The position numbers were made by a program, and so were the translations under genes. The notes beneath the pieces were generated by a model, which made no database searches, had not been told where the DNA came from, and worked only from the letters and a program-made list of their open reading frames with translations. Below, piece after piece: positions 1-64,000 of a stretch of DNA of 64,000 nt; positions within the stretch are counted from its first letter, which is position 1, and every line of letters starts with the position of its first letter. Source of the DNA: Prosthecobacter algae (GTDB lineage Bacteria; Verrucomicrobiota; Verrucomicrobiia; Verrucomicrobiales; Verrucomicrobiaceae); assembly GCF_039542385.1 (NCBI RefSeq), contig NZ_BAABIA010000008.1, positions 62,001 through 126,000 of the forward strand, written 5' to 3'.

Positions 1-31
1 GCGGAATGCTAGGCCCTTGAAATCGGGGCAT

Positions 32-61
32 AAAAAAAGCGGGCTCACGATGGAGCCCGCT
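32..61 (-). terminator. Rho-independent terminator of rplU-rpmA
   Basis: On the minus strand a 9-bp perfect stem (positions 53-61 pairing with 38-46) is followed by a run of seven T. It lies 30 bases past the L27 stop codon, so it should end the L21-L27 transcript. Confidence 0.85.
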
Positions 62-90
62 CAAGATCAACAAGAGAAATGCGGAACTGA

Positions 91-348
<258 letters not shown>

Positions 349-381
349 GACTTGATCCTCGTGTAGGTGAGATGATTGAAA

Positions 382-696
382 TTAAGCGTTGATGGAGACG
401 ACCTGCACGCGGGTAAGCGGCTGACGGTGGCCTTTGGTGAGATGGTAGCCTTTGCGCTTCTTGAATTTGAAAGCGGTGACCTTGGCAGCCTTGAACTGCT
501 TCAGCACTTTAAATTCAACGGTAGCACCAGCTACGGTAGGAGCACCGATCTTGATGTCTGCGCCTTCGCCGGCGGCCAGCACCTGATCGAAAGAAGCGGT
601 TTCACCTTCAGCAACTTCCAGCTTTTCCACGTCGACGAAGTCGCCCACGGAAGCTCTGTATTGTTTGCCACCAGTTTTGAAGATTGCGTATGCCAT
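382..696 (-). CDS. rplU: 50S ribosomal protein L21 (bL21)
   Basis: The product has 104 residues when started at the ATG at 694-696 (MAYAIFKTGGKQY). That is the normal L21 length and start. A longer reading frame extends upstream to 1032, but the extra 112 residues are unrelated to L21 and overlap the divergent lipoprotein gene, so I reject the extension. The conserved signatures KTGGKQYR near the N-terminus and FKFKKRKGYHLTKGHRQ near the C-terminus are present. It is the first gene of the L21-L27 pair. Confidence 0.97.
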   Translation of the reverse strand: MAYAIFKTGGKQYRASVGDFVDVEKLEVAEGETASFDQVLAAGEGADIKIGAPTVAGATVEFKVLKQFKAAKVTAFKFKKRKGYHLTKGHRQPLTRVQVVSINA

Positions 697-919
697 AACG
701 TTGTCTGCTGAAGTTTTGTCTCTGCCGCGCGGATGTGACCTCAGAAGATCAAACGGTCCGGCATCGGGGGTGACGATCATGCCACACCTCAGACCCGCAG
801 CAACCGAATTTTTGAGCTTTCGACAGGTTCCCTTGATCAAAGGACGATTTGTACGTCTGCGAAAAGCCTCGGGAGGCATTGACATTGGCCCGGCTGCCCT
901 CAATATTACTCCCCACTTC

Positions 920-1414
920 ATGGCCTCCGCGTCACGCTCATTCTTTTGTCGTCTTTTCGCCCTGGCACTGCTGGCGACTTTCTCCGCCTCCTGCTCTTCT
1001 GTCAGCGTCGGAACCGGGGGGCAGATTTCCAAGGTGAAGTATTATCACTTGGCCCCGGGCAATCCGGTGAGCACGATTGACCCTGCCGTGCAGTTTGAGC
1101 GCGATTACCACCTCTTCGGTGCCGTGACCCGCGCCGAGGTGACGGACCGCTTTGGCCATTACTACACGATTTTTTGGAAGGTGAATGACCGTAGCCAGCC
1201 CGTGACCGTGCGTTTTGAGTATCGTCAGGCCAATACCGGACTGGATGCCAAGGTGCTGGAAGAGGAAGTAAGCGACATCGGCCGCACCCACCGTTCGAAA
1301 TTTCAGGTCAGTGGCAGTGAATACAATACGTCGGGACGCGTCACAGCTTGGAAGGTGACGCTTCTGCGAGGTAAGGAAGAGCTGGCCAGCCAGCAGTCCT
1401 ATTTGTGGAACTAA
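920..1414 (+). CDS. putative lipoprotein, function unknown
   Basis: The product has 164 residues from the ATG at 920. The N-terminus has basic residues, a hydrophobic segment (about residues 9-20) and a cysteine at about 23 in the context FSASCSS, which fits a lipoprotein signal. The mature part is beta-rich, with several Tyr/Phe-alternating strands (HYYTIFWKV, VTVRFEYRQ), and resembles a small membrane-anchored beta-sandwich. I do not recognise a family. The frame continues upstream to 665, but that extension would run antisense through rplU and precede the signal peptide. The gene is divergent from rplU with about 220 bases between starts. Confidence 0.7.
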   Translation: MASASRSFFCRLFALALLATFSASCSSVSVGTGGQISKVKYYHLAPGNPVSTIDPAVQFERDYHLFGAVTRAEVTDRFGHYYTIFWKVNDRSQPVTVRFEYRQANTGLDAKVLEEEVSDIGRTHRSKFQVSGSEYNTSGRVTAWKVTLLRGKEELASQQSYLWN

Positions 1415-1519
1415 ACCTGCTGACCCGCTTTCATCCCCCCATGAAATCCTCCTCCAAAACGTCCGCCTGGCCTACAGCCAGCCGACAACGCTTGGTAGAG
1501 GCTGCATCTGGCCAGGGAT

Positions 1520-2095
1520 TTGAAGCGAATTGATTCTCGAGAACTTTTCCTGACTGCCGTGATTGCTCCATCTACCATTCTTGTAGGCCGGATAGGCAAA
1601 GTTTTTTGGTTGCGGGTGGAAGGACGTGGCACTTTTCAAAATTCCGTCCAGGTCAAAAAAGCCCTCCAGGCCGTCGTGGCCAACGGCACACATGATCTGG
1701 TGGTGGATCTGGAACGATGTCCGATGATGGACTCCACCTTTCTCGGCACCCTCACCGGGGCTGCCCTGCACCTGAGGGAAAAAAATGGGGGCTCCCTCAG
1801 CGTTCTGAACGCAAATGCCCGCAATCTGCAGTTGCTCTCCGACCTGGGGCTGGACCACATCATGTCTGTGGACACCCAGGGAAATGCCTGGCCGGAAGAA
1901 CGTGAACTGGCCTGCGCCCAGCTCGCGACCTGCGGGGAAAAAGGTGCCAGTTGCAAACTCGAGCACACCCAGCATGTGCTTCAGGCCCACCAGACACTGG
2001 CCGACATGAGCAACATCAACGAAGGTCGCTTCCGCGATGTGATTTATTTTTTAGAGAAGGAGCTTGAGGAACAGCCAGAACTGGCCACCTCCTGA
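1520..2095 (+). CDS. STAS-domain anti-anti-sigma-factor-like protein
   Basis: The product has 191 residues. Residues about 25-115 look like a STAS domain: a beta-strand, then LVVDLERCPMMDSTFLGTL, where the serine in DST is at the site phosphorylated in SpoIIAA/RsbV proteins, then a helix and a NARNLQLLSDLGLD segment. The C-terminal 75 residues are an extension containing two cysteines, of unknown role. The start is a TTG at 1520. A GTG at 1559 is an alternative, and neither has a convincing ribosome site. The next gene is a PP2C-type phosphatase 66 bases downstream, so the two probably form a partner-switching pair in which the phosphatase reactivates the STAS protein. Confidence 0.8.
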   Translation: MKRIDSRELFLTAVIAPSTILVGRIGKVFWLRVEGRGTFQNSVQVKKALQAVVANGTHDLVVDLERCPMMDSTFLGTLTGAALHLREKNGGSLSVLNANARNLQLLSDLGLDHIMSVDTQGNAWPEERELACAQLATCGEKGASCKLEHTQHVLQAHQTLADMSNINEGRFRDVIYFLEKELEEQPELATS

Positions 2096-2161
2096 GGGTT
2101 GCCCACCCCGCCTTGGTTCGAAGAGTCCCAAGGCTGGCATGCCGCCCGACAATCCTGAATC

Positions 2162-3607
2162 ATGAGCATCATCATCATCACTGTGCTGAGCCTGTTGCTT
2201 GCAGGCTGTGTCTCTGCCCTGGTGATCATCTCGAAGAAAAAAGACCAGGCCATCCTGGATCTACTGAAGGAAGAACAGGCCATCGTCGAAGAGGAACGCC
2301 GCATGTTTGGCTTCCTTCACGATCTGGGTGAGGCCATCACCCGGGAAGACAGCCAGTCCACCATGTATCGCCTCATCGTGGAAGGGGCCATGCGGGTGCT
2401 GGAGAGCAATGGCGGTGCCCTCTACCTGCTGGATCCCACCGGAAAATCCTTGGTGCCGCGCTTTCATTCCGACCACGCGGCTCCTCTCATCGACCTGCCG
2501 GAGCGCATTGCCGCCATGGGCAAGGCCAATGGCTCGGCCCTGCTCAGCTTCCTGCGCCTGCATTCATTGCGCTTGGACGAAGGCATCATCGGCAGCGTTT
2601 TTGTCAATCAGCGGCCCGAAATCATCGAAGACCTGCGCAAAGACCCCCGACTGAATCAGGCCAGCAGCTTTCAAAACAACATCACCACCCTCATCGGCCC
2701 CCTCAGTTTCGGCCCGAAAAAACTCGGCGTTCTGGCCGTCACCTCACCGAAAGGCGTGCGCACCTACAACGCCAACGACTTCGAAGTCTTCAAGTCCATT
2801 GTCGAACAGTCCGCCTTTGCGCTGGCCAATGCCATGGCCCACCAGGCCGCCTCCGAGAAAAAACAGATCGAGGCAGAGCTGCGCGCCGCCAGCGACATTC
2901 AGCGCATCCTTCTCCCAGAGAACGATCCGATCCTCCAGGGTTACACCATCGCAGGGCGAAACATCCCAGCCAAGGTACTCAGCGGCGATTATTACGACTA
3001 CATCCCCCTGACCGGGAACCGCCATGGCGTGGTCATTGCCGATGTCTCCGGCAAAGGCACGGCCGCAGCCATCATCACGGCCATGTGCCGCAGCATCCTG
3101 CGCAGCAATTCCGACAGCAGCCCCTCCCCCGCCGCCGTTCTGGGGGCCGTGAACCGGCAACTGGCCCCGGACATCCGCGAAGACATGTTCATCAGCATGA
3201 TCTACCTCGTCTTTGATGCGGCGACGGATCACCTCACCCTGGCCCGCGCCGGCCACACCCTCCCGCTCATCTGGCGCAAGGCCACCGGCAAGGTCGAAAG
3301 CCTGCATAGCGGTGGCCTCGCCGTGGGCATTGACAAGGGCGACGTCTTTGAGCGCGTCACCAAAGACCTCACTTTCCAGATGCACCCTGGGGACTGCCTG
3401 CTGCTTTACACCGACGGCGTCAATGAAGCCCTCGACGGCAAAGGCCTCGAATTTGGTGAAGAACGCATCCACACCAATCTCGCCACCCTGGCACCCCAGG
3501 GGGCCAAAGCCGTCATTGATGGCATCATTGCGGATGTGGACAAGTTTTTGGGCGGCAAACGCTCCCATGACGACATCACCTTGATTGCCTTGCAGAAGGC
3601 GGCATAA
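2162..3607 (+). CDS. membrane-anchored GAF-PP2C (SpoIIE/RsbU-type) phosphatase
   Basis: The product has 481 residues. Residues about 3-24 form a single transmembrane helix, followed by a short coiled coil. A GAF domain spans about 45-215. A SpoIIE-type serine phosphatase domain spans about 240-480 with the metal-binding signatures LSGDYYDYI, VVIADVSGKGTAAA, LYTDGVNEA and HDDITLIAL, all acidic ligands being visible. This family dephosphorylates STAS anti-anti-sigma factors, and the gene directly upstream encodes one. The GAF domain would supply the input signal. No anti-sigma kinase of the RsbW type is in this window. grpE and dnaJ follow about 100 bases downstream in the same direction. Confidence 0.9.
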   Translation: MSIIIITVLSLLLAGCVSALVIISKKKDQAILDLLKEEQAIVEEERRMFGFLHDLGEAITREDSQSTMYRLIVEGAMRVLESNGGALYLLDPTGKSLVPRFHSDHAAPLIDLPERIAAMGKANGSALLSFLRLHSLRLDEGIIGSVFVNQRPEIIEDLRKDPRLNQASSFQNNITTLIGPLSFGPKKLGVLAVTSPKGVRTYNANDFEVFKSIVEQSAFALANAMAHQAASEKKQIEAELRAASDIQRILLPENDPILQGYTIAGRNIPAKVLSGDYYDYIPLTGNRHGVVIADVSGKGTAAAIITAMCRSILRSNSDSSPSPAAVLGAVNRQLAPDIREDMFISMIYLVFDAATDHLTLARAGHTLPLIWRKATGKVESLHSGGLAVGIDKGDVFERVTKDLTFQMHPGDCLLLYTDGVNEALDGKGLEFGEERIHTNLATLAPQGAKAVIDGIIADVDKFLGGKRSHDDITLIALQKAA

Positions 3608-3713
3608 TCCCCCTCCCTGCTTCCCTAGGTGGCCTGTCTTTGACAGTCCCCAAAAAAGGTCGCAACCCTGCTTTCCCCAACTCATTCAAACCCCTCAGAA
3701 AACAAATCCACCC

Positions 3714-4289
3714 ATGTCCGAGCCGAGTCCCTCCCCCGAGACCCAGCCTGAAATCCCTGAGTCCCCCGTCTCCGTGGAAGCCCCTGAAGCAGCCCCCGAG
3801 GCCGCTTTGAGCCCCCTGGAAGCCGCCCTGGCGGACGCCGCCCAATGGAAAGACCTGGCCTACCGCAATGCGGCGGAGCTGGATAACTTCCGCAAGCGCA
3901 CCACCCGCGAAGCCCAGGAAACCCGTTCCTATGCCAATGCGGACCTTCTGCGCTCCCTTTTCCCCATCCTGGATAATTTCGAAATGGGCCTGGAAGCCGC
4001 CCGTGCGGAATCTGAGAAATCCATGATCTTCATGGGCATGAACATGGTCCACCGCCAGATCACCGATTTCCTCCGTGAGCAAGGCGTGCAGGAAATCGAA
4101 GCCCTGGGCAAACCCTTTGACCCGAATCTGCATGACGCCGTCTCCCAAGAGATCAGTACCGAGGCCGCAGAAGGCACCGTGCTGCGCGTCACCCGCCGCG
4201 GGTACAAGCTCAAGGACCGCATGCTCCGCGCCGCCAGCGTCATCGTCGCAGGTGCACCTGCCCCAGCCGAAACCGCCCCGGCAGCGTAA
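3714..4289 (+). CDS. grpE: nucleotide exchange factor GrpE
   Basis: The product has 191 residues from the ATG at 3714 (MSEPSPSPET). A Pro/Glu-rich disordered N-terminus of about 40 residues is followed by the long helical dimerisation region (AELDNFRKRTTRE). The C-terminal beta domain ends with the GrpE signature region, where GKPFDPNLHDAVSQ and GYKLKDRMLRAASVIVA are clear. GrpE releases ADP from DnaK. dnaJ follows after 21 bases and is probably co-transcribed. dnaK is not in this window. Confidence 0.95.
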   Translation: MSEPSPSPETQPEIPESPVSVEAPEAAPEAALSPLEAALADAAQWKDLAYRNAAELDNFRKRTTREAQETRSYANADLLRSLFPILDNFEMGLEAARAESEKSMIFMGMNMVHRQITDFLREQGVQEIEALGKPFDPNLHDAVSQEISTEAAEGTVLRVTRRGYKLKDRMLRAASVIVAGAPAPAETAPAA

Positions 4290-4310
4290 CCCTTTTTTGC
4301 ATTCCCAATC

Positions 4311-5486
4311 ATGGCAGATAAACGCGATTATTACGAGGTACTGGGCGTCTCCAAAGACGTCTCTGCCGATGAACTGAAAAAGGCTTACCGCAAACTGGCC
4401 GTCAAATTCCACCCGGACAAAAACCCAGGGGATAAGACGGCAGAAGACAAGTTCAAGGAAGTCGGCGAAGCTTACGACATCCTCAGCGACGACCAGAAAC
4501 GAGCTGCCTACGACCGCTATGGCCACGGTGCCTTTGCCGGTGGCATGGGCGGGCCTAGCACAGGCGGTGGCGGCGGCTTCCACGATCCCTTCGACATCTT
4601 CCGTGAAGTCTTCGGCGGCGCGGGTGGTGGCGGCGGTGCCGGCGGCATCTTCGAAAGCTTCTTCGGCGGCGGTGGGGGCGGTGGCGGACGCCAGCGCAAA
4701 GACGGCCCCCAGCGCGGCAGCGACCTCCGATACGGCCTCGAAATCTCCCTCGAAGAAGCCGCCAGCGGCTGCGAGCGCGAGATCGAGTACGAGCGCCTCA
4801 ACAGTTGCAAGACCTGCTCCGGCAGCGGCTCTGCCAGCGGCGGTGGCAAAAAGACCTGCCGCACCTGTGGCGGCGTGGGCCAGGTCATCTCCTCACGCGG
4901 TTTCTTCCAGATCCAGCAGACCTGCCCGGACTGCAGCGGCTCTGGCGAAGTCATCAGCGACCCTTGCAAAACCTGCTCCGGCAGCGGTCGCTCGAAAGAG
5001 CGCACCAAAATTCGGGTCAAAATCCCTGCAGGCATTGAGGACGGCTCCCGCCTTCGCTCCGGTGGTAATGGCGACTACGGCAGCAAGGGTGGCCCAGCGG
5101 GCGATCTCTACATCGTCGTCCAGGTGCGCCAGCACGACATTTTTGAGCGTGAAGGCGATGACCTCCACTGCCAGATGCCGCTCAGCTTTGCCACCGCTAC
5201 CCTTGGTGGCGAAACCACCGTCCCCACCCTGGAAGGCAAGGCCAACCTGAAAGTGCCTGCCGGCACCCAGAACGGCACCACCTTCCGCCTCCGCGGCAAA
5301 GGCATCAAAACCCTCGGCGAAGATCACCACGGTGACCTCTACGTCCACGTGCAGATCGCCGTGCCTACCAAGCTTTCGACCGAGCAAAAGACCCATCTCG
5401 AAGCCTTCGCCAAGTCCTTTGGCGAAACGCCCTCCTCCACCATGGAGCAAAGCTTTTTTGAGAAGGCCAAAAAGTTCTTCAAATAA
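4311..5486 (+). CDS. dnaJ: chaperone protein DnaJ
   Basis: The product has 391 residues, with full type I architecture. The J domain (1-70) carries the HPD motif in [10 protein letters not shown] very glycine-rich linker follows (about 80-125). Four CxxCxGxG-type zinc motifs lie between about residues 165 and 230 ([32 protein letters not shown]). The C-terminal substrate-binding domains follow, to about 370. It delivers unfolded clients to DnaK and stimulates its ATPase. It sits 21 bases after grpE. The glycine linker is unusually long in uninterrupted G runs. Confidence 0.97.
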
Positions 5487-5537
5487 GGTTAGGCCTGCGG
5501 GCGTAACCCTTCCCTGAACCCCACACCTCTGAATCCT

Positions 5538-5894
5538 ATGAGCCAACCGAAAATCACCGCCTACCTGAAGACCTACTGCGGCTGGAGCGAAGGCGTGCGC
5601 GCCATCTTCCGCAAATACAGCCTCGACTTCGAAGAGAAGGACATCATTAAAAACCCCGCCTTCCGCTGGGAGATGGAACAGAAAAGCGGCCAGCCCCTGA
5701 GCCCCTGCGTGGAGATCAATGGCACCATGCTGCCTGACATCAGCGGCGAAGAAGTGGAGCGCTGGATGCTCGCCAATAACCTTCTGGAAAAGAACGAGAC
5801 CCCGCCCGATGCCCCGATTGATTCCGCCTGCACCGACGCCCAGCACGCCGCCATGGCCGCTGGCCAGGTGGGCAAGATCAGCTTTGTGAACTGA
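5538..5894 (+). CDS. glutaredoxin-like protein with CGWS motif
   Basis: The product has 118 residues. It begins with a beta-strand (ITAYLKTYCGWSEGVRAIF) in which the redox site reads C-G-W-S, so only the first cysteine is present, as in monothiol glutaredoxins. A downstream LSPCVEINGTMLPDISGEEVE stretch corresponds to the conserved region after the cis-proline of the thioredoxin fold. A non-conserved tail of about 35 residues follows. It lies about 50 bases after dnaJ and could be co-transcribed with it. The substrate cannot be told from sequence. A poor match to the classical CGFS type makes iron-sulphur transfer uncertain. Confidence 0.75.
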   Translation: MSQPKITAYLKTYCGWSEGVRAIFRKYSLDFEEKDIIKNPAFRWEMEQKSGQPLSPCVEINGTMLPDISGEEVERWMLANNLLEKNETPPDAPIDSACTDAQHAAMAAGQVGKISFVN

Positions 5895-5970
5895 AGTTCC
5901 ATCATTGCCTGTCTGCCCGGTTGACAAGCCCCGCAGACAGGCTTAGTTCCACCTCTGCTCTTTGAGCAAT

Positions 5971-6045
5971 GGCGAGGTAGCAAAGTGGTAATGCACTGGT
6001 CTGCAAAACCGGTATGCGCGGGTTCAATTCCCGCCCTCGCCTCCA
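5971..6045 (+). tRNA. tRNA-Cys (GCA anticodon)
   Basis: The sequence folds into a complete cloverleaf: a 7-bp acceptor stem (GGCGAGG with CCTCGCC), a 5-bp anticodon stem around the loop CTGCAAA, and a T arm GCGGG-TTCAATT-CCCGC. The anticodon is GCA. The 3' CCA is encoded at 6043-6045. Confidence 0.97.
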
Positions 6046-6259
6046 CCTTGAAACATCAAGGTTTTGTCCACCGGAAATCTTTAAAGCATTCCTTTTCGAG
6101 ACACTTCCAGGGAAGCCGCGATCTACGGAACGACCGCAGCCGTGTTGGCCCAATCATCCTTTTTGCAGGCTCAAGCACTCCACGCCTGCGGAATCGCATT
6201 TCGCTGCTGCTGAAACGGGCGTTAGAAACTCACGGCCACGGAGGTTTACCTTATCCCTC

Positions 6260-7024
6260 ATGAAAGCTTTCGTGTTCATCGTCTGCCTTGCCGTCAGCAT
6301 TCAGGCCCAGGAGACGGTCATTCTGGAAAAGCCGCTCCCGGTGCTCACATCCTCCGGCCAGGAAGCATTTCCTGAAGCATGGCGCAGAAAACCTGTGAGT
6401 GCCCACGGTGAGGCCTTGCCCGAGGCGCAGATCAGCCAGGCGCGTGTCATCCTGGCGAGCGCCCTTAGCAAGCATCCGGCATCGGTTTTGAAGGCCAACT
6501 TAAAGGCTGTCTATGTGCTTTCAGAGCTCCGTTATCGGGGCGTAGTTACCAGCGGCACGAACTCGCGCACCTGCGTTTATCTCAAAATGGGCGATCCAAA
6601 GGCAGGCTACACCCCGGCGCACGTGGAGGGCACCTTTCATGCTGAGTTCTCCAGCATCCTCATCCGCAACCATCCCCAGTTTCTGGATAAGGAAGCTTGG
6701 CAGAAGGCCAATCCACCAGGCTTTCAATACCTGGGTGACGGCGTGGACGCGGTGAAGCAGGGAAAGGCAGGCCTGAAGACTGAGGCCGCCCTGCTGGAGA
6801 AAGGCTTCCTTTCCCAATACGGCTGCTCCACCCTGGAAAATGATTTCAATGGCCTAACCATCCGCCTCTTCGCTGGCGATGCCACCCTATGGGCCCTGGC
6901 CCGGCAATACCCCAGAATCCAGACCAAGCTGAAAATCGCCCTGTCTTTCTACCAACAACTGGATCCCGCCTACACCGAGGCCTTTTTCAAATCTCAGGGG
7001 GCCAGCCGGTCGTCTACCCCCTGA
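6260..7024 (+). CDS. secreted protein, possibly related to putative zinc metallopeptidases
   Basis: The product has 254 residues from the ATG at 6260. Residues 1-18 are a signal peptide ending in QAQ. A stretch in the middle (GTFHAEFSSILIRNH) and a later YGCSTLENDFNGLTIRLFAG recall the layout of secreted putative zinc metallopeptidases, in which a HxxxE-type motif is followed by a distal acidic motif. Here the canonical HExxH is not intact: the visible residues are H-A-E-F-S-S. The family assignment is therefore tentative and the protein may be catalytically dead. The frame also runs upstream through tRNA-Cys, which I disregard. Confidence 0.6.
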   Translation: MKAFVFIVCLAVSIQAQETVILEKPLPVLTSSGQEAFPEAWRRKPVSAHGEALPEAQISQARVILASALSKHPASVLKANLKAVYVLSELRYRGVVTSGTNSRTCVYLKMGDPKAGYTPAHVEGTFHAEFSSILIRNHPQFLDKEAWQKANPPGFQYLGDGVDAVKQGKAGLKTEAALLEKGFLSQYGCSTLENDFNGLTIRLFAGDATLWALARQYPRIQTKLKIALSFYQQLDPAYTEAFFKSQGASRSSTP

Positions 7025-7418
7025 TTACAGCCGGAGTTTTTCGCTGCCTTCGACCAGGGTAACCGCATGCCCTGTGGGCAAAGCCTTTGAACATCTCTTT
7101 CATCAAGGCGGGCACCTGCTGCCACCCAGGACTGTTTTTCGTGAAACGTTGAATCTCTAGCTCTGCCTGTGAGTCAGTGGCAGATGCATCGCCTGAGGTG
7201 CTACGGGTGGCTGGCGCCTTCATCCCAGGTAGGTTGAGCAACGTTGCGACAGTCTCTGTAGAAGGCCAAGAATAACACTTGCAATCGCCGTCCTCCTCTG
7301 CAACACCTTGGCTGCGTCCACCTGTTTGAGGGTTAGGTCCAGAAGTTCATCAGGTGAATGTTTCGTCGGTGAGGGTTCTGGCTGATCAAAATTCAGTGAC
7401 CACTCAGTTATTACCGAA
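7025..7418. other. gene-free stretch upstream of the RRM gene
   Basis: I see no convincing gene in these 394 bases. A 75-codon minus-strand frame (7014-7241) lacks recognisable domains and a clear start signal, so I do not call it. The right-hand part should hold the promoter and 5' leader of the RNA-binding protein. I could not identify a convincing -35/-10 pair. Confidence 0.5.
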
Positions 7419-7886
7419 ATGAATACGAAAATGTATGTGGGGAACCTCCCCTTCAGTGCCACCGATGTTGATCTGCGCGATCTCTTCGCCCAATTCGGCG
7501 GCGTTACCGATGTCTTCCTGCCGATGGATCGCGAGAGCGGTCGCCCACGTGGGTTCGCCTTCGTCAGCATGGACACACCGGAAGCGATGACGGCAGCCAT
7601 CACTGGCCTGAACGGCAAAGACTTCGGTGGTCGCTCCCTGACGATCAATGAGGCTCGTCCGAAAGAAGAACGCCCAGCCTTCGGTGGCGGTGGCGGCGGC
7701 GGCAGCCGTGGTGGTTACGGCGGCGGCGGTGGTGGCGGCGGCGGCAGCCGTGGCGGCTACGGCGGTGGTGGCGGCGGCGGTGGCCGTGGCGGCTACGGCG
7801 GTGGTGGCGGCGGCGGCGGTGGCCGTGGCGGCAAAAGCTGGGACCGTGACCGTGGTGGCAAGGGCGAAGGCGGCGAACGCTGGTAA
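7419..7886 (+). CDS. RRM-domain glycine-rich RNA-binding protein
   Basis: The product has 155 residues. A single RNA recognition motif spans residues 1-82 with RNP2 (MYVGNLPF) and RNP1 (RGFAFVSM), both with the aromatic residues that stack on RNA bases. Residues about 88-145 are a repetitive Gly tail interrupted by SRGGYGG and RGGYGG units, resembling eukaryotic and cyanobacterial glycine-rich RNA-binding proteins. Such proteins often act as RNA chaperones, frequently in the cold. This is family knowledge and is not shown here. The gene stands alone and is followed by a strong terminator. Confidence 0.93.
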
Positions 7887-7918
7887 TCGCTCAGTGGCCT
7901 AGCCAATGAACAAATTTG

Positions 7919-7947
7919 AAGGCGGAACCCTCACGGGTTCCGCCTTT
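7919..7947 (+). terminator. Rho-independent terminator of the RRM gene
   Basis: A perfect 12-bp stem (AAGGCGGAACCC with GGGTTCCGCCTT) has a 4-base loop and ends in a T run. It starts 32 bases after the stop codon. Confidence 0.9.
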
Positions 7948-8051
7948 TTGCTTTGAAACCACTTTCCCACTTTCTGGGAGTCTGATGGCGGTCACGTGAT
8001 ACATGGAGCCAATCCTCGAAACAGATTCCCGGAACTCTCAGCCTTGTTGGC

Positions 8052-8126
8052 TCTGCTGGTGCCTTTAGGCAATGCTTTGGAGCCTCGGTGTTTCCAAGAA
8101 TCGCCTAAAGGCTATACACCAGCAGA
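8052..8126. repeat. long interrupted inverted repeat, 75 bases
   Basis: The left arm is 8052-8070 (TCTGCTGGTG then CCTTTAGGC). The right arm is 8103-8126 (GCCTAAAGG, a 5-base bulge, CACCAGCAGA). The arms pair over 19 positions around a 32-base loop that can itself pair partly. No T run follows on either strand. The surrounding 357-base gap (7887-8243) otherwise contains only the two terminators listed. It could be a small structured RNA, a mobile MITE-like palindrome or a protein-binding site. Confidence 0.6.
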
Positions 8127-8193
8127 ACGAATGGGATATTGGCCGCTGCCCAGCATGAACTCAGGGCATTTCGGCAATCCTTTTGGGATACAC

Positions 8194-8235
8194 AAAAAAC
8201 CCGTGCCCCTCCGCAATGAAGACGGACACGGGTAA
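8194..8235 (-). terminator. Rho-independent terminator of the aldo/keto reductase gene
   Basis: On the minus strand an ACCCGTG.. / ..CACGGGT stem is followed by six T. It begins 9 bases past the stop codon of the reductase gene. Confidence 0.8.
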
Positions 8236-8243
8236 AAAACGAG

Positions 8244-9365
8244 CTACCAAGAGGTGCCCAGATCCCAGCGGCCGGCGAGGCTCAGCAGTTCTGGCCGCAT
8301 CGGCCATTCATCCGGCCGGGCTTCCTGACCTTCGTGCCGCTGGCTGGCCCCTTTCAGCATCATACAGCCAGTGTTATCCCCGATCTGGCGGATGATTTCC
8401 ACCTCTTCGGCACTGAGCACATCCTCAGCGGGCAGAGCTGCAAGTTCGGCCAGCTTACTCTCGATGCTCTTTGCGCCCTCATAGGCTTCCTGAATGAGGG
8501 TGGGAACCACACTTTTCACAGGCTCCTGGGCCAGATCCCAAAGACAGGCGAGCTGAATCATCGTGAGACCATGCTTATCGGCGATATGGCGGATCTTTTC
8601 CATCTTTTCACCGGCATGCTCCACCCACCCAGCAGGGCGGTGGGTGCGGTGGTCGCCATCGCGGAATTTGTGCCCAGGCTTCACATCGTCGTGGAAGATG
8701 CCGCCGTAGTCCACCACACGGGTCAGGATATCCACCCCATGCTTTTTCGCTGCTGGCAGGACATGCTGGCCCGGCCACGGCTCAAGCGGATTTAAGATAA
8801 TCATCGCCCAGTCCATGCGGTCGCCGAAACGCTCAAAACAATCAATCATGTCGAGCGTGAAACCATTGGCAGGGCCGGGAGCGATGCCCAGGCGATCCGT
8901 CAACCCCTTGTCCTTCAGGGCGACGAGGCCGTCCCAGACAGCTTCGCTGGTATAACCCACGGTGTCGGGATTGTGCAGCATGAGGAGGTCGAATTTGCTG
9001 GCTCCACAGCGCTTCAGGGACTGCTCCGTCGCCATGGTGAGGTAGCTGCCGTACTGATCTGGCTGGTGCAGGCTGGCCTCGGTGAAACGGGGATAGCCTT
9101 TCGCCCCTGAGCGAAGCCCTTCATAGAAATCATGACCGACCATGCCGACCAGGCAGTATTCATCACGCGGCAGACCCTGAAGCGCCTGGCCCAGCATGGA
9201 GTCGGCGCGGCCTGCGCCATAGACATCGGCGGTGACAAAGGTGCGGACGCCCTGTTCGAAGGCGCTGCGGATCAGTGTGATGTAGCGTTCATCATCCATC
9301 ATTTCACCGAAGTGCATGAATTTGCCGCCACTCCAGGTGCCGTAAGCTGTGCGTGTGAGGTTCAT
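8244..9365 (-). CDS. aldo/keto reductase family protein with atypical active site
   Basis: The product has 373 residues from the ATG at 9365. A GTG at 9443 would add 26 unconserved residues. An AKR TIM barrel is evident: the Asp-Tyr pair in VTADVYGAGRADSMLG and the His in LLMLHNPD correspond to three of the four catalytic residues. The lysine expected in the third strand is not visible, since the strand reads YCLVGMVGHDFYEG with Met at the usual position. About 60 residues beyond the barrel follow, ending in RWDLGTSW. The gene is monocistronic, with its own terminator. If the lysine is truly absent, classical NADPH-dependent reduction would be impaired. Confidence 0.85.
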   Translation of the reverse strand: MNLTRTAYGTWSGGKFMHFGEMMDDERYITLIRSAFEQGVRTFVTADVYGAGRADSMLGQALQGLPRDEYCLVGMVGHDFYEGLRSGAKGYPRFTEASLHQPDQYGSYLTMATEQSLKRCGASKFDLLMLHNPDTVGYTSEAVWDGLVALKDKGLTDRLGIAPGPANGFTLDMIDCFERFGDRMDWAMIILNPLEPWPGQHVLPAAKKHGVDILTRVVDYGGIFHDDVKPGHKFRDGDHRTHRPAGWVEHAGEKMEKIRHIADKHGLTMIQLACLWDLAQEPVKSVVPTLIQEAYEGAKSIESKLAELAALPAEDVLSAEEVEIIRQIGDNTGCMMLKGASQRHEGQEARPDEWPMRPELLSLAGRWDLGTSW

Positions 9366-9497
9366 AGGGGGTTGGGGGTCTGCAGTTGTAAGGTCAGGAA
9401 AGAAAATCGGAAGCTGCGAGGGGGGATCTTGCAGAGTCTGCACAAGTCAGCAAGGACAGACGTCTTCTGCGCAAAATCGGACTCAATGACGTACACG

Positions 9498-9527
9498 AAA
9501 AAAGGGCAGGCCCTGCGGACCTGCCCT
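9498..9527 (-). terminator. Rho-independent terminator of rpmB
   Basis: On the minus strand a GC-rich stem (AGGGCAGGTCC with a matching GGCCTGCCCT) runs into a T6 tract, 25 bases past the L28 stop codon. Confidence 0.85.
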
Positions 9528-9551
9528 CAAAAACACCATCAACAATGAAAA

Positions 9552-9815
9552 TTAGATCAGACCAGCTTCTTTCAGAGTCTTGAAAGCACCGTTCTTGTCC
9601 ATCGTCTTCAGCGCACGGGCTGTCAGCTTCACATTGACCCAGGTATTGAGCTCAGGGACGAAGATGCGCTTGTGGCGAAGGTTCGGGTAGATCACACGCT
9701 TCACACGTTTGGTGATGTGCTTACCGATACCACCTTCCTTCTTAGCTTTACCGCTGCGATGAATGTGGTGGCCGCGGGTGACGCCAGCTCCGGTGATTTG
9801 ACAGACTTTAGCCAT
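9552..9815 (-). CDS. rpmB: 50S ribosomal protein L28 (bL28)
   Basis: The product has 87 residues and begins MAKVCQITGAGVTRGHHIHRSGKA-type, typical for L28. The lysine/arginine-rich middle is present, as is the RIFVPELNTWVNVKLTARALKT region that contacts 23S rRNA. The cysteine at position 5 may be part of the partly retained zinc ribbon seen in some L28 proteins. It is a single-gene unit between ndk and the aldo/keto reductase gene. Confidence 0.97.
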   Translation of the reverse strand: MAKVCQITGAGVTRGHHIHRSGKAKKEGGIGKHITKRVKRVIYPNLRHKRIFVPELNTWVNVKLTARALKTMDKNGAFKTLKEAGLI

Positions 9816-9907
9816 GTGAGTGCTCCTTGAAAAAAAAATTGGGGCGCGATAGTAGCTGAGGACGCGGTTGCGTCAACCTCAGAAACATATTTTTGCGCCG
9901 AGGGGGG

Positions 9908-10333
9908 TTAATAATTGAAGATTTCGCCGTCCTTGAAGAACCGCTTCAGCTCGACTGCGGCTGCTTCGGGAGAATCGGAGGCGTGAACGACGTTGGTCAT
10001 TTTGTCGCTGCCGAAGTCACCACGGATGGTGCCTTTCGGTGCGGCTTTCGAATCCGTTGGGCCCAGGAGGTCGCGGACGTGGGAGATGACATTTTCTCCA
10101 CCCAAGGCCACGGCGATCACAGGCTTGCTCTTCATGAAGTTGGCGACTTCAGGGAAGAAGGGCTTGTCGGCGATGTGGGAGTAGTGGTCCTTCAGCAACT
10201 CATCGGTGAGCTGGATCATTTTAATGCCGCGCACTCGGAAGCCTTCGGCCTCCAGACGCTTGAGGACTTCGCCGTTAAGACCTTGGGCGACGCAGTCGGG
10301 CTTCAGCAGGAGGAGGGATGTTTCTTGAGCCAT
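9908..10333 (-). CDS. ndk: nucleoside diphosphate kinase
   Basis: The product has 141 residues, the standard length. The N-terminal LLLLKPDCVAQG and the active-site NVVHASDS, whose histidine takes the phosphate, are present. The latter is a slight variant of the usual N-x-x-H-G-S-D-S, with Ala for Gly. It transfers the gamma-phosphate between nucleoside triphosphates and diphosphates in the cytoplasm. It stands 92 bases upstream of rpmB in the same direction. Confidence 0.97.
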   Translation of the reverse strand: MAQETSLLLLKPDCVAQGLNGEVLKRLEAEGFRVRGIKMIQLTDELLKDHYSHIADKPFFPEVANFMKSKPVIAVALGGENVISHVRDLLGPTDSKAAPKGTIRGDFGSDKMTNVVHASDSPEAAAVELKRFFKDGEIFNY

Positions 10334-10449
10334 AGGGTGGGGGTTGGAAAAAGGGCGCGAAAGGTGCTGTCCATGTGCCGTGGAGTCAAGCGAGAAGCAA
10401 AAACAGCTCCTCGATCAACAGCAGCGCGCCCCGTCTCGCCCCGCTTTCC

Positions 10450-11691
10450 TCAGGTCCCCACAATGTCGTGAATCTCGATCAGATACATCTGGCGCCCCTT
10501 GTTGTGTGGGGAGTCAATGCAGACCAAGCGCCCATCCCGACTGCTGCGAGGGTGGGTATCGCAACGCCACTCGCCGGTGTAAAAGGCCGGGCTGTAAAAG
10601 TGGCCCAGATCCACACGGCTGTCGGTCGGGATGTGATAAAGGTAGGGCGTCTGCATGCGCTCCTTGTCCGGATAGCAGTCATTCAGCACCCACTCATTGT
10701 TCGTGTGTGGGACGTAGGTGTTGTGGCCGTTGCGGGGCATTTTGTCCTTACCCACCACTTCCACCTCCCGGGTTTTGTCCTTGTAGAGGTAAAAGCGATC
10801 CCCGTGGCTGGGGTGGTAGGCCCAGGCAAAGACGTGCTGCGGATCCCGCCAAACGAAGTGGGAGGTCTTACCCAGAGGATCCAGCACGTAAAGGTCGGTA
10901 CCATCGGCCTTGGCGGTGAAGAGGCGGGTATTGAAAGTCTTGTCCCCATCCCCCTTCCAGCGGTGCAGGAAAATGAAGCGGCTGCCATCCGGCGAGAATA
11001 ACAGATGATTGAACCAATGCTTCGCATTCGGGCTGAAGCCTCCCTCGTAGGGGATAGCCGCCGCCTGGGCGAAGGTGATAATGAGCTTTTGCTCTCCCGT
11101 TTCCATGTTGATCTTCCAAATGCCGGCGTCTTCCGGGACCAGGACATCCTTGTTAGGGTCTGGAACTCCCGCGTAACCATAGCCGGGCCGAGTGTCATTC
11201 AGCCGGCGGAAATCCGGCGCAATGCCCCATTTGCCATCCGGGCTGAGGTTGTACACGGGGTTAGGAAGCGTGCGCTTTTTCTGTGTCTTCACATCCAGCA
11301 GGTGGCAGACGAACTGGCCCTCCACCCGGTCATTCCACATGACGGTGCTTTCCTCTCCTGGCACCCACTGCAGCATGCAGCCCTGCTGCCAGTTCCAGGC
11401 ACGGGATTCGCCAAGTTCGATCCATTTGTCGCCTTCCTTCAGGTCCACCATGCCCACCTTGATCACATCTTCCGCTGTCGGGGAGCGGTGCTCAAAGTCC
11501 ACCTCATTGCTCAAGACATAGCGGTTGTCTGGGCTGAACTGGTCCTTGTCATAATAAGCGAACCAATGATGCTTCGGCCCTCGGGTGATCTGGCGGACCT
11601 TGATACTATCTGCCGCCTGGGTGGACAAGCCGAGGCGAGAAGCAAAAAGGGCGGTGACAGAGGTTTGGAAAAAGTGACGGCGGCTGGTCAT
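10450..11691 (-). CDS. Tat-exported beta-propeller protein
   Basis: The product has 413 residues. A twin-arginine signal is at the N-terminus (TSRRHFFQTSVTALFASRLG, cleavage after about residue 26). The mature protein has repeated blade signatures such as YNLSPDGKWG, FSPDGSRFIFLHRW and QFSPDNRYVLSNEV, giving a TolB/WD40-like propeller of roughly 6-7 blades. The HHWFAYYDKDQFSPDNR and THPRSSRDGRLVC stretches recall oligogalacturonate-lyase-type propellers, but no function can be assigned. Tat export suggests periplasmic folding with or without a metal. It stands alone. Confidence 0.75.
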   Translation of the reverse strand: MTSRRHFFQTSVTALFASRLGLSTQAADSIKVRQITRGPKHHWFAYYDKDQFSPDNRYVLSNEVDFEHRSPTAEDVIKVGMVDLKEGDKWIELGESRAWNWQQGCMLQWVPGEESTVMWNDRVEGQFVCHLLDVKTQKKRTLPNPVYNLSPDGKWGIAPDFRRLNDTRPGYGYAGVPDPNKDVLVPEDAGIWKINMETGEQKLIITFAQAAAIPYEGGFSPNAKHWFNHLLFSPDGSRFIFLHRWKGDGDKTFNTRLFTAKADGTDLYVLDPLGKTSHFVWRDPQHVFAWAYHPSHGDRFYLYKDKTREVEVVGKDKMPRNGHNTYVPHTNNEWVLNDCYPDKERMQTPYLYHIPTDSRVDLGHFYSPAFYTGEWRCDTHPRSSRDGRLVCIDSPHNKGRQMYLIEIHDIVGT

Positions 11692-11752
11692 GATTAGAGG
11701 AGTAAAACGAGACTGCGCAGGATTGTCGAACTGAAAGACTCTTCACTCCTGC

Positions 11753-12223
11753 CTAGTTTGCTCCGCGCTTTTTGCGAAGACGAAGCCAGTCCATAAGTGC
11801 CCGCAGGAAAATGGTCAGGGCGAAGACCAGCCAGACTGGAGCAAAGGGGCTAATGCCATTGCTCTGGCACACCTTCCAAAAGCTGCTTTGCCGACTGCCG
11901 AGGAGAAAATCATAGGGGCGATCAAGCATCACCAGAATAGAGATGTACTGGTGTTCCGGCAGCCCTGTCGAAAAGTTCCGCGTGTAATGTTTGCCCTCAA
12001 TCTCCAGCGTGTAGCGGTAAACGGCGTGTGCTTTCCTACGGGGCTCAACATACTCATCCAAGCGGGTCACAAAGGCCGTTTTTTCAATCCCACGTCGCCA
12101 AAACGTAGCGACCTTGATGAGATCTGGCAGGATCATCGCGCAACTTGCCAGCAAGACCCCCGCAGCCATCAAGAGTCCTGCTAAAGATGAAAAAGGAGAG
12201 GACCTGCGAGGAGCAAATGACAT
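11753..12223 (-). CDS. DUF3592-like membrane protein
   Basis: The product has 156 residues from the ATG at 12223. Transmembrane helices lie at about 10-32 and 122-142, flanking a soluble beta-rich domain with HAVYRYTLEIEGKHY and a VMLDRPYDF segment. This two-helix, beta-domain layout resembles DUF3592 proteins, whose role is unknown. An upstream extension of 22 residues is possible but unsupported. Confidence 0.65.
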   Translation of the reverse strand: MSFAPRRSSPFSSLAGLLMAAGVLLASCAMILPDLIKVATFWRRGIEKTAFVTRLDEYVEPRRKAHAVYRYTLEIEGKHYTRNFSTGLPEHQYISILVMLDRPYDFLLGSRQSSFWKVCQSNGISPFAPVWLVFALTIFLRALMDWLRLRKKRGAN

Positions 12224-12502
12224 GGCTACGGAATGTTCTTCAATGCATATCGGGACTGAGTTCCAAAACAAGACTCTATTCCTCCGCAAAGTCCCTGCCC
12301 TGCCCCGCTAACAAACACTGCTTGCGTTTTCCACGATTCATGGAATCCTGCGAACCGGTTTTTAACCGCTTCCCCACTTGGGGCCGAAGTTTGACATGTA
12401 GCCCGCCAGGATCTGGTGGTGATCCCGTCTCCTCTCACAGAGACGCCCTTACTGCGACAGGTTGCCCGCTCACGGAAGCCTACCTGCCGGTACGTAACAT
12501 AC

Positions 12503-14554
12503 ATGGAAAAGACATTCGCAGATCTCGGCCTTTCGCCCGAGCTAATGAAAGCTATCGAGGCCCAGGGCTTCGAACAACCCTCCCCCATCCAGGCCCAGGC
12601 CATTCCCGTGGCCCTCACCGGTCGTGACGTCGTCGGCCAGAGCCAGACCGGCTCCGGCAAGACCCTCGCCTTCGGCCTGCCTGCCGTGGACCGCATTGAT
12701 GCCAGCAGCCGTGACACTCAGGTGCTCATCATGTGCCCGACACGTGAGCTGGCCATGCAGGTCTGTGCAGAAATCCACAAGGTCGCCTCTTTCAAAGACG
12801 GTGTCCGTGCTACTCCCATTTACGGCGGCTCTTCCTATGACCGCCAGATCCGCGCCCTGCAGATGGGATCGCAGATCGTCGTCGGCACCCCCGGCCGTAT
12901 TCTGGACTTCGTGGACCGCGGCACCCTCCGCCTGGACAACCTGAAGACCCTCGTCTTTGATGAAGCCGACGAAATGCTCGACATGGGCTTTGCCGATGAA
13001 ATCGAGCGCCTGATGCAGGCCGTGCCGAAAGAGCGCCAGACGATTTTCTTCTCCGCCACCTTTGATCCGCGCATCCGCCGCCTGATCGACCGGTACACGA
13101 ACAACCCGGCCACCATCACCATCGAACAAAAAGCGATGACGGTGCCGACCATCGAGCAGCGCTACTATGAAGTGCAGGGCCGCAGCAAGACGGAAGTGCT
13201 CTGCCGCGTGCTGGACATGGACTCCCCACGTCTCACCATCGTTTTCGCCAACACGAAGAAGGCTGTGGATGACACCGTGGACGCCCTCACCGCCCGTGGT
13301 TATGCCGCCGACCGCCTGCATGGTGACCTTAACCAGGTCATGCGTGAACGCGTGATGCGCAATTTCCGCAGTGGAAACATTGAGGTCCTCGTCGCCACGG
13401 ACGTGGCCGCACGTGGTCTGGACGTGAACGACATTGACCTGATCGTGAACTTCGAGCTTCCGTATGACACGGAAGACTACGTACACCGCATCGGCCGTAC
13501 GGGCCGTGCCGGTCGCAAAGGCACCGCCGTCAGCCTCGTGGCTGGCCGTGAAATTTACCTCATGCAGCGCATCCAGCGCTTCACGAATGCCAAGGTCACC
13601 CGCACCAAAGTGCCTTCCCAGGAAGAGCTGGAAGCCACCCGTGTGGACCAGAGCTTCGAAAAACTGAAGGCGACCCTGGAAGCTGGCAACTACGCCAAGC
13701 ATGAGCACACGGTACAGCGCCTCCTGGACGCCGGTTTTGACCCGACCGATGTCACCAGCGCCGTTCTGGACCTTTGGATGAAGGAATTCTCCCGCGAGGG
13801 CGAGCAGATCATCGAAGACCGTGCCAATTCGCGTCCGCAGCAGCCCCAGCGTGACTTCGTCCCTAGCCAGCAGTCCGCCGTCACAGGCCGCACCGCAGCC
13901 GCTGGCGATTTCCCACCTGTGCCCCGCCCGGCTGATGCCCCGCGTGCCGAAGCCGCCCCCCGCGCCGAGTACGTGCCAGCCGCCCCGCGCGCTGCCGACG
14001 AACCTGCCCGTGACGAAGGCCCTCGCCGTCCGGATGCGCCCGCTCCTTCCTACCAGGAACCTCGCGACGATTTCGGCCCTGCGCCGATGCGTTCTCGTTC
14101 CTTTGTACAAAAAGGCCCCCGCTCCGGCATGGTGCGCCTTTTCGTCAACATCGGCGGCATGGACAATGCCCGCCCAGGCGACATCGCCGGCATGATCTAC
14201 AACACGGCCAAGATTCCTAGCGGCACTCTCGGCACGATCGAAATCTTCGAGAAGTGCGCCTATGTGGAAGTTCCTGAAGACCACGTTGAAACCGTCATGA
14301 CCACGGTCACCGGCACCAACTACCGTGGCCGCGACGTCCGCATGAACCTCGCCGACCGTCAGGACGGTGGTGGCGGGCAGCGCAGCACCTTCGGCCCGCG
14401 TGGTTTCGGCAGCAAGCCGAGCTACGGTGGCGGTGCGAAGCCAGGCGGCTTCCGCAAGCCTTACGGCGGCGGTGGTGGTGGTGGCGGCAAATTCGGTGGC
14501 AAACCACAGGGCGGCCCTGGCGGTGGCTTCAAAGGCCGCCGTTGGGAAGACTGA
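12503..14554 (+). CDS. DEAD-box RNA helicase with DbpA-type RNA-binding domain (DeaD/CsdA-like)
   Basis: The product has 683 residues from the ATG at 12503. The Q motif (GFEQPSPIQAQAIP), motif I (SQTGSGKT), Ia (PTRELAMQ), Ib (TPGR), II (DEAD), III (SAT) and VI (HRIGRTGRAGR) are intact over residues 1-365. A dimerisation-type helical region follows to about 450, then a Pro/Ala/Arg-rich linker. A DbpA RNA-binding domain lies near 540-620 (VRLFVNIGGMDNARPG). The tail is Gly-rich, ending FKGRRWED. It probably unwinds structured RNA in ribosome assembly and cold adaptation. The 279-base upstream gap contains a TTGACA at 12391-12396 without a clear -10 partner. Confidence 0.95.
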   Translation: MEKTFADLGLSPELMKAIEAQGFEQPSPIQAQAIPVALTGRDVVGQSQTGSGKTLAFGLPAVDRIDASSRDTQVLIMCPTRELAMQVCAEIHKVASFKDGVRATPIYGGSSYDRQIRALQMGSQIVVGTPGRILDFVDRGTLRLDNLKTLVFDEADEMLDMGFADEIERLMQAVPKERQTIFFSATFDPRIRRLIDRYTNNPATITIEQKAMTVPTIEQRYYEVQGRSKTEVLCRVLDMDSPRLTIVFANTKKAVDDTVDALTARGYAADRLHGDLNQVMRERVMRNFRSGNIEVLVATDVAARGLDVNDIDLIVNFELPYDTEDYVHRIGRTGRAGRKGTAVSLVAGREIYLMQRIQRFTNAKVTRTKVPSQEELEATRVDQSFEKLKATLEAGNYAKHEHTVQRLLDAGFDPTDVTSAVLDLWMKEFSREGEQIIEDRANSRPQQPQRDFVPSQQSAVTGRTAAAGDFPPVPRPADAPRAEAAPRAEYVPAAPRAADEPARDEGPRRPDAPAPSYQEPRDDFGPAPMRSRSFVQKGPRSGMVRLFVNIGGMDNARPGDIAGMIYNTAKIPSGTLGTIEIFEKCAYVEVPEDHVETVMTTVTGTNYRGRDVRMNLADRQDGGGGQRSTFGPRGFGSKPSYGGGAKPGGFRKPYGGGGGGGGKFGGKPQGGPGGGFKGRRWED

Positions 14555-14562
14555 TTGCGCAC

Positions 14563-14590
14563 ATGAAACAGATGCCTGCATCCGTTTCAT
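14563..14590 (+). other. hairpin upstream of the helicase terminator
   Basis: ATGAAAC-A-GATGC pairs with GCATC-C-GTTTCAT across a 2-base loop with one A-C mismatch. It lies 9 bases past the stop codon and about 20 bases before the true terminator. It has no T run, so it may protect the 3' end or bind the helicase itself. Confidence 0.55.
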
Positions 14591-14611
14591 GACACCCTGA
14601 AAACTTACTTC

Positions 14612-14645
14612 AAGCCCGTCCATGTCTTCATGGACGGGCTTTTTG
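14612..14645 (+). terminator. Rho-independent terminator of the helicase gene
   Basis: A 13-bp stem (AAGCCCGTCCATG with CATGGACGGGCTT) is followed by a T run. Between here and the oppositely oriented terminator at 14922 I see no gene. Confidence 0.9.
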
Positions 14646-14921
14646 TTAGACGGGTAAATTATACCAGCGAACCTGGGCACTTGCGGTCACGCAGAGCGAC
14701 ACAGATTCAATCCGGGGGTATCAATGCGTGTGATGCCTGCATCCATAGGCCATCCTGAAACACTCGCGATCTGTTCATTGGCAAAGCCGATCTGCGTCAG
14801 TTCCCTCCTGAGCTGTCATGCCTCACCGGACGGGCACGGCATTCTTTCTCGGGTAAGTTACCGCCCAATGAAAAGGCGACACTTCACTCGAACGCCCTTT
14901 TCACGAAGCCTTCAGGTCAAC

Positions 14922-14960
14922 AAAAAGGCCAGAGACACGGGGGATTCCCGCGCTCTGGCC
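14922..14960 (-). terminator. Rho-independent terminator of the RGG-rich protein gene
   Basis: On the minus strand GGCCAGAG pairs with CTCTGGCC and is followed by a T5 run. It lies 17 bases past the stop codon of the gene to its right. Confidence 0.8.
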
Positions 14961-14976
14961 CAAAGTGACATTGAAG

Positions 14977-16890
14977 CTATTCGGCCTTCTTCTCAGCCTC
15001 AGGCTCAATGATGGTCGTCGGCAGCTCAGGGGCCACCGGTTCATCTTCAAGGACGTCTTCCTCAGGTTCGATCACCGGAGCGGCGGTCTTGTTCAGTTCG
15101 GCTTCAGCTTCGGCGGCCTCAGGGCCTTCAGCACCTTCGACAACATCCAGTTCGGCCTGCACGGCGTCCGCCGTCAGATCATCCGAGGATGGACCTGGGG
15201 AAGATTCGTTGAGCTCTTCCTGAGCCTCTAGGCTGACGCCTTCGAGTGAGCCGATGTGAGAAACTTCTTCAGACACGGGAACGTCCTCCGAGGCGACCTC
15301 AGAAGGAGTCTCATCCGTGGCGGTGGCGGCTTCAGCAGCCCCGGCAGAATCTTCCTCACCAGCTTCCACGGCTTTGGCCGCTTCTTTGCCCTTCTTCTCT
15401 TCCTTAGCCGGATTAGGCTCGCCCTGAACACCCAGGAAGACTATGCCGTCGCTGTATTCGATGACGTAACCTTCGTTGGTCAGCCAGCGCAGGTCTTTGA
15501 GAACCGAAATTTGATCGTCGGTAAGCTGAGGTTTGGCCTCGCCTTCAACGACGGGCTCTGTGCTAGGCACGATGGTCTCCACCAACTTAGCCAAAGGCAT
15601 CCCTGGAGTGGTTTTGAGCACTTCCACAATTTTGGCCACTCGCTCGGAGAAGACCACGCCTGGATCAATCGCACGGGGTTTCACACGGCAGACAAAGAGC
15701 TTGCCCGCACGGCGCTTGAAAAGCTTCAACCCACGACGCTCGAAGCCACCGCCAAGTTTCTGGGACATTTCGAAGAGGTGCTTGCGGGCACCTTCCACCG
15801 CATTGCGGAGCATGATGCCAAGGATGTGCGTGAGTTTGGACTTTTCCTGGCTGCCAGGAATCACCACTTCACGGCCTTCGATGACGGCGTCCTCACCATG
15901 CGTGCGACGGAAGTGGGCTTCCATCTCAGCACGGCTGCTGAAAGTCACCGGCTCCGCGCCTTCGGGCTGATCCTTCACATAGACCCAGCGCTGGCCTTTG
16001 CGTTGCTGTTCCTTCCATTTGGCGACGAGGTCGGCATTCACCTCCGTGCGGACACGGCGTTTGTACTCTTCCAGCGGCATGTTGCCGAAACGTTCGCGGT
16101 GCAGGCGCAGCAGAGTCGCCTGGTAGCTGTGATGGCTTGGCGGGCCGAGGAGTTCCCCGGTCATCCCACAGACGCCCATGCTTTTGAATTCGCCTTTCGG
16201 CTCTTCGAGTTCGATTTCTTCGGCCTTATAATAAGACTCGATGGCACTGCTACGCAGGATGTGGCTCAGGGCCTCCTCACGGGTCAAAAACAAAGCACCA
16301 TCGGCAGAGGTGACAAACAGGCCGCCGGCACGCTCTGGGGCGCAACTGAAGCGGGCGTGGAAACGTTCGCCCTCGGCAAGGACGAGACGCGCTGCATCAA
16401 ACATGCTGAAAGCATGACCGCTGGAGCGGATGTGATTGGCTAGGGCCTCGGCCGACTTGTCTTCGGGCTCGATGATGACTTTGATGTCCTTCGGAATCTC
16501 GACCCATTCGCGCTGCGGGCGTTCTGGACCGCGATCGCGGTCGCCAAAACGACGAGGACCACCACGGTCATCGCGGCGTGGGCCACCACCCTGGCCTGGA
16601 GGGCCGTCACGGCGGGGACGAAACTCGCCCCGGCCCTGGCCACCGCCAGGAGCGCCGCCAAAGCCGCCACCATCACGGCGCGGCGGGGGGCCGCCACGGC
16701 GGTCCCCACTGCGGCGGTCTGGCCCACCTTCACGACGAGGGCCGCGGTCTTCCCGCTCCTCGTATTTGCTGAGGTTGCTTGGGGCACTCATGCCAGCGAC
16801 CCAGGCGGGCATCATGCGTAAGTCAGAGAGGTCCACCATCCCAGCGGGTTTCGGGGTCGGTGTTTCAGGAGTCGCTTCAGGTTCAGTCAT
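14977..16890 (-). CDS. large RGG-rich, acidic-tailed protein of unknown function
   Basis: The product has 637 residues from the ATG at 16890. Residues about 30-130 are a low-complexity Arg/Gly/Asp/Pro region with many RGG, RRDG and GGPRR units, a composition typical of RNA-binding disordered regions. Residues about 135-460 are a folded core with HHSYQATLLRLHRERFG, THILGIMLRNAVEGARKHL and, near 440, a winged-helix-like segment (LTDDQISVLKDLRWLTNEGY). The last 160 residues are Ala/Glu/Pro-rich and strongly acidic. I know similar proteins only from Verrucomicrobia. A nucleic-acid role is an inference from composition. Confidence 0.7.
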   Translation of the reverse strand: MTEPEATPETPTPKPAGMVDLSDLRMMPAWVAGMSAPSNLSKYEEREDRGPRREGGPDRRSGDRRGGPPPRRDGGGFGGAPGGGQGRGEFRPRRDGPPGQGGGPRRDDRGGPRRFGDRDRGPERPQREWVEIPKDIKVIIEPEDKSAEALANHIRSSGHAFSMFDAARLVLAEGERFHARFSCAPERAGGLFVTSADGALFLTREEALSHILRSSAIESYYKAEEIELEEPKGEFKSMGVCGMTGELLGPPSHHSYQATLLRLHRERFGNMPLEEYKRRVRTEVNADLVAKWKEQQRKGQRWVYVKDQPEGAEPVTFSSRAEMEAHFRRTHGEDAVIEGREVVIPGSQEKSKLTHILGIMLRNAVEGARKHLFEMSQKLGGGFERRGLKLFKRRAGKLFVCRVKPRAIDPGVVFSERVAKIVEVLKTTPGMPLAKLVETIVPSTEPVVEGEAKPQLTDDQISVLKDLRWLTNEGYVIEYSDGIVFLGVQGEPNPAKEEKKGKEAAKAVEAGEEDSAGAAEAATATDETPSEVASEDVPVSEEVSHIGSLEGVSLEAQEELNESSPGPSSDDLTADAVQAELDVVEGAEGPEAAEAEAELNKTAAPVIEPEEDVLEDEPVAPELPTTIIEPEAEKKAE

Positions 16891-17038
16891 GACAAGGAAA
16901 TCAGAGTGCGTAGTATGGCGCAACTTCGGCATTGTCGCCACCTTTGTTCGCAAACCTGAGGGATGGCTTTTTTGGCACCTGAAATCCCCAATTGGAAAAC
17001 AGGTGCTTTTGGCAGGTCGCAGCCGCAGGTCAGCACCC

Positions 17039-19705
17039 TCAAATCATGTCCATATCCACCAGGATCTCACGCGGCTTGGCCCCTTCGCCAGGACCGATGA
17101 TGCCGCGATCTTCGAGGATGTCCATCATACGGGCGGCACGGCCGTAGCCGAGCTTGAGACGGCGCTGGAAGAGGCTGGTGGAGGCTTTCTTTTCCTGGCG
17201 GATGACTTCCAGGCATTTCTCTAGAGTCTCCTCTTCTTCGCTGCTCACGCCGCCCTCACCATCGTCGTCATCACCGCCCATTTCGCCGGTTTCATCGTCC
17301 ACCTTGACATCAAAAATCGGTTTTCCCTGGGCCACACAACGCTCCACCACGGCGTGGATTTCGTCATCGGTGACAAGCGCGCCCTGGCTGCGGATTGGCT
17401 GGGCACCGCCGGGCGGCACGTAAAGCATATCTCCTTTGCCCACGAGGTTTTCAGCCCCTTTGCGGTCCAGAATGACTCGGCTATCCAGTGCGCTGGAGAC
17501 CTGGAAGGCGATGCGGGTAGGGATGTTTGCCTTGATGACGCCCGTGAGCACATCGGCACGCGGTGTCTGGGTGGCCACGATGAGATGAATGCCAGCAGCA
17601 CGGGCCATCTGGGTGATACGAGCGATCGCGACTTCGATGTCCGCCGGGGCGGTCTGCATGAGATCGGCCAGCTCATCAATGATAACCACGATGTAAGGCA
17701 GCGTGTCGGGGATGATGAACTCCTGACTGCGGGCCCGTGGTGGGGGTGGCAGGGAATCGCCGATCCACTCGCCATTGTGATCCACCGGCAATTCCACTGG
17801 GGCGGTATCTGCCTCCAGTTCGGCAGCGACTTCGGGGTCTTCCCAGGGGGGCGTGGTGCCATCCACCAAATGATCTGCCGCTGCGGCCGCTTTGGCGAAA
17901 GCTGCAGAAACACGTACATCATCCGTCCCGGCCGAGGTTTTCACCGGCTTGGCAGGTGGGGCTTCCGGGGCAGGCTCCGGCACGGCCATGGCGGCAGCCG
18001 CTGCTTTTTTCGCCTCGTTGGCCGCCGCACGTTTGCGGTTGCGGTTGTTGAAAGTTTCGAAGTTGCGGCAGCCTTCCTGGGCGAACATCTGGTAGCGGCT
18101 TTCCATTTCCCGCACCACCCAGCGGAGGGCCAGCAGAGCCTTCTTCGGATCGGTCACCACCGGCACGGCGAGGTGCGGCAGGTTGGCGTAATTCTGCATT
18201 TCCACGACCTTGGGGTCGATCATGATGAACCGCAGTTCATCAGGGGCAAAGCGGCACAGCAGACTGGTGATGATGCCGTTGATGCAGACCGATTTCCCTG
18301 ATCCCGTGGCACCAGCCACCAGCAAGTGCGGCATGGCCGCGAGGTCGCCGATGATGGTCTTGCCATACACGTCCTTGCCCAGGGCAATGGGCAGCCGTGC
18401 CTTGCCATTGGAGAACACTTCGTCTTCGAGCAGTTCGCGAATCGGCACGATGACTTTGTCGCGGTTGGCCAGCTCGATGCCCACCGTGTCCTTGCCTGGA
18501 ATCGGAGCCAGGATGTTGATGCGTTCCGCACAGGTGGCACGGGCAATGTCATCATCCAGCGCTGCGATGCGGGCCACGCGCAGACCATCCACAGGTCGAA
18601 CTTCGTAGCGTGTGATGGCGGGGCCGCGGGTGATGTCGCCGGCCTCGACTTTCACGTTAAAGCTGGCCAGGGCTTTGATGATTGTGTCCTGGATGGCGAT
18701 GAGTTCGCGCGGATCGGTCGGCTTATGCAGCGATTCGTCCGGCCAAGACAGCAGGTCCAATTCAGGAAGCTTGTAGTCCTTGAAGCGCACGGCCAAATTG
18801 CCCAGCGTTCCGTGAGGGGCCTGCTCGAGCTTCTGAGCGCGTTTTTTCTCCCAGACGTCGGAAAGGCGGGGTTTGTCTGTGGTTTCTGTGTGGCCGCGCG
18901 AAGCGGAAGAATCGATGATCTTCGGCTTCGGCGGCTCAAAGGTGAGTCCTAGTTCAGGGGTGACCAGGGGGCCCACCGGGGCGGTCTCGGCCTTGATCTC
19001 CGCCGGGGCCTTCTTCCGCCGCGTGGGTGTAGCAGAGCTAGGCGCGTCTCCCATCTCGGCTTCGCGGGCGGCAATTTCACGGCGGATCTGATAAGTCTCC
19101 CAAGCCCGGGTGATTTCCACGCGGATGGCCTGGATGGCCTGCAGCGGGTGAATGCCGCTGGCGAGGAAAAAGCCCACTGCATAGATGCCAGCGAGCACGA
19201 CGGTGGAACCCACCTTGCCCAAAAGATTGGCCAGGATGCTGCCGCCGATGAGGTAACCAAAGCCGCCGCCGCCGCCGAGAGGGGTGATGTTATCACGCTG
19301 GTTCAGAATATCCTGCACCTCAAAAATGGCCGCCGTGGTGATGACCATCAGCGCGACGCCGAGCCAGGAGCGGCCAGTGACTTTGACATTCGAAGCCAGC
19401 TTACACACGCCAAACCAGGTCATGCTGAAGGGCAGCAGATAGATGGCCATGCCCGCCAGATACAGGGAGGCCCCTGCCCCCATAGCCCCAAAACGGCCAA
19501 CGAAGTTTTTGACCACCAAATTGGGCTGGTCCGTCACGCTGAGCCAGAACCAAGTGGGCAGATCCATGGGATCATAAGAAACCAGAGCCAGCAAGTACAT
19601 GGCAGCGAGCACAAGCATGGCAATGCCAACTGCGTCGTTCCAAGGGCTTTCTTTTTCCTGCACACGGGCACGGGCAGGACGGGATTTTGCGAGTTCGGCA
19701 GCCAT
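17039..19705 (-). CDS. ftsK: DNA translocase FtsK/SpoIIIE with an unusual insertion
   Basis: The product has 888 residues. Four transmembrane helices lie within about residues 25-190. A linker follows, then the alpha and beta motor domains with Walker A GATGSGKS (about 465-472) and Walker B VVIIDELADLM (about 672-683). A winged-helix gamma domain (about 825-888, TSLFQRRLKLGYGRAARMMD) should read KOPS-like sites. Between the two Walker motifs, residues about 557-663 are an Ala/Pro/acidic stretch about 90 residues longer than in ordinary FtsK. An acidic loop (GGDDDDGEGG) precedes the gamma domain. The protein pumps DNA through the closing septum for chromosome dimer resolution. Confidence 0.95.
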   Translation of the reverse strand: MAAELAKSRPARARVQEKESPWNDAVGIAMLVLAAMYLLALVSYDPMDLPTWFWLSVTDQPNLVVKNFVGRFGAMGAGASLYLAGMAIYLLPFSMTWFGVCKLASNVKVTGRSWLGVALMVITTAAIFEVQDILNQRDNITPLGGGGGFGYLIGGSILANLLGKVGSTVVLAGIYAVGFFLASGIHPLQAIQAIRVEITRAWETYQIRREIAAREAEMGDAPSSATPTRRKKAPAEIKAETAPVGPLVTPELGLTFEPPKPKIIDSSASRGHTETTDKPRLSDVWEKKRAQKLEQAPHGTLGNLAVRFKDYKLPELDLLSWPDESLHKPTDPRELIAIQDTIIKALASFNVKVEAGDITRGPAITRYEVRPVDGLRVARIAALDDDIARATCAERINILAPIPGKDTVGIELANRDKVIVPIRELLEDEVFSNGKARLPIALGKDVYGKTIIGDLAAMPHLLVAGATGSGKSVCINGIITSLLCRFAPDELRFIMIDPKVVEMQNYANLPHLAVPVVTDPKKALLALRWVVREMESRYQMFAQEGCRNFETFNNRNRKRAAANEAKKAAAAAMAVPEPAPEAPPAKPVKTSAGTDDVRVSAAFAKAAAAADHLVDGTTPPWEDPEVAAELEADTAPVELPVDHNGEWIGDSLPPPPRARSQEFIIPDTLPYIVVIIDELADLMQTAPADIEVAIARITQMARAAGIHLIVATQTPRADVLTGVIKANIPTRIAFQVSSALDSRVILDRKGAENLVGKGDMLYVPPGGAQPIRSQGALVTDDEIHAVVERCVAQGKPIFDVKVDDETGEMGGDDDDGEGGVSSEEEETLEKCLEVIRQEKKASTSLFQRRLKLGYGRAARMMDILEDRGIIGPGEGAKPREILVDMDMI

Positions 19706-19822
19706 GGAAATCGGGGAGCGAGAATTAACTCAGCGAATTAGACATTCAACATTACCAAAATAAACTGGCAACTCAATCCCGAAGGTGCCGAAACGCGAAT
19801 TTCCAGGTTTTCCCTGGGCAGA

Positions 19823-20365
19823 TCAGCCCTGCACGGCCAGCCCAGCAGCCAGAAAACGCCGGGAAACGGCCACGTATTTGAGCGCGAGCTGGACATTCGC
19901 CGCCTGTTCCTCCGGTGTGAGGGTGCGCACCACACGGGCCGGGGAGCCCACCACCAGGGAGCCTTCCGGGATCACCTTGCCCTTGGTTACCAAGGCACCG
20001 GCAGCGATGATGCTGCGGGCACCAATGATGGCCCCATCCAGGATGATGGCCCCCATGCCTACCAAGACCTCGTCGCCGACTGTACAGGCATGCACAATGG
20101 CCCGGTGGCCCACGGTCACGCGATCCCCAAGGATGCAGGCATGATCATCACTCACATGCAGCACGCTGCCATCCTGCACATTGCTCTGGGCACCGACGAC
20201 GATGCGGTTGATGTCACCACGAAGAACGCTGGTGTACCAGACGCTGGATTCGGCTCCCAGCTCCACTGCACCGATGACAACGGCCCCCGGAGCAATAAAA
20301 GCGCTGTCATGGACGGCAGGTTCCGTGTCAGGAATCAAGAAGTTTTTCAATGGGTCATGGCTCAT
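19823..20365 (-). CDS. gamma-carbonic-anhydrase-family left-handed beta-helix protein
   Basis: The product has 180 residues. It is built of hexapeptide turns (IGAVEL, VVGAQS, ILDGAI, IIAAGA), giving a left-handed beta-helix followed by a C-terminal helix. The three zinc-type histidines are visible in GSVLHVS and VGHRAIVHAC, along with the LRGDIN arginine/aspartate pair. Family members (YrdA, PaaY, CaiE types) range from true carbonic anhydrases to thioesterase-associated proteins. The exact role is unknown. It lies upstream of ftsK in the same direction with a 117-base gap. Confidence 0.88.
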   Translation of the reverse strand: MSHDPLKNFLIPDTEPAVHDSAFIAPGAVVIGAVELGAESSVWYTSVLRGDINRIVVGAQSNVQDGSVLHVSDDHACILGDRVTVGHRAIVHACTVGDEVLVGMGAIILDGAIIGARSIIAAGALVTKGKVIPEGSLVVGSPARVVRTLTPEEQAANVQLALKYVAVSRRFLAAGLAVQG

Positions 20366-20404
20366 GAATCCGCATAAATACAGGGGTTGAAGCGATTTTT
20401 ATGT

Positions 20405-20434
20405 TTGACGTAAACGCGCGCTTGGAGTCTTAAT
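20405..20434 (+). promoter_or_regulatory. candidate sigma-70 promoter of the HU gene
   Basis: TTGACG (20405-20410), an 18-base spacer and CTTAAT (20429-20434) precede the HU start by about 70 bases. The -35 box matches 5 of 6 consensus bases, the -10 box 4 of 6. Confidence 0.5.
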
Positions 20435-20504
20435 CGCCGACACTTCCGCTTATCACCAAGCGCGGACAGCCTCAACTCGAACAACAACCAATACCAGCAT
20501 CAAC

Positions 20505-20780
20505 ATGAACAAAGCTGAACTCCTGGAACTCGTGCAGAAGAATCTTGGCGCAGAAACCTCCAAGCGTGCCGCCGCTGACGCTCTCGAAGCCGTGCTGGAA
20601 GCACTGGCCAAGGGCATCAAAAAAGAAGGCAACGTGCAGCTCATCGGTTTCGGCACCTTCAAGGTCGCCAAGCGCGCCGCCCGCACCGGCCGCAACCCAA
20701 AGACTGGCGAATCCATGAAGATCAAGGCGTCCAAAAACGTCCGTTTCGTGGCTTCCAGCGCTCTGAAGGGTTCTCTGTAA
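20505..20780 (+). CDS. HU-family DNA-binding protein
   Basis: The product has 91 residues, the typical HU length. It begins MNKAELLELVQKNLG and has the helical dimer base. The GFGTFKVAKRAARTGRNPKTG arm carries the conserved RxGRNPxTG DNA-intercalating proline. The C-terminus is FVASSALKGSL. It compacts and bends DNA as a dimer. It is a single-gene unit with its own promoter candidate and terminator. IHF cannot be excluded, but the sequence reads more like HU. Confidence 0.95.
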   Translation: MNKAELLELVQKNLGAETSKRAAADALEAVLEALAKGIKKEGNVQLIGFGTFKVAKRAARTGRNPKTGESMKIKASKNVRFVASSALKGSL

Positions 20781-20810
20781 TTCCCGCCTGATTCCTCGCG
20801 AATCATTAAA

Positions 20811-20847
20811 GCCCCGTGTCCTCCCCGAGAGGCACGGGGTTTCTTTT
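20811..20847 (+). terminator. Rho-independent terminator of the HU gene
   Basis: CCCCGTG pairs with CACGGGG across a 14-base loop and is followed by TTTCTTTTT, 30 bases past the HU stop codon. Confidence 0.8.
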
Positions 20848-20871
20848 TAAACTGGCGCATCGGCGAAATAA

Positions 20872-20897
20872 AGGCCGCCCTAGATCTAGGGCGGCCT
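20872..20897 (-). terminator. perfect 26-bp palindrome, probable terminator of the AraC-type gene
   Basis: Positions 20872-20897 form a perfect palindrome (13-bp half-sites) centred on AGATCT. On the minus strand it is followed by TTTATTTC and lies 39 bases beyond the regulator's stop codon. It most likely ends that transcript. A protein-binding palindrome is the alternative. Confidence 0.65.
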
Positions 20898-20935
20898 AAC
20901 GATTATTGCTTCATCAACATCCAACTTTTCTAAAC

Positions 20936-21757
20936 TCAGGCGGTGACCATGCAGGGAGCGTGGCCATCCTTCATGCGTCCGCGAAACTCCGTGGGGGATT
21001 CGCTGGCGATTCGGCGGAAGCTGCGATTGAAGTGCGAGAGGCTCTGGAAGCCGACGTCATAGGCCACCTCTGTGATGCGTGCGGCTGGCTTCATCAGCAT
21101 GCGCTTGGCTTTCTCCACCCGGGCACGATTGACAAAGTCGGTGAAGGTCAGGCCGGTGGAGCGCTTGAAGATTTTGCAGAAGTGGAAGGGGCTGACATTC
21201 ACCGCACTGGCCACCACATCCAGTGTCATCGGTTCCGCCAGATGGGCATGGATGAAGATCTTGGCATTGCGCACTGCCTCGGGCTCGTGGGTGGCATGGG
21301 CAAAGAGCAGGCGGTGGGCATTCTCCCCCAGTTGCAGGGCAAAGGAACGGAGTAGAGACAGGGCGGCCTCATAACGCACAGGCTCCATCACGGGCACCTG
21401 CTGAAAATGGACCTGCGCGGTGCGGACTTCGTCGGCACTGCGGTCATCCTCCAAAAGGGCATGGGCAAGAGGGGCGAAGGTGCTGGCATTGGCCGGCTCC
21501 AGCCGCACGCCGCCCGTCTGCAACAGCGCCACAGGATTTTTCCCCACCCGCACAGGCACCAGGGTCTCCACCACGCCAGAAACGGATTTGTGGGTCACCA
21601 GGGACTCGACAAATTCCATGTCGCCCTGGGCCCGCAGGGTGAGAGGTAGCCCGGTAAGCGTGTGGAAGGCGCGCTGGTATTGCTGGAAGAGATCGCTTTC
21701 CGAAAGGGTTTCGATGAAGCGCTGGCGGCCATTGGCCTGAGAGGTGGTGGTTTGCAT
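20936..21757 (-). CDS. AraC-family transcriptional regulator with N-terminal sensory domain
   Basis: The product has 273 residues from the ATG at 21757. A TTG at 21778 is a weaker alternative. Residues about 10-150 form a PocR-like ligand-binding domain (LFQQYQRAFHTLTGLPLTLR, NPVALLQTGGV). Residues about 165-265 hold the two helix-turn-helix units of AraC proteins: LDVVASAVNVSPFHFCKIFK, then ITEVAYDVGFQSLSHFNRSF with the family-typical FRR. It is the last of several minus-strand regulatory genes and is separated from the response regulator upstream by about 150 bases. The ligand is unknown. Confidence 0.88.
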   Translation of the reverse strand: MQTTTSQANGRQRFIETLSESDLFQQYQRAFHTLTGLPLTLRAQGDMEFVESLVTHKSVSGVVETLVPVRVGKNPVALLQTGGVRLEPANASTFAPLAHALLEDDRSADEVRTAQVHFQQVPVMEPVRYEAALSLLRSFALQLGENAHRLLFAHATHEPEAVRNAKIFIHAHLAEPMTLDVVASAVNVSPFHFCKIFKRSTGLTFTDFVNRARVEKAKRMLMKPAARITEVAYDVGFQSLSHFNRSFRRIASESPTEFRGRMKDGHAPCMVTA

Positions 21758-21905
21758 CGTGTTCGTCGGGTGGTTCAAGGTGACGTCCTGATGCTAACCT
21801 GCGGCCTTATGCTCCTCTATTGGGGACGGCTACGGCCTGTGCTGTGAGGGAGCACCGCAATACCGGTGTAGTGGAAACCATTAGCCCCGCGACCACCCGG
21901 CTGGC

Positions 21906-22550
21906 TCAGACCTTCGTCCGGCCTTCCACCCATTGCACGGCGTAGCGCACCAGTGCGGCCCCTTCGGTGATGGCCAGCTTGTCCTTGATGTGAGCCCGGT
22001 GGGCCTCCACCGTGCGGACGCTGATGCAGAGCCGCTCGGCAATGTGTTTGGTGGCCACCCCCTGGCCGATCATCTCCAGCACTTCCAATTCACGGTCGGT
22101 CAGGCTTTCCAGGCTGGCGGCCTTGGCGCGGTGGCCGATCACCTGCTCCATCATGCGGCTGGTCATGCTGTCACTGACATAGATGCCACCGGAGAGCACC
22201 TTCCGCGCAGCGGTGATGAGGTGGTCTGCAGCGGCCTCCTTCATGATGTATCCGCGTGCGCCGGCGCGCAGGGCGCGTTCGCCATACATCGCTTCGTCAT
22301 GCATGGAGAGCACGAGGCAGAGCGTACCCGGATGGAGAGCCTGGATGTCCTTGAGAAGCTCCAGCCCATTTTTATCCGGCAGCGTGAGGTCAATGACCAC
22401 GAGATCAGGCTTCAATTTTTCTACCGCAGCCAAGCCATCCCGCGCATTGCCAGCCTCGCCACAGACATCCAGCCCGTCTTCAGCACGAATGAGCTGGGCC
22501 AGACCATGGCGCATAATCGGGTGATCATCGATGAGGAGTAGGCGCTTCAC
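21906..22550 (-). CDS. NarL/LuxR-type response regulator
   Basis: The product has 214 residues from a GTG at 22550 whose GTGA overlaps the kinase stop codon, implying translational coupling. The receiver domain (1-118) has the acidic pair in LLLIDDHPIMRHG and the phosphoacceptor Asp in LVVIDLTLPDKNG. The C-terminal LuxR helix-turn-helix spans about 148-205 (TDRELEVLEMIGQGVATKHIAERL). It should be phosphorylated by the kinase immediately upstream. It is paralogous to the regulator at 28101-28784. Confidence 0.95.
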   Translation of the reverse strand: MKRLLLIDDHPIMRHGLAQLIRAEDGLDVCGEAGNARDGLAAVEKLKPDLVVIDLTLPDKNGLELLKDIQALHPGTLCLVLSMHDEAMYGERALRAGARGYIMKEAAADHLITAARKVLSGGIYVSDSMTSRMMEQVIGHRAKAASLESLTDRELEVLEMIGQGVATKHIAERLCISVRTVEAHRAHIKDKLAITEGAALVRYAVQWVEGRTKV

Positions 22551-24109
22551 AGGCGACCTCCGCTAACTAATTGTTTAGAAATAGCGGAGACGGGCACGCT
22601 GCATCGCACGATGGTGCCGCCAGCGTCATCCAGATCCACCGTCAGCAAGCCGCCCAGCATGCGGGCACGGTGGGTCATGGTCAGCAAGCCCATGCCGGTG
22701 CTGCGGCCGCTGACGTTGTCCGGAATGCCCACGCCATTATCACGGATGTTGAGCAGCACGTTGCCATCTTCTTCGGCGAGGGTGATTTCGATCCGTTCGG
22801 CGTGACTGTGCTTGATAGCGTTGGCCACGGCCTCCTGGGCAATGCGGAAGAGCTGTGTGGCCATCTTGTTGTCGGGAATCTCCACGGGCAGGTCGCAGCG
22901 GAACGGGCAAGCCACGCGAAAGATGCGCTCGGTCCCCTGGGCCAGATCCGCCAGGGCAGCCATCAGTCCAGAGGCATCCAGCACCACCGGCATGAGGCCG
23001 CGCGACATTTCACGGGCCTGCACATTCGCATGGGTGACGAGGCGCACAATCTCATGAAGATTTTCTGCTGCGGGGCTGCTGCTTTTGTGGAGCTGCTGAT
23101 GTGCCACCTTGGCCAGGCAGCCGATGGCAGCGAGCTGCTGGCAAAGGTCGTCATGGATGTCCTGGCCGATGCGGTGCTGCTCCTCCTCACTGATTTGCAG
23201 GATTTTTTCCTCCAACTGCTTGCGGTCACTGAGGTCACGGATGATGCCGGTGAAAACCCGTCGTCCGTCCGGCAGCAGCGCCTCCCCCACGGAAAGATCC
23301 ATGGGGAAAACCGTCCCGTCCTTCCGCTGGCCAACGGCCTCGCGCCCGATGCCGATAATCTTCTTCACGCCAGTCCGCAGATAGTTCTGCACGTAGCCAT
23401 CATGCTTTTCGCGGTAGGGCTGGGGCATGAGCATCTTGATATTTTGCCCCACCATCTCTTCTCTAGAATAACCAAAAAGACGTTCCGTGGCGCTGTTCAC
23501 CGTTTCGATCAGCCGCGAATCGCTCATCGTGATGATAGCATTCACCGCCGTTTCCAGAACGGCGCTGCTGCGTTTCTCCGAGGCTACCAAGGCTTCCCGT
23601 GTGAGCTGCAGCTCCGTCACATCCCGGCCAATGCAGAGGATGCCCGTCACCTGTCCCTCATCATTACGAATGTCAGAGTGAAACCACTCCACGTGGCGAA
23701 GCCCCCCCTCCTGGGTGATCAGGGGTTTGATGTGGCTGCGGCTGCGGTCACCGCCCTTGTTGCCACGGCACAACAGGTAGGCTGCGGCACGGTGTTCTAG
23801 AGGGATCAGGCTCGCCACCCAGTCTTTCCCTTTCAATTCGTCATCGACATAGCCGGAGAGCTTTTCCAGCCCCCGGCTCATCCATTGGATGCGCCCCTGG
23901 GTATCGAGTCCCAGCACCAGCATTCCAGCATGGTCCACAAGGCTCTGGAGGAGGGCTGGGTCGGTGATGGGGATCATGTCGTCGGCGACTCCATGTTCCT
24001 TGTCATGATCGTGTCTGTCAAGGCAGCCTCCCTTGCCGCCGCAGGAACTCTGGCAGCCGCAGCCGCCGTGATTTTTGGGTGAAGAAACGGAGGGGTGAGG
24101 GAGGCTCAT
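22547..24109 (-). CDS. soluble PAS-PAS histidine kinase with Cys/His-rich N-terminus
   Basis: The product has 520 residues. Residues 14-36 hold six cysteines and several His/Gly/Asp residues (CGCQSSC, CLDRHDHDKEH), suggesting metal binding. Two PAS domains follow (about 45-170 and 180-295). The second has the RLFGYSREEMVGQNIKMLMP signature common in oxygen- and redox-sensing FixL-like proteins. A HisKA_3 domain has the phosphorylated His in IGQDIHDDLCQQ (about 320). The ATPase domain shows NAIKHSHA and DNGVGIP. No transmembrane helix is visible. It is coupled to the response regulator and lies 8 bases after the universal stress protein gene. Confidence 0.93.
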   Translation of the reverse strand: MSLPHPSVSSPKNHGGCGCQSSCGGKGGCLDRHDHDKEHGVADDMIPITDPALLQSLVDHAGMLVLGLDTQGRIQWMSRGLEKLSGYVDDELKGKDWVASLIPLEHRAAAYLLCRGNKGGDRSRSHIKPLITQEGGLRHVEWFHSDIRNDEGQVTGILCIGRDVTELQLTREALVASEKRSSAVLETAVNAIITMSDSRLIETVNSATERLFGYSREEMVGQNIKMLMPQPYREKHDGYVQNYLRTGVKKIIGIGREAVGQRKDGTVFPMDLSVGEALLPDGRRVFTGIIRDLSDRKQLEEKILQISEEEQHRIGQDIHDDLCQQLAAIGCLAKVAHQQLHKSSSPAAENLHEIVRLVTHANVQAREMSRGLMPVVLDASGLMAALADLAQGTERIFRVACPFRCDLPVEIPDNKMATQLFRIAQEAVANAIKHSHAERIEITLAEEDGNVLLNIRDNGVGIPDNVSGRSTGMGLLTMTHRARMLGGLLTVDLDDAGGTIVRCSVPVSAISKQLVSGGRL

Positions 24110-24117
24110 GGCTCAGT

Positions 24118-25020
24118 TTATTCGTTGGCAAATCCCTCAGGCTTCACGGCCAGGATGGAGCATGGGGCATTGGCCACGATCTTTTCAGCCGTGGTGCCGA
24201 TGAGCAGTTCACGCAGGCCCGTCTTCCCCCGTGTGCCCAGCACGACCATGTCGGCATGGGTTTCTTTAACATGGTCCAAAATGGCCTCGCGAATGTTGAC
24301 ACGCTCCAGCACTAGGGCGCGGGTTTTGACTTCGGGGAAATCGCGAGCCTGCTCCGCCACATACTCGGTCAGCTCCCGCTGCCAGCTTTCCACAGCCTGC
24401 GAGTCGGTGCCCAATGGCATGGGGGCCACCATGCCACCATAATCCATAGACATAGCTAGGGCAGACTGATAAACGTGCAGGCAATCCAGCGTGGCCCCAT
24501 CCTGACTGGCCAAGGCCAGGGCGATGCGCACAGCATCGGTGGCATTTTGGGAAAAGTCCACGCAGGTGACGTAGTGCTTGAAAGGCCCCTGGGCATCCTC
24601 GCGCACCAGCAACACATCCAGCGGGGCTTTGCGCACGCATTTGGCAGCGATCACGCCGACACGGCCCGGATCGTTGCGCGAGCCTTTGGCCCCCATGACC
24701 AGGAGATCGGCCGCATGGACGCGACAGGATTCCGACAGTTCCGCAAAAGGGTGGCCGATCCGGACTTCCATCTCCACCTGGGCACTGCCGAGATCGGCCT
24801 CATCGACAAACTTTTTCATCCGGGCCGTCCAGTCCGCCCGGATGGTGGCCTGATCGGTGGAAAGGGCCCGCTTCAGTTCATGCACCAGGAATTCGTCCAT
24901 CACATGCACCGCCGTGACGGAGGCCTGGTTCAGGGAAGCCAAGCGCACAGCCTCGCGGAGGGCATTGCGGCAGGAAGGCGTGAAATCAATCGCCGCGATG
25001 ATTTTGGAATAAGGTTTCAT
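24118..25020 (-). CDS. tandem universal stress protein (UspA)
   Basis: The product has 300 residues from the ATG at 25020, made of two Usp domains. The first has IIAAIDFTPSCRNALREAV and VMGAKGSRNDPGRVG. The second has YVTCVDFSQNATDAVRIALA and VVLGTRGKTGLRELLIGTTAEKI. The second matches the ATP-binding G-2x-G-9x-G-(S/T) pattern well, the first less so. It is 8 bases upstream of the PAS kinase gene, so the three genes usp-kinase-regulator probably form one operon. Such proteins respond to starvation, redox or oxygen stress. Confidence 0.93.
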   Translation of the reverse strand: MKPYSKIIAAIDFTPSCRNALREAVRLASLNQASVTAVHVMDEFLVHELKRALSTDQATIRADWTARMKKFVDEADLGSAQVEMEVRIGHPFAELSESCRVHAADLLVMGAKGSRNDPGRVGVIAAKCVRKAPLDVLLVREDAQGPFKHYVTCVDFSQNATDAVRIALALASQDGATLDCLHVYQSALAMSMDYGGMVAPMPLGTDSQAVESWQRELTEYVAEQARDFPEVKTRALVLERVNIREAILDHVKETHADMVVLGTRGKTGLRELLIGTTAEKIVANAPCSILAVKPEGFANE

Positions 25021-25114
25021 GGTCGTCAGTGTTGGGTTGAGCATAAAGTCTCTGACCACGCATTGCCCTCCGGCGTTTGCTTTGTTCTGAGCGTGCCTTG
25101 TGCAAAAGGTGCCT

Positions 25115-27499
25115 TCATGCGGGGATGGGGGCCAGCCCGGCCTGCTCCGGCAGCCTCTCTTCCGCTGCTGTTCGAGGCCGGCGGAAAGTCCAGGCGACCA
25201 AGCTGAGGGTGGCCACAGAACTCAGCGGCATGAGGATGGCGGCCGCCAGCGGGCTGAGGTGCCCCATCATCCCGGCAGCCACCGTGACAAGATTGTAAGT
25301 CAACGAAAAGGCAAAGACACGCCGGGTGGCGCGACGATGGATTCGCGCCGTTTCCAGCAGCCCACTGACAAAGCCCAGGCTGTGCCCGAGGAAAAAAAAG
25401 TCGGCCTTCTGCTCCAGAAAACTGCGCCCCGTCACCGGGCTGCCAGCGCACAGCGCAGCATCAAAGGCCAGGCTGTCATTGGCACCATCCCCGACATAGA
25501 GTGTGTCATCCTTTTGGTTAGCGATCAGCCAGGCAGCTTTGTCCTCAGGCCGCATCTCTGCCTGCCAGCTTTCCGGGGGCAGGTTCAGCCGCGCGGCAAT
25601 GTGGGCCACCTTGGCCGCCCTGTCACCGCTGAGTATGTGTACTCCCAATCCTCTTTGCTGGAGCCTGCGCACCTCCTCCACAGATTCAGCCCGCAGTGCG
25701 TCCCGAAAGTGGAAAGCCGCCATCATCACCCCATCCCGATGGAAACAGGCGTCCCCGCCCTGGCCACGGCCCAGGGTCCATGAATGGCCTTCGGCATCGG
25801 TCACGCTCAGCCCCTGGCCGATCTCCTCCAGAACCTCATGGCCTGGCATGGCCTGCCCAGGCCCCACAGCATCAAAGAGACTGCGGCTGACGGGATGCAA
25901 ATTCCCGGTCACCAAGGTGCGCAGCATGGCCAACGATTTCGCATCTAAAGAAGCGAGCGCCTCCGGATTTTCCAAAACGGGGTTCTCCAGGGTAAGCGTG
26001 CCCGTCTTGTCAAAGACGACGCATCTCACCCGCATGAGCCTTTTCCACAAGGCCAGCGAACGAACAAAAACACCCAGCCTTTCCGCCCGTGAGGCGGCCA
26101 GATCCTCCGCCAACGGCACCGCCACCCCCAGCGCACAGGGGCAGGAGACGACAAAGATGGAGATCATGATCTGCAAAGCCGTGGCCATGCCTGCCCCCTG
26201 CCACAGCCACCAACCAGCACTGCCAATACCCAGGAGGACGACCACGGCCAGATACACACGCAGAAGCCGCTCCAGCCTCAGGTCTCTAAATTCTCCCGGC
26301 TTTCTTGCTTCCAGCAATTTCCGCAAGGTGCTGTCTTTCCAACTTTCCAAGGCCTCCGCCTCCAGACTCCGGGTACCTATGTTCAGCGCCCCGGATGGCA
26401 GGAGTTGGCCTGACGTGCGCTGCATGGATTCGCTCTCTCCATTGATCCACTCTAGACTCACCGTGGCCTGAGGATTCAGCAGCTTGCAGGCGACAGGCAC
26501 AGACTGCCCCGCCTTGATGGAAAAACGCATCCCTGGCTGCAGCGCCGAAAGGGGCCGCGACCGTGTCTCATCTAGAAGGGTCACGCGATCGGGAATGGAG
26601 GTGTCGCGCATCAGCTTGCGGCGATTTCGTTCCACCGCCGCCTGCTGGGCCCAGCGACCTGTCAGCATCAAAAAGATGAAGATGGCGACAAAATCAAAAT
26701 ACTTCAGTCCCGGCACGCCCGCGATCCAGCCGCCCAAAGAACCCAGATAGGCAGCGAGGATGCCCAGGGCGATAGGGGTATCAATGTGCAGTGCCCCGAT
26801 GCGCAGGCTGTGCCAGGCTTTCTCCATGAAGTAGCTGCCACCGACGAACATCGCCAGAGTGGCGGAGACTGCCGCGATCATGTCAAACCACGAGGCAAAG
26901 GCAAACTGGGCAGGCATGCCGAAGTAGGCAGGCAGCGAAAAGGCCATGGCATTCATGGCAAAGGCGCCACAGAGGCCCACCCGCCGCTCTAGGCCTGTCA
27001 CCTGGCGAGTTTCCTCCCCGTCATGGGGAGGCCCAAGCAGATATCCAAAAGCCTGCAAGTCACGAGCAAAGGCCACGGCATCAAACATGGCCGGGGCATA
27101 GATCAGCCGGATCTCCCCCTGCAATAAATCCACATTGACCCGCAGCCCGCCCGCATGGCGGACAAAAATCCGCTCGATCAACCAGACACAGCCCACGCAG
27201 GACATGCCCTGGATGGCCAGCCGCAGCTCCACCGGTGCCGTCCGCACTTCTCCGGGAGACGTGGGCAATGTCGCGGCCTCCAGGCGGGCCAAATCAGCCA
27301 GCCATTCATAATCCCGCTCCCGCAGGGCCTGGGGAGAGACCGGCGGCAGGGACAGGCCCCCTTTCAGGTCATAAAAATGATCCAGCCCCTGCTGGTGCAG
27401 CAGATTGTGAACATAGACACAGCCCGCACAGCAGAACCCATCCTTACGGCTGGCCGGCACCGGCGTGCCACAGTGCTGGCAAACAACAGAAGATGACAT
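25115..27499 (-). CDS. CcoI/FixI-like heavy-metal (copper) P1B-type ATPase
   Basis: The product has 794 residues. The N-terminus has a Cys-rich segment (CQHCG and FCCAGC, residues 7-27) typical of CcoI-type pumps, then an HMA domain with CVGC (101-104). The A-domain motif reads NGES (about 353-356) where most pumps have TGES. The transmembrane CPC is at about 453-455, DKTGTLT at about 497-503, an HP motif in GNLHPVSRS, and GDGANDS near 690. CcoI pumps load copper into cbb3-type cytochrome oxidase. No ccoN/O/P genes are present in this window, so the role is by homology only. Confidence 0.9.
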   Translation of the reverse strand: MSSSVVCQHCGTPVPASRKDGFCCAGCVYVHNLLHQQGLDHFYDLKGGLSLPPVSPQALRERDYEWLADLARLEAATLPTSPGEVRTAPVELRLAIQGMSCVGCVWLIERIFVRHAGGLRVNVDLLQGEIRLIYAPAMFDAVAFARDLQAFGYLLGPPHDGEETRQVTGLERRVGLCGAFAMNAMAFSLPAYFGMPAQFAFASWFDMIAAVSATLAMFVGGSYFMEKAWHSLRIGALHIDTPIALGILAAYLGSLGGWIAGVPGLKYFDFVAIFIFLMLTGRWAQQAAVERNRRKLMRDTSIPDRVTLLDETRSRPLSALQPGMRFSIKAGQSVPVACKLLNPQATVSLEWINGESESMQRTSGQLLPSGALNIGTRSLEAEALESWKDSTLRKLLEARKPGEFRDLRLERLLRVYLAVVVLLGIGSAGWWLWQGAGMATALQIMISIFVVSCPCALGVAVPLAEDLAASRAERLGVFVRSLALWKRLMRVRCVVFDKTGTLTLENPVLENPEALASLDAKSLAMLRTLVTGNLHPVSRSLFDAVGPGQAMPGHEVLEEIGQGLSVTDAEGHSWTLGRGQGGDACFHRDGVMMAAFHFRDALRAESVEEVRRLQQRGLGVHILSGDRAAKVAHIAARLNLPPESWQAEMRPEDKAAWLIANQKDDTLYVGDGANDSLAFDAALCAGSPVTGRSFLEQKADFFFLGHSLGFVSGLLETARIHRRATRRVFAFSLTYNLVTVAAGMMGHLSPLAAAILMPLSSVATLSLVAWTFRRPRTAAEERLPEQAGLAPIPA

Positions 27500-27592
27500 C
27501 CTCTGAGACTAGGCCAGACGGCAGGGGTTGCTGCCCTCCAGTTGTCCTTCACGCCGCCGTCCTTGTGCGCCCACCCGGAAAGGGTGAAAAGT

Positions 27593-28023
27593 GGGTCGGC
27601 CTTCATAAGCCGGATTTTGTACCTTCAGCCTCGCGGCCCCCGGCGTGGTCATTTATCTGGTGATGTCCCGCAAGCGGTCCACCTTCCCCTGCCGAAGCAG
27701 GTGCGACTATTACCCGGAGTTATCCACCCTCTTGCGAGGGCTTGCGGCCAGGCGGGCCTTTCTCCTGTTCTGTCTTGCACCGCATGGGGTTTGTCATGCC
27801 TCCTTCATTGCTGTCGGAGCGGTGGGCTCTTACCCCGCCTTTTCACCCTTACCCTTCGGGGCCGAAGCTCCAAAAGGCGGTTTGTTTTCTGTGACACTTT
27901 CCATTGCCCTGGGTTGCCCCAGAACCTCCGACGCTTGCGCGCGGCATGCTGCCTTGTGGTGTCCGGACTTTCCTCTCGTCCGCGAGCCTCACGACTCCGA
28001 CGAGCGACCACTCCGGCCGACCC
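27593..28023 (-). ncRNA. rnpB: RNase P RNA, bacterial A-type
   Basis: The minus strand contains GAGGAAAGTCCGGAC near the 5' end (about 27970), the ACAGAAA...AAACCGCC core about 110 bases later, a GGGTAAGGGTGAAA stretch, and the near-3' ACAAAATCCGGCTTA. The two ends pair as helix P1 (GGGTCGGCC with GGCCGACCC). The ends given are those of P1. About 431 nt is long for an A-type molecule, implying extended peripheral helices. It is the catalytic subunit that matures tRNA 5' ends. Confidence 0.95.
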
Positions 28024-28029
28024 GCTATC

Positions 28030-28057
28030 ATCTTAAAGCAGCTTGCCCATTCGCCAA
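28030..28057 (-). promoter_or_regulatory. candidate sigma-70 promoter of rnpB
   Basis: On the minus strand TTGGCG (28052-28057), a 16-base spacer and TAAGAT (28030-28035) place the start point about 6-7 bases later, at the first base of helix P1. Confidence 0.55.
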
Positions 28058-28100
28058 GCGGAATGTCGCCAGACGAATGGGCTCCGGAGGGGGAAGTCGT

Positions 28101-28784
28101 TTACTCAGCTTTTTTGCCCAGCTTCCTCATCTCCACCCAGCGGATGGCAAAGGAGGTGAGGGAGGTGCCTTCGGTGAGTTTCAGTTTCTGGCGGATCTTC
28201 AGCTTGTGCACATCCACGGTTTTGGGGCTGATGCGCAGGATCTCCGCGATCTGTCCAGTGCTGCGCCCTTCACCAATGAGCTGAAAGACCTCGAACTCAC
28301 GGTCGCTGAGGTGATGAATGGCCCCATCGGGGCCCGGGCTGGCCCCGGAAGAGAAGGCCAGAAGGATGGTTTCTGACATGCGCTCACTGAGGGCGATGCC
28401 ACCGGAGAGAATGCGGCGGAGGGCTTTTTCAAAGGCACCATGAGGGGCATCCTTCATCATGTAGCCTTTGGCACCCGCTTTCAGCGCACGCTGGGCATAC
28501 AGAGTCTCATCATGCATGGAGACCACCAGGACCGGGAGATCTGGATTCAGCACACGCACATCTTTGATGAGCTCCAGCCCGTTGCGGCCCGGCAGGGTGA
28601 TGTCCACCACAAGCACGTCTGGCACGTCTTTTTCAAGCATCTTCAGAGCCTCCTGGGAGTCTGGGGCTGTCCACGCGCAGGCGAAGTCTTCCAAGTTCTC
28701 GACAAACATTTTCAGCCCCTCACGCATGAGGGTATGATCATCAACGATGGCGATTCGGTGGGGCAGGTTGGGGGGGGTATTCAT
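28101..28784 (-). CDS. NarL/LuxR-type response regulator of a binding-protein-linked system
   Basis: The product has 227 residues from the ATG at 28784, whose ATGA overlaps the kinase stop codon. The receiver domain has RIAIVDDHTLMREG and phosphoacceptor Asp in LVVDITLPGRNG. The LuxR helix-turn-helix lies at about 155-215 (SDREFEVFQLIGEGRSTGQIAE). It is similar to the regulator at 21906-22550, consistent with duplication. It is the third gene of a tightly overlapping trio: solute-binding protein, kinase, regulator. Confidence 0.95.
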   Translation of the reverse strand: MNTPPNLPHRIAIVDDHTLMREGLKMFVENLEDFACAWTAPDSQEALKMLEKDVPDVLVVDITLPGRNGLELIKDVRVLNPDLPVLVVSMHDETLYAQRALKAGAKGYMMKDAPHGAFEKALRRILSGGIALSERMSETILLAFSSGASPGPDGAIHHLSDREFEVFQLIGEGRSTGQIAEILRISPKTVDVHKLKIRQKLKLTEGTSLTSFAIRWVEMRKLGKKAE

Positions 28785-30559
28785 GCGATTTCGACGGTGG
28801 CGGTTTCTGGGTTTGCTGAAAGAGGAATGAGACACTCGACGGAGTTGACCGCGTCGTCTCCTTGGGCTGGCGGGTGGAAACTGAGGGAGGCCCCCAGGGC
28901 ATCCAGGCGCTGTCGCACCAGGTGCATGCCCATCCCCTCGATGGCCGCCGAAACCGGGCGGTAGGGGCGGCCATCATGGGTGACGAGCAATCGTGCCTCC
29001 TGGGGCGTCATTTCAAAGCTGATCTCAATCCACGAAGGGTTGCCATGCTTGGCTGCGTTGGTCGCCAGCTCCTGGGCCACGCGGAAAATATGCGTGGAGG
29101 ATTCCCCAGTGAGAGCTGTGTCTGTAGCCGAACATTCCACCCGGCAGGGTATTTTAAAACCACGGGTGATAAATTCACCAAGGTCAGAAAGAGCCGCGGT
29201 GATGCCGAGGGCCTCAATGCCCACCGGTGCCAGTCCGCGGGCAAAGCCACGGGCAATGCCAGTCGCCTCCGAGAGGTCATTGGCCAGTTCCGCCGCCAGC
29301 GGCTCCTGACTGCTGCCGCCGGAGCGCGCCAGGGCCGACTGCAGCACACCCGTCTTCATCAGCGCGGCGGCTAGGCGCTGGCAGAGATCGTCATGCAGGT
29401 CCATGCCGATGCGGCGGCGCTCATTTTCTGCGGTGTCCAAAAGCCGGCGCTCCAGCGTCTTGCGCTCGCTCACATCCATGGCGATGCCTGCCACGGAACA
29501 CTCTTGGCCATCTGAGCCGGGCACGGCAAAGCCCCGGCAGCGCACCCAGCGAAGCTGCCCCTCCGGCGAAGCCACCCGTACCTCGATCTCCAGCCGGGGC
29601 CCCCCTCGACGAAGAGACCGCAGCATTTCCAGGCAACGGCGGCGGTCCTCCCGCACAATGGCATGCAGCCAATCCCAACGGCGAGTCACCAAACGGGCGG
29701 CCCGACGTGAAAAGACGGTGGCGTAGGCATCATTCACGAAGGCAAAGCTGCGGCTGTCATCCGGGGCCAGCCAGAAAACATCGCGCATGGTCGCGGCGAT
29801 CTGGTGCAGCCGCTGTTCCGAATGGCGCAGGCGGTCATGAGTCAGCCTGACAGCCTGGGAGACCTGGGCCAGTTCATCCCGCCCCTGGATGGCGGGCATG
29901 GGCTCCGTCTCCAGCGACATTCCCTGCACCTGGCTGACGAGAGTCTCCACCCGCTCCGTCACCACTTTTTTTAACAGCAGCCAGAGCGCCAGACACCCCC
30001 CCATCAAGGCCATGGACTGAGCCAGCAAAGCATGCAGCGCCAAGGCCGAGGCCGAGGCGAGGGGCATTTCCAAATCATACTCCAGGATGACGCTTCCTTT
30101 GGCTTGTGCCAAACCTTCCCAAAAGGGGAAAATGGCCACCAAGCGCTTGTCCGGAACGCTTTCCAAGACCCGGCCTTCCATGGATTCGCGGACCAACTCC
30201 AACAGCGGCCCCACACCTGCCAGCGGGGTTTCAGCCAATGTCAGCCCACGCATCTGCTGCATGGTGGCATGGCGCACAATGTTTTCTCCGTCCACGATCA
30301 AGCCCAAGCGCAGATCTTTGTTAGTGGAGCTGTAGCTGAGTTCCAAATCTGCCGCACGGGAGACCTTCCGACGCAGCAAGTGCTGAGACATGCCTGAGAG
30401 GCGGGATCCCTCGGCAAAGGCCAGGCTTTTCATCGCAATACGCCGGCTCTGCTTGGAGCGCTCATTCAACCGCAGGGCACTGATACCAATGAGGATGCCC
30501 CCCACCACAAACAGGGACACGGAAATTTTGAACTGGAGGGAGCGCAGCAGGTGCTTCAT
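28781..30559 (-). CDS. membrane histidine kinase (HisKA_3) with extracytoplasmic sensor and PAS domain
   Basis: The product has 592 residues. A transmembrane helix at about 10-30 and a second at about 180-205 enclose a periplasmic domain of about 150 residues. A HAMP-like helix follows, with a PAS domain at about 255-370 (TMRDVFWLAPDDSRSFAFVN). HisKA_3 has the phosphorylated His in RIGMDLHDDLCQRL, and the ATPase domain contains LATNAAKHG. It starts inside the stop codon of the binding-protein gene (ATGA overlap) and ends inside the start of the regulator. The ligand is presumably delivered by the upstream binding protein. Confidence 0.93.
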   Translation of the reverse strand: MKHLLRSLQFKISVSLFVVGGILIGISALRLNERSKQSRRIAMKSLAFAEGSRLSGMSQHLLRRKVSRAADLELSYSSTNKDLRLGLIVDGENIVRHATMQQMRGLTLAETPLAGVGPLLELVRESMEGRVLESVPDKRLVAIFPFWEGLAQAKGSVILEYDLEMPLASASALALHALLAQSMALMGGCLALWLLLKKVVTERVETLVSQVQGMSLETEPMPAIQGRDELAQVSQAVRLTHDRLRHSEQRLHQIAATMRDVFWLAPDDSRSFAFVNDAYATVFSRRAARLVTRRWDWLHAIVREDRRRCLEMLRSLRRGGPRLEIEVRVASPEGQLRWVRCRGFAVPGSDGQECSVAGIAMDVSERKTLERRLLDTAENERRRIGMDLHDDLCQRLAAALMKTGVLQSALARSGGSSQEPLAAELANDLSEATGIARGFARGLAPVGIEALGITAALSDLGEFITRGFKIPCRVECSATDTALTGESSTHIFRVAQELATNAAKHGNPSWIEISFEMTPQEARLLVTHDGRPYRPVSAAIEGMGMHLVRQRLDALGASLSFHPPAQGDDAVNSVECLIPLSANPETATVEIA

Positions 30560-31539
30560 GGCAGTTCCTCCAACAGGCTGGGGTCAAAAACCTCGCTTGG
30601 TTGCAGACGGAGAGCCGCTTGGGAGTCCTCCACCAGTCCCTTTTGCAACTCCACAAAAAGCTCGCCCAACCAGGGCTCCTCACGGCCTAACAAACGACGG
30701 TTCTGGGCCCGGTCCACACTTTCGACGTTTTTCAAAATCTGCTGAAACACTTCGCCAGACACGCCTTCACGCCGAAGCACCGGATTCAGCTTTTCGCCAC
30801 CCTGAAAAAGCCGGGGCATCCACCGAAAGTGCGCCTGCATGAGTGAGATCAAGGCCTCCCGATGTTCCACCAGGGCATCAGGGTGGACGGCTAGCACCCG
30901 CACAATGGAGGCCCCGGAGAGGGAGGAATCATAGACTTTGTTTAGATTCAGGCTGCTCAGCCTCTGGCGCCAGGGTTCCGCCAGTACTACCCCATCCAGC
31001 GCGAGTTCCTGGAAAATTTCCTCTACCTCCGCAGGATTCAGCGGCACCTGCTGAACATCGGACAATTTGAGATTGGCATTTTGCAGGGCTTTGCTCAGTA
31101 GCCAGGCACCGGAGGTCCGAGGCTCATAACCAATACGGCAGCCTTTCAGCGCGGCGATGTTGCTGATGTTTCCCTTGGTCATCAGCAGATCCGCGCCCCG
31201 TGAAATGTCCGTCACCATCACAATCCGCAGCGGGTAACCCTGATGAATCTGGCGGATGACCTCATCCAAAGAAAGCACGGCGGCATCCACCACCCGGTTC
31301 CCCACCGCGCGCATGGCAGCCGAGGTCCAGTTCATCTCCACCAAATTGACTTGGCGGGAATCGAGTTCCCCGGCCTCCCTCGCCAGCACCCACGGCTCGG
31401 CGCCGGCCCACATGCCAACGGCGACCCGCAAGGGCTCCTCCTGCGGTGGAACTGGCACCTGTAGGGCGGCCCCCCAAAGAACCGCGACCAAGACCATGAT
31501 GGCAATGGTGCCAAAGGATAGGAAAGGACGTTGGCTCAT
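30556..31539 (-). CDS. ABC-type substrate-binding protein (NMT1/SsuA-like) coupled to a sensor kinase
   Basis: The product has 327 residues. Residues 7-28 form an uncleaved-looking membrane anchor or signal. The mature part is an NMT1/THI5/SsuA-type periplasmic-binding fold (LRVAVGMWAGAEPWVLARE, VDAAVLSLDEVIRQIHQG, GCRIGYEPRTSGAWLLSKAL). No permease or ATPase gene is adjacent. The gene overlaps the kinase by ATGA. Together this suggests a dedicated sensing rather than transport role. Substrates of this fold include sulphonates, nitrate, bicarbonate and thiamine precursors, and I cannot choose between them. Confidence 0.85.
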   Translation of the reverse strand: MSQRPFLSFGTIAIMVLVAVLWGAALQVPVPPQEEPLRVAVGMWAGAEPWVLAREAGELDSRQVNLVEMNWTSAAMRAVGNRVVDAAVLSLDEVIRQIHQGYPLRIVMVTDISRGADLLMTKGNISNIAALKGCRIGYEPRTSGAWLLSKALQNANLKLSDVQQVPLNPAEVEEIFQELALDGVVLAEPWRQRLSSLNLNKVYDSSLSGASIVRVLAVHPDALVEHREALISLMQAHFRWMPRLFQGGEKLNPVLRREGVSGEVFQQILKNVESVDRAQNRRLLGREEPWLGELFVELQKGLVEDSQAALRLQPSEVFDPSLLEELP

Positions 31540-31625
31540 AATGCAGGCGGTTGGCGATGCACCATAGCCTAATCACAGAGCCCCCTTGAGGGTCAATAAG
31601 CTATACCTTTATTAAGGTCTAAAGC

Positions 31626-33092
31626 TCACGCCAGGATCCCTTTGACCACGTGATGTTCCTCCACCCCGGTCAGCCTTTGGTCCAGACCTTGGAATTTGAA
31701 GCTAAACCGGCTGTGGTCAATGCCCATGAGATGCAGAATGGTCGCGTTCAGGTCATTGATGTGGACTGGATCTTTGACGATGTTGTAGCTGAAGTCATCG
31801 GTCTCTCCCCACACAGACCCAGCCTTCACCCCGCCGCCCGCCATCCACATGCAGAAGTTACGAGGATGGTGGTCGCGACCATAGTTATCCTGGGTGAGGG
31901 CACCCTGGGAGTAAACCGTGCGGCCGAACTCGCCCCCCCAAACCACAAGTGTGTCATTGAGCAGCCCACGCTGTTTCAGGTCCATCACCAAGGCGGCACA
32001 GGCCTGATCGGTATCTTTGACCTGGTTGCGCAGATGTTTGGGCAGGCCATTGTGCTGGTCCCAGCCCCGATGCAGGATCTGCACCACGCGGGTGCCCCGC
32101 TCAATCAGACGCCGGGCCATGATGGCGCTGTGGGTGAAGCTGCCTGCGCGGTTCACATCTTCCCCATACATCTCAAGGGTCGCCTTGCTCTCCTTGCTCA
32201 GATCCGTCAGCTCTGGCACGCTGGACTGCATGCGGAAAGCCATCTCGTATTGGGCGATGCGGGTCTGAATCTCGGGATCGCCCACGCGGGCGTGATTGAT
32301 CTCATTGAGCTGATTCAGCGCATTCAGCATCGTGCGGCGATCCCCTGGATTCACCCCCGGTGGATTCTTCACAAACAGCACAGGATCCCCCTGCCCGCGC
32401 AATGCCACCCCTGTATATTTGGTGGGCAAAAAGCCACTGCTCCACATGCGAGTGAACAGCGCCTGAGCCGCGCTTTCTGGTGGGAAGCTCGGTGTGAAAA
32501 CGACAAAGGCCGGCAGGTCATTGCTCTCGCTGCCCAGACCATACGCCAGCCAGGAGCCGATGCTCGCCTTGCCCGGCACCTCATTGCCCGTCATGACAAA
32601 AGTACAGGCCGGATCATGGTTGATGGCCGTCGTATTCACCGTCTTCACCAGCGCCATTTCATCCACGATCTTTGCCGTGTGCGGCAGCAGTTCACTCACC
32701 CAAGTGCCGCTCTTACCATGCTGCTGAAATTTGAACATGGAGGGGGCCACGGCCAGCCGGGACTGGCCACTGGTCATGGTGGTGATGCGCTGGCCATTGC
32801 GCACGCTCTCGGGTAGATCTTTGTCGAAATAATCCTTCAATCCCGGTTTGTAATCCCACAGGTCCAACTGCGAGGGTGCCCCATTCATGTGCAGGTAGAT
32901 CAGCCGCTTCGCCTTGGGCGCAAAGTGCGGCAGGCCCGGCATGGGCGGGTGGATCATCCCCTCCGCAGGGGCCGCCGAGGCAAAATCCCGCCCCAGCATG
33001 GAAGCCAGCGCAATGCTACCGGCACGCAGCCCCACCTGGCCGAAAAACTGGCGGCGTGTCTGCGTAAGGTGATAGTCGAGGAGCGGATCCAT
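31626..33092 (-). CDS. DUF1501 Tat-exported protein (sulfatase/phosphatase-like fold), solitary copy
   Basis: The product has 488 residues from the ATG at 33092. A twin-arginine motif ([10 protein letters not shown]) is near residue 13. The DUF1501 body has [39 protein letters not shown] and [15 protein letters not shown], an alkaline-phosphatase-superfamily-like arrangement. DUF1501 genes usually accompany a DUF1549/DUF1553 gene in Planctomycetes and Verrucomicrobia. This copy has no such partner and is instead divergent from a DUF1080 gene. The function of the family is not established. Confidence 0.9.
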
Positions 33093-33239
33093 GGCTTCTA
33101 ATACGAAGGGAGCCTTCCCAGAATATCCACGGAGGGAGAAAAACCATCCACAGAGCAGCATCCTCATGCTTTGGCCTGATTTGTCTCATGCAGAAGGTTT
33201 GGCGAAGGAAGCAGCCCCTACCTTCCGTAATGCCCCCTC

Positions 33240-34466
33240 ATGTTTCTGCGCCGCCATTCCATTCTCGCTCTCGCCGCATTGCCCCTTCTGGCCCTCGCTG
33301 CCAGTCCGCAGCCGGAGGAGCAGGGTTTTGTCCCCATGTTCAATGCCGATGATCTCAAAGGCTGGGTGAATGCCAACTGCGCCCCGGAGACCTGGAGCAT
33401 CAAGGACGGCGTCATCGCCTGCACCGGCCTGCCCACGGGCGCGCTGCGCACGGAAAAGCAGTATGAAAACTTCATCCTTGAGGCCGAGTGGCGGCACCTC
33501 AGCGAGGCAGGGAACTCCGGCATCTTTGTCTGGGGCACCCCCATCAGCGCACCCGGTGTGCCTTTCCTTCGCGGCATCGAGGTCCAGGTCCTGGATCACG
33601 GCTACATGAAAAAAGCCGACCCTAAAAAGCCCAAGTGGTTCACCACCCATGGCGATGTCTTCCCCATCCACGGTGCCACCATGGACCCGCATGGCGAGAG
33701 CAACGGCAAACGCAGCTTTCCCAGCGAGGAGCGCAGCAAACCAAACCCCGAGTGGAACCACTACCGCATCGAGGCCAACAACGGTCGCCTCACCCTGGCC
33801 GTGAATGGCAAAGTCGTCAGCGGTGGGGATAACTGCAACTATCGCAAAGGTTACCTCGCCCTGGAATCCGAAGGGGCTCCGGTGGAATTCCGCAACGTCC
33901 GCATCAAAGAACTCCCTTCCACCAATGCTACCCCAGAAATGACCGCTCCGCTGGACCAGGGTTGGAAGGCCCTCTACACTGGTGTGGATTTCCGCGGCTG
34001 GAAAGTCCCTGCGGCGGCTTCTGCCAAGTGGACCACTGCCGATTGGCAGATCAAACTGGGCGCTGGCCCCATCGGCCCAGCCCTCCGGACCGAGCAGGAG
34101 TACGGCGACTGCGAAGTCATCGTTGATGTAAACCTCCCGAAAGGGGCCGACCTCACGCAGCCAGTCGCTGGCCTTTGCGTGCGCGGCAGTGAAAAGCCTC
34201 TGGTCCAGTTTGGCCAAGGCCAGGCCCCCATCGTCCTCGGGGCCGACAAGGTCAAAGCCGGCCAGTGGTACCGCATCAAAGCCACACTCAAAGGCAACAC
34301 AGCCAAAGTCCTCATCACCGAGGCCCAAGAAGCCAACCCCCAGACCTTCGAAGCCACTGTGGACATGGACGCAGAAGGCAGCCTCGGCCTCGCCGACTTC
34401 GGCAAAGCCACCAGCTACGCCAATGTCTTTGTGCGGGAATTGACGGCATCGGAAAAGGCTCCGTAG
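33240..34466 (+). CDS. DUF1080 (3-keto-disaccharide hydrolase-like) secreted protein, two domains
   Basis: The product has 408 residues. A signal peptide spans about 1-21. The first DUF1080 domain is at about 28-225 (FVPMFNADDLKGWVNANC, GNSGIFVWGTP, PNPEWNHYRIEANNGRLTL). A second, more divergent lamin-G/concanavalin-like domain is at about 240-405 (GWKALYTGVDFRGWKVP, WYRIKATLKGN). Proteins of this family include 3-keto-glycoside hydrolases and general carbohydrate-binding jelly rolls. It is divergent from the DUF1501 gene, with 147 bases between starts. Confidence 0.88.
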   Translation: MFLRRHSILALAALPLLALAASPQPEEQGFVPMFNADDLKGWVNANCAPETWSIKDGVIACTGLPTGALRTEKQYENFILEAEWRHLSEAGNSGIFVWGTPISAPGVPFLRGIEVQVLDHGYMKKADPKKPKWFTTHGDVFPIHGATMDPHGESNGKRSFPSEERSKPNPEWNHYRIEANNGRLTLAVNGKVVSGGDNCNYRKGYLALESEGAPVEFRNVRIKELPSTNATPEMTAPLDQGWKALYTGVDFRGWKVPAAASAKWTTADWQIKLGAGPIGPALRTEQEYGDCEVIVDVNLPKGADLTQPVAGLCVRGSEKPLVQFGQGQAPIVLGADKVKAGQWYRIKATLKGNTAKVLITEAQEANPQTFEATVDMDAEGSLGLADFGKATSYANVFVRELTASEKAP

Positions 34467-34534
34467 CGTGACGGGGATTTCTCCAGATAAGTGACGGCCT
34501 AGAGCGATTCGATTGGGTGCGCCGACCATCGCAC

Positions 34535-34732
34535 TAGTGGTTACCGAATGCCCCCCTCGCCGTGCTGCCAGACTACTTCAAAGCCCCCCCATCACGGCAC
34601 CGCTTTGTCACCATCTCTGATCCCAAAGCCCGTTGGGATTACATGGCGCTGTGGCAACGAGGTAAAACACCTAGTTCTATTACAACGTTGGTGAATGCGC
34701 TGAAAGAGCCGGTGGTGGAATTTTCGGCTTAG
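34535..34732 (+). pseudogene. C-terminal gene remnant
   Basis: An open frame follows the in-frame stop at 34535-34537 and runs to the TAG at 34730-34732. It encodes about 64 codons with natural composition (LPDYFKAPPSRHRFV, ISDPKARWDYMALWQRGK, LVNALKEPVVEFSA). There is no ATG before the middle, and a GTG at 34562 is the only plausible start. It reads as the tail of a larger protein whose front has been lost. I do not recognise the parent family. It sits at the left edge of the accessory segment with the protease-ATPase pair, so it may mark a past insertion or deletion. Confidence 0.5.
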
Positions 34733-34765
34733 AGGTATCGGGTGATGGGCTAATTCACACCGTAT

Positions 34766-35227
34766 TCAGAGGCGCTTGGACATCGCGAAATTAGGAGCGA
34801 GATGGCCTATAATCACATTTGATCGAGCTTCTGTGACGATGAACCCCCGTGACTCGAAGAATTCCTTCGCCGTCAGGCTGACATCAGCCGTCAGTTCGGA
34901 GAGGTTCATCTCGACCGCCTCGGATTCAATTCTCGCGAGCATCTTGGAGCCAACTCCTTGTCCTTGGAAATCAGGACTCACGTAAAAACAGTCCACGAAG
35001 CCATCCTCTTCGAGTTCTGCCATTCCCACAATTCGATCTTCGATGATCGCCACGAAAGGATTCTTCTGAATGCAACGCTGGCGCCACTCCCTCATGTCCT
35101 GATGTGCCGGAGCCCATCGGTTGAGCAGATCGGCATGATAATCGCGCGAATTGGATTCGTGGGTCGCCCGGAAATAAACGTCCCAGATGGCGCTCTCATC
35201 ACCGGGTTGGTATCGTCGAATCATCAT
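34766..35227 (-). CDS. GNAT-family N-acetyltransferase
   Basis: The product has 153 residues. The acetyl-CoA-binding motif is in FYVSPDFQGQGVGSKMLARIE (Q-G-x-G-x pattern), preceded by the VAIIEDRIVGMAELEEDGF strand pair. It is followed by a degenerate SLTAKEFFESRGF helix typical of the family. The target (small molecule or protein) is not predictable. There is no ribbon-helix-helix antitoxin beside it, so a GNAT toxin is unlikely. It lies just outside the protease-ATPase pair, in the same direction. Confidence 0.88.
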   Translation of the reverse strand: MMIRRYQPGDESAIWDVYFRATHESNSRDYHADLLNRWAPAHQDMREWRQRCIQKNPFVAIIEDRIVGMAELEEDGFVDCFYVSPDFQGQGVGSKMLARIESEAVEMNLSELTADVSLTAKEFFESRGFIVTEARSNVIIGHLAPNFAMSKRL

Positions 35228-35290
35228 GCAGCGGTTGGTGTCTTCTTGAGAGAAGGTTGTACTGTTTGCCTGGCATGAATGGCATCTTAT

Positions 35291-37693
35291 CTAAACGCGA
35301 ACGCGCTCTCGAATCCGTGAATAGAGCTGCACGAACTGGCCGGAAGTCTCTTCGATTCTAACTACCACGGCCAAGGGGATTAAACCTGAATTCATCCACC
35401 GTGCACGGATCGGGACTGAAACTACCAGGGTATAGTCATTCGTGCTCAAGCTCTCAACATGACGATTCCACTCGAATACATCTCGTTGAAGAGCACCTAC
35501 ACTCCTCCTATTAATACCGCTGATACCCTGAAATGGAGTCATGCTCTGTGAAGGTTTTACATTTTCTTCACCTTCCTCCAGCTGGTGTTGTGCCATAATT
35601 TCATCGGGAGAATTATCGCCTTCATATAGCCAAAACTTCAGTTCTGTTCCAAGATATTCTGTCACGCCCCATTTTTGAACTGGGGGTGCAGACGCGACAG
35701 TAACCGTGATTCGTTTCTTGGTAGGTCCGACAATACTGATTTCCGAAGGGATATGGAGCTTGAATATTACAGTCGAATCAGCCTCCACTTCTCCCTGCCA
35801 GTAGAGAACAACGGAATGCCCTTCGCACAATAAAGCCCGATCACTATTGGGACGGCCAAAGCCGGCCAAAGCCAGAACATCATTAGCTCCAATACCATCA
35901 GGAATATTAATGTCCCAAACCGATGATGCCACAAAAGCGCGAAGCAATGGGTTGCTTGGGTGAATCCCGAGCGACTTCAAATCACGTAAAATTTTAGCGA
36001 CATGAAAAGCAGTTCGAGGTGCTGCAAAGCTTGTACCATGATTGCGACACAATGCTGGAGTTAATTGGTTGCTGGCAACCACGACATTAGTACCCATGTT
36101 CTGCGCAAAAAATCCACTACTTAAATGTTGGACTAAACTGCCCCCATACTCCACCAGGTCCGGTTTAACTGAATTACCAAATCCAGGGCCTGACCGCGTG
36201 AATGGAGATGGTTGATCGATTTGAGCGATTATGCCATAATCTGCCCCTTGAATATGGGCAGAGTTTGCTATCGAACCACTTGCAATTGCTAAAACGGCGG
36301 GACCTGGGTCGTGTAACTTAGCAAGTGGATGGAGCAGATACTTCGGGTAGCCTGTATTATTATTATCACTAAGCTCCTGCGCTTCTGAAGCCGTAATGTT
36401 TCCTGTTATTGTGCAAAAAATCACATCATATTCTCTACTCAGCTGATCAATCGTGCGCGCAATCCATGCACTTCTAGCCACCTGTCGGCGTGTGGCCCGA
36501 CTCCAGATATGACCTATCATTTGGAAAGCCAAAACGAAAATCCGGACGCCTTTAGGCTGATACTTCTCAACGATTTCACGTAGAATATTCGACAACAGCC
36601 AAGCCTGATTCCTGCGATCTTGTGCCAGATCGTCATGGGCAGGAATGTCCAATTCACCCTGATCCGTCATAATTCGGGCACTAACAATCCAAGCCTCCGC
36701 AACATTAGATCCACCTTCATCAATGGCCAAATTATAATATGAGGCCAGTGAAGCGACACCTGACCCATGATTATATGGATCCTCAGTCGGTGACGCCCCA
36801 TAGACCCACGATCTGCTTTCATCAGCCTTTACAACAGCGCGCAGGAACGGATTTCCAGCCGCAACGCCACTATCAATCACACAGATAGTCTCGTCAGTTT
36901 CCTGAGGCGGACTCATACTGACCTTATCTACACTGAATTTTTCAAAGACCTCTTTAAACGTCTGAAATTTTGGTCGCAGATCGAAATGAGTTATAAGTCT
37001 CCACCATTTTCCATGTTCTACTAACTCCTGCAACTTTTCACCAGTGCTCCAGAGCATTAGTTTCGCCCCATCCTCTTGGAAGTCGCAGTCATAAACCGCC
37101 CCATGAACACCAGCAAGCGTCCGCCGAATTTCCGAAATAGTATCTTGAACTTCTCTGGTGCGCGATTTTTTTAATATCGCCTGACTGGAAACCTCAATTT
37201 CATAGATGACATGTTCTTGGGTGATTAAATCTCTGTAGCTTTGATGGAAAACATCAGAAAGCCGTTCCTTGGGATCTGCAATTTCAATCTTCTGAACTTT
37301 GGTTAGGACCCCAGGAGATTGAAGTATAGCTTTATTCTCTCCATCCTCTAATTGTTGAGCACGGTTGCCCAGCTTAACTAACTCCGTATCTCTGGGGGCA
37401 ACTAGACTTTCGTTGTCTCCAGGTTGTCCTACGAAGCAGAGGTCCGTGCCAGCCAAATCTTTAGAAGTAAGGTAACGGTCATGCTGGAGTTTCAAAATAA
37501 CAGCTCTCCGCTGCTCAAGTGAGAGGGTCCGAATGGCTTCCTTAACCGCTGTGACTTCTTGAATTAATCGTCTTGCTATCGCACGACGTTGCTCCGCAGG
37601 AATAGGAATGTATTTCGCAAAAGATTGCCGTTGTTGTCTACGGCGTCGAGTTTGAGGGGAGGAAAGCGGTAACGGCGGAAGTTCAGGGTTCAT
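35291..37693 (-). CDS. subtilisin-like S8 serine protease, IetS-like
   Basis: The product has 800 residues. The subtilase triad is visible as Asp in ICVIDSGV (about 274), His in NHGSGVAS (about 309) and Ser in HGTSFAAP (about 555). A 250-residue N-terminal region is basic and helical without a signal peptide, so the protein is cytoplasmic. The C-terminal 230 residues are beta-rich. Its ATG overlaps the stop of the AAA ATPase gene by ATGA. A cytoplasmic subtilase coupled to such an ATPase is the layout of IetAS, reported as a plasmid-incompatibility module and later as an anti-phage system. Base composition is visibly AT-richer than the flanks. Confidence 0.85.
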   Translation of the reverse strand: MNPELPPLPLSSPQTRRRRQQRQSFAKYIPIPAEQRRAIARRLIQEVTAVKEAIRTLSLEQRRAVILKLQHDRYLTSKDLAGTDLCFVGQPGDNESLVAPRDTELVKLGNRAQQLEDGENKAILQSPGVLTKVQKIEIADPKERLSDVFHQSYRDLITQEHVIYEIEVSSQAILKKSRTREVQDTISEIRRTLAGVHGAVYDCDFQEDGAKLMLWSTGEKLQELVEHGKWWRLITHFDLRPKFQTFKEVFEKFSVDKVSMSPPQETDETICVIDSGVAAGNPFLRAVVKADESRSWVYGASPTEDPYNHGSGVASLASYYNLAIDEGGSNVAEAWIVSARIMTDQGELDIPAHDDLAQDRRNQAWLLSNILREIVEKYQPKGVRIFVLAFQMIGHIWSRATRRQVARSAWIARTIDQLSREYDVIFCTITGNITASEAQELSDNNNTGYPKYLLHPLAKLHDPGPAVLAIASGSIANSAHIQGADYGIIAQIDQPSPFTRSGPGFGNSVKPDLVEYGGSLVQHLSSGFFAQNMGTNVVVASNQLTPALCRNHGTSFAAPRTAFHVAKILRDLKSLGIHPSNPLLRAFVASSVWDINIPDGIGANDVLALAGFGRPNSDRALLCEGHSVVLYWQGEVEADSTVIFKLHIPSEISIVGPTKKRITVTVASAPPVQKWGVTEYLGTELKFWLYEGDNSPDEIMAQHQLEEGEENVKPSQSMTPFQGISGINRRSVGALQRDVFEWNRHVESLSTNDYTLVVSVPIRARWMNSGLIPLAVVVRIEETSGQFVQLYSRIRERVRV

Positions 37694-38712
37694 CTTGAAT
37701 GGGGCTTCTTCCGCCGCATAGCGGCTGAAACTTTGTTTTGAAGGCGTCCCGAAGCAGCCGCAATTTCTGAAGCGGGGATCGAATCTCTTTCATTTAAAAT
37801 AGAACTCTTCGCGACTTCAAAAACCGCACGTTCCAGCTCAGCGTATGAACGTCCCGCCAAATTTTTCGCCACTGTTGGAAGACTTCCTTTTAGCTTAAGC
37901 CCGCTTGTCAGGTGACGAAGGAGTTTCAAACGCTCAGTCAGTGAAGGTAATGGAAACTCCACAACATCGTCAAAACGACGCCAAAGGGCCTCGTCAAATA
38001 GATGCGTATGATTAGACGCTAGAATTACAATGCTGTGTCTAGATGTGCATGCATCTAAGCCTTGGAGCAACGCATTCACAACTCTTCTCATCTCACCCAC
38101 ATCGTTTTCAGCATCTCGTGACTTGGCAATCGCATCGGCTTCGTCTAGTAGCAAAACCATCGGCGTCTGATCCGCCATTTGCAATACACGCTGAAGATTT
38201 GCGCCAGTTTCGCCTACATAACTACTAATTAAACTTGCAAGCCGAACAATACCACAGGGCAAACCCAGTTCGGCCGCAAGCCATTGAGCTGTTGCTGTCT
38301 TTCCGCAGCCTGGAGGCCCCCAAAAAAGTAGTTTTCTGCGTGGCGACAAGCCAGCCTCCGCAAGCTTATCTGATGCGCGGAATTCTAACAACACCTCATC
38401 CACCGATTTCTGAGTCTGTTCAGGAAACACAAGGGTTCGTTTCCTCATCTGAGGTAAAAAAGAAATAAGGCCGGGGCTTTGTCGTGTAAGGACAGAAACA
38501 GAAACGTTAGTCGACTGACCAGACCGTATATCTCCAGCTTTGCTGCTCACAGGTCTCAGTGCTTCACGGAGAGTTCTGGCTTCACTTGCCCGATTTTGCA
38601 CTGATAACGAGCGAATGATAGCCTCGGTATTACGACGAAAAGCATCATCATCGCGTCCCGCATAGGAAATGATCATGCCACGCAAATTATCGACGAGTTC
38701 AGTCAGGGCCAT
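37690..38712 (-). CDS. AAA ATPase, IetA-like, paired with the S8 protease
   Basis: The product has 340 residues from the ATG at 38712. A TTG at 38733 would add seven. An N-terminal helical region of about 110 residues is followed by one AAA module: Walker A GPPGCGKT (about 132-139), Walker B VLLLDEADA (about 187-194), sensor-1 Asn in LASNHTHL, and an arginine-finger segment ALWRRFDDVVEF (about 243-254). A classic small lid follows. AAA proteins of this type unfold or gate substrates for a partner. The translational overlap makes the S8 protease the obvious partner. It is AT-richer than neighbours, like the protease gene. Confidence 0.87.
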   Translation of the reverse strand: MALTELVDNLRGMIISYAGRDDDAFRRNTEAIIRSLSVQNRASEARTLREALRPVSSKAGDIRSGQSTNVSVSVLTRQSPGLISFLPQMRKRTLVFPEQTQKSVDEVLLEFRASDKLAEAGLSPRRKLLFWGPPGCGKTATAQWLAAELGLPCGIVRLASLISSYVGETGANLQRVLQMADQTPMVLLLDEADAIAKSRDAENDVGEMRRVVNALLQGLDACTSRHSIVILASNHTHLFDEALWRRFDDVVEFPLPSLTERLKLLRHLTSGLKLKGSLPTVAKNLAGRSYAELERAVFEVAKSSILNERDSIPASEIAAASGRLQNKVSAAMRRKKPHSR

Positions 38713-38816
38713 TTTGCTAGTTTTATAAGCCAAATTTCGCGAAGCCGCAAGCTCGTCGCAGTATTACCACAGCAGATGAAAGGTCTTCAAACGGTATTGG
38801 CTGTTCGATTCAGAAC

Positions 38817-39596
38817 TCACCCCACGACCAACGCATACCTGTCGCCGCGTTCTTCCAGTTCCACGGGGGCGCCGTAGATTTCGCTGAGGGATTCGCTGGT
38901 GAGGATGTCGGCTTTTTCGCCTTGGCTGTGGACTTGGCCATTCTTTAAAAGCAGGACGTGGGTGAGGCAGGGGAGGATTTCTTCCACATGGTGGGTGACC
39001 ATGACGAGGGAGGGGGACTCGGGCCAGGTGGCGATTTCGGCCATCCATTGGAGAAAATGCTCGCGGGCGACGGGGTCGAGGCCGGCGCAGGGCTCGTCCA
39101 GGATGAGGACGGTGAACTGGGCCATGAGGGCGCGGCAGATGAGGACTTTTTGGCGCTCGCCCTGGGAGAGGGTGCCCCAGAGGCTTTTCCGCAGGTGCGG
39201 GCTGCCGGTGGCCTTGAGCAGGGTGGCGGCCTGGCGCTGCCAGGCGGCGGGCGGGGCCTGCCAGAGGTTCAGTTTCGCCTCGCGCCCGCTGGCGATGACG
39301 TTGATGACGGGCTCGCCGGGCTCGATGAAGGTGGTGAGGGTGTTGGTGACGAGGCCGACGCGCTTGCGCACCTCACGCCAGTCGCTGTTGCCGAACTGGT
39401 CCTCGCCGATCTGGATGTCGCCGCTGGTGGCGGGTTCGTAGCCCGTGATGAGATTGATGAGGGAGGTCTTGCCACAGCCGTTCGGCCCCAGGACGCACCA
39501 GTGCTGGCCAGCCTGGACCTCCCAGTCGATGCCTTTGAGAATGCGGCGGCCGCCACGGACGAAAGTGGCTTTTTGAACACGTAAGACGGAGGACAT
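38817..39596 (-). CDS. ABC transporter ATP-binding protein (molybdate/iron-type YlmA-like)
   Basis: The product has 259 residues, a single nucleotide-binding domain. Walker A is GPNGCGKT, the signature is LSQGERQK (a variant of LSGGQ), Walker B is VLILDEPCAG, and the switch His is in VMVTHHVEEI. A C-terminal stretch of about 35 residues is unremarkable. No permease or binding-protein gene is adjacent, so its transport partner or soluble role is unknown. The isolated ATPase of the YlmA/ModF type is the nearest description I can give. Confidence 0.88.
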   Translation of the reverse strand: MSSVLRVQKATFVRGGRRILKGIDWEVQAGQHWCVLGPNGCGKTSLINLITGYEPATSGDIQIGEDQFGNSDWREVRKRVGLVTNTLTTFIEPGEPVINVIASGREAKLNLWQAPPAAWQRQAATLLKATGSPHLRKSLWGTLSQGERQKVLICRALMAQFTVLILDEPCAGLDPVAREHFLQWMAEIATWPESPSLVMVTHHVEEILPCLTHVLLLKNGQVHSQGEKADILTSESLSEIYGAPVELEERGDRYALVVG

Positions 39597-39765
39597 GAGC
39601 GGAGTCTGTAGCGCGGCAATCCGCAGGCTGCAAAGCGCAACGCAAGATTGAAGATCCGGCCATCCTGGTGCAAGGTGGCACGCGGGCTGCGCGTATTTTC
39701 CACCTCGATCAGCGTATTTTCCAGACGTTGAGAGTAGCCCGCTGCTTCATCGAACCCCCCCTCAG

Positions 39766-42700
39766 ATGACTTCCCAGACTCCATTTTTCCTCCGGCTCCT
39801 CGGCGGCAGTTTCGCCGTCGCTGGTTCTTTGGCCGCTGCTGCCGACACCTTCCCGCCGGAGCAGATCGAATTTTTTGAGAAAAGCGTTCGACCAGTGCTG
39901 GCGGAAAATTGCTACAACTGCCACGGCAGCCACAAGCACGAAAACGGCCTCCGCATGGATCTGCGCAGCGCCATCCTGCGCGGCAGTGACTACGGCAAAG
40001 TGGTGGAACCGGGCAACCCGGCTGCCTCCAAAATGATCAAGGCCATCAACCACGCAGCCGGCGTGGAGGCCATGCCGAAAAAGGGCGACAAGCTGAAGGC
40101 GGCCGACATCGCTGCCCTGGAAAAATGGGTGCAGATGGGCCTGCCCTGGCCGGAAGAGAAAGAAGTGGCCCATGGGGCAGCGAAGGCAGATCCCATGCAG
40201 CACTGGGCCTTCCAGCCCGTGAAAAAACCTGCGGGTACGGTAGATGCGATGGTGGCCACCAAACTCAAAGCAGCGGGACTCGACTTTGCCCCGGCTGCGG
40301 ACGCCGCCACGCTGTGCCGCCGCATCCACGTCACCCTCACCGGTTTGCAGCCTACTTATGAGGAGGTGAAGGCCTTTGAACAGGCCTCCGCCAAAAATGC
40401 CCAGGCCGCCACGGATGCTCTGGTGGGCAGGCTTCTCGCCTCCCCTGCCTACGGCGAGCGCTGGGCACGGGTGTGGCTGGATGTGGCCCGTTATGCCGAT
40501 ACCGATGGCTACCAAGTCGCGGGTAAAAACAACCGCTACCCTTATGCCTACACCTACCGGGACTGGGTGGTAAAGTCGCTGAATGACGACATGCCGTATG
40601 ACAAGTTTTTGATGTATCAGCTCGCGGCGGATAAGATGGTGCCTGCGGGCCAAAATGATCCCCATCTCGCGGCGCTTGCCTACCTGAATGTGGGGGACCG
40701 CTTCATCAGCAATAAGGACTTGCAGACCGATGACCGCATCGACGCCGTGACGCGCGGCATGCTGGGCCTAACCGTCGGTTGCGCACGCTGCCACGATCAC
40801 AAATTTGATCCCATCCCCGCCCGCGACTACTACGCACTCTACTCCATCTTCAACAGCAGCGAAGAGCCTGCCAATGAAGCCATGCCCATCATCGGCAAAG
40901 CCGCCAATGAGGCCGACATCAAGGACTATGATGCCAAGGTGGCTGCCATCACCAAAGAGGAATTGGACTTCAAAAAACAGGTCTATGATGAGATCCGCCA
41001 TCCAGAGCGCATCACCGAGTACCTGGCCTTTGCGCAGGAAGCCGCGACCATTAAAGATCGCAACACGCTGAAGGGTCGTGCAGGCCAGCTCAAGCTGCGC
41101 GACAAAGTGGCCGATCAATGGGGAGACTTCCTCAAGCGTCACGCCCTGAAGGACAAGCCACATCCGGTGATGATCGCGTGGAAAGAATTCGCTGACCTCC
41201 CTGCGGATCAGTTTGCCGCCAAGGCGCCTGCCGTCGTCGCGGCCATGATCAAACCCGAGCGTGGCCTGAACGCCGTACCACGGAATGAATTGGCCAAGCG
41301 CCCAGCACCCAAAAACTTCAACGAAGTGGCCGCGCTGTATGCAGACATCTTCAACACCTGCCTCGCGGGCAAAGAGCCGGATAATGCGGACTGGAAGCAA
41401 GTGCGTGAGATCCTCCAGACAGCCCCCAGCCCCATGTCTGTTCCGCTGGATCAGGCCCAGGTCTTCTTCACTCGCAAAGACCTCACTCAGATGGTCAAGA
41501 CCTCCAATGCACGAGTGAAATTGGAGACTGAACACCCTGGTGCCCCACCGCGTGCCATGGTCATGCTGGATAAACCCAAACCTGCCGACGTGAGCATCTT
41601 CATCCGTGGCAATCCGAGCCGCCGAGGCGCGGTGGCCCCACGCGGCTGGCTGACCATGTTTGGCGGCGAGATTTTCAAGGAAGGCAGCGGCCGCCTGGAA
41701 CTGGCGCAGAAAATCACTAGCAAGGACAATCCCCTCACCGCCCGCGTCATCGTGAACCGCGTGTGGGCCCAGCATTTTGGCAAACCTTTGGTTGGGCAGA
41801 CCAGTGACTTCGGCGTGCAGACGGACAAACCCGTGCAGCAGGACGTTTTGGACTACCTCGCCGCCACTTTCATGGAAGAAGGCTGGAGCCTCAAAAAACT
41901 GCACCAGCGCATCCTCAGCAGCCGCACTTACCAGCAGGCTGCTAAAGTCAGCCCTGAAAAAAATCTCAAGGATGCGGACAATGAACTCCTCAGCCGTCAG
42001 AACCGCCAGCGCCTGGACTATGAGTCCATGCGCGATGCCATGTTGCAGGTGGCTGGGGATCTAAATCCGTCTAAGATCGGGGGGCGCGCCCTGGAACTCA
42101 AGGACAAGGAGGCCGACAGCCGCCGCAGCCTCTACCTTTTGGTGGACCGGTATGAGCAGGCCACCGTGCCTGCCATGTTCGACTTCGCCAATCCGGACAA
42201 CCACAGCCCCATCCGGTACGTCACCACCGTGCCGCAGCAGGCCCTGTTCCTGATGAACAGCCCTTTCATGCAGCAGCGCTCCACCAAGCTAGCCGCTGCC
42301 ACACCCGTGAAAGGCAGCACCGTGGATTCAGAATCGGTGCAAGCCCTCTACCACCGCGTGCTGCGCCGGGATGCGCGCCCGGAGGAAGTGGAGATGGCGC
42401 AGCGCTTTTGCAATGACGCGGACGGCCTCAGCCGCCGAGCTGCTGCCTTTGTCTGGCGTTACGGCTGGGGCCAGGTGGAAAAAGATGCCGCCACGGGCAA
42501 GGTCAGCCTGGGTGGGTTTGAGCCCCTGCCCCACTACGGTAAGGTCGGCCAGAGCACCTTCCGCTGGACGCCTGAGAAGGTGCATCCTTCCAAGGAATTT
42601 GGCCACCTCTACATCGGCGCAGGCAATGGCCACCCGGGCCACTCCTGGCCATCGGTCATGCAGTGGACTTCCCCCTTTGAGGGCCAGAAAATCCGCATCA

Positions 42701-43080
42701 GCGGTGTCATCAAACGCGCCAGTGAAAGAGGCAACGGTGTGCGTGTCTGGATCATCTCGAGCCGCGCTGGGAAAATCCGTGAGGAGCTGATCAAACCCGC
42801 CAGCAGCGTGGACATCACCGCCGACCTGGAAGTCAGCCAGGATGAGGTCCTTAGCTTTGTCGTCGAATCCGAAAACAAAAACACCGACAGCGACAGCTAC
42901 ACCTGGGCACCCAAGATCGAACTTGTGGAGGCCGATGGCCACCTGAGCCCCATCACCCGTGCCGATACTGACTTCTGCGGTCCCGAAGGCTGGCCGATCA
43001 ACCGCGCGAAAGCCCAGACTCCTCTGGCCCAGCTTGCTCAGGTGCTCATGATGTCCAATGAGTTCCAATTTGTGGATTGA
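39766..43080 (+). CDS. PSD1-type protein: PSCyt1, DUF1549 and DUF1553 with an inserted domain
   Basis: The product has 1104 residues. A signal peptide spans about 1-26. A planctomycete cytochrome c domain has CxxCH in NCYNCHGSH (about 46-52). DUF1549 covers about 150-350 (ARVWLDVARYADTDGYQ, VGCARCHDHKFDPI, a second CxxCH). DUF1553 covers about 620-880 and ends normally at the very C-terminus (PLAQLAQVLMMSNEFQFVD). Between them, residues about 885-1070 are an extra beta-rich module (FGHLYIGAGNGHPGHSWPSV, KIRISGVIKRASERGNGVRV) resembling a carbohydrate-binding sandwich. Such proteins are secreted and associated with polysaccharide or extracellular electron roles that are not established. Confidence 0.9.
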   Translation: MTSQTPFFLRLLGGSFAVAGSLAAAADTFPPEQIEFFEKSVRPVLAENCYNCHGSHKHENGLRMDLRSAILRGSDYGKVVEPGNPAASKMIKAINHAAGVEAMPKKGDKLKAADIAALEKWVQMGLPWPEEKEVAHGAAKADPMQHWAFQPVKKPAGTVDAMVATKLKAAGLDFAPAADAATLCRRIHVTLTGLQPTYEEVKAFEQASAKNAQAATDALVGRLLASPAYGERWARVWLDVARYADTDGYQVAGKNNRYPYAYTYRDWVVKSLNDDMPYDKFLMYQLAADKMVPAGQNDPHLAALAYLNVGDRFISNKDLQTDDRIDAVTRGMLGLTVGCARCHDHKFDPIPARDYYALYSIFNSSEEPANEAMPIIGKAANEADIKDYDAKVAAITKEELDFKKQVYDEIRHPERITEYLAFAQEAATIKDRNTLKGRAGQLKLRDKVADQWGDFLKRHALKDKPHPVMIAWKEFADLPADQFAAKAPAVVAAMIKPERGLNAVPRNELAKRPAPKNFNEVAALYADIFNTCLAGKEPDNADWKQVREILQTAPSPMSVPLDQAQVFFTRKDLTQMVKTSNARVKLETEHPGAPPRAMVMLDKPKPADVSIFIRGNPSRRGAVAPRGWLTMFGGEIFKEGSGRLELAQKITSKDNPLTARVIVNRVWAQHFGKPLVGQTSDFGVQTDKPVQQDVLDYLAATFMEEGWSLKKLHQRILSSRTYQQAAKVSPEKNLKDADNELLSRQNRQRLDYESMRDAMLQVAGDLNPSKIGGRALELKDKEADSRRSLYLLVDRYEQATVPAMFDFANPDNHSPIRYVTTVPQQALFLMNSPFMQQRSTKLAAATPVKGSTVDSESVQALYHRVLRRDARPEEVEMAQRFCNDADGLSRRAAAFVWRYGWGQVEKDAATGKVSLGGFEPLPHYGKVGQSTFRWTPEKVHPSKEFGHLYIGAGNGHPGHSWPSVMQWTSPFEGQKIRISGVIKRASERGNGVRVWIISSRAGKIREELIKPASSVDITADLEVSQDEVLSFVVESENKNTDSDSYTWAPKIELVEADGHLSPITRADTDFCGPEGWPINRAKAQTPLAQLAQVLMMSNEFQFVD

Positions 43081-43124
43081 TTTCGTATTCTATTTCTCAC
43101 TCACACCCAAACCCGGAGGTCCTC

Positions 43125-43364
43125 ATGTCCATCGCCCACATTCGTGAACAGATCGCAGAACTCAGCTATGAAGAGCGTCTGGAGCTTTCCGAGTGGCTGC
43201 AGATCACGACCGCCGCCGAGGACGAAGACGAAGCAGAAGCCGCTGAACTGGCTCTGGCCGAGCAGCGGTCTGAAGAGCTTAAAACAGGGAAAGCCAGCCT
43301 GTTGAGTGAAGAAGAATTTTGGGCTGGCGTCCAACAAGCCAAACTGCAACGACGGGTTTCATGA
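43125..43364 (+). CDS. addiction-module antitoxin (TIGR02574-like)
   Basis: The product has 79 residues from the ATG at 43125, with a clear GGAGG 5 bases ahead of it. A helical N-terminus (SIAHIREQIAELSYEERLEL) is followed by an acidic middle (AEDEDEAEAAELALAEQ) and a short C-terminal segment with LLSEEEFW. That composition is typical of small putative addiction-module antitoxins paired with ParE/RelE toxins. Its stop overlaps the toxin start as ATGA, so translation is coupled. It sits between the PSD1 and DUF1501 genes. Confidence 0.8.
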   Translation: MSIAHIREQIAELSYEERLELSEWLQITTAAEDEDEAEAAELALAEQRSEELKTGKASLLSEEEFWAGVQQAKLQRRVS

Positions 43365-43663
43365 AAGTAGCTTATCACGAAGCCGCAAAGACCGACTATG
43401 ACGAGATCTTAACCTATCTTGAAAGCATTTCAGAACGTGTCGCAGATCAGTTTGAAAAAGAATTCCAGCAAACACTGACCAAGGCCAGAACTAACCCTTA
43501 TCACTTTCCTCCGTTAACCAACAGTTCAGACAAACGACGTGCTAATATCAAGAGATACAATCACCACTTCATCTACGAAGTGAACGAAATCGCTGATGAA
43601 ATTCGCATCCTGATTATCAAACACGACAAACGCCACCCTTCCCACGGTCTGAACCGTTCTTAG
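43361..43663 (+). CDS. ParE/RelE-family toxin
   Basis: The product has 100 residues from the ATG at 43361. The ParE/RelE pattern is visible: KVAYHEAAKTDYDEILTYLE, a long basic helix, and KRRANIKRYNHHFIYEV followed by IRILIIKHDKRHPSHGL, which matches the C-terminal strands and the positively charged end. Whether it targets gyrase (ParE) or ribosome-bound mRNA (RelE) cannot be told from these residues. It is translationally coupled to the antitoxin. Confidence 0.85.
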   Translation: MKVAYHEAAKTDYDEILTYLESISERVADQFEKEFQQTLTKARTNPYHFPPLTNSSDKRRANIKRYNHHFIYEVNEIADEIRILIIKHDKRHPSHGLNRS

Positions 43664-43686
43664 CCTCAAATTTAATTGTTCCCCCC

Positions 43687-45129
43687 ATGTCTCATCACGC
43701 CCCCAATCTCGAACATCACTTCCTCACACGCAGGCAGCTCCTCGGTCGTCTTGGCATGGGCCTGGGGTCCATGGCCTTGGGAGATCTCATGGGCGCTGGC
43801 AAGGCCCAGGCCGCACTGAATGCCACTAACCCCTTCGGTGTGCGCCAGCCGCACTTCGAGCCAACCGCGAAGCGGGTGATCCACTTCTTCATGAATGGCG
43901 GCCCTTCGCAGGTGGATACGTTCGATCCTAAGCCCATGCTGGATAAGTATGATGGCAAGGCCCTGCCGAACATGTCGCTCAAGACCGAGCGCCCGACGGG
44001 TGCGGGCCTGAAGTCCCCCTTCAAGTTTCAAAAGTATGGCCAGTGCGGCCTGGAAGTCAGTGATATCTTCTCCCGGACGGCTCAGTTTGCAGATGACCTC
44101 TGCGTCATCCGCTCCATGCAGGCCGACGTGCCTAACCATGAGCCTTCCCTGGGCCTCATGAACACCGGCGATGGCCGCCTGCACCGCCCCAGCTTCGGCT
44201 CTTGGGTGACGTATGGTCTAGGCTCTGAAAATGAAAACCTGCCCGGCTACATCTCCATGTGCCCGAAAGGCATGCCCACGCGTCGTACCAAAAACTGGCA
44301 GTCCGCCTTCCTCCCCAGCATTTACCAAGGCACCTACATCAATACCGAGAACACGGATGTGGATAAGCTGGTCGAGTTCATCAAGAACACTTCCCTCGAC
44401 ATGAAGCAGCAGCGTCGCCAGTTGGACCTGCTTTATGAGATGAATCACAATCACCTCATCCAGCGTGACAAAGATCAGCAGCTTGATGCCCGCATCCAGA
44501 GCTACGAACTCGCCTATCGCATGCAGATGGAGGCGACCGATGCCTTCGACATCAGCAAGGAGCCTGAGCACATCCGCAAGGCCTATGGTGAAAATGATTT
44601 TGGTCGCCAAACCCTCATCGCCCGCCGCCTCCTGGAACGTGGCGTGCGTTTCATCCAGCTCTGGACAGGAGCAGGCCAGCCCTGGGATAGCCATGACGAA
44701 ATCCTCGATCACGCCCGCCTGGCCAAAGATGTGGATGGAGCCATCGCCGCCTTCATGGCCGACATGAAGCAGCGCGGCCTCTTTGACGACACACTCATGA
44801 TCTGGGGCGGTGAATTTGGCCGCACACCTGCCGTGGAGCTGCCTACTCCAGGCTCAAACGCTGGCAAACAGCGCGGTCGCGACCACAACCATTACGGCTT
44901 CACCAACTGGCTGGCTGGTGGTGGTGTCAAAGGTGGTTATACCCATGGCGCAACGGACGAATTCGGCTTTGCTGCGGTGGAAAAACCTGTTCACGTGCAT
45001 GAACTGCACGCCACCCTGCTACGCACGCTTGGGTTTGATCACTCCAAGTTCACCTTCAAGTATGCAGGCCTCGACTTCCGTCTCACGGGTGTCGAAGACT
45101 GCAAAATCGTACCGGAATTGCTCGCCTGA
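43687..45129 (+). CDS. DUF1501 Tat-exported protein, partner of the PSD1 gene
   Basis: The product has 480 residues. A twin-arginine motif (TRRQLLGRLGMGLGSMALG) starts near residue 15. The DUF1501 body has HFFMNGGPSQVDTFDPKP, ERGVRFIQLWTGAGQPWDSH and [16 protein letters not shown], ending in FTFKYAGLDFRLTGVED. The gene normally follows a PSD1 gene directly. Here the toxin-antitoxin pair lies between them, with only 24 bases from the toxin stop to this start. Function within the family is unknown. Confidence 0.92.
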   Translation: MSHHAPNLEHHFLTRRQLLGRLGMGLGSMALGDLMGAGKAQAALNATNPFGVRQPHFEPTAKRVIHFFMNGGPSQVDTFDPKPMLDKYDGKALPNMSLKTERPTGAGLKSPFKFQKYGQCGLEVSDIFSRTAQFADDLCVIRSMQADVPNHEPSLGLMNTGDGRLHRPSFGSWVTYGLGSENENLPGYISMCPKGMPTRRTKNWQSAFLPSIYQGTYINTENTDVDKLVEFIKNTSLDMKQQRRQLDLLYEMNHNHLIQRDKDQQLDARIQSYELAYRMQMEATDAFDISKEPEHIRKAYGENDFGRQTLIARRLLERGVRFIQLWTGAGQPWDSHDEILDHARLAKDVDGAIAAFMADMKQRGLFDDTLMIWGGEFGRTPAVELPTPGSNAGKQRGRDHNHYGFTNWLAGGGVKGGYTHGATDEFGFAAVEKPVHVHELHATLLRTLGFDHSKFTFKYAGLDFRLTGVEDCKIVPELLA

Positions 45130-45156
45130 GATTCAGATCTCCGCCAGTGATGAGGT

Positions 45157-45597
45157 ATGAGTGAACCCCTCCATGCTGAAGCCGAAGTGGCCGCCCTGCG
45201 GCACGAAGTGAATGAGTTGCGCCATGTGGTCAAACTCATGTGGACTCTCCTGGTCCTCTTCCTCGGCTACATCAGCTTCCGAGCCTGCACTTCCATCTAC
45301 CAGTTTGAAATCATCTTTGAAAACATGCTGGGAGACAAAAATAAACTCCCAGACCTAACCAAAAACTTGATCAAATGGAGTCGCGCTGGCGATGGGCTAG
45401 CTGCCCCAGGCTCGGTGCTTCTATTGGTGGGTTTGAGCCTCATCGTCCCCTGGTCACTGAAAAGTATTCGCGCCTCCGTTTGGCTGTCCTTCATCTGCGC
45501 TGGTTTGCTGGTGATTCACACCGCCCTCTGCTGGGCAGGCACTTTTGCTCCGCTCATCACCGTCATCAAAGGCCTATCGGGCGGCAGTGATTTTTGA
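45157..45597 (+). CDS. small three-helix membrane protein, function unknown
   Basis: The product has 146 residues. Transmembrane helices lie at about 30-48 (WTLLVLFLGYISFRAC), 88-105 (GSVLLLVGLSLIVPWSL) and 112-135 (LSFICAGLLVIHTALCWAG). The loop between the first two is a hydrophilic segment of about 40 residues. No family is recognised. It stands 28 bases after DUF1501 and could share its transcript. It ends 1 base before the stop codon of the convergent thioredoxin gene. Confidence 0.75.
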   Translation: MSEPLHAEAEVAALRHEVNELRHVVKLMWTLLVLFLGYISFRACTSIYQFEIIFENMLGDKNKLPDLTKNLIKWSRAGDGLAAPGSVLLLVGLSLIVPWSLKSIRASVWLSFICAGLLVIHTALCWAGTFAPLITVIKGLSGGSDF

Positions 45598-45598
45598 T

Positions 45599-45994
45599 TT
45601 AGAGCCCCAGCATTTGCAGCATCTTGGCTTTGGAAATCGCCCCCGACTCACGCGCCACTTCACGGCCATCCTTGAAAGCAATGAAAGTGGGAATGCTGCG
45701 GATGCCGTGACTGGCGGCCAGGTCACTTTCCGCGTCCACATCGAGCCGTACCACCTTCGCACGGCCCGCCACTTCGCGGGACAAATCCTCCACCACCGGG
45801 CCCACGCTGCGACAGGGGCCACACCAGTCCGCATAAAACTCCACCAGCACAGGCATCGTGGCGTTTTTCACCTCAGGAAGGGTGGAGTATGCTGTTCCCT
45901 GGGAACTCAGTGGCTCTGCCATGTCCAGGACGATCCAGGCACACCAAGCGATGGCAGCCCCTGCGATCCAAAGTCCGATGTTGGATGACTTCAT
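45599..45994 (-). CDS. membrane-anchored thioredoxin
   Basis: The product has 131 residues from the ATG at 45994. An N-terminal transmembrane helix (about 5-22) is followed by a thioredoxin fold with the classical active site FYADWCGPCRSVGP and the cis-Pro segment SIPTFIAFKDG. It would face the periplasm or, if inverted, the cytoplasm, and the direction cannot be settled from sequence. The frame is open upstream into the PFK gene but the helix start marks the likely initiation. It ends 1 base from the convergent membrane-protein gene. Confidence 0.92.
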   Translation of the reverse strand: MKSSNIGLWIAGAAIAWCAWIVLDMAEPLSSQGTAYSTLPEVKNATMPVLVEFYADWCGPCRSVGPVVEDLSREVAGRAKVVRLDVDAESDLAASHGIRSIPTFIAFKDGREVARESGAISKAKMLQMLGL

Positions 45995-46044
45995 CAGAAA
46001 GTGTCCGGCATGTTTCTCAGATGCCAATGATTTTTCGCGAGCAG

Positions 46045-47334
46045 TCAGCTCATCATCGCAGGCTGGCCAGTGCTTTCTAACACGGCGTGCCACAGCTCAC
46101 TGTGAGGATCTACCTTGCGGCGGCCATGAGTCACCATGTCTAGCGGCAGATGCACAAAGGCATTGTGCCAGCGCCCAACCAGCATTGAGGTTTTGCCCGC
46201 CATTGCCGCATGAACAGCCGATTGCGCCAAGCGTGAGCAATAGACATTGTCCTGCGGATTCGCCGGCACGCTGCGGACGATGTAACTGGGGTCGATGTAC
46301 TTCAGATTCACTTCCGTGCGCCGGTCCTTGAAGAACGCATTGATCTGATCCTTGAGATACAAACCAATGTCTCCATAGCGTTTGTTGCCGCTCGCATCGG
46401 TGGCCCCATCTCCCTGGAAGAGTTCCTGCCCCGCCCCTTCCGCCACCACGATGACCGCGCTGCCCCGTTTCGCCACGCGATAGCGCAAGGCCTCAAGCAG
46501 TCCAGAGGTCCCCTCCATGGTAAAGCTCACTTCGGGAATCAGTACAAAGTCCACATTGCTGCCCGCCAGGGCCGCATAACAAGCAATGAAACCACTGTCG
46601 CGCCCCATCAGCTTCAGCAAGCCAATGCCATTGACTGCGCCACAGGCCTCGGTGTAGGCACATTTGACGGCATTCACCGCCTCGGCAAAAGCAGTCTCGA
46701 AACCAAAGCTCTTGTCCAGGTACATGATGTCGTTATCAATGGTCTTGGGGATGCCCACGATGGCCTTTCGCAGACCGCGCCGGGCGATCTCCTTGGCAAT
46801 CTCTGAAGCCCCCCGCAAGGTGCCATCTCCACCGATGACAAAGAGGATGTCCACGGACATATCCTCCAGCGTGTCCACCATGTCGCCGATCGGCTGCTGG
46901 CCGCGCGAACTGCCCAGAATCGTGCCGCCAAAGTTATGGATCTGGGCCACCGATTCGGGTCTCAGCATGATGGGCGTGTGGCCATAGCGCTGCACCAGTC
47001 CTTCGTAACCATAACGGAAACCATAGACCCGGTTGATGCCATACTGCCGGTAGCACTGGTTCACAATGCCACGGATGATGTCATTGAGCCCTGGGCACAG
47101 GCCGCCACACGTGACAATGCCCACGGTCGTGCGCGGAGGATCAAAGAAAATCTGCTCACGCGGCCCTGCTTCCTCAAAGCTCAGCGCGCTGTTCGGTTGC
47201 TGCAGACCCTGCACCGTATTGGTGTAGAGGATGCGGTCAGCCTCGGTCTTATAGGGCACCTGAACACTGCCGATCTGATGCAGCGGCGAGTGAAACTGGC
47301 AGGGACCAAGAGAGGAAATGTCAACATTCAGCAT
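46045..47334 (-). CDS. 6-phosphofructokinase, plant/trypanosome type
   Basis: The product has 429 residues, longer than the bacterial 320-residue enzyme. It has GGLCPGLND, IGGDGTLRG, VGIPKTIDND and a GRDSGFIA fructose-6-phosphate site. The GGDGT glycine points to ATP as donor rather than pyrophosphate, whose enzymes have Asp there, while PKTIDND carries the lysine usual in the long eukaryote-like and PPi-type branch. A mixed signature of this sort is found in the plant-type ATP-dependent group. The enzyme commits sugar to glycolysis. It lies 50 bases upstream of the thioredoxin gene in the same direction. Confidence 0.9.
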   Translation of the reverse strand: MLNVDISSLGPCQFHSPLHQIGSVQVPYKTEADRILYTNTVQGLQQPNSALSFEEAGPREQIFFDPPRTTVGIVTCGGLCPGLNDIIRGIVNQCYRQYGINRVYGFRYGYEGLVQRYGHTPIMLRPESVAQIHNFGGTILGSSRGQQPIGDMVDTLEDMSVDILFVIGGDGTLRGASEIAKEIARRGLRKAIVGIPKTIDNDIMYLDKSFGFETAFAEAVNAVKCAYTEACGAVNGIGLLKLMGRDSGFIACYAALAGSNVDFVLIPEVSFTMEGTSGLLEALRYRVAKRGSAVIVVAEGAGQELFQGDGATDASGNKRYGDIGLYLKDQINAFFKDRRTEVNLKYIDPSYIVRSVPANPQDNVYCSRLAQSAVHAAMAGKTSMLVGRWHNAFVHLPLDMVTHGRRKVDPHSELWHAVLESTGQPAMMS

Positions 47335-47412
47335 GGGCAGTCAATAGAGAGCACATCGGGTGCCATGCACAGGACGTGATGGCTTTTTTGTGCAACGTTA
47401 GGGTCACGGGTT

Positions 47413-49110
47413 TTAGGCGGTCACACCCAGGTCACTCATCAGTTGACCAATGAAGATGGCCCGCTCCTCCTCCGTCATGGTACCAGCACGCCAGCACAGC
47501 GTCAGCACCAGGCGACCGTTTTTCTCATTCGTGAAGACCCCCGTTCCTGGAGGATCCGAAAAGCTGGGCACGTGATAGGCATTCGTCACCTGCGCCCCGC
47601 CAAAGTGAGTCAACTCAGGCGCAAAGACACCCGTATTCGAATGGTAGAAGGAGCTGAATTTACCCTTCATGTGCCAGTTGATGAAGTGCATGTGCAGGCT
47701 GGGCGGCATGGGCCTCATCATCCACATCAGATCGCGAAAGGCATCGCCGATCTTTTCCTTGATGAACCGCGTGTGCTGCTTGTGCAGAGACTGCGCCGCC
47801 GCATCCAGCGTGGTCAGATCCTCCGCCACCAGATTGCAGAAAAACATCGTCAGGTGATTTTGGAAAAGCGGGCCCCGGGTACCCTTCCGCCGCACCTGGA
47901 TAGGCACACAGCACATCAGCGACTCCGGCTTCTGCCCGCGATGGGCAAACACCCGCTGGTGCGCCCGCATCGCACAGGCCAAATGAAACGGCATGTTGAT
48001 CAGCGGCCCCGAAACCTCCGCACTGCGGCGCGCTGCCTCTGCACTCTGCTCCTCCGTCAAGGTGATGACCTGGAAGTGCGCCCGCCCTGCTGAGAGCTTG
48101 GCCGAGCCGAGTGCCTCAAAAGACTTACTCATCACCGTATCAAAAAAAGCTGGCATCACCTTCGCCGTCTTCCAGCGTTCCCCCCAGCCCCGCTGGTCCT
48201 TCAGATCAGTGAGGTCAAACCCAGGCACCGGCTCACTTTTCCCGCCTAACAAACGATTGATTTCCAGCAGGAAAAACTCCGCACCGATGCCGTCCATGAT
48301 GAGATGGCTCCAGGAGAAAACAAAGACGCAGGAGCCATCGGCTTTTTCCACCAAGTCAAAGCGCACATTGATCCACCCATCTTCATACTGCGGCAGGGAG
48401 GTATTGATGATGTCATCCAGCTTCGTTTGCAGATCGGCAAACTTCTGCGCGCCATGCGACAGCAGCGTCCCTGTCGATTTTTCGTCGGACCATAATTGCA
48501 ATTCCAGGGGCCGCGGATTCGTCGCAGGCACCCAGAGAGGCAGCGAGAAGAAGCTCGGCTTCTTGAGCTGCGCCGTCAGGATGGGAAAGGCAAAGTAATT
48601 CTGCAACCGCACCAGCAGCTCCTTCAGTGCCACCACATCGGGCGCACGATCCAGCTCGATGAAGGAGCGGGCGATGTGCCCACCCTGCCCGGCCTGGCGC
48701 AGCATTTCATCAAACGCATGCGTGAAGAAATCACAGTCACGCAGCGGCAACCGATCAAATTTTTCTTCCGGCACTGGTGGGGCCTTGGGCACGATGACCA
48801 CAGGCTCGGGCGGGGGCGCGGGTGCAGGCTCCTCCGCACCGCCTTGGGTGATGGCATAACCTTGCTCCACCAACAGCGCGGCGATGGTTTGCGCCGTTTT
48901 AAAATTGGCCCGTGAGACGCTGCCCACTGGAATGGCCACGCCGTAGTGCTCCTCTAGAAGCAGCAGCAACTGCATGATGGCCATCGAGTCCAAACCGGCC
49001 TCAAAGAGGTCAGAACTGACGCCGAAACCAGGCGGTGTTTGGAGGACTTCGTCACGGACGAGATCGAGCACACGCAGCTCGAGTTGGGACAGGGTGGGGG
49101 CGTCAGGCAT
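47413..49110 (-). CDS. acyl-carrier-protein/condensation-domain fusion protein
   Basis: The product has 565 residues from the ATG at 49110. Residues about 5-85 are a phosphopantetheine-binding domain with the attachment serine in AGLDSMAIMQL. A Pro/Glu linker follows. Residues about 130-560 form a CoA-dependent acyltransferase fold with the HxxxDG motif in HLIMDGIG, as in NRPS condensation and wax-ester-type acyltransferases. No adenylation or ketosynthase gene is nearby. It could esterify a carrier-bound acyl group, but the substrate is unknown. Confidence 0.85.
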   Translation of the reverse strand: MPDAPTLSQLELRVLDLVRDEVLQTPPGFGVSSDLFEAGLDSMAIMQLLLLLEEHYGVAIPVGSVSRANFKTAQTIAALLVEQGYAITQGGAEEPAPAPPPEPVVIVPKAPPVPEEKFDRLPLRDCDFFTHAFDEMLRQAGQGGHIARSFIELDRAPDVVALKELLVRLQNYFAFPILTAQLKKPSFFSLPLWVPATNPRPLELQLWSDEKSTGTLLSHGAQKFADLQTKLDDIINTSLPQYEDGWINVRFDLVEKADGSCVFVFSWSHLIMDGIGAEFFLLEINRLLGGKSEPVPGFDLTDLKDQRGWGERWKTAKVMPAFFDTVMSKSFEALGSAKLSAGRAHFQVITLTEEQSAEAARRSAEVSGPLINMPFHLACAMRAHQRVFAHRGQKPESLMCCVPIQVRRKGTRGPLFQNHLTMFFCNLVAEDLTTLDAAAQSLHKQHTRFIKEKIGDAFRDLMWMMRPMPPSLHMHFINWHMKGKFSSFYHSNTGVFAPELTHFGGAQVTNAYHVPSFSDPPGTGVFTNEKNGRLVLTLCWRAGTMTEEERAIFIGQLMSDLGVTA

Positions 49111-49177
49111 TACGGGGGTAAGCCTGGAACGTACAAGCACCAGCCACAGGGTCAAGGGCAGGCACACGTATCCCCAC

Positions 49178-50218
49178 CTACTTCCCAGCCCGTACTTCGA
49201 TGTGTTTCACCCCCGCAGCCCTCTCATTCACCGCAAACTGCACGGAGAGGAACCTTTCGATGAGGGTCATGTTCGTCTGCACATGATTGCTCAGCGTCAG
49301 GGTGGTGAACTCTCCACCGCCCGCCAGCGCCAGCGGCAGCAGCAACTGATCAGCCAGATGCACGCCCACCGCTGCCTCAGAGGCTAGGTAATTTTTCAGC
49401 CCCTTCGCCGCTCCTGTAGCCACAGCTTCCGCCGACTTACCCATCTGCGCGATGCCCGTGCTGATCTCGCACACATTCGCAAACCGTGCGCCCAGCAGCA
49501 GCGCATTGCCAGGGCCCGCGCTGTCATTGGCATACCGCAGTTCCAGCCTTTCCTCCGGCCAATCCAGCACCTTTGCCGCTGTCGAAATTTCCCGCTGGGC
49601 GATGTCGCCATGCAGATGCGCATGCAGCACCCGGCCAAAGTACTCCTGCAATTCCCCACGCTCCAGCAGCTTCAGTCTCTTCCACTTTTTCACCGGGGCA
49701 ATCTTAGCCGTCAGCACCCCACCACCTGCTTGCATGAAACCATGGCGCTCCAGGACGACCTCAGCCTTCACCCCCATCCTTTGTAGCACTGGCAGGAAAC
49801 ACTCATCAATGAACTCAAACGGCGGTGCCATAGGATTGTGTGTCCCACCCTCAATCCTCAGCGTGCTCGCCCCTTCCGCATGCAGCAGGGCGGGCAGCAG
49901 CGTTTGCAGGACCAGCGTCGTACTCCCCCCGCGGCCGATGTTAAAGGCATAGTTCCCAGCACGGATTTCCCCCGGAGCAAAGACCAGCTCCACCGAGCCC
50001 AACTCCGCGCCATCCACCGCCGCGTTGCAGACCTCCGCCGCCGCCTTCACACACGTCAGGTGCTGGCGCATCAGCCCCGGCGTTGGCCGCTGGCCACGGA
50101 TGTTCGTCATCCGAAACGGCTGCCCAGTCACCATGGACAGCGACAGCGCCGAACGCAGCAACTGCCCGCCGCCAGATTCACCGGAGATTTGGAGGAGGGA
50201 GGAATTGGTTTTGGTCAT
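49178..50218 (-). CDS. rtcA: RNA 3'-terminal phosphate cyclase
   Basis: The product has 346 residues, normal for RtcA. It begins LLQISGESGGGQLLRSALSL and contains RPTPGLMRQHLTCVKA and an EGGTHNPMAPPFEFIDE core. The adenylylated histidine is in LSNHVQTNMTLIERFL near residue 310. The enzyme converts RNA 3'-phosphate to a 2',3'-cyclic phosphate using ATP. In other bacteria it is co-transcribed with rtcB. Here two genes of opposite direction separate them, leaving only 34 bases between the rtcA start and the first of these, with no obvious -24/-12 element ahead of rtcA. Confidence 0.96.
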   Translation of the reverse strand: MTKTNSSLLQISGESGGGQLLRSALSLSMVTGQPFRMTNIRGQRPTPGLMRQHLTCVKAAAEVCNAAVDGAELGSVELVFAPGEIRAGNYAFNIGRGGSTTLVLQTLLPALLHAEGASTLRIEGGTHNPMAPPFEFIDECFLPVLQRMGVKAEVVLERHGFMQAGGGVLTAKIAPVKKWKRLKLLERGELQEYFGRVLHAHLHGDIAQREISTAAKVLDWPEERLELRYANDSAGPGNALLLGARFANVCEISTGIAQMGKSAEAVATGAAKGLKNYLASEAAVGVHLADQLLLPLALAGGGEFTTLTLSNHVQTNMTLIERFLSVQFAVNERAAGVKHIEVRAGK

Positions 50219-50252
50219 TGCGAAAGAAAATGGACTCAGGTAGTTTCAGGGG

Positions 50253-50444
50253 ATGTTAGCCATACCTGCCAGCATTAATGAAAGGCGTGCCGCAGATCGC
50301 CAGCGAGTCGCTGAGTATTTAAAAAACCAGCGCCCTTTCACCGATGTGGAATGGGCAGCACAACTGCGGATTTTTGAGGCGGTGGGACGCGATACAGCTT
50401 CTTCCATGCCTTTTTGGAAACGCTGGTTTTCACGATGGAACTGA
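50253..50444 (+). CDS. small protein, function unknown, overlapping the next gene
   Basis: The product has 63 residues from an ATG just after CAGGGG, which may be a weak ribosome site. It is helical (NERRAADRQRVAEYLKNQ, VEWAAQLRIFEAVGRDT) and ends in a tryptophan-rich FWKRWFSRWN. No family is recognised. It lies between rtcA and rtcB on the opposite strand and overlaps the start of the kinase-like gene by 10 bases, so the two are probably translated together. Confidence 0.55.
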   Translation: MLAIPASINERRAADRQRVAEYLKNQRPFTDVEWAAQLRIFEAVGRDTASSMPFWKRWFSRWN

Positions 50445-50935
50445 AGCCTGCCCATCTTCCGAAGGGATTTGGCCAAACCCGAGGCTCTGAGCATGAAGTT
50501 TGGCTTTCGGACGACAAACTTCGCGTGATCAAGGCAACACACGCAGGCGAGTTCGGGCGTAAATTCGGTCCAGACCGCTTTGCAACATTGGGTGAGTATT
50601 TGGAGCGCATCCGCCTCCTAAACGAGGAATTCGCTGTCGGATGGCAAATCGAAGGCATTTGCGGCGAAGGCCGTTCGCAACGCATCATCACCTCTCAGCC
50701 TGCTTACCACGGCAAACCGCCGACGCTGACGGAAATCCGCCAGTTCATGCTGGAGCGTAGTTTTAAGTTACATAAGACTCGATTCGGTGATGCTTGGTTT
50801 CGAAAAGAAGATGGGCTGCTGATTTCCGACGCTGAGCCAAAAAACGCCGCTTTAACGACGAATGGGATCATGCCTTTTGATTTTCTCATAACACGTCCCG
50901 CACTGGAGTTGTTAAAGACCGCTCTGATCCAATGA
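50435..50935 (+). CDS. kinase-like protein, resembling polyvalent-protein kinase domains
   Basis: The product has 166 residues from the ATG at 50435. The second half is the informative part. QPAYHGKPPTLTEIRQFM, then LLISDAEPKNAALTTNGIMPFDFL mimics the D-x-x-P-x-N catalytic segment followed by a Gly and D-F element, as in small kinase-like domains of mobile polyvalent proteins. The N-terminal half would be a nucleotide-facing beta-sheet (VIKATHAGEFGRKF). No strong ATP-binding glycine loop is seen. Kinase activity is an inference. The gene is antisense to the rtcB-to-rtcA direction. Confidence 0.5.
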   Translation: MELKPAHLPKGFGQTRGSEHEVWLSDDKLRVIKATHAGEFGRKFGPDRFATLGEYLERIRLLNEEFAVGWQIEGICGEGRSQRIITSQPAYHGKPPTLTEIRQFMLERSFKLHKTRFGDAWFRKEDGLLISDAEPKNAALTTNGIMPFDFLITRPALELLKTALIQ

Positions 50936-50957
50936 AAAATAGAGGGTTCATACTCAC

Positions 50958-52445
50958 TCAATCATCCGCCTCTGCGGCATCCTTGATCACGAAGCGAGCC
51001 TTCAGCTTGCACACCTGCTGCGCAAGACCGGCGGACTCCACGCTGCGAAGGACCTCTTTAAAGTCCTTATAAGCGTTCGGCGCTTCATCGATCGGATACT
51101 GGCGCGAATTGAAGAGGATGTCGTTAGACTCGAAATCCGCATCCACGGCTTTCTGGTCCAGTACACGGGAGGCGTGTTTGCGCCCCATGCAGCGGCCTGC
51201 CCCGTGGTTCACGCTGTAGCAGCTCTTCACCGCCTCAGGTTTTGCCACCATCACCACCGAGCCATCGCGTGGATTTCCTGGCAGCAAGATCGGGTGACCG
51301 GTCGCAGCAAACGGCGTGTCCTTCAGCGCATAGTGGCCACCAGGAAACGCACGGGTCGCCCCCTTTCGATGCACCCAGGAGAGTTGGTTATCCACCACTT
51401 CCTGACGTGCGATATTGTGGCTGATGAAATACACCAGTTGTCCCTTGGTTCCTGGCAGCACTTCTTGGAAAGCCTCCAGCACCAGCGCATTGATGAGCAT
51501 GTGGTTCACCGTGGCGAAGTTCGCCCCCAGCGCCATGTCATCCAGATACGCATTGGCCTCCGGCGTCCCCAGCGGTGCATAGACAAGCTGCTTGTCACCC
51601 GCCGGTAAATCCAGGCCCCAGGTACGGAAGAAACCTTCCAGCGACTTGAACTGACGCTGCGCCAAAATGTTCCCAAACCCGCGCGATCCGCAGTGGCTGA
51701 GAAAGGCGACACGATCATCCTGAAGGCCAAAGACCTCCGCCGTCGCACGCATCGCCGGGTCTTCATCCAGTTGCACCACCTCACACTCACCGAAGTGGTT
51801 TCCACCTCCGTAAGAGCCGAGCTGCATCATCTTGTTTTCAAAGTTCGGGAAGGCATTGAAGGCACGCATCTTGTCCAGGCGCTCATGCAGGGTGGAGACG
51901 TTTCCGTCATGCCCATAGTGCGCACTGTCTTCGCAGCGCAGCGCCCACTCTGGAGGGATTCCCAGCGCCTCACACACGGCCTGGCTCGCACCCTCGGTGC
52001 AGGCCTGCACTCCGAGCGCCGCCGAGACAAGGCGGGACTTCTTCGCCTCACGCTGACCACGCCCCGGCCCCGTGGGGGTGCGGGCCACGATGGCCTCGAT
52101 GAGACGACGGCGAACCGTGCGATCCACGATCTCACTCGCTGGAATGTTCATCTGCAGAAGCGACATGGAGCACTTGATATCCACACCCACCGGGCCTGGA
52201 TAAATGTGCGTGGGCGAAGCCATCACGCAGCCCACTGGCGCTCCGTAACCGGCATGCGCATCCGGGTTTAAAACCAAGTCCGTCACCCCAGGGGCCGAAC
52301 GCGAGTTCAGCGCCTGTTCAATGCAGGTCTGGTCAAAGCCATTTCGGATCGCCTCCGTCCCGATCACCGTGATCGGTTTGCCCTTATTATTGCGGGCAGG
52401 AATAAAGGCTTCAGCTTCGTTGATGATTTGAAAAGGAGAGGTCAT
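50958..52445 (-). CDS. rtcB: RNA-splicing ligase RtcB
   Basis: The product has 495 residues. Metal and catalytic residues are visible: Cys in GVDIKCSMSLL, NHFGECEVV, SHCGSRGFGN, and NHGAGRCMGRKH, whose histidine forms the GMP intermediate. It joins 2',3'-cyclic phosphate or 3'-phosphate RNA ends to 5'-OH ends using GTP and manganese. Its start overlaps the stop of the HEPN-like gene (ATGA), so it belongs to the slipin-HEPN-rtcB unit under the sigma-54 promoter. It ends 22 bases from the oppositely oriented kinase-like gene. Confidence 0.97.
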   Translation of the reverse strand: MTSPFQIINEAEAFIPARNNKGKPITVIGTEAIRNGFDQTCIEQALNSRSAPGVTDLVLNPDAHAGYGAPVGCVMASPTHIYPGPVGVDIKCSMSLLQMNIPASEIVDRTVRRRLIEAIVARTPTGPGRGQREAKKSRLVSAALGVQACTEGASQAVCEALGIPPEWALRCEDSAHYGHDGNVSTLHERLDKMRAFNAFPNFENKMMQLGSYGGGNHFGECEVVQLDEDPAMRATAEVFGLQDDRVAFLSHCGSRGFGNILAQRQFKSLEGFFRTWGLDLPAGDKQLVYAPLGTPEANAYLDDMALGANFATVNHMLINALVLEAFQEVLPGTKGQLVYFISHNIARQEVVDNQLSWVHRKGATRAFPGGHYALKDTPFAATGHPILLPGNPRDGSVVMVAKPEAVKSCYSVNHGAGRCMGRKHASRVLDQKAVDADFESNDILFNSRQYPIDEAPNAYKDFKEVLRSVESAGLAQQVCKLKARFVIKDAAEADD

Positions 52446-52984
52446 TGTTTATCTGGAGAAATTAATGATAATCGTGAAGTGCAGTAGTGAAGAAAGGCGG
52501 GCTTTGATAGCCCCTTTAGAGAATCCTCCATTGATTCATCAATTCCAAAGTCAGCGAGGAACTTCTCTTTTGATCGAAGATACTTTGGAAAATGAATTCC
52601 AAACCAGAGAAGAAATACCAGCGTTATCCCAGATGTATTTTGGCCTAACTGTTTTAAGCCCTTTGCCGAAAACAAAAAAAAGTCGTGTACTGAATTTTCA
52701 TCTATCTTGAGAACACCGTCGGGATCATTATCTGCGTGCTTCAAGAAATTCCATGGCCGCTTTAAATGGGCGACGTACTGATTACGAAATTCTTCCTTGA
52801 TGATTAGTGAATCAAAAAGCAGATCTTCGCCTCTTAATCTCTGGTTGAGGTCATGAATGATTTGGTGTGCGGAAGCAGCGAGGGTAAAAACAGAAACTAC
52901 ATCTTCTTCCAGAAACCAGAGACGAAAGGATGTATCCAATTGACGTTGTGCTGCATCCAACTTGGTTATAATTTCCGATTTCAT
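52442..52984 (-). CDS. HEPN-like helical protein embedded in the rtc operon
   Basis: The product has 180 residues, almost entirely helical. An N-terminal AQRQLDTSFRLWFLEEDVV helix is followed by SVFTLAASAHQIIHDLNQRL and KRPWNFLKHADNDPDG. In the last, an Arg and a His six residues apart (RPWNFLKH) fit the R-x(4-6)-H pattern of HEPN ribonucleases. The helix arrangement is compatible, but I cannot confirm the fold. The gene is AT-richer than rtcB. Its stop codon overlaps the rtcB start (ATGA), so the two are translationally coupled. It may be an RNA cutter or only a related helical scaffold. Confidence 0.6.
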   Translation of the reverse strand: MKSEIITKLDAAQRQLDTSFRLWFLEEDVVSVFTLAASAHQIIHDLNQRLRGEDLLFDSLIIKEEFRNQYVAHLKRPWNFLKHADNDPDGVLKIDENSVHDFFLFSAKGLKQLGQNTSGITLVFLLWFGIHFPKYLRSKEKFLADFGIDESMEDSLKGLSKPAFLHYCTSRLSLISPDKQ

Positions 52985-53040
52985 TATTATCTAATATCTT
53001 GTTATAATAACTAATAGAGTCCTTTTTGATTGTCTTTTAA

Positions 53041-53775
53041 TTAGAGTCTATCTGGCGCTGAAGCTGTTAGCTTACCATAATCCGTCAGCCCCAGCACCAG
53101 GGTATTCCCCGCGCTGGTTCCCACTTCCTGCAGAGTCTGCAAGTAACGGAGTTGAAGCAACTCGGGGTTGTCACGCATCAGCTTGGCAGCATTGGCCAAG
53201 GTGCGCAGAGCAGCCGTTTCAGCACGGGCTTTTTCGAGTCCGGCTTGCGCTTCTTGTCGCTGCTGGAGGGCAGACATAAAGCTGCGTTTGAGATCGGCTG
53301 GCAGCATCACATCGCGGATGTCCACGCGAGCGACTTTTAGCCCCAGGGCCTCAGCATTCACCGCCACTAGCGCAAGCAGCTTGGTGCCGTGATCCCCTTT
53401 CTGTTGAAGGAACACCTCGGCAACATCGGCAGCGACAATCTGACGAAGGGCAAGCTGGATGTCGGTATAAAGGGCGCTGCTCACATCCTGAGTCGCGCGA
53501 TGCATCGCCAGAGCATCCACCACCTGAAAGGTCGCCAACGCGCTGACTTTCAGCGCCACTTGGTCTGCGGTCAGGAGCTCCTGCCCTTGTACCAGGATGG
53601 CTTGGGCACGCATGTCCACACACTTCATTTCGTGACCCGAAGTCCAGAAACGATGTTTACCAGGAGCCAGCAGTCCGACGTAACGCCCATCTTTGAAATG
53701 CAGGGCCGTTTGATGATCTTGAACGACAAAGCTACGGGAGGCCAGAGGACGGAAAATGGAAATGAAGGTGGTCAT
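53041..53775 (-). CDS. slipin (SPFH/Band 7 family protein)
   Basis: The product has 244 residues from the ATG at 53775. The frame is open 72 codons further upstream, but that part is non-coding leader. It has the Band 7/SPFH core: RSFVVQDHQTALHFKDGRYVG, LAPGKHRFW, LTADQVALKVSALATFQVVD and LGLKVARVDIRDVMLPADLK, followed by a coiled coil (QQRQEAQAGLEKARAETAAL). There is no long N-terminal transmembrane helix. Slipins scaffold membrane microdomains. This gene is the first of the slipin-HEPN-rtcB unit, and slipins are known from some RtcR-controlled operons. Confidence 0.88.
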   Translation of the reverse strand: MTTFISIFRPLASRSFVVQDHQTALHFKDGRYVGLLAPGKHRFWTSGHEMKCVDMRAQAILVQGQELLTADQVALKVSALATFQVVDALAMHRATQDVSSALYTDIQLALRQIVAADVAEVFLQQKGDHGTKLLALVAVNAEALGLKVARVDIRDVMLPADLKRSFMSALQQRQEAQAGLEKARAETAALRTLANAAKLMRDNPELLQLRYLQTLQEVGTSAGNTLVLGLTDYGKLTASAPDRL

Positions 53776-54049
53776 AAAAAAGAGAGTTTTATAAGAGGTT
53801 CCTCCCGGCTGGATCGGCGGACCGATGACGGGAACTGAAGGGGTCAAACGTGGCGGCTTTCGCCACGACACCCGACAGCTCGCAAAGTCATCAGGCCGTT
53901 GTGTCTGCCTGCCGTAGCAGACTTTCACCCCGACCATCCGGGAAGAGTTTTTTGAGTTGTAGTGCCTTTTCAGGGGCATTGACCTCCTCACCGATGCGCA
54001 GCGTTCATCGGCCTATCGCCTCAGGTTGCTGCATGGAGTTGGAGAACGA
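53776..54049 (-). other. long structured 5' leader of the slipin-rtcB operon
   Basis: About 270 bases lie between the predicted sigma-54 start point and the slipin ATG. They contain three good hairpins: a 7-bp stem CGTGGCG/CGCCACG at 53849-53867, GTCTGC/GCAGAC at 53903-53922, and CCGATG/CATCGG at 53991-54011. No open frame with a plausible protein is present. In several other bacteria rtc operons encode tRNA-like Y RNAs. I cannot show that here, but a non-coding RNA or regulatory leader is plausible. Confidence 0.45.
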
Positions 54050-54059
54050 GGAGAAGTAT

Positions 54060-54075
54060 TGCCAGGACCGTGCCA
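54060..54075 (-). promoter_or_regulatory. sigma-54 (-24/-12) promoter of the slipin-HEPN-rtcB operon
   Basis: The minus strand reads TGGCACGGTCCTGGCA. This has the essential GG and GC with exactly 10 bases between them and a full TGGCACG box, deviating from consensus (TGGCACrNNNNTTGCW) at one T. Its position upstream of slipin and the divergent RtcR activator, an obligate sigma-54 partner, make it the likely RtcR-controlled promoter. Transcription should start about 12 bases beyond the GC, near 54049. Confidence 0.8.
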
Positions 54076-54088
54076 AGTTTTGGCACGG
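54068..54088. repeat. perfect inverted repeat overlapping the sigma-54 promoter
   Basis: CCGTGCCAA and TTGGCACGG are perfect 9-bp inverted half-sites with a 3-base centre. One half-site contains the -24 box of the slipin-side promoter and the other faces rtcR. On the plus strand the second half-site is followed by a GC with 9 instead of 10 bases spacing, so it is not a proper second promoter. Confidence 0.75.
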
Positions 54089-54130
54089 AGGTGCCGAATG
54101 ACGCTGGAAACCTTATAGAATAAGGGAAAG

Positions 54131-54211
54131 AAAATTTTATCCGTCTTCAAACCTCCCAAACGTCTCAACAATAATTATCCAATAATGTATTCATTGAGAT
54201 AAAATTTTATC
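54131..54211. promoter_or_regulatory. two AT-rich palindromic operator-like sites ahead of rtcR
   Basis: GATAAAATTTTATC at 54198-54211 is a perfect 14-bp palindrome. The shorter AAAATTTTATC at 54131-54141 repeats its core 70 bases earlier. Both lie between the sigma-54 promoter and the rtcR start, in a visibly AT-rich patch. They could bind RtcR (upstream activator sites), a repressor or a bending protein. Confidence 0.5.
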
Positions 54212-54268
54212 TTTTTGGATAAGTGTTTAATATCTTCATGGGCGAATTTGATCCCGTCTTTCTTTTTC

Positions 54269-55852
54269 ATGAAATCCACCGTTGTTTTTGGCTTCCTGGG
54301 CAGTTCTCTGGACCGTGCTCAAGGGGCGGATCGGTGGTCCAGATGGCGGCCCACCGTGGCCATGTGCCAGCAGGAGGATCTTCTCGTTTCACGTATGGAA
54401 CTGCTTGTGGAACCCAAGTTCCTGGACATGGCCCAGCAGGTCATTGCCGACATCCGCCAAGTATCACCAGAAACGGCGGTGAAGGTTCACGAGGTCTCTT
54501 TTGCCGATCCCTGGGATTTTCAGCAGGTTTACGAAGGTCTCTACGACCTGATAACCAACTATGCGTTCAAGACGGACAAGGAAGACTACCTCATCCATCT
54601 CACCACCGGTACGCATGTGGCGCAGATCTGCTGGTTCCTGCTGAATGAAGCGAACTTCATCCCAGCCCGTCTTTTGCAAACTTCACCCGTTAGGCGTGAA
54701 GGACGTGACTCCACTGCCGCTGGGCGTTATGAGATCATTGATCTGGACCTCTCCAAGTATGATCGCCTGGCCACGCGATTTGCCCAAGAGCAGGAAAAGA
54801 CGCTGGATTTCCTGAAGAGCGGCATTGCTACCAAGAGCAAGACCTTTAACCAGCTCATCGGCCAGATCGAACTCGTGTCCGTGAATTCCAAGGCTCCCAT
54901 GCTGATCATGGGCCCCACTGGCGCGGGCAAGTCCCTGCTGGCCTCACGCATCTATGATCTACGCGCTACCCGCGCAGGCCTAACCGGAAGGTTTGTCGAA
55001 GTCAACTGTGCCACCCTGCGCGGGGATCAAGCCATGAGCACTCTGTTTGGTCATCGCCGGGGAGCCTTCACGGGTGCGCAAGCGGACCGCCCCGGTCTGC
55101 TAAAGGAGGCCGATAAAGGCCTGATCTTCTTGGATGAAATCGGCGAATTGGGCCTGGATGAACAGGCGATGCTGCTGCGTGCTCTGGAGGATAAAACCTT
55201 TCTCCCACTGGGTGCTGACAAGGCCGTCTCCAGCGATTTCCAACTCATCGCCGGCACGAATCGCGACCTGCGTGCGGAGGTGAAAGGGGGAAAATTTCGA
55301 GACGATCTTCTCGCCCGCATCAATCTGTGGACCTTCACCCTGCCCAGCCTGGCCGAGCGGCGCGAGGACATCAGCGCCAACCTGGACTTTGAGCTAGAAC
55401 GTTTTGCCAAATCTCACCGCAGGCAAGTGCGCTTCAACAAAGAGGCTCGTGAAGCCTTTCTCAAATTTGCTCGCAGCCCCGAGGCCAAATGGAACGCCAA
55501 CTTCCGCGACCTCAACGCCGCCGTCACCCGCATGGCCACCCTAGCCCCCAAAGGCCGCATCACCGTGGACTGTGTGGAGCAGGAGAAAGCCCGCCTGCTG
55601 AACGGGTGGCAGGAAGGCGAACCTCAGCGGCAGGACTCCGTCCTCAGCAATGAAGAGCGGTCGCAGATCGACCCCTTTGACCTCGTGCAACTGGACTATG
55701 TGCTCGGCATCTGCCGCGAGAGCAAAACCCTCTCCGATGCCGGCCGGAAACTCTTTGCCATCTCTCGCGAGAGCAAAGCCAAGACCAACGATGCGGACCG
55801 CCTCAAAAAATACCTCACCCGTTTTGGCCTGACCTGGGAGCGCGTAAAATAA
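54269..55852 (+). CDS. rtcR: RtcR: CARF-domain sigma-54 transcriptional activator
   Basis: The product has 527 residues from the ATG at 54269 (MKSTVVFGFLGSSLD). Residues 1-175 are the RtcR-type CARF sensor (HLTTGTHVAQICWFLL). An AAA+ sigma-54 domain follows, with Walker A GPTGAGKS (about 215-222), GAFTGA loop (about 265-270) and Walker B FLDEIGE (about 287-293). The C-terminal segment ends in a helix-turn-helix region (about 470-520). RtcR responds to RNA ends carrying 2',3'-cyclic phosphate in known systems. It is divergent from the slipin-HEPN-rtcB genes and is expected to activate the sigma-54 promoter between them. Confidence 0.96.
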   Translation: MKSTVVFGFLGSSLDRAQGADRWSRWRPTVAMCQQEDLLVSRMELLVEPKFLDMAQQVIADIRQVSPETAVKVHEVSFADPWDFQQVYEGLYDLITNYAFKTDKEDYLIHLTTGTHVAQICWFLLNEANFIPARLLQTSPVRREGRDSTAAGRYEIIDLDLSKYDRLATRFAQEQEKTLDFLKSGIATKSKTFNQLIGQIELVSVNSKAPMLIMGPTGAGKSLLASRIYDLRATRAGLTGRFVEVNCATLRGDQAMSTLFGHRRGAFTGAQADRPGLLKEADKGLIFLDEIGELGLDEQAMLLRALEDKTFLPLGADKAVSSDFQLIAGTNRDLRAEVKGGKFRDDLLARINLWTFTLPSLAERREDISANLDFELERFAKSHRRQVRFNKEAREAFLKFARSPEAKWNANFRDLNAAVTRMATLAPKGRITVDCVEQEKARLLNGWQEGEPQRQDSVLSNEERSQIDPFDLVQLDYVLGICRESKTLSDAGRKLFAISRESKAKTNDADRLKKYLTRFGLTWERVK

Positions 55853-55853
55853 T

Positions 55854-57242
55854 TCACCAGCCAGGACTGGCGACAAATTTGCGCAACTCCTTGTTATCCA
55901 CCATCTGGGTGATGCGGATCTCCCCATCATGACTGGCTGTGATGACGGCCTGCCCATCACCGCCCCCGAGGAGGGCCATGGCATTCACCCGGTCACCATG
56001 CATGACCAACCGGGCTTTGGTCTTTCGGGCCTTGGCATCAATCACGCTGACCTGCCCACTGCCGCTGGCGGTGATCGGTGTATCCTGGTTCAGGTAACTC
56101 AGGGCCAGCACTTCCGTGCGGCCTGCCGGGCGTAGTGTGCTATCCTTCTTTCCCGTGCCATCTAGCGTCCAGCGCCGGGCCTCACCATCCTGGCCACCAG
56201 AGATCACTTCCTTGCCATCCGGGGCAAAGGCCACGCTGAGCACAGGCACGCTGTGGCCGGTAAAGGTGCCTTCAATTTCTCCCGTGGCGGTCTTCATGAC
56301 TTTAGCCGTGCGGTCGCGGCTGGCGGTCGCCACGTGCTGGCCGTCCGGACTGATCGCTAAGCCAAGAATCCAGTCCGCATGGGCCTCAAGGTTCCAGATT
56401 TCCTTGCCTTCGGGCAGGGCAAAGCAGCGCACCCGGTTGTCGGCCCCTGCGGTGACCAAATACTTTCCATCGGGAGACGTCACCGCATCCAGCGCACAGT
56501 CGCGCATTTGGGCCAGCCGCTTGCGCTCCGCAGGTTTGGCGTAGTTTACCAGCCACACTTCGCCACTGCGCCCAGGGGTGCCTCCGGCGACTGCAAGCCA
56601 CGGGCCGCCCTGAACAAAACTGAGACCAAGCACCCGCTCCGGCATGCCTGCCAGCCGCCCGCGCATCTTACCAGTCGCCGGGTCCCAGCTCAGCACCTCA
56701 TGGTAACCGCTGGTCACCAGCACCTTGCCATCACCATTCAAAGCGAGCGCCGTTACCGGGATGGGACGCGGATACTTCTCCAGTGTCTGCGCCACCTTCT
56801 GCGGTAGCAGACTTGTGAGGGAAGCCTGGGCATTGGAGCCATCATACTTCGCCCCTTCACTGATCCATTGACGGATCAATGCGATGTCTTTCTCCGGCAG
56901 GGCATCGGCCTTTTTGGGCATGCGGTCTGAATCGTCATGAACAACGAGGAGTTCATACAGCTCACTAGCCTCCGCCTTGCCTGGAACCACAGTAGCCTCT
57001 TCACTATCCCCGGTTTTGAGCAGTTGCTCAAAGGTGTCGAGCCGATAGCCACCTTTGGCCTTTTCGGCGCGGTGACATTCCAGGCATTGGCCTGCCAAAA
57101 TGGGGGCGATCTGCTTCGAAAATGAAACTGGTGCAGCCAGGGCGGAACTGGAAGCGAGAAAGCTGGCGATGATGAACCTCACGAAGAAAGAACGTCTGCC
57201 ACTCGACACTTTGAACAGATGAAATGTGCCGTCAGCGGTCAT
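55854..57242 (-). CDS. PSCyt1 cytochrome c plus WD40 propeller protein
   Basis: The product has 462 residues from the ATG at 57242. It overlaps the YkgJ gene by 11 bases. The N-terminal signal peptide (about 15-36) is followed by a planctomycete cytochrome c-like domain with C-L-E-C-H in LAGQCLECHRAEKAKG (about 50-65). A WD40-like propeller follows from about 140 to the end (LAVAGGTPGRSGEVWLVN, DGKYLVTAGADNRVRCF, VATASRDRTAKVM, VISGGQDGEARRW). Secreted proteins of this build are abundant in Planctomycetes and Verrucomicrobia. No catalytic role is known to me. Confidence 0.88.
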   Translation of the reverse strand: MTADGTFHLFKVSSGRRSFFVRFIIASFLASSSALAAPVSFSKQIAPILAGQCLECHRAEKAKGGYRLDTFEQLLKTGDSEEATVVPGKAEASELYELLVVHDDSDRMPKKADALPEKDIALIRQWISEGAKYDGSNAQASLTSLLPQKVAQTLEKYPRPIPVTALALNGDGKVLVTSGYHEVLSWDPATGKMRGRLAGMPERVLGLSFVQGGPWLAVAGGTPGRSGEVWLVNYAKPAERKRLAQMRDCALDAVTSPDGKYLVTAGADNRVRCFALPEGKEIWNLEAHADWILGLAISPDGQHVATASRDRTAKVMKTATGEIEGTFTGHSVPVLSVAFAPDGKEVISGGQDGEARRWTLDGTGKKDSTLRPAGRTEVLALSYLNQDTPITASGSGQVSVIDAKARKTKARLVMHGDRVNAMALLGGGDGQAVITASHDGEIRITQMVDNKELRKFVASPGW

Positions 57243-57678
57243 CCAGAGCATCCGCCACCGCAGGCTCGAGTTCACGTGAACCATCGCCGCCCAGTTTTTC
57301 ATCCAGAGCCTCCAGCCGATGAATGAGGTCGGCAATGTGCTTGCGCGGATACATCCCTCCCGCAGGCTGGCAAAAGTGGGTGCGACAGCCGAAAGGACGG
57401 TGCGCATAGATGGTACAGCGCCCCTCTTTCCCCAACAGGGGACAAGCACCCTCGGGATGCGGTTTCATCACCTTGCGCCCACTGGCACGCACGCCCTGGG
57501 CCGCGTAGATCGCTTCTCCCAAAGTAAGGAACGGCGTCTTGCCGGTCAGCCGGAAATGACAGCACTGGGTGCGCATCTGGCAGTCTCGCTGCAAGGGGCG
57601 TTTTTCCAGTTCCGCATACACGGCCTTCACCTCATCCAAGGTGGCGCGGAGGGCGGGGTCAGGCTGCTTGCGTGCCAC
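57232..57678 (-). CDS. YkgJ-type cysteine-cluster protein
   Basis: The product has 148 residues from a GTG. The conserved cysteines are visible: RDCQMRTQCCHF, CPLLGKEGRCTIYAHRPFGCRTHFC. This spacing is that of the YkgJ/UPF0153 family of putative iron-sulphur or zinc-cluster proteins. Two histidines (PRKHIADLIHRL) lie in the C-terminal helix. The function is unknown. It overlaps the start of the WD40 gene by 11 bases and lies 5 bases beyond the end of the Wza-like gene in the same direction, so they may share a transcript. Confidence 0.88.
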   Translation of the reverse strand: MARKQPDPALRATLDEVKAVYAELEKRPLQRDCQMRTQCCHFRLTGKTPFLTLGEAIYAAQGVRASGRKVMKPHPEGACPLLGKEGRCTIYAHRPFGCRTHFCQPAGGMYPRKHIADLIHRLEALDEKLGGDGSRELEPAVADALDDR

Positions 57679-57683
57679 GGCGA

Positions 57684-58247
57684 TTACTCTGGCACGATGA
57701 CTTGGTCATCCGGCTGCACCTGCACATCCACGCTGGGATTGCCAGTGCCCGAGGAAAGATTATGAACAGTGGGGGCACGACCTGCACGGACGAGCTTCAC
57801 TTTTCTCATGCTGCCGAAGGGCGTGGGACCGCCTGCGGTCATGATGGCCTGGGAAAGTGTCATGTTCTGTTTGTAAGGCACAGCTCCGGGTTTGTTGACC
57901 CCCGTCACCATCACTTGTCGCATCGTGGGATCGCCCACACCGTCGATGGATACCAGGACGTTAGGCCGGGTGTAGATTTCACGACTGATGTAGGTCTGCT
58001 CAATCGTTCGCTGAAGAGCGGAGGGCTTCAGCCCGAGCGCACGCACTTCACCAATGTGCAGGAGATTGATCGTCCCACCATCACTGATGGTGTACACACC
58101 TTTGATCTGCGCCACTTCGTTATCCGGGATGGCCCCGACGGAAATGGTGATGCGGTCTCCAGGCCGGAGAGGCAGTTCGCCGCTCTGGGCGGAGGCCTGG
58201 CGGAGCAGCCCCAGGCAGGCCAGAAGAAGTAAAAACGATTTGTTCAT
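57684..58247 (-). CDS. polysaccharide export protein, Wza-like
   Basis: The product has 187 residues from the ATG at 58247. A TTG at 58253 is an alternative. A signal peptide (1-20, ending ASA) is followed by a Poly_export domain (LRPGDRITISVGAIPDNE) and one SLBB-like soluble ligand-binding segment (VMVTGVNKPGAVPYKQNMTL, LVRAGRA). It is shorter than E. coli Wza (about 380 residues), lacking the third domain. There is no lipoprotein cysteine at the cleavage site. It probably forms the outer-membrane exit with the downstream barrel. It precedes YkgJ by only 5 bases. Confidence 0.9.
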   Translation of the reverse strand: MNKSFLLLLACLGLLRQASAQSGELPLRPGDRITISVGAIPDNEVAQIKGVYTISDGGTINLLHIGEVRALGLKPSALQRTIEQTYISREIYTRPNVLVSIDGVGDPTMRQVMVTGVNKPGAVPYKQNMTLSQAIMTAGGPTPFGSMRKVKLVRAGRAPTVHNLSSGTGNPSVDVQVQPDDQVIVPE

Positions 58248-58265
58248 AACCAAAAGGACTGAGAA

Positions 58266-60458
58266 TTAGAAAAGGTCTCCTCGCGGAGTGTTCGAAGATG
58301 CAGCGACCCCTGAGTTGGGCTGGCCAGTGGGGGACTGTTTTTTACGTCGTTCCGGTTTTTTGTCCGCCGGTGCCGCCATGTTGTCGGGCGAGTAATAGGT
58401 GTAGTAGCTGGTGTAATACTGGTATTGGGAATCGCTTCGGAGATCCACATTGTTCAGCACCACGCCCAGGACAGTGCCGCCTACATTTTCTACCGTCTGC
58501 TTCACCCGCAGCAGCATGTGGCGCGGCAGTTTCCGATGCTGTACCACGATGAGTGTCAGATCAGCCTCATTGGCCAGAACGGACGCATCGCTGACACCGA
58601 GGATCGGCGGTGAGTCAATCAGCACCAGGTCAAAGCGGCTCTTGGCATCGGCAATGAGTTCCGACATGCGCTGGGAATTCAGCACGCCGGCACTGTCCGC
58701 CGGCAGCATGCCGCTGGGCAGAAAGTATAGATTTTCCACCGGGGTGCGCACGACTACTTCCTCAAGCTGCACATTCGTGGTGAGGAAATTGGTGAGCCCC
58801 ACCGAGTTGCTGACGTCAAACAGCGTGTGCATCCGCGGACGGCGCAGATCTGCATCGATGAGCAAGACACTGTATCCGCCCTGGGCGCAAACGAAGGCCA
58901 GGTTGCAAAGCGTGGTGGACTTGCCCTCCCCTGCCCCGCCACTGGTCACCGTGATGCAGTTGGCATCCGGGTTCCGCCGATTGAACTCAATGTTAGTCCG
59001 CAGAATGCGATAGGCCTCGGCATCGGGATTAAAGCCGCTGGCCCGGTGCAGCACCGCGACATCCTTGGGGATCACCGCCAGGACCGGCACGCCGAGGAAC
59101 CGCTCCACATCATCCAGGCTTTTCACCGAGGTATCCATGTACTCGAGGAAGAAGGCCAGGCCCACCCCCAGCATCAGCCCCAGCACGCCACCCAGAGCCA
59201 GGTTCAGCGCCACATTCGGCTTGGCCGGTTTGCCCTCTGGCGTAGCGATAGCATAAATGGTGGCGGGCGATTTCACCAACTCGAGTTCCGCTTTGGTCTG
59301 AAAATAGGTGGACTTGAGCTGCAGGAGCAGGCTCTCGATATAGGCCACTTCATCGGCTGCCGTCTTGTAATCATTCTGGGCAGACTGCTGATCCAGCATG
59401 CCTTTTTTTGCATCTTCGTTGGAACTTTGCAAGGAGGCACGGCGCTTGATCGCGAAGTCCATGCGAGTCTGCAAAGCCGAAAGATGCGATTTGACGGCAT
59501 CAAGGATGAGCTGTTTGGAAAGCAGAATCTGGCTGTCCACCCCCTCCACCTCCGGATGCTTCCGCCCACGCCCGGCATTGACCAGACCTTCACGGGTGAC
59601 CTGCAGCTTATTGAGGTCGGCCATCATGCTGGTAACATTGGTATTCTCCAATTTCAGGCCCGATGCACGTGCCACGAGCTGATCTCCTTCGAGCTTGCTC
59701 AGCTCATCAATTTCCGCACTGAGAGACTGCACTTCCAGTTCCGCCTGCAACAGCGCTTGCTCACGAGTCACCACCATGGAGTCTTCCGTGGTCCGCAGAT
59801 TGGCCCCCGGAGTGGTAGAATTGGTCCCATTGGAAAACCACTCCCCAACAATGCCGCCCTTCTTTTTTGCCTCCTGCATTTTCAGTCGGGCTTGATCCCG
59901 CGACTGTTCTTGTTCGGCGATCTGCTGGCCGAGCATGATCAGGGCCTCATTCTTCTGTTTGGACTCCACTTCCACACGACGCGTCATGTAACTTTGAGCC
60001 ACCGCATTGGCGATTTCGGCAGCCACATTGGGATCCTGATCATAGAACTCGATGGTGACAAAGTCCGAACGCACACTTGACTGCGTGTCAAGATTCCCGC
60101 GCAATTTGGCCAGGGCCGACTGCCTGTTCGGAAGGGACCAGCGCTTCTGTAGGTCCAGCTTGTCCACCACCGGATAGAGTGTTTCAGGTTTGGTGATGCT
60201 CTCAAATTCGTTTTTGATCACCACATCACTAGGTGCCATGAAGTCGTCGGTGCTTCCCTTGAAAACCTGCACCTTCGTCTGCATGCGCTCGATCTTCATT
60301 TCCACCAGCCCGCGATATTTGCGTGGCATGATGTAGGTGATGATGGCAGCCGTCGCAAAAACGAGCAGAAAGGACAGGATAATGAGGCCAAAACGATTCC
60401 GAATGACCTGCCAGGAATCTAGCGCCTGCTGTTGAAGCTCGTTTCCGGTGTCATGCAT
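58266..60458 (-). CDS. Wzc-like polysaccharide co-polymerase and tyrosine autokinase
   Basis: The product has 730 residues. Transmembrane helices lie near 25-47 and 420-445, bracketing a long periplasmic coiled coil (Wzz-type domain). The cytoplasmic BY-kinase part carries Walker A SGGAGEGKSTTL, Walker A' LLIDADLRRPRMH and Walker B LVLIDSPPILG. A cluster of seven tyrosines lies at about 677-689 (QYYTSYYTYY), as expected for autophosphorylation. It controls chain length of an exported polysaccharide. The Wza-like gene follows 18 bases downstream. No polymerase or glycosyltransferase gene is in this window. Confidence 0.93.
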   Translation of the reverse strand: MHDTGNELQQQALDSWQVIRNRFGLIILSFLLVFATAAIITYIMPRKYRGLVEMKIERMQTKVQVFKGSTDDFMAPSDVVIKNEFESITKPETLYPVVDKLDLQKRWSLPNRQSALAKLRGNLDTQSSVRSDFVTIEFYDQDPNVAAEIANAVAQSYMTRRVEVESKQKNEALIMLGQQIAEQEQSRDQARLKMQEAKKKGGIVGEWFSNGTNSTTPGANLRTTEDSMVVTREQALLQAELEVQSLSAEIDELSKLEGDQLVARASGLKLENTNVTSMMADLNKLQVTREGLVNAGRGRKHPEVEGVDSQILLSKQLILDAVKSHLSALQTRMDFAIKRRASLQSSNEDAKKGMLDQQSAQNDYKTAADEVAYIESLLLQLKSTYFQTKAELELVKSPATIYAIATPEGKPAKPNVALNLALGGVLGLMLGVGLAFFLEYMDTSVKSLDDVERFLGVPVLAVIPKDVAVLHRASGFNPDAEAYRILRTNIEFNRRNPDANCITVTSGGAGEGKSTTLCNLAFVCAQGGYSVLLIDADLRRPRMHTLFDVSNSVGLTNFLTTNVQLEEVVVRTPVENLYFLPSGMLPADSAGVLNSQRMSELIADAKSRFDLVLIDSPPILGVSDASVLANEADLTLIVVQHRKLPRHMLLRVKQTVENVGGTVLGVVLNNVDLRSDSQYQYYTSYYTYYSPDNMAAPADKKPERRKKQSPTGQPNSGVAASSNTPRGDLF

Positions 60459-60571
60459 AACAATGTTGATTGTCTGGAAAAGTTAGGAATCTGAAATTTC
60501 ATCAGTTCGCCAGTGTCAACGCAAGGCTGATCACTGGCGAATGGGTTGAGCTGTTGGTATAAATCCAGATC

Positions 60572-61768
60572 TCAGAAAGAGGCCGTAACCCCTAAAGAGA
60601 TGTTGTTGCGGTCAAATTCGCGCAGCGAATCGTCCGACTGCAAAATCGAATAAGAATAACGGGCATCGAGCGAAAGGTTTTCGAGCATCTGGTAGGAGAT
60701 GCCGGTGGAAAGAAGCAACGAATGCTCTGTCACATCGGTCCCTGCACCGCCATCAAAAGTGCTGTAAGCGTAAGACACGCCGCCGTTGACGGCCACACGC
60801 TTGTTGATCTGGTGGCTCACGTTCAGGCCTGTGCGGAAGGCATAGCGGGTGTCAAAACCCCCGATTTCAGCGGAATCATAACCGACAGAACCGAACCAAC
60901 GGGCAGTTGTCTGGCGGGCAACCAGGTAGCTGTAGGCCACTTCGGCATAGGGCGAGGTATTTTCAGCACGGTCCGATTTGAAGAACTCAGCGCCGACTCT
61001 GAACGAGCCAGTGGAACGTTCGCTCCAGGCATGATCCACACCGACGAGAGCAAAGTGAGACTGCGCATCCACGTCATCACGCTCACGGTAATCGGTGATG
61101 CGGTAACGATATTCTGCGGCCAAGCTGGTGCGCTTCGACAAAGCATAGCTGAATTGCTGCGCGATGAGGACTGACAGACGATCCTCGAGACCCGAGACCA
61201 CTTCATCCTCATAAGAAATGCCGTCCACCGTCAATGAGGTGGTGGTCGAGAAGCGCTGAGACCAAGCGTAGCTGACATTGAAATTATTGAAACCGTAGAG
61301 ATACTGACCATTGTATAGCGTCGTGGAGCCGCCCGTTGCAAAATTCGGTTCCGCCTCATAGGTAAGATAGAAATTATTGCTAATTTTCAGACGCTGCGAG
61401 ATTTGGTGGGCAATGTTAAAAGCCACTCGAGCATTGTAAAACGTGTCATCGTAGCGCGGAATGCCATCGAGGTAATGGATGACGCCCAAATCAAGGGCCA
61501 TGCTCCAGGGCGTCGTCGGGTCTGCATCAGCATAGGTCATCCCAACGCCCCCTTGCGCATAGTAGGATTCGAAATCCTGTAAAAACGGAGACGGCACCTC
61601 ATAGCTCAACGAGTCATAGCCCCCACGCGCCGAAAGGCTCCAGGTTAAAGGCTGATCCTCACCAAAATCACCCGAAAAATCCCGAACGGCTGTAAGCCCT
61701 TGGGAAAAAGCCGAAGTGGCGGAGAGTGCCATCAGGGCCGCAAAAAACAAAGCGTTGGGAAAGCGCAT
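60572..61768 (-). CDS. outer-membrane beta-barrel protein
   Basis: The product has 398 residues. A signal peptide of 22 residues ends SFSQ. The rest is alternating hydrophobic/aromatic strands with frequent Ser/Thr/Tyr (SLSARGGYDSLSYEVP, RLKISNNFYLTYEAEPNF, ARYSYSILQSDD), ending in NISLGVTASF with a C-terminal Phe. This is typical of a 16-18-strand porin-like barrel. Proteins of this kind accompany Wza/Wzc genes in exopolysaccharide loci lacking a large Wza. The wzc gene begins about 110 bases downstream in the same direction. Confidence 0.85.
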   Translation of the reverse strand: MRFPNALFFAALMALSATSAFSQGLTAVRDFSGDFGEDQPLTWSLSARGGYDSLSYEVPSPFLQDFESYYAQGGVGMTYADADPTTPWSMALDLGVIHYLDGIPRYDDTFYNARVAFNIAHQISQRLKISNNFYLTYEAEPNFATGGSTTLYNGQYLYGFNNFNVSYAWSQRFSTTTSLTVDGISYEDEVVSGLEDRLSVLIAQQFSYALSKRTSLAAEYRYRITDYRERDDVDAQSHFALVGVDHAWSERSTGSFRVGAEFFKSDRAENTSPYAEVAYSYLVARQTTARWFGSVGYDSAEIGGFDTRYAFRTGLNVSHQINKRVAVNGGVSYAYSTFDGGAGTDVTEHSLLLSTGISYQMLENLSLDARYSYSILQSDDSLREFDRNNISLGVTASF

Positions 61769-61816
61769 GGTCGGGAGATGTTGAAAGGTGATGGGAACTC
61801 AACAGTTAACCGAAAA

Positions 61817-62380
61817 TCATGGACTGCAATTGCAGGGGGAGGTAGGCACCTTACCGCACTTGCGGTGCTTGGGATCACAAGGGATGAAGCTGGTTGCAGG
61901 AGGCTGAATCAAGTAAACCCCACGGATGCTGGGAGTCGGGATGAACTCCTCTTCCACAGGGGCCACAGGCAAGGGATTCTTGGAAGGGTTTTTCGCAGAG
62001 TCTGTCGGATCAACGGAAGTCGTTGAAGTCACATTGGTGATGGCCGCACCTGGAGAAACAGAGGTCGCGCAGTCCATGATTACACCCGACATCTTGGGGG
62101 CTACGGCAATTCCCGTCTGCACGATCTGATTCACCATGGCACTGTCGGCCTGGGAAGCCACGATCGCCGCCTTGATGATTTCACAAGCACACGATTCATT
62201 GATAACGAGGGCGTCTTCAACGATCATCAGAGCCTTTGATGGATCCTTTTGAATGGCGGCAGCCACATCTCTCGAGATGTCGTCACAACCGCTGGATTGA
62301 GCCAGAGTCTGGGAAAAATCGGCACTGAGGGCCAGCCCAAAAAGGCAAACAGCAGATCGAAGAGCGTTAAAAACTCTCAT
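61817..62380 (-). CDS. small secreted Cys-containing protein next to the export genes
   Basis: The product has 187 residues from the ATG at 62380. A signal peptide covers about 1-27, and the mature part has six to eight cysteines (SGCDDISRD, ESCACEII, MDCATS, FIPCDPKHRKC, SPCNCSP). The middle is Ala/Val-rich and helical (DVAAAIQKDPSKALMIVEDA). The end is Pro-rich. I do not recognise a family outside this phylum. It stands upstream of the barrel and wzc genes in the same direction, consistent with a role in the envelope. An upstream extension overlaps tRNA-Gly and is rejected. Confidence 0.7.
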   Translation of the reverse strand: MRVFNALRSAVCLFGLALSADFSQTLAQSSGCDDISRDVAAAIQKDPSKALMIVEDALVINESCACEIIKAAIVASQADSAMVNQIVQTGIAVAPKMSGVIMDCATSVSPGAAITNVTSTTSVDPTDSAKNPSKNPLPVAPVEEEFIPTPSIRGVYLIQPPATSFIPCDPKHRKCGKVPTSPCNCSP

Positions 62381-62410
62381 AAGAGAAGGAAAACTGAGAT
62401 TATTTACAAC

Positions 62411-62484
62411 TGGAGCGGGTAGTGGGAATCGAACCCACATGGCCAGCTTGGAAGGCTGGAACTTTACCACTAAGCTATACCCGC
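62411..62484 (-). tRNA. tRNA-Gly (TCC anticodon)
   Basis: On the minus strand a complete cloverleaf is formed: acceptor GCGGGTA/TACCCGC, anticodon stem CCAGC-loop CTTCCAA-GCTGG, T arm with GTTCGATTC. The anticodon is TCC. The encoded CCA end is at 62411-62413. Confidence 0.97.
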
Positions 62485-62978
62485 GATTGAAGTTATAATA
62501 ACCGACTGTCTCTTAGGCCTGCAAGATATTTTTTAGAATTAACACAAAAAGTTTTAAAATTTAGAATTGCTAACAGATCAACAAAACCAAATTTTTAAAC
62601 ATCCTGCCATTCCTTCCGAGGCGACAAATAGCAGGACTGGATGATCTGGCAAGACTGATTTATCAAGTTGTAACCGATCCCGAGAAATCGCGTAGAAGAG
62701 TTGTGCCCGACTGATCTGAATTTTTCGATTTGTTAACAAATGTTAAAATTATTTGCAAATTTTGTTGACGATGGTTTTAAACTTTAGTTCAACGAGGGTG
62801 TCAGAACGTGCGCGCCGGAGACCGTGAATCCAGCCGCCAAACCTACCACCACAATTTGGCAGAAAAGTTGCTTTGAAAAAATGAGGAGAAAGTCAGTCAT
62901 CCTTATGCTATACTGCCGACCCCCTGTTTTTGAGCAGGGCGTCAAGAAAAGCAAAACTGCACCGTATTTAAATCTGTA
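62485..62978. other. gene-free region upstream of the sigma factor
   Basis: These 494 bases hold no protein gene. The left half is AT-rich. A TATACT (62909-62914) is a possible -10 without a good -35. A small hairpin at 62922-62939 (CCCTG/CAGGG) lies in the presumed leader. A TTGACG at 62765-62770 has no matching -10 at 16-18 bases. Confidence 0.5.
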
Positions 62979-63878
62979 ATGTCTAACATGGAACTCGACG
63001 GAGGTATCAAGATCTACCTGAGGGAGATCGGCAAGACCGACTTGCTGACTCCTGAGCAGGAGGTCGAACTCGCCGAGCGCATCAAGCGCGGCGACCCAGA
63101 AGCGCGCTCGCACATGATCCGCGCCAACCTCCGACTGGTCGTCAAGATCGCCCAGGACTACGCCAATTATGGCCTGCCGCTTTTGGATCTCATCTCGGAA
63201 GGCAACATCGGCCTGATGAAGGCGGTGGAACGCTTTGACCCCAACAAGGGGGGCAAACTTTCCACTTACGCCGCTTGGTGGATCAAACAGTCCATCAAAC
63301 GCGCCCTGGCCAACCAGTCCAAGACCATCCGCCTGCCCGTCCACATGGTGGACAAGATCAGCAAGATGCGCCGCGTGGCCATGGCGATGTCTGAGGAACT
63401 CGGTCGCGAGCCAACGGACGACGAACTGTCTGAAGAAATCGGCATTGATCGCGCAAAGCTCAGCCAGCTTAAAGTCGCCTCCATGCGTCCGGCTTCCCTG
63501 GATGCGCCCATCAGCGATGATGACAGCACTGAGTTCGGTGAAATCGTCGGCGATGAAAATGCGCAGACGCCTTTCGATCTCCTCAGCCACAAAAACATGC
63601 ATGGCCAGCTCGATGGCCTGCTGACGGTCCTGGATGAGCGTGAGCGCAAGATTATTGATGCACGTTTTGGCCTTGCCGGTCAAAAACCACGCACGCTTGA
63701 AGAAGTGGGTCAGGAATTTGGCGTGACGCGTGAGCGTATCCGCCAGCTTCAGAACATTGCGCTGCGCAAGCTGCGCCGTGCGCTGCAGAAGAAAGAAGAC
63801 CCCATCCCAAAAGCGCTGCGCAATGCGGGAGCCAAAAAGAAAAAGAAGGCTGCCGCCGAAGACAAGATGCTGGGCTGA
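62979..63878 (+). CDS. sigma-70-family RNA polymerase sigma factor, primary or group-2 type
   Basis: The product has 299 residues. Regions 1.2, 2, 3 and 4 are all present: IKIYLREIGKTDLLT, ANLRLVVKIAQDYANYG, STYAAWWIKQSIKRALA (2.3-2.4), RRVAMAMSEELGREPTDDE, and the region 4.2 helix-turn-helix TLEEVGQEFGVTRERIRQLQ. Region 1.1 and the large non-conserved insertion of RpoD are missing, and the tail is Lys-rich (KKKKKAAAEDK). This could be the housekeeping sigma of the organism or a RpoS-like group-2 factor. Its genome context (two tRNAs, envelope genes) does not decide. A terminator follows. Confidence 0.93.
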   Translation: MSNMELDGGIKIYLREIGKTDLLTPEQEVELAERIKRGDPEARSHMIRANLRLVVKIAQDYANYGLPLLDLISEGNIGLMKAVERFDPNKGGKLSTYAAWWIKQSIKRALANQSKTIRLPVHMVDKISKMRRVAMAMSEELGREPTDDELSEEIGIDRAKLSQLKVASMRPASLDAPISDDDSTEFGEIVGDENAQTPFDLLSHKNMHGQLDGLLTVLDERERKIIDARFGLAGQKPRTLEEVGQEFGVTRERIRQLQNIALRKLRRALQKKEDPIPKALRNAGAKKKKKAAAEDKMLG

Positions 63879-63905
63879 GGCTTGGTGTACCAAGACACAT
63901 TCTAA

Positions 63906-63939
63906 CAAAAAAGGCAGGTCATCGCGACCTGCCTTTTTT
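63906..63939 (+). terminator. Rho-independent terminator after the sigma factor gene
   Basis: AAGGCAGGTC pairs with GACCTGCCTT around a 5-base loop. It is flanked by A5 on the left and T6 on the right, so it can act in both directions. Confidence 0.85.
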
Positions 63940-63967
63940 ATTTCTGATTAGGCCGGAGAATGATTGA

Positions 63968-64000
63968 TCACCGTTTCTTGGAAGCCGGCTTGCTCTCCAC
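63968..64000 (-). CDS. C-terminal end of a protein running off the window
   Basis: On the minus strand the last bases read VESKPASKKR followed by a TGA stop at 63968-63970. The gene would begin beyond the window. The basic tail resembles many ribosome- or nucleic-acid-associated proteins, but ten residues are too few to identify it. The bidirectional terminator at 63906-63939 is well placed to end it. Confidence 0.4.
   Translation of the reverse strand: MESKPASKKR

Follow-up and report, generated by a model that had tools for sequence, protein, structure and literature searches.

The window, the whole 64-kb stretch of DNA that was analyzed, carries an RNA-repair locus whose slipin-containing operon opens with a long, conserved and structured leader RNA. 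Such leaders at the head of slipin-type operons in the window's family are new relative to the literature searched; surveys of rtc neighbors beyond it may list slipin, TROVE or HEPN genes. The RtcR-RtcB-RtcA core is a known RNA-repair system and is not new. From sequence comparisons, we favor as probable the reading that this is a slipin-type RtcR/sigma-54 RNA-repair operon in which the leader RNA is a tRNA mimic that is handled together with slipin and stands in for Ro60 and its Y RNA.

An RtcR-linked slipin operon

The locus comprises the following features.

54272..55852, + strand: rtcR, CARF and sigma-54 activator, 526 aa
54060..54076, − strand: sigma-54 promoter, TTGGCACG-N4-TGGCA, facing the slipin operon
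53776..54048, − strand: structured leader RNA, conserved and folding better than shuffles, with domain B at 53797-53948
53041..53775, − strand: slipin (Band 7/SPFH), 244 aa; PF01145 Band_7, E 1.3e-22
52442..52984, − strand: all-helical protein with a probable HEPN fold, 180 aa; structural match to AbiV
50958..52445, − strand: rtcB, RNA ligase, 495 aa; PF01139, E 2.9e-99
50435..50935, + strand: kinase-like gene (Kinase-PolyVal), 166 aa; PF18762, E 3.9e-9
50253..50444, + strand: small open reading frame directly before the kinase-like gene, 63 aa
49178..50218, − strand: rtcA, RNA 3′-phosphate cyclase, 346 aa; PF01137, E 1e-76

An earlier note on this DNA had described rtcR as divergent from slipin, the HEPN-like gene and rtcB, with a sigma-54 promoter between them, and rtcA as split from rtcB by two opposite-strand genes. 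Open reading frames together with Pfam and NCBIfam profiles confirm this layout, including the two + strand frames (50253-50444 and 50435-50935) that separate rtcA from rtcB. The rtcR product scores 792.5 bits against NCBIfam NF038308 (RNA_repair_RtcR, cut-off 650) and matches the Pfam model of the RtcR N terminus (PF06956, E 1.3e-80) as well as PF00158 (Sigma54_activat). The start at 54272 is preferred over a TTG at 54215, because the family model spans residues 1-526 of the product from that start. The rtcA product reaches 419.7 bits with NCBIfam NF003246 (cut-off 352); a scan of the window shows no sigma-54 site for rtcA itself at two or fewer mismatches.

The promoter, TTGGCACGGTCCTGGCA at 54060-54076 on the − strand, is near-perfect, and the genome encodes two RpoN proteins. 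It agrees with 12 of 13 consensus positions, is equaled by none of 200 mononucleotide shuffles, and is the only match without mismatches to TTGGCACGNNNNTNGCW in the 64 kb; sites with up to two mismatches to the sigma-54 consensus number 14 in the window, versus 14.01 expected by chance. Scores of at least 11 were obtained for 22 of 32 family loci, the window counted, and in six of the ten low-scoring loci (L039, L126, L131, L133, L134 and L138) a full site lies outside the stretch scored. Assignment of the locus as an RtcR/sigma-54-type slipin-X-rtcB operon is supported. The −24 box is found 48-62 nt ahead of TROVE in 18 of 28 TROVE loci, and at least 281 nt ahead of slipin in all rtcR- or sigma-54-linked slipin loci where it is seen. 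The 8-base −24 box also occurs in a Rhizobium locus that lacks rtcR (L151), 266 nt ahead of slipin, and therefore the box by itself proves nothing.

The earlier proposal that slipin acts as a membrane scaffold is left without support. The SPFH/Band 7 domain is present, but the protein lacks the N-terminal hydrophobic segment found in two slipins without rtcR that served as comparison; the largest 19-residue hydropathy is 1.55 for the window protein versus 2.59 and 2.72, at residue 1, for these two. PADLOC holds no match to the window slipin, and its NCBIfam hflK score of 30 bits is far under the cut-off of 159.

The structured leader RNA

Transcription probably begins about 12 nt after the promoter, which would yield a leader of ~270 nt. 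Its identity to the corresponding stretches of L122, L114 and L119, which include the promoter and the slipin start, is 93, 80 and 75%, respectively. Region 53776-54059 folds with a z score of −3.94, and none of 200 shuffles folds as well. The leader alignment contains 72 pairs, nine of them changed on both sides, and 96.3% of paired cells are compatible with pairing versus 36-48% when the partners are slid. The covariation score exceeds all 500 shuffles, a comparison that related sequences can win even without structure, and further pair types are no better than shuffles (378/500). Conservation and covariation among the aligned sequences show the window leader to be a structured RNA. This RNA is the most unusual element of the locus and was absent from the earlier note.

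A search of 68 genomes with model R1, under strict filters and with 45 candidates scored per genome, gave 11 matches, never more than one in a genome. All adjoin the slipin of an rtc locus, and the 35 genomes without rtcR have none. Matches outside the training set are those of genome G413 (162 bits), L113 (102 bits) and L137, L034 and L115 (30-32 bits); L038 is not found by the model. ARAGORN and Rfam detect nothing in the window's leader. The YrlA family (RF02553) has no match in 48500-56500 up to E 5, and Rfam returns only two sub-threshold chance matches from the region.

tRNA-like leaders and the proposed replacement of Ro60

Of 22 slipin leaders from several groups, 17 have a T-arm (0.21 expected), versus 0 of 28 TROVE leaders; the 22 are not independent, as 13 come from one family. 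A stricter rule requiring 5/5 pairs leaves 10 positive among these 22 and still none of the 28. These counts include the E. coli locus L141, where rtcR is not adjacent, as sigma-54-linked. They omit L055, a slipin fragment whose region has a cloverleaf after the sigma-54 site, and the control slipins without rtcR (L151 and L152), which have no T-arm; the G413 leader (L158) is not among the 22 either. The slipin leaders without a T-arm are those of the window, which keeps its structured domain, and of L122, L114, L034 and L115.

Whole cloverleaves are predicted by ARAGORN upstream of slipin in L042, L061, L146, L148, L149 and L150. One cloverleaf each in L146, L149 and L150 has a two-base ‘anticodon’, and ordinary three-base anticodons occur in L042, L061, L148 and the second cloverleaf of L150. 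The Rfam tRNA model matches the L061 cloverleaf and gives no match to the L146 or L140 leaders up to E 0.05. The stability of single cloverleaves barely exceeds that of shuffles (z −0.5 to −2.0), and the E. coli leader folds moderately better than its mononucleotide shuffles (z −2.3). By sequence, slipin with this leader occurs in 1,621 of 5,426 complete E. coli genomes (about 30%). The T-arm piece in the leaders of E. coli and many relatives suggests that a tRNA mimic may be made upon RNA damage.

The neighbors named in the earlier note do recur with rtcR/rtcB. The window's family includes 33 genomes with rtcR; 14 of them, window counted, have slipin, while the kinase-like insert occurs in 7 of 27 loci and the HEPN-like gene in three rtc loci. 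Slipin and TROVE (Ro60-type) mostly alternate among the 33, where L120 is counted as TROVE-type, G389 and G388 (L130 and L139, cut by contig ends) as unknown, and G413, with slipin and rtcR on different contigs, as a presumed slipin locus. The window's genome has no TROVE at E 0.001. An Rfam search of eight related loci at the gathering threshold found YrlA downstream of TROVE in L035 (two matches) and L129 (one), and none in the TROVE loci L034, L036, L039 and L115 or the slipin loci L038 and L128. Because just two of the six TROVE loci searched carry YrlA, replacement of Y RNA by slipin is a generalization.

In E. coli and Salmonella, the full operon name is rsr-yrlBA-rtcBA, and the bacterial Y RNA YrlA is tRNA-like. 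Like the window leader, YrlA (RF02553) is a non-coding RNA in an rtc operon, but it lies after TROVE whereas the leader precedes slipin. As described in the available text of PMC7790460, the rtcBA operon shares with the window a CARF-sigma-54 activator, a divergent sigma-54 promoter, a ligase and a cyclase. The window differs in having slipin and a long leader RNA instead of Ro60 (Rsr) and Y RNA, a HEPN-fold gene before rtcB, and two opposite-strand genes before rtcA.

In the favored reading, RtcR would fire the promoter at 54060-54076 to produce a transcript that begins with the ~270-nt structured leader and then encodes a soluble protein of the SPFH class, the accessory protein with the HEPN fold and the RtcB ligase, with the cyclase RtcA lying distal. 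Across RtcR operons, the module of slipin and leader RNA mostly occupies the place of Ro60 (TROVE), which in some loci has a Y RNA. In most slipin loci beyond the window's closest relatives, the leader bears the T-arm of a tRNA or a complete cloverleaf; in the window's clade the T-arm is missing and the second domain is retained. As a stand-in for Y RNA, the leader may bind or present damaged tRNA, or alternatively it may serve as a decoy for tRNA-cleaving enzymes. The HEPN-fold protein would be an exchangeable accessory, perhaps an RNA binder instead of a nuclease.

A possibility that we offer tentatively, and hold to be rather unlikely, extends to slipin-type RtcR operons of several bacterial groups and the E. 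coli slipin operon alike. The sigma-54-driven tRNA-mimic RNA and the soluble SPFH protein could assemble into a ribonucleoprotein that takes over from Ro60-Y RNA in controlling tRNA damage, acting as an anticodon-nuclease decoy or as the scaffold of an SPFH shell. Some mimics are without a normal anticodon loop, an observation that touches on a decoy for anticodon nucleases. An SPFH shell with an RNA scaffold would loosely resemble the eukaryotic vault.

The leader might instead act purely in cis, as an untranslated 5′ element that responds to RNA ends or to RtcB/RtcA activity and so governs slipin translation. This would account for its position directly upstream of slipin and for R1 matching nowhere else in the 68 genomes. 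Whole cloverleaves at the same place elsewhere, and the Y RNA of two sister operons, rather suggest an RNA with a fate of its own, and we regard a solely regulatory role as rather doubtful. The preferred reading, a mimic where sister operons have Ro60 and Y RNA, would bear on the targets of RNA-repair operons and the role of their extra genes. If it is true, a tRNA-like RNA would be a general part of RtcR systems, the question of these targets and roles could be tested in E. coli isolates with slipin and leader, and a function would be suggested for a poorly understood SPFH group that includes P. aeruginosa PaFlo8.

PaFlo8 is an SPFH protein inside the P. aeruginosa rtc locus, and deleting paFlo genes singly or in combination produced no pronounced phenotype, according to the portion of PMC13086221 available. 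That locus includes PA4582 and PA4584 in the corresponding part of PMC8619066, and we infer that PaFlo8 is PA4582. As in the window, an SPFH protein accompanies rtcB, rtcA and rtcR, whereas a HEPN-like gene and a leader RNA go unmentioned in these excerpts, a comparison of descriptions only. The accessible text of PMC11090510 discusses, for CoCoNuTs, HEPN nucleases together with RtcR-like regulators; the Type II systems resemble the window in RtcR-like control of genes including HEPN proteins and in a feedback idea. The window differs from them in having true rtcB and rtcA and no McrBC-type domain in the nine open reading frames put to Pfam. The earlier claim that the combination was not described in this form is partly right, given the SPFH protein printed in PMC13086221 and the RtcR-HEPN pairing discussed in PMC11090510.

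The HEPN-like protein and the inserted genes

A HEPN fold is probable for the 180-aa protein, with the nearest likeness to the RNase AbiV, which the titles of PDB 9bj5-9bj7 name as a HEPN-family RNase of a two-component antiphage system. AbiV is the best structural match by VIA-align (Z 9.8, a scale on which unrelated helical bundles can score up to about 13; rmsd 3.0, 126 residues aligned), and HEPN, AbiV or MntA-HepT is named in 13 of the first 18 rows. At 8-10% identity, the likeness to AbiV is one of fold comparison. The protein matches no Pfam family up to E 1, its NCBIfam match is at chance level (E 0.12), PADLOC has nothing and PHROGs gives E 0.16, Foldseek returns no match below E 1, and one of eight homologues matches HEPN_Apea (E 0.0038). 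Neither the family profile nor two slot proteins had a match in a PDB sequence search.

L35, F80, K82 and H83 are invariant in nine aligned members. The Rx4-6H motif is not conserved, however; H83 is invariant, but no arginine at a fixed distance before it is. Since the arginine of the catalytic motif varies across the family, the earlier description of the protein as an RNA cutter is unproven. Rx4-6H motifs in several slot proteins were considered as HEPN evidence and dropped, since such a motif occurs in 25% of 1465 background open reading frames. Profile support among slot proteins is confined to those of L119 (204 aa; HEPN_AbiU2, E 8.7e-5, under cut-off) and L138 (155 aa; HEPN_RiboL-PSP, E 0.093; PADLOC CARF2-HEPN, E 0.0064), and that the rtc locus is a hotspot of HEPN genes is a suspicion. 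Distant homologues of the HEPN-like protein include seven plasmid records, with none in phages and, for two homologue queries, none in viral contigs.

These data bear on two other accounts of the extra genes. Damage and repair as the earlier note envisaged, with the HEPN protein cutting RNA that RtcB/RtcA reseal, draws on the likely fold and its AbiV match, on a 4-nt overlap with rtcB in the window (ATGA) and in G413, and on residues 67-73, RNQYVAH, a fit to the motif that the window's protein alone shows among members. The missing conserved arginine and the frequency of the motif in background frames speak against it, as does the costly loop that a nuclease co-induced with its own ligase by RNA damage would presumably create, and we judge it improbable. 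A stronger contender, though still short of even chances, is that the HEPN-like and kinase-like genes are passengers of an insertion-prone rtc region and stand apart from RNA repair. The HEPN-like gene is AT-rich (40% GC versus 57.5% for the window) and occupies different slots among rtc loci, and three of its six copies in the window's family were not seen in such a locus. The kinase-like gene lies on the opposite strand, and its relatives, present in 23 of 387 phylum genomes, are mostly at other places. Yet the other three HEPN-like copies, window counted, fall within ~7-kb rtc operons, an outcome whose chance a rough model puts at about 3e-8, and those 7 of 27 family loci keep the kinase-like gene in a single position.

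These 27 loci are those of the 33 rtcR genomes with rtcA and rtcB both on the contig, and the seven, one of them a remnant, carry the kinase-like gene between rtcA and rtcB, window counted. Its match to PF18762 scores 37.2 bits, above the curated cut-off of 27, and the five other full copies are 57-85% identical. The 63-aa open reading frame has a homologue, at the same position, in L035 alone among the loci scanned.

Gene content of the rtc locus and its recurrence

All of the genes that the earlier note reported for this RNA-repair locus are present, at the positions it gave. The features of the locus are as follows.

54272-55852, + strand: rtcR, divergent from the slipin operon
54060-54076: sigma-54 site
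53776-54048, - strand: predicted leader RNA, between the promoter and the slipin start (domain B, 53797-53948)
53041-53775, opposite orientation to rtcR: slipin
52442-52984, - strand: 180-aa HEPN-like gene, between slipin and rtcB
50958-52445: rtcB, the operon gene downstream of the HEPN-like gene
50435-50935, + strand: Kinase-PolyVal (kinase-like) gene
49178-50218: rtcA, past a 63-aa ORF and the Kinase-PolyVal gene

The 63-aa ORF and the kinase-like gene separate rtcA from rtcB and lie on the other strand. The sigma-54 site agrees with the consensus at 12 of 13 positions, which none of 200 shuffles equalled, and is the only zero-mismatch sigma-54 site in the window. The genome holds two RpoN genes and, elsewhere, a second rtcB; a TROVE (Ro60-type) protein is absent from it at E 0.001. 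Judged by general features, the host is probably a member of the Verrucomicrobiota. The HEPN-like gene overlaps rtcB by ATGA and has a GC content of 40%, compared with 57.5% for the window, features that fit a gene acquired from elsewhere yet co-translated with rtcB. Adjoining rtcA is a 584-aa ORF (47413-49167) that starts with a phosphopantetheine carrier domain (PF00550) and is otherwise without a Pfam match.

RtcR-type matches occur in 51 of 288 genomes sampled from the phylum and in 33 of the 68 of the window's family, where slipin and TROVE mostly alternate in the operon. Slipin is present in 14 of these 33 genomes (counting G413, in which slipin and rtcR sit on separate contigs), two of which have TROVE as well, while 13 have TROVE without slipin. 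Four have neither, and all four carry a protein of ~230 aa instead, identified by eye at locus L117 and by locus scan at the other three; two loci are cut by contig ends. Farther away in the phylum, slipin adjoins rtcR at three loci (L037, L042 and L061), as it does in Burkholderia cenocepacia and Citrobacter and, from match positions, in other Burkholderia and Photobacterium. Of the 27 family loci with both rtcA and rtcB in view, 7 have the kinase-like gene in the gap (the window, L035, L116, L121, L127, L131 and, as a remnant, L124); identity to the window's copy is 57-85% for the five other full copies. The gene may be a guest that settled permanently at this position. The earlier note had made its reading depend on these neighbours recurring beside rtcR or rtcB in other genomes, and the counts in relatives establish such recurrence for the slipin, kinase-like and HEPN-like genes (for the last, see below).

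Several other genes and RNAs were seen in these loci. In L131, L133, L134 and L138 the interval from rtcR to the first gene of the operon holds, next to rtcR, a longer relative of the Kinase-PolyVal protein (214-288 aa, with ~30% identity to that of the window). The ~230-aa family, which has a cysteine cluster by eye, is first in or part of the rtc operons of L117, L118, L124, L132, L134 and L038, with no Pfam match for the L038 and L124 members. Two clusters of small genes recur in the rtcB-rtcA gap, one in L116, L119, L122 and L133 (DUF6331 match, tested for L119 only) and the other in L035, L121, L122, L132 and L134, whose products of 108-127 aa have a C-terminal segment that is hydrophobic by eye. 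Between TROVE and rtcB are a tandem pair of YrlA Y RNAs (L035:6834-7121) and, in two genomes of another family, a Cys_rich_CPCC / DUF6714 protein (L048:11995-12819, by Pfam; L044:5764-6690, by similarity to L048). The 260-aa gene that separates slipin from rtcB at L128:7247-8029 has a match to phage family phrog_28904 (E 3.4e-23).

The slipin and HEPN-like proteins

Slipin was cast in the earlier note as a membrane scaffold, a role that its sequence does not favor. The window protein has an SPFH domain and lacks a hydrophobic N-terminus, its largest 19-residue hydropathy being 1.55, versus 2.59 and 2.72, at residue 1, for two slipins without rtcR. All 22 slipins linked to rtcR or to a sigma-54 site fall below 1.8 when measured from projected starts. 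These values favor a soluble form of the SPFH protein over a membrane scaffold.

The name "HEPN-like" holds probably for the fold, whereas the motif arginine is not conserved. The 180-aa protein matches no Pfam or PADLOC family and reaches NCBIfam at E 0.12 only; its homologues are scattered among bacteria and plasmids. An AlphaFold2 model built from two sequences is all helical (pLDDT 75.9, pTM 0.74). Foldseek returned nothing below E 1 for this model; HEPN toxins came in at rank 17 onward, with E of 2.6 or more. VIA-align placed AbiV at the top (Z 9.8, rmsd 3.0, 126 residues) and named HEPN, AbiV or MntA-HepT in 13 of its first 18 rows. Since unrelated helical bundles can attain a Z of this size, we rate the HEPN fold of the model as probable. 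In an alignment of nine family members, invariance is limited to L35, F80, K82 and H83, and no arginine keeps a constant distance to H83 on its N-terminal side; RNQYVAH (67-73) of the window protein fits the HEPN motif, although it is not common to the family. Anantharaman et al. 2013 (PMC3710099) describe HEPN families in which the motif R or H was lost and which possibly use other residues.

Six copies of this gene occur in the 68 family genomes, three of them in rtc operons, the window's included. G413 has the slipin-HEPN-like-rtcB order and 4-nt overlap of the window, and in G405 the gene lies between rtcB and rtcA. The surroundings of the G418 and G387 copies, to ~1.5 kb, show neither an rtc gene nor slipin nor TROVE, and the G389 copy is on a different contig from rtcR. 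In a wider phylum sample the gene is present in only 2 of 387 genomes, the window's own included.

A conserved predicted leader RNA upstream of slipin

The promoter and the slipin start of the window are ~270 nt apart. This stretch is 93% identical in L122, 80% in L114 and 75% in L119, over alignments of 420, 423 and 295 nt, respectively, that include the promoter. Ahead of TROVE the -24 box lies 48-62 nt upstream in 18 of 28 loci and at 111, 124 and 422 nt in three; none was seen in seven.

The computed folding energy of the window leader, -109 kcal/mol (z -3.94), was equalled by none of 200 dinucleotide shuffles. A consensus of eight leaders has 72 pairs, 96.3% paired versus 36-48% with partners slid, the structure having been taken from the same alignment on which it was scored. 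Nine pairs are changed on both sides, a number reached by 1 of 500 shuffles, and the covariation score exceeds all 500; further pair types are unremarkable against shuffles (378/500). A covariance model of domain B, searched genome-wide with strict filters, gave 11 matches in the 68 genomes, one per genome, all adjoining the slipin of an rtc locus, and none in the 35 family genomes without rtcR. Eight of the 11 leaders trained the model; the others are those of G413 (162 bits), L113 (102) and L137 (32). Against the locus set the model also matched the L034 and L115 leaders at 30-32 bits and missed that of L038. Within the family, the leader structure is confined to slipin-type loci.

Both the core of the rtc system and the presence of an SPFH protein in it are known. 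Two papers (PMC7790460, PMC9650030) describe damaged tRNA as the trigger of RtcR, with ends joined by RtcB and cyclized by RtcA. In the slipin operons, leader RNA and slipin might take the roles that Y RNA and Ro60 have in the sister operons, and the HEPN-fold protein could contribute by RNA binding or cutting. In the literature searched, which did not include the 2016 survey of Burroughs and Aravind, nothing was found about a leader RNA or a tRNA mimic preceding slipin, and to that extent such an RNA is apparently undescribed.

tRNA likeness of slipin leaders

A T-arm hairpin, defined by the conserved loop and a minimum of 4 of 5 pairs, is present within 480 nt upstream in 17 of 22 slipin loci, where shuffles predict 0.21, and in 0 of 28 TROVE loci (Fisher p 2.7e-9, the loci not being independent). 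With 5 of 5 pairs required, the counts are 10 of 22 and 0 of 28. The counts for the 4-of-5 rule are 8 of 13 in the window's family, 3 of 3 for remoter loci of the phylum and 6 of 6 for proteobacterial records. By ARAGORN, slipin is preceded by a predicted cloverleaf in L042, L061, L146, L148, L149 and L150, with a two-base "anticodon" in L146, L149 and one of the two cloverleaves of L150, and an ordinary one in the others. The Rfam tRNA model scores the L061 cloverleaf at 49.7 bits and does not list the L146 and L140 leaders up to E 0.05. The predicted anticodon arm of L146 closes with a GAAA loop of 4 nt, and a 4-nt loop is also seen in L055, which is not among the 22 loci counted; arms with such loops could hardly decode.

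The leaders of the window, L122, L114, L034 and L115 have no T-arm, and Rfam and ARAGORN find nothing in that of the window. We therefore describe the window's leader as a conserved structured RNA and do not claim it as a tRNA mimic.

Two further loci were observed. In L054 (7141-7252), of the same phylum, a sigma-54-like site adjoins rtcR, and ~37 nt from the beginning of this site starts a complete tRNA-Asn(GTT) gene, placed between rtcR and rtcB. In L055 (5936-6122), on the far side of rtcR, a sigma-54-like site and then a two-base-anticodon cloverleaf precede a slipin fragment.

Slipin with its leader is also found in 1,621 of 5,426 complete E. coli genomes. In the one annotated example viewed, slipin is first in a slipin-nucleotidyltransferase pair, and the displayed 8.1 kb include neither rtcR nor an annotated RNA. 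It is possible that this pair is a second target of RtcR in E. coli. Such pairs follow a sigma-54-like site and leader in L141 and L153 (E. coli) and L140 (Citrobacter), and a T-arm was seen in the L140 and L141 leaders. In L153 rtcR is not in view and a zeta-toxin gene is next door; in L140 the stretch shown has no rtcB or rtcA, and rtcR adjoins the slipin pair.
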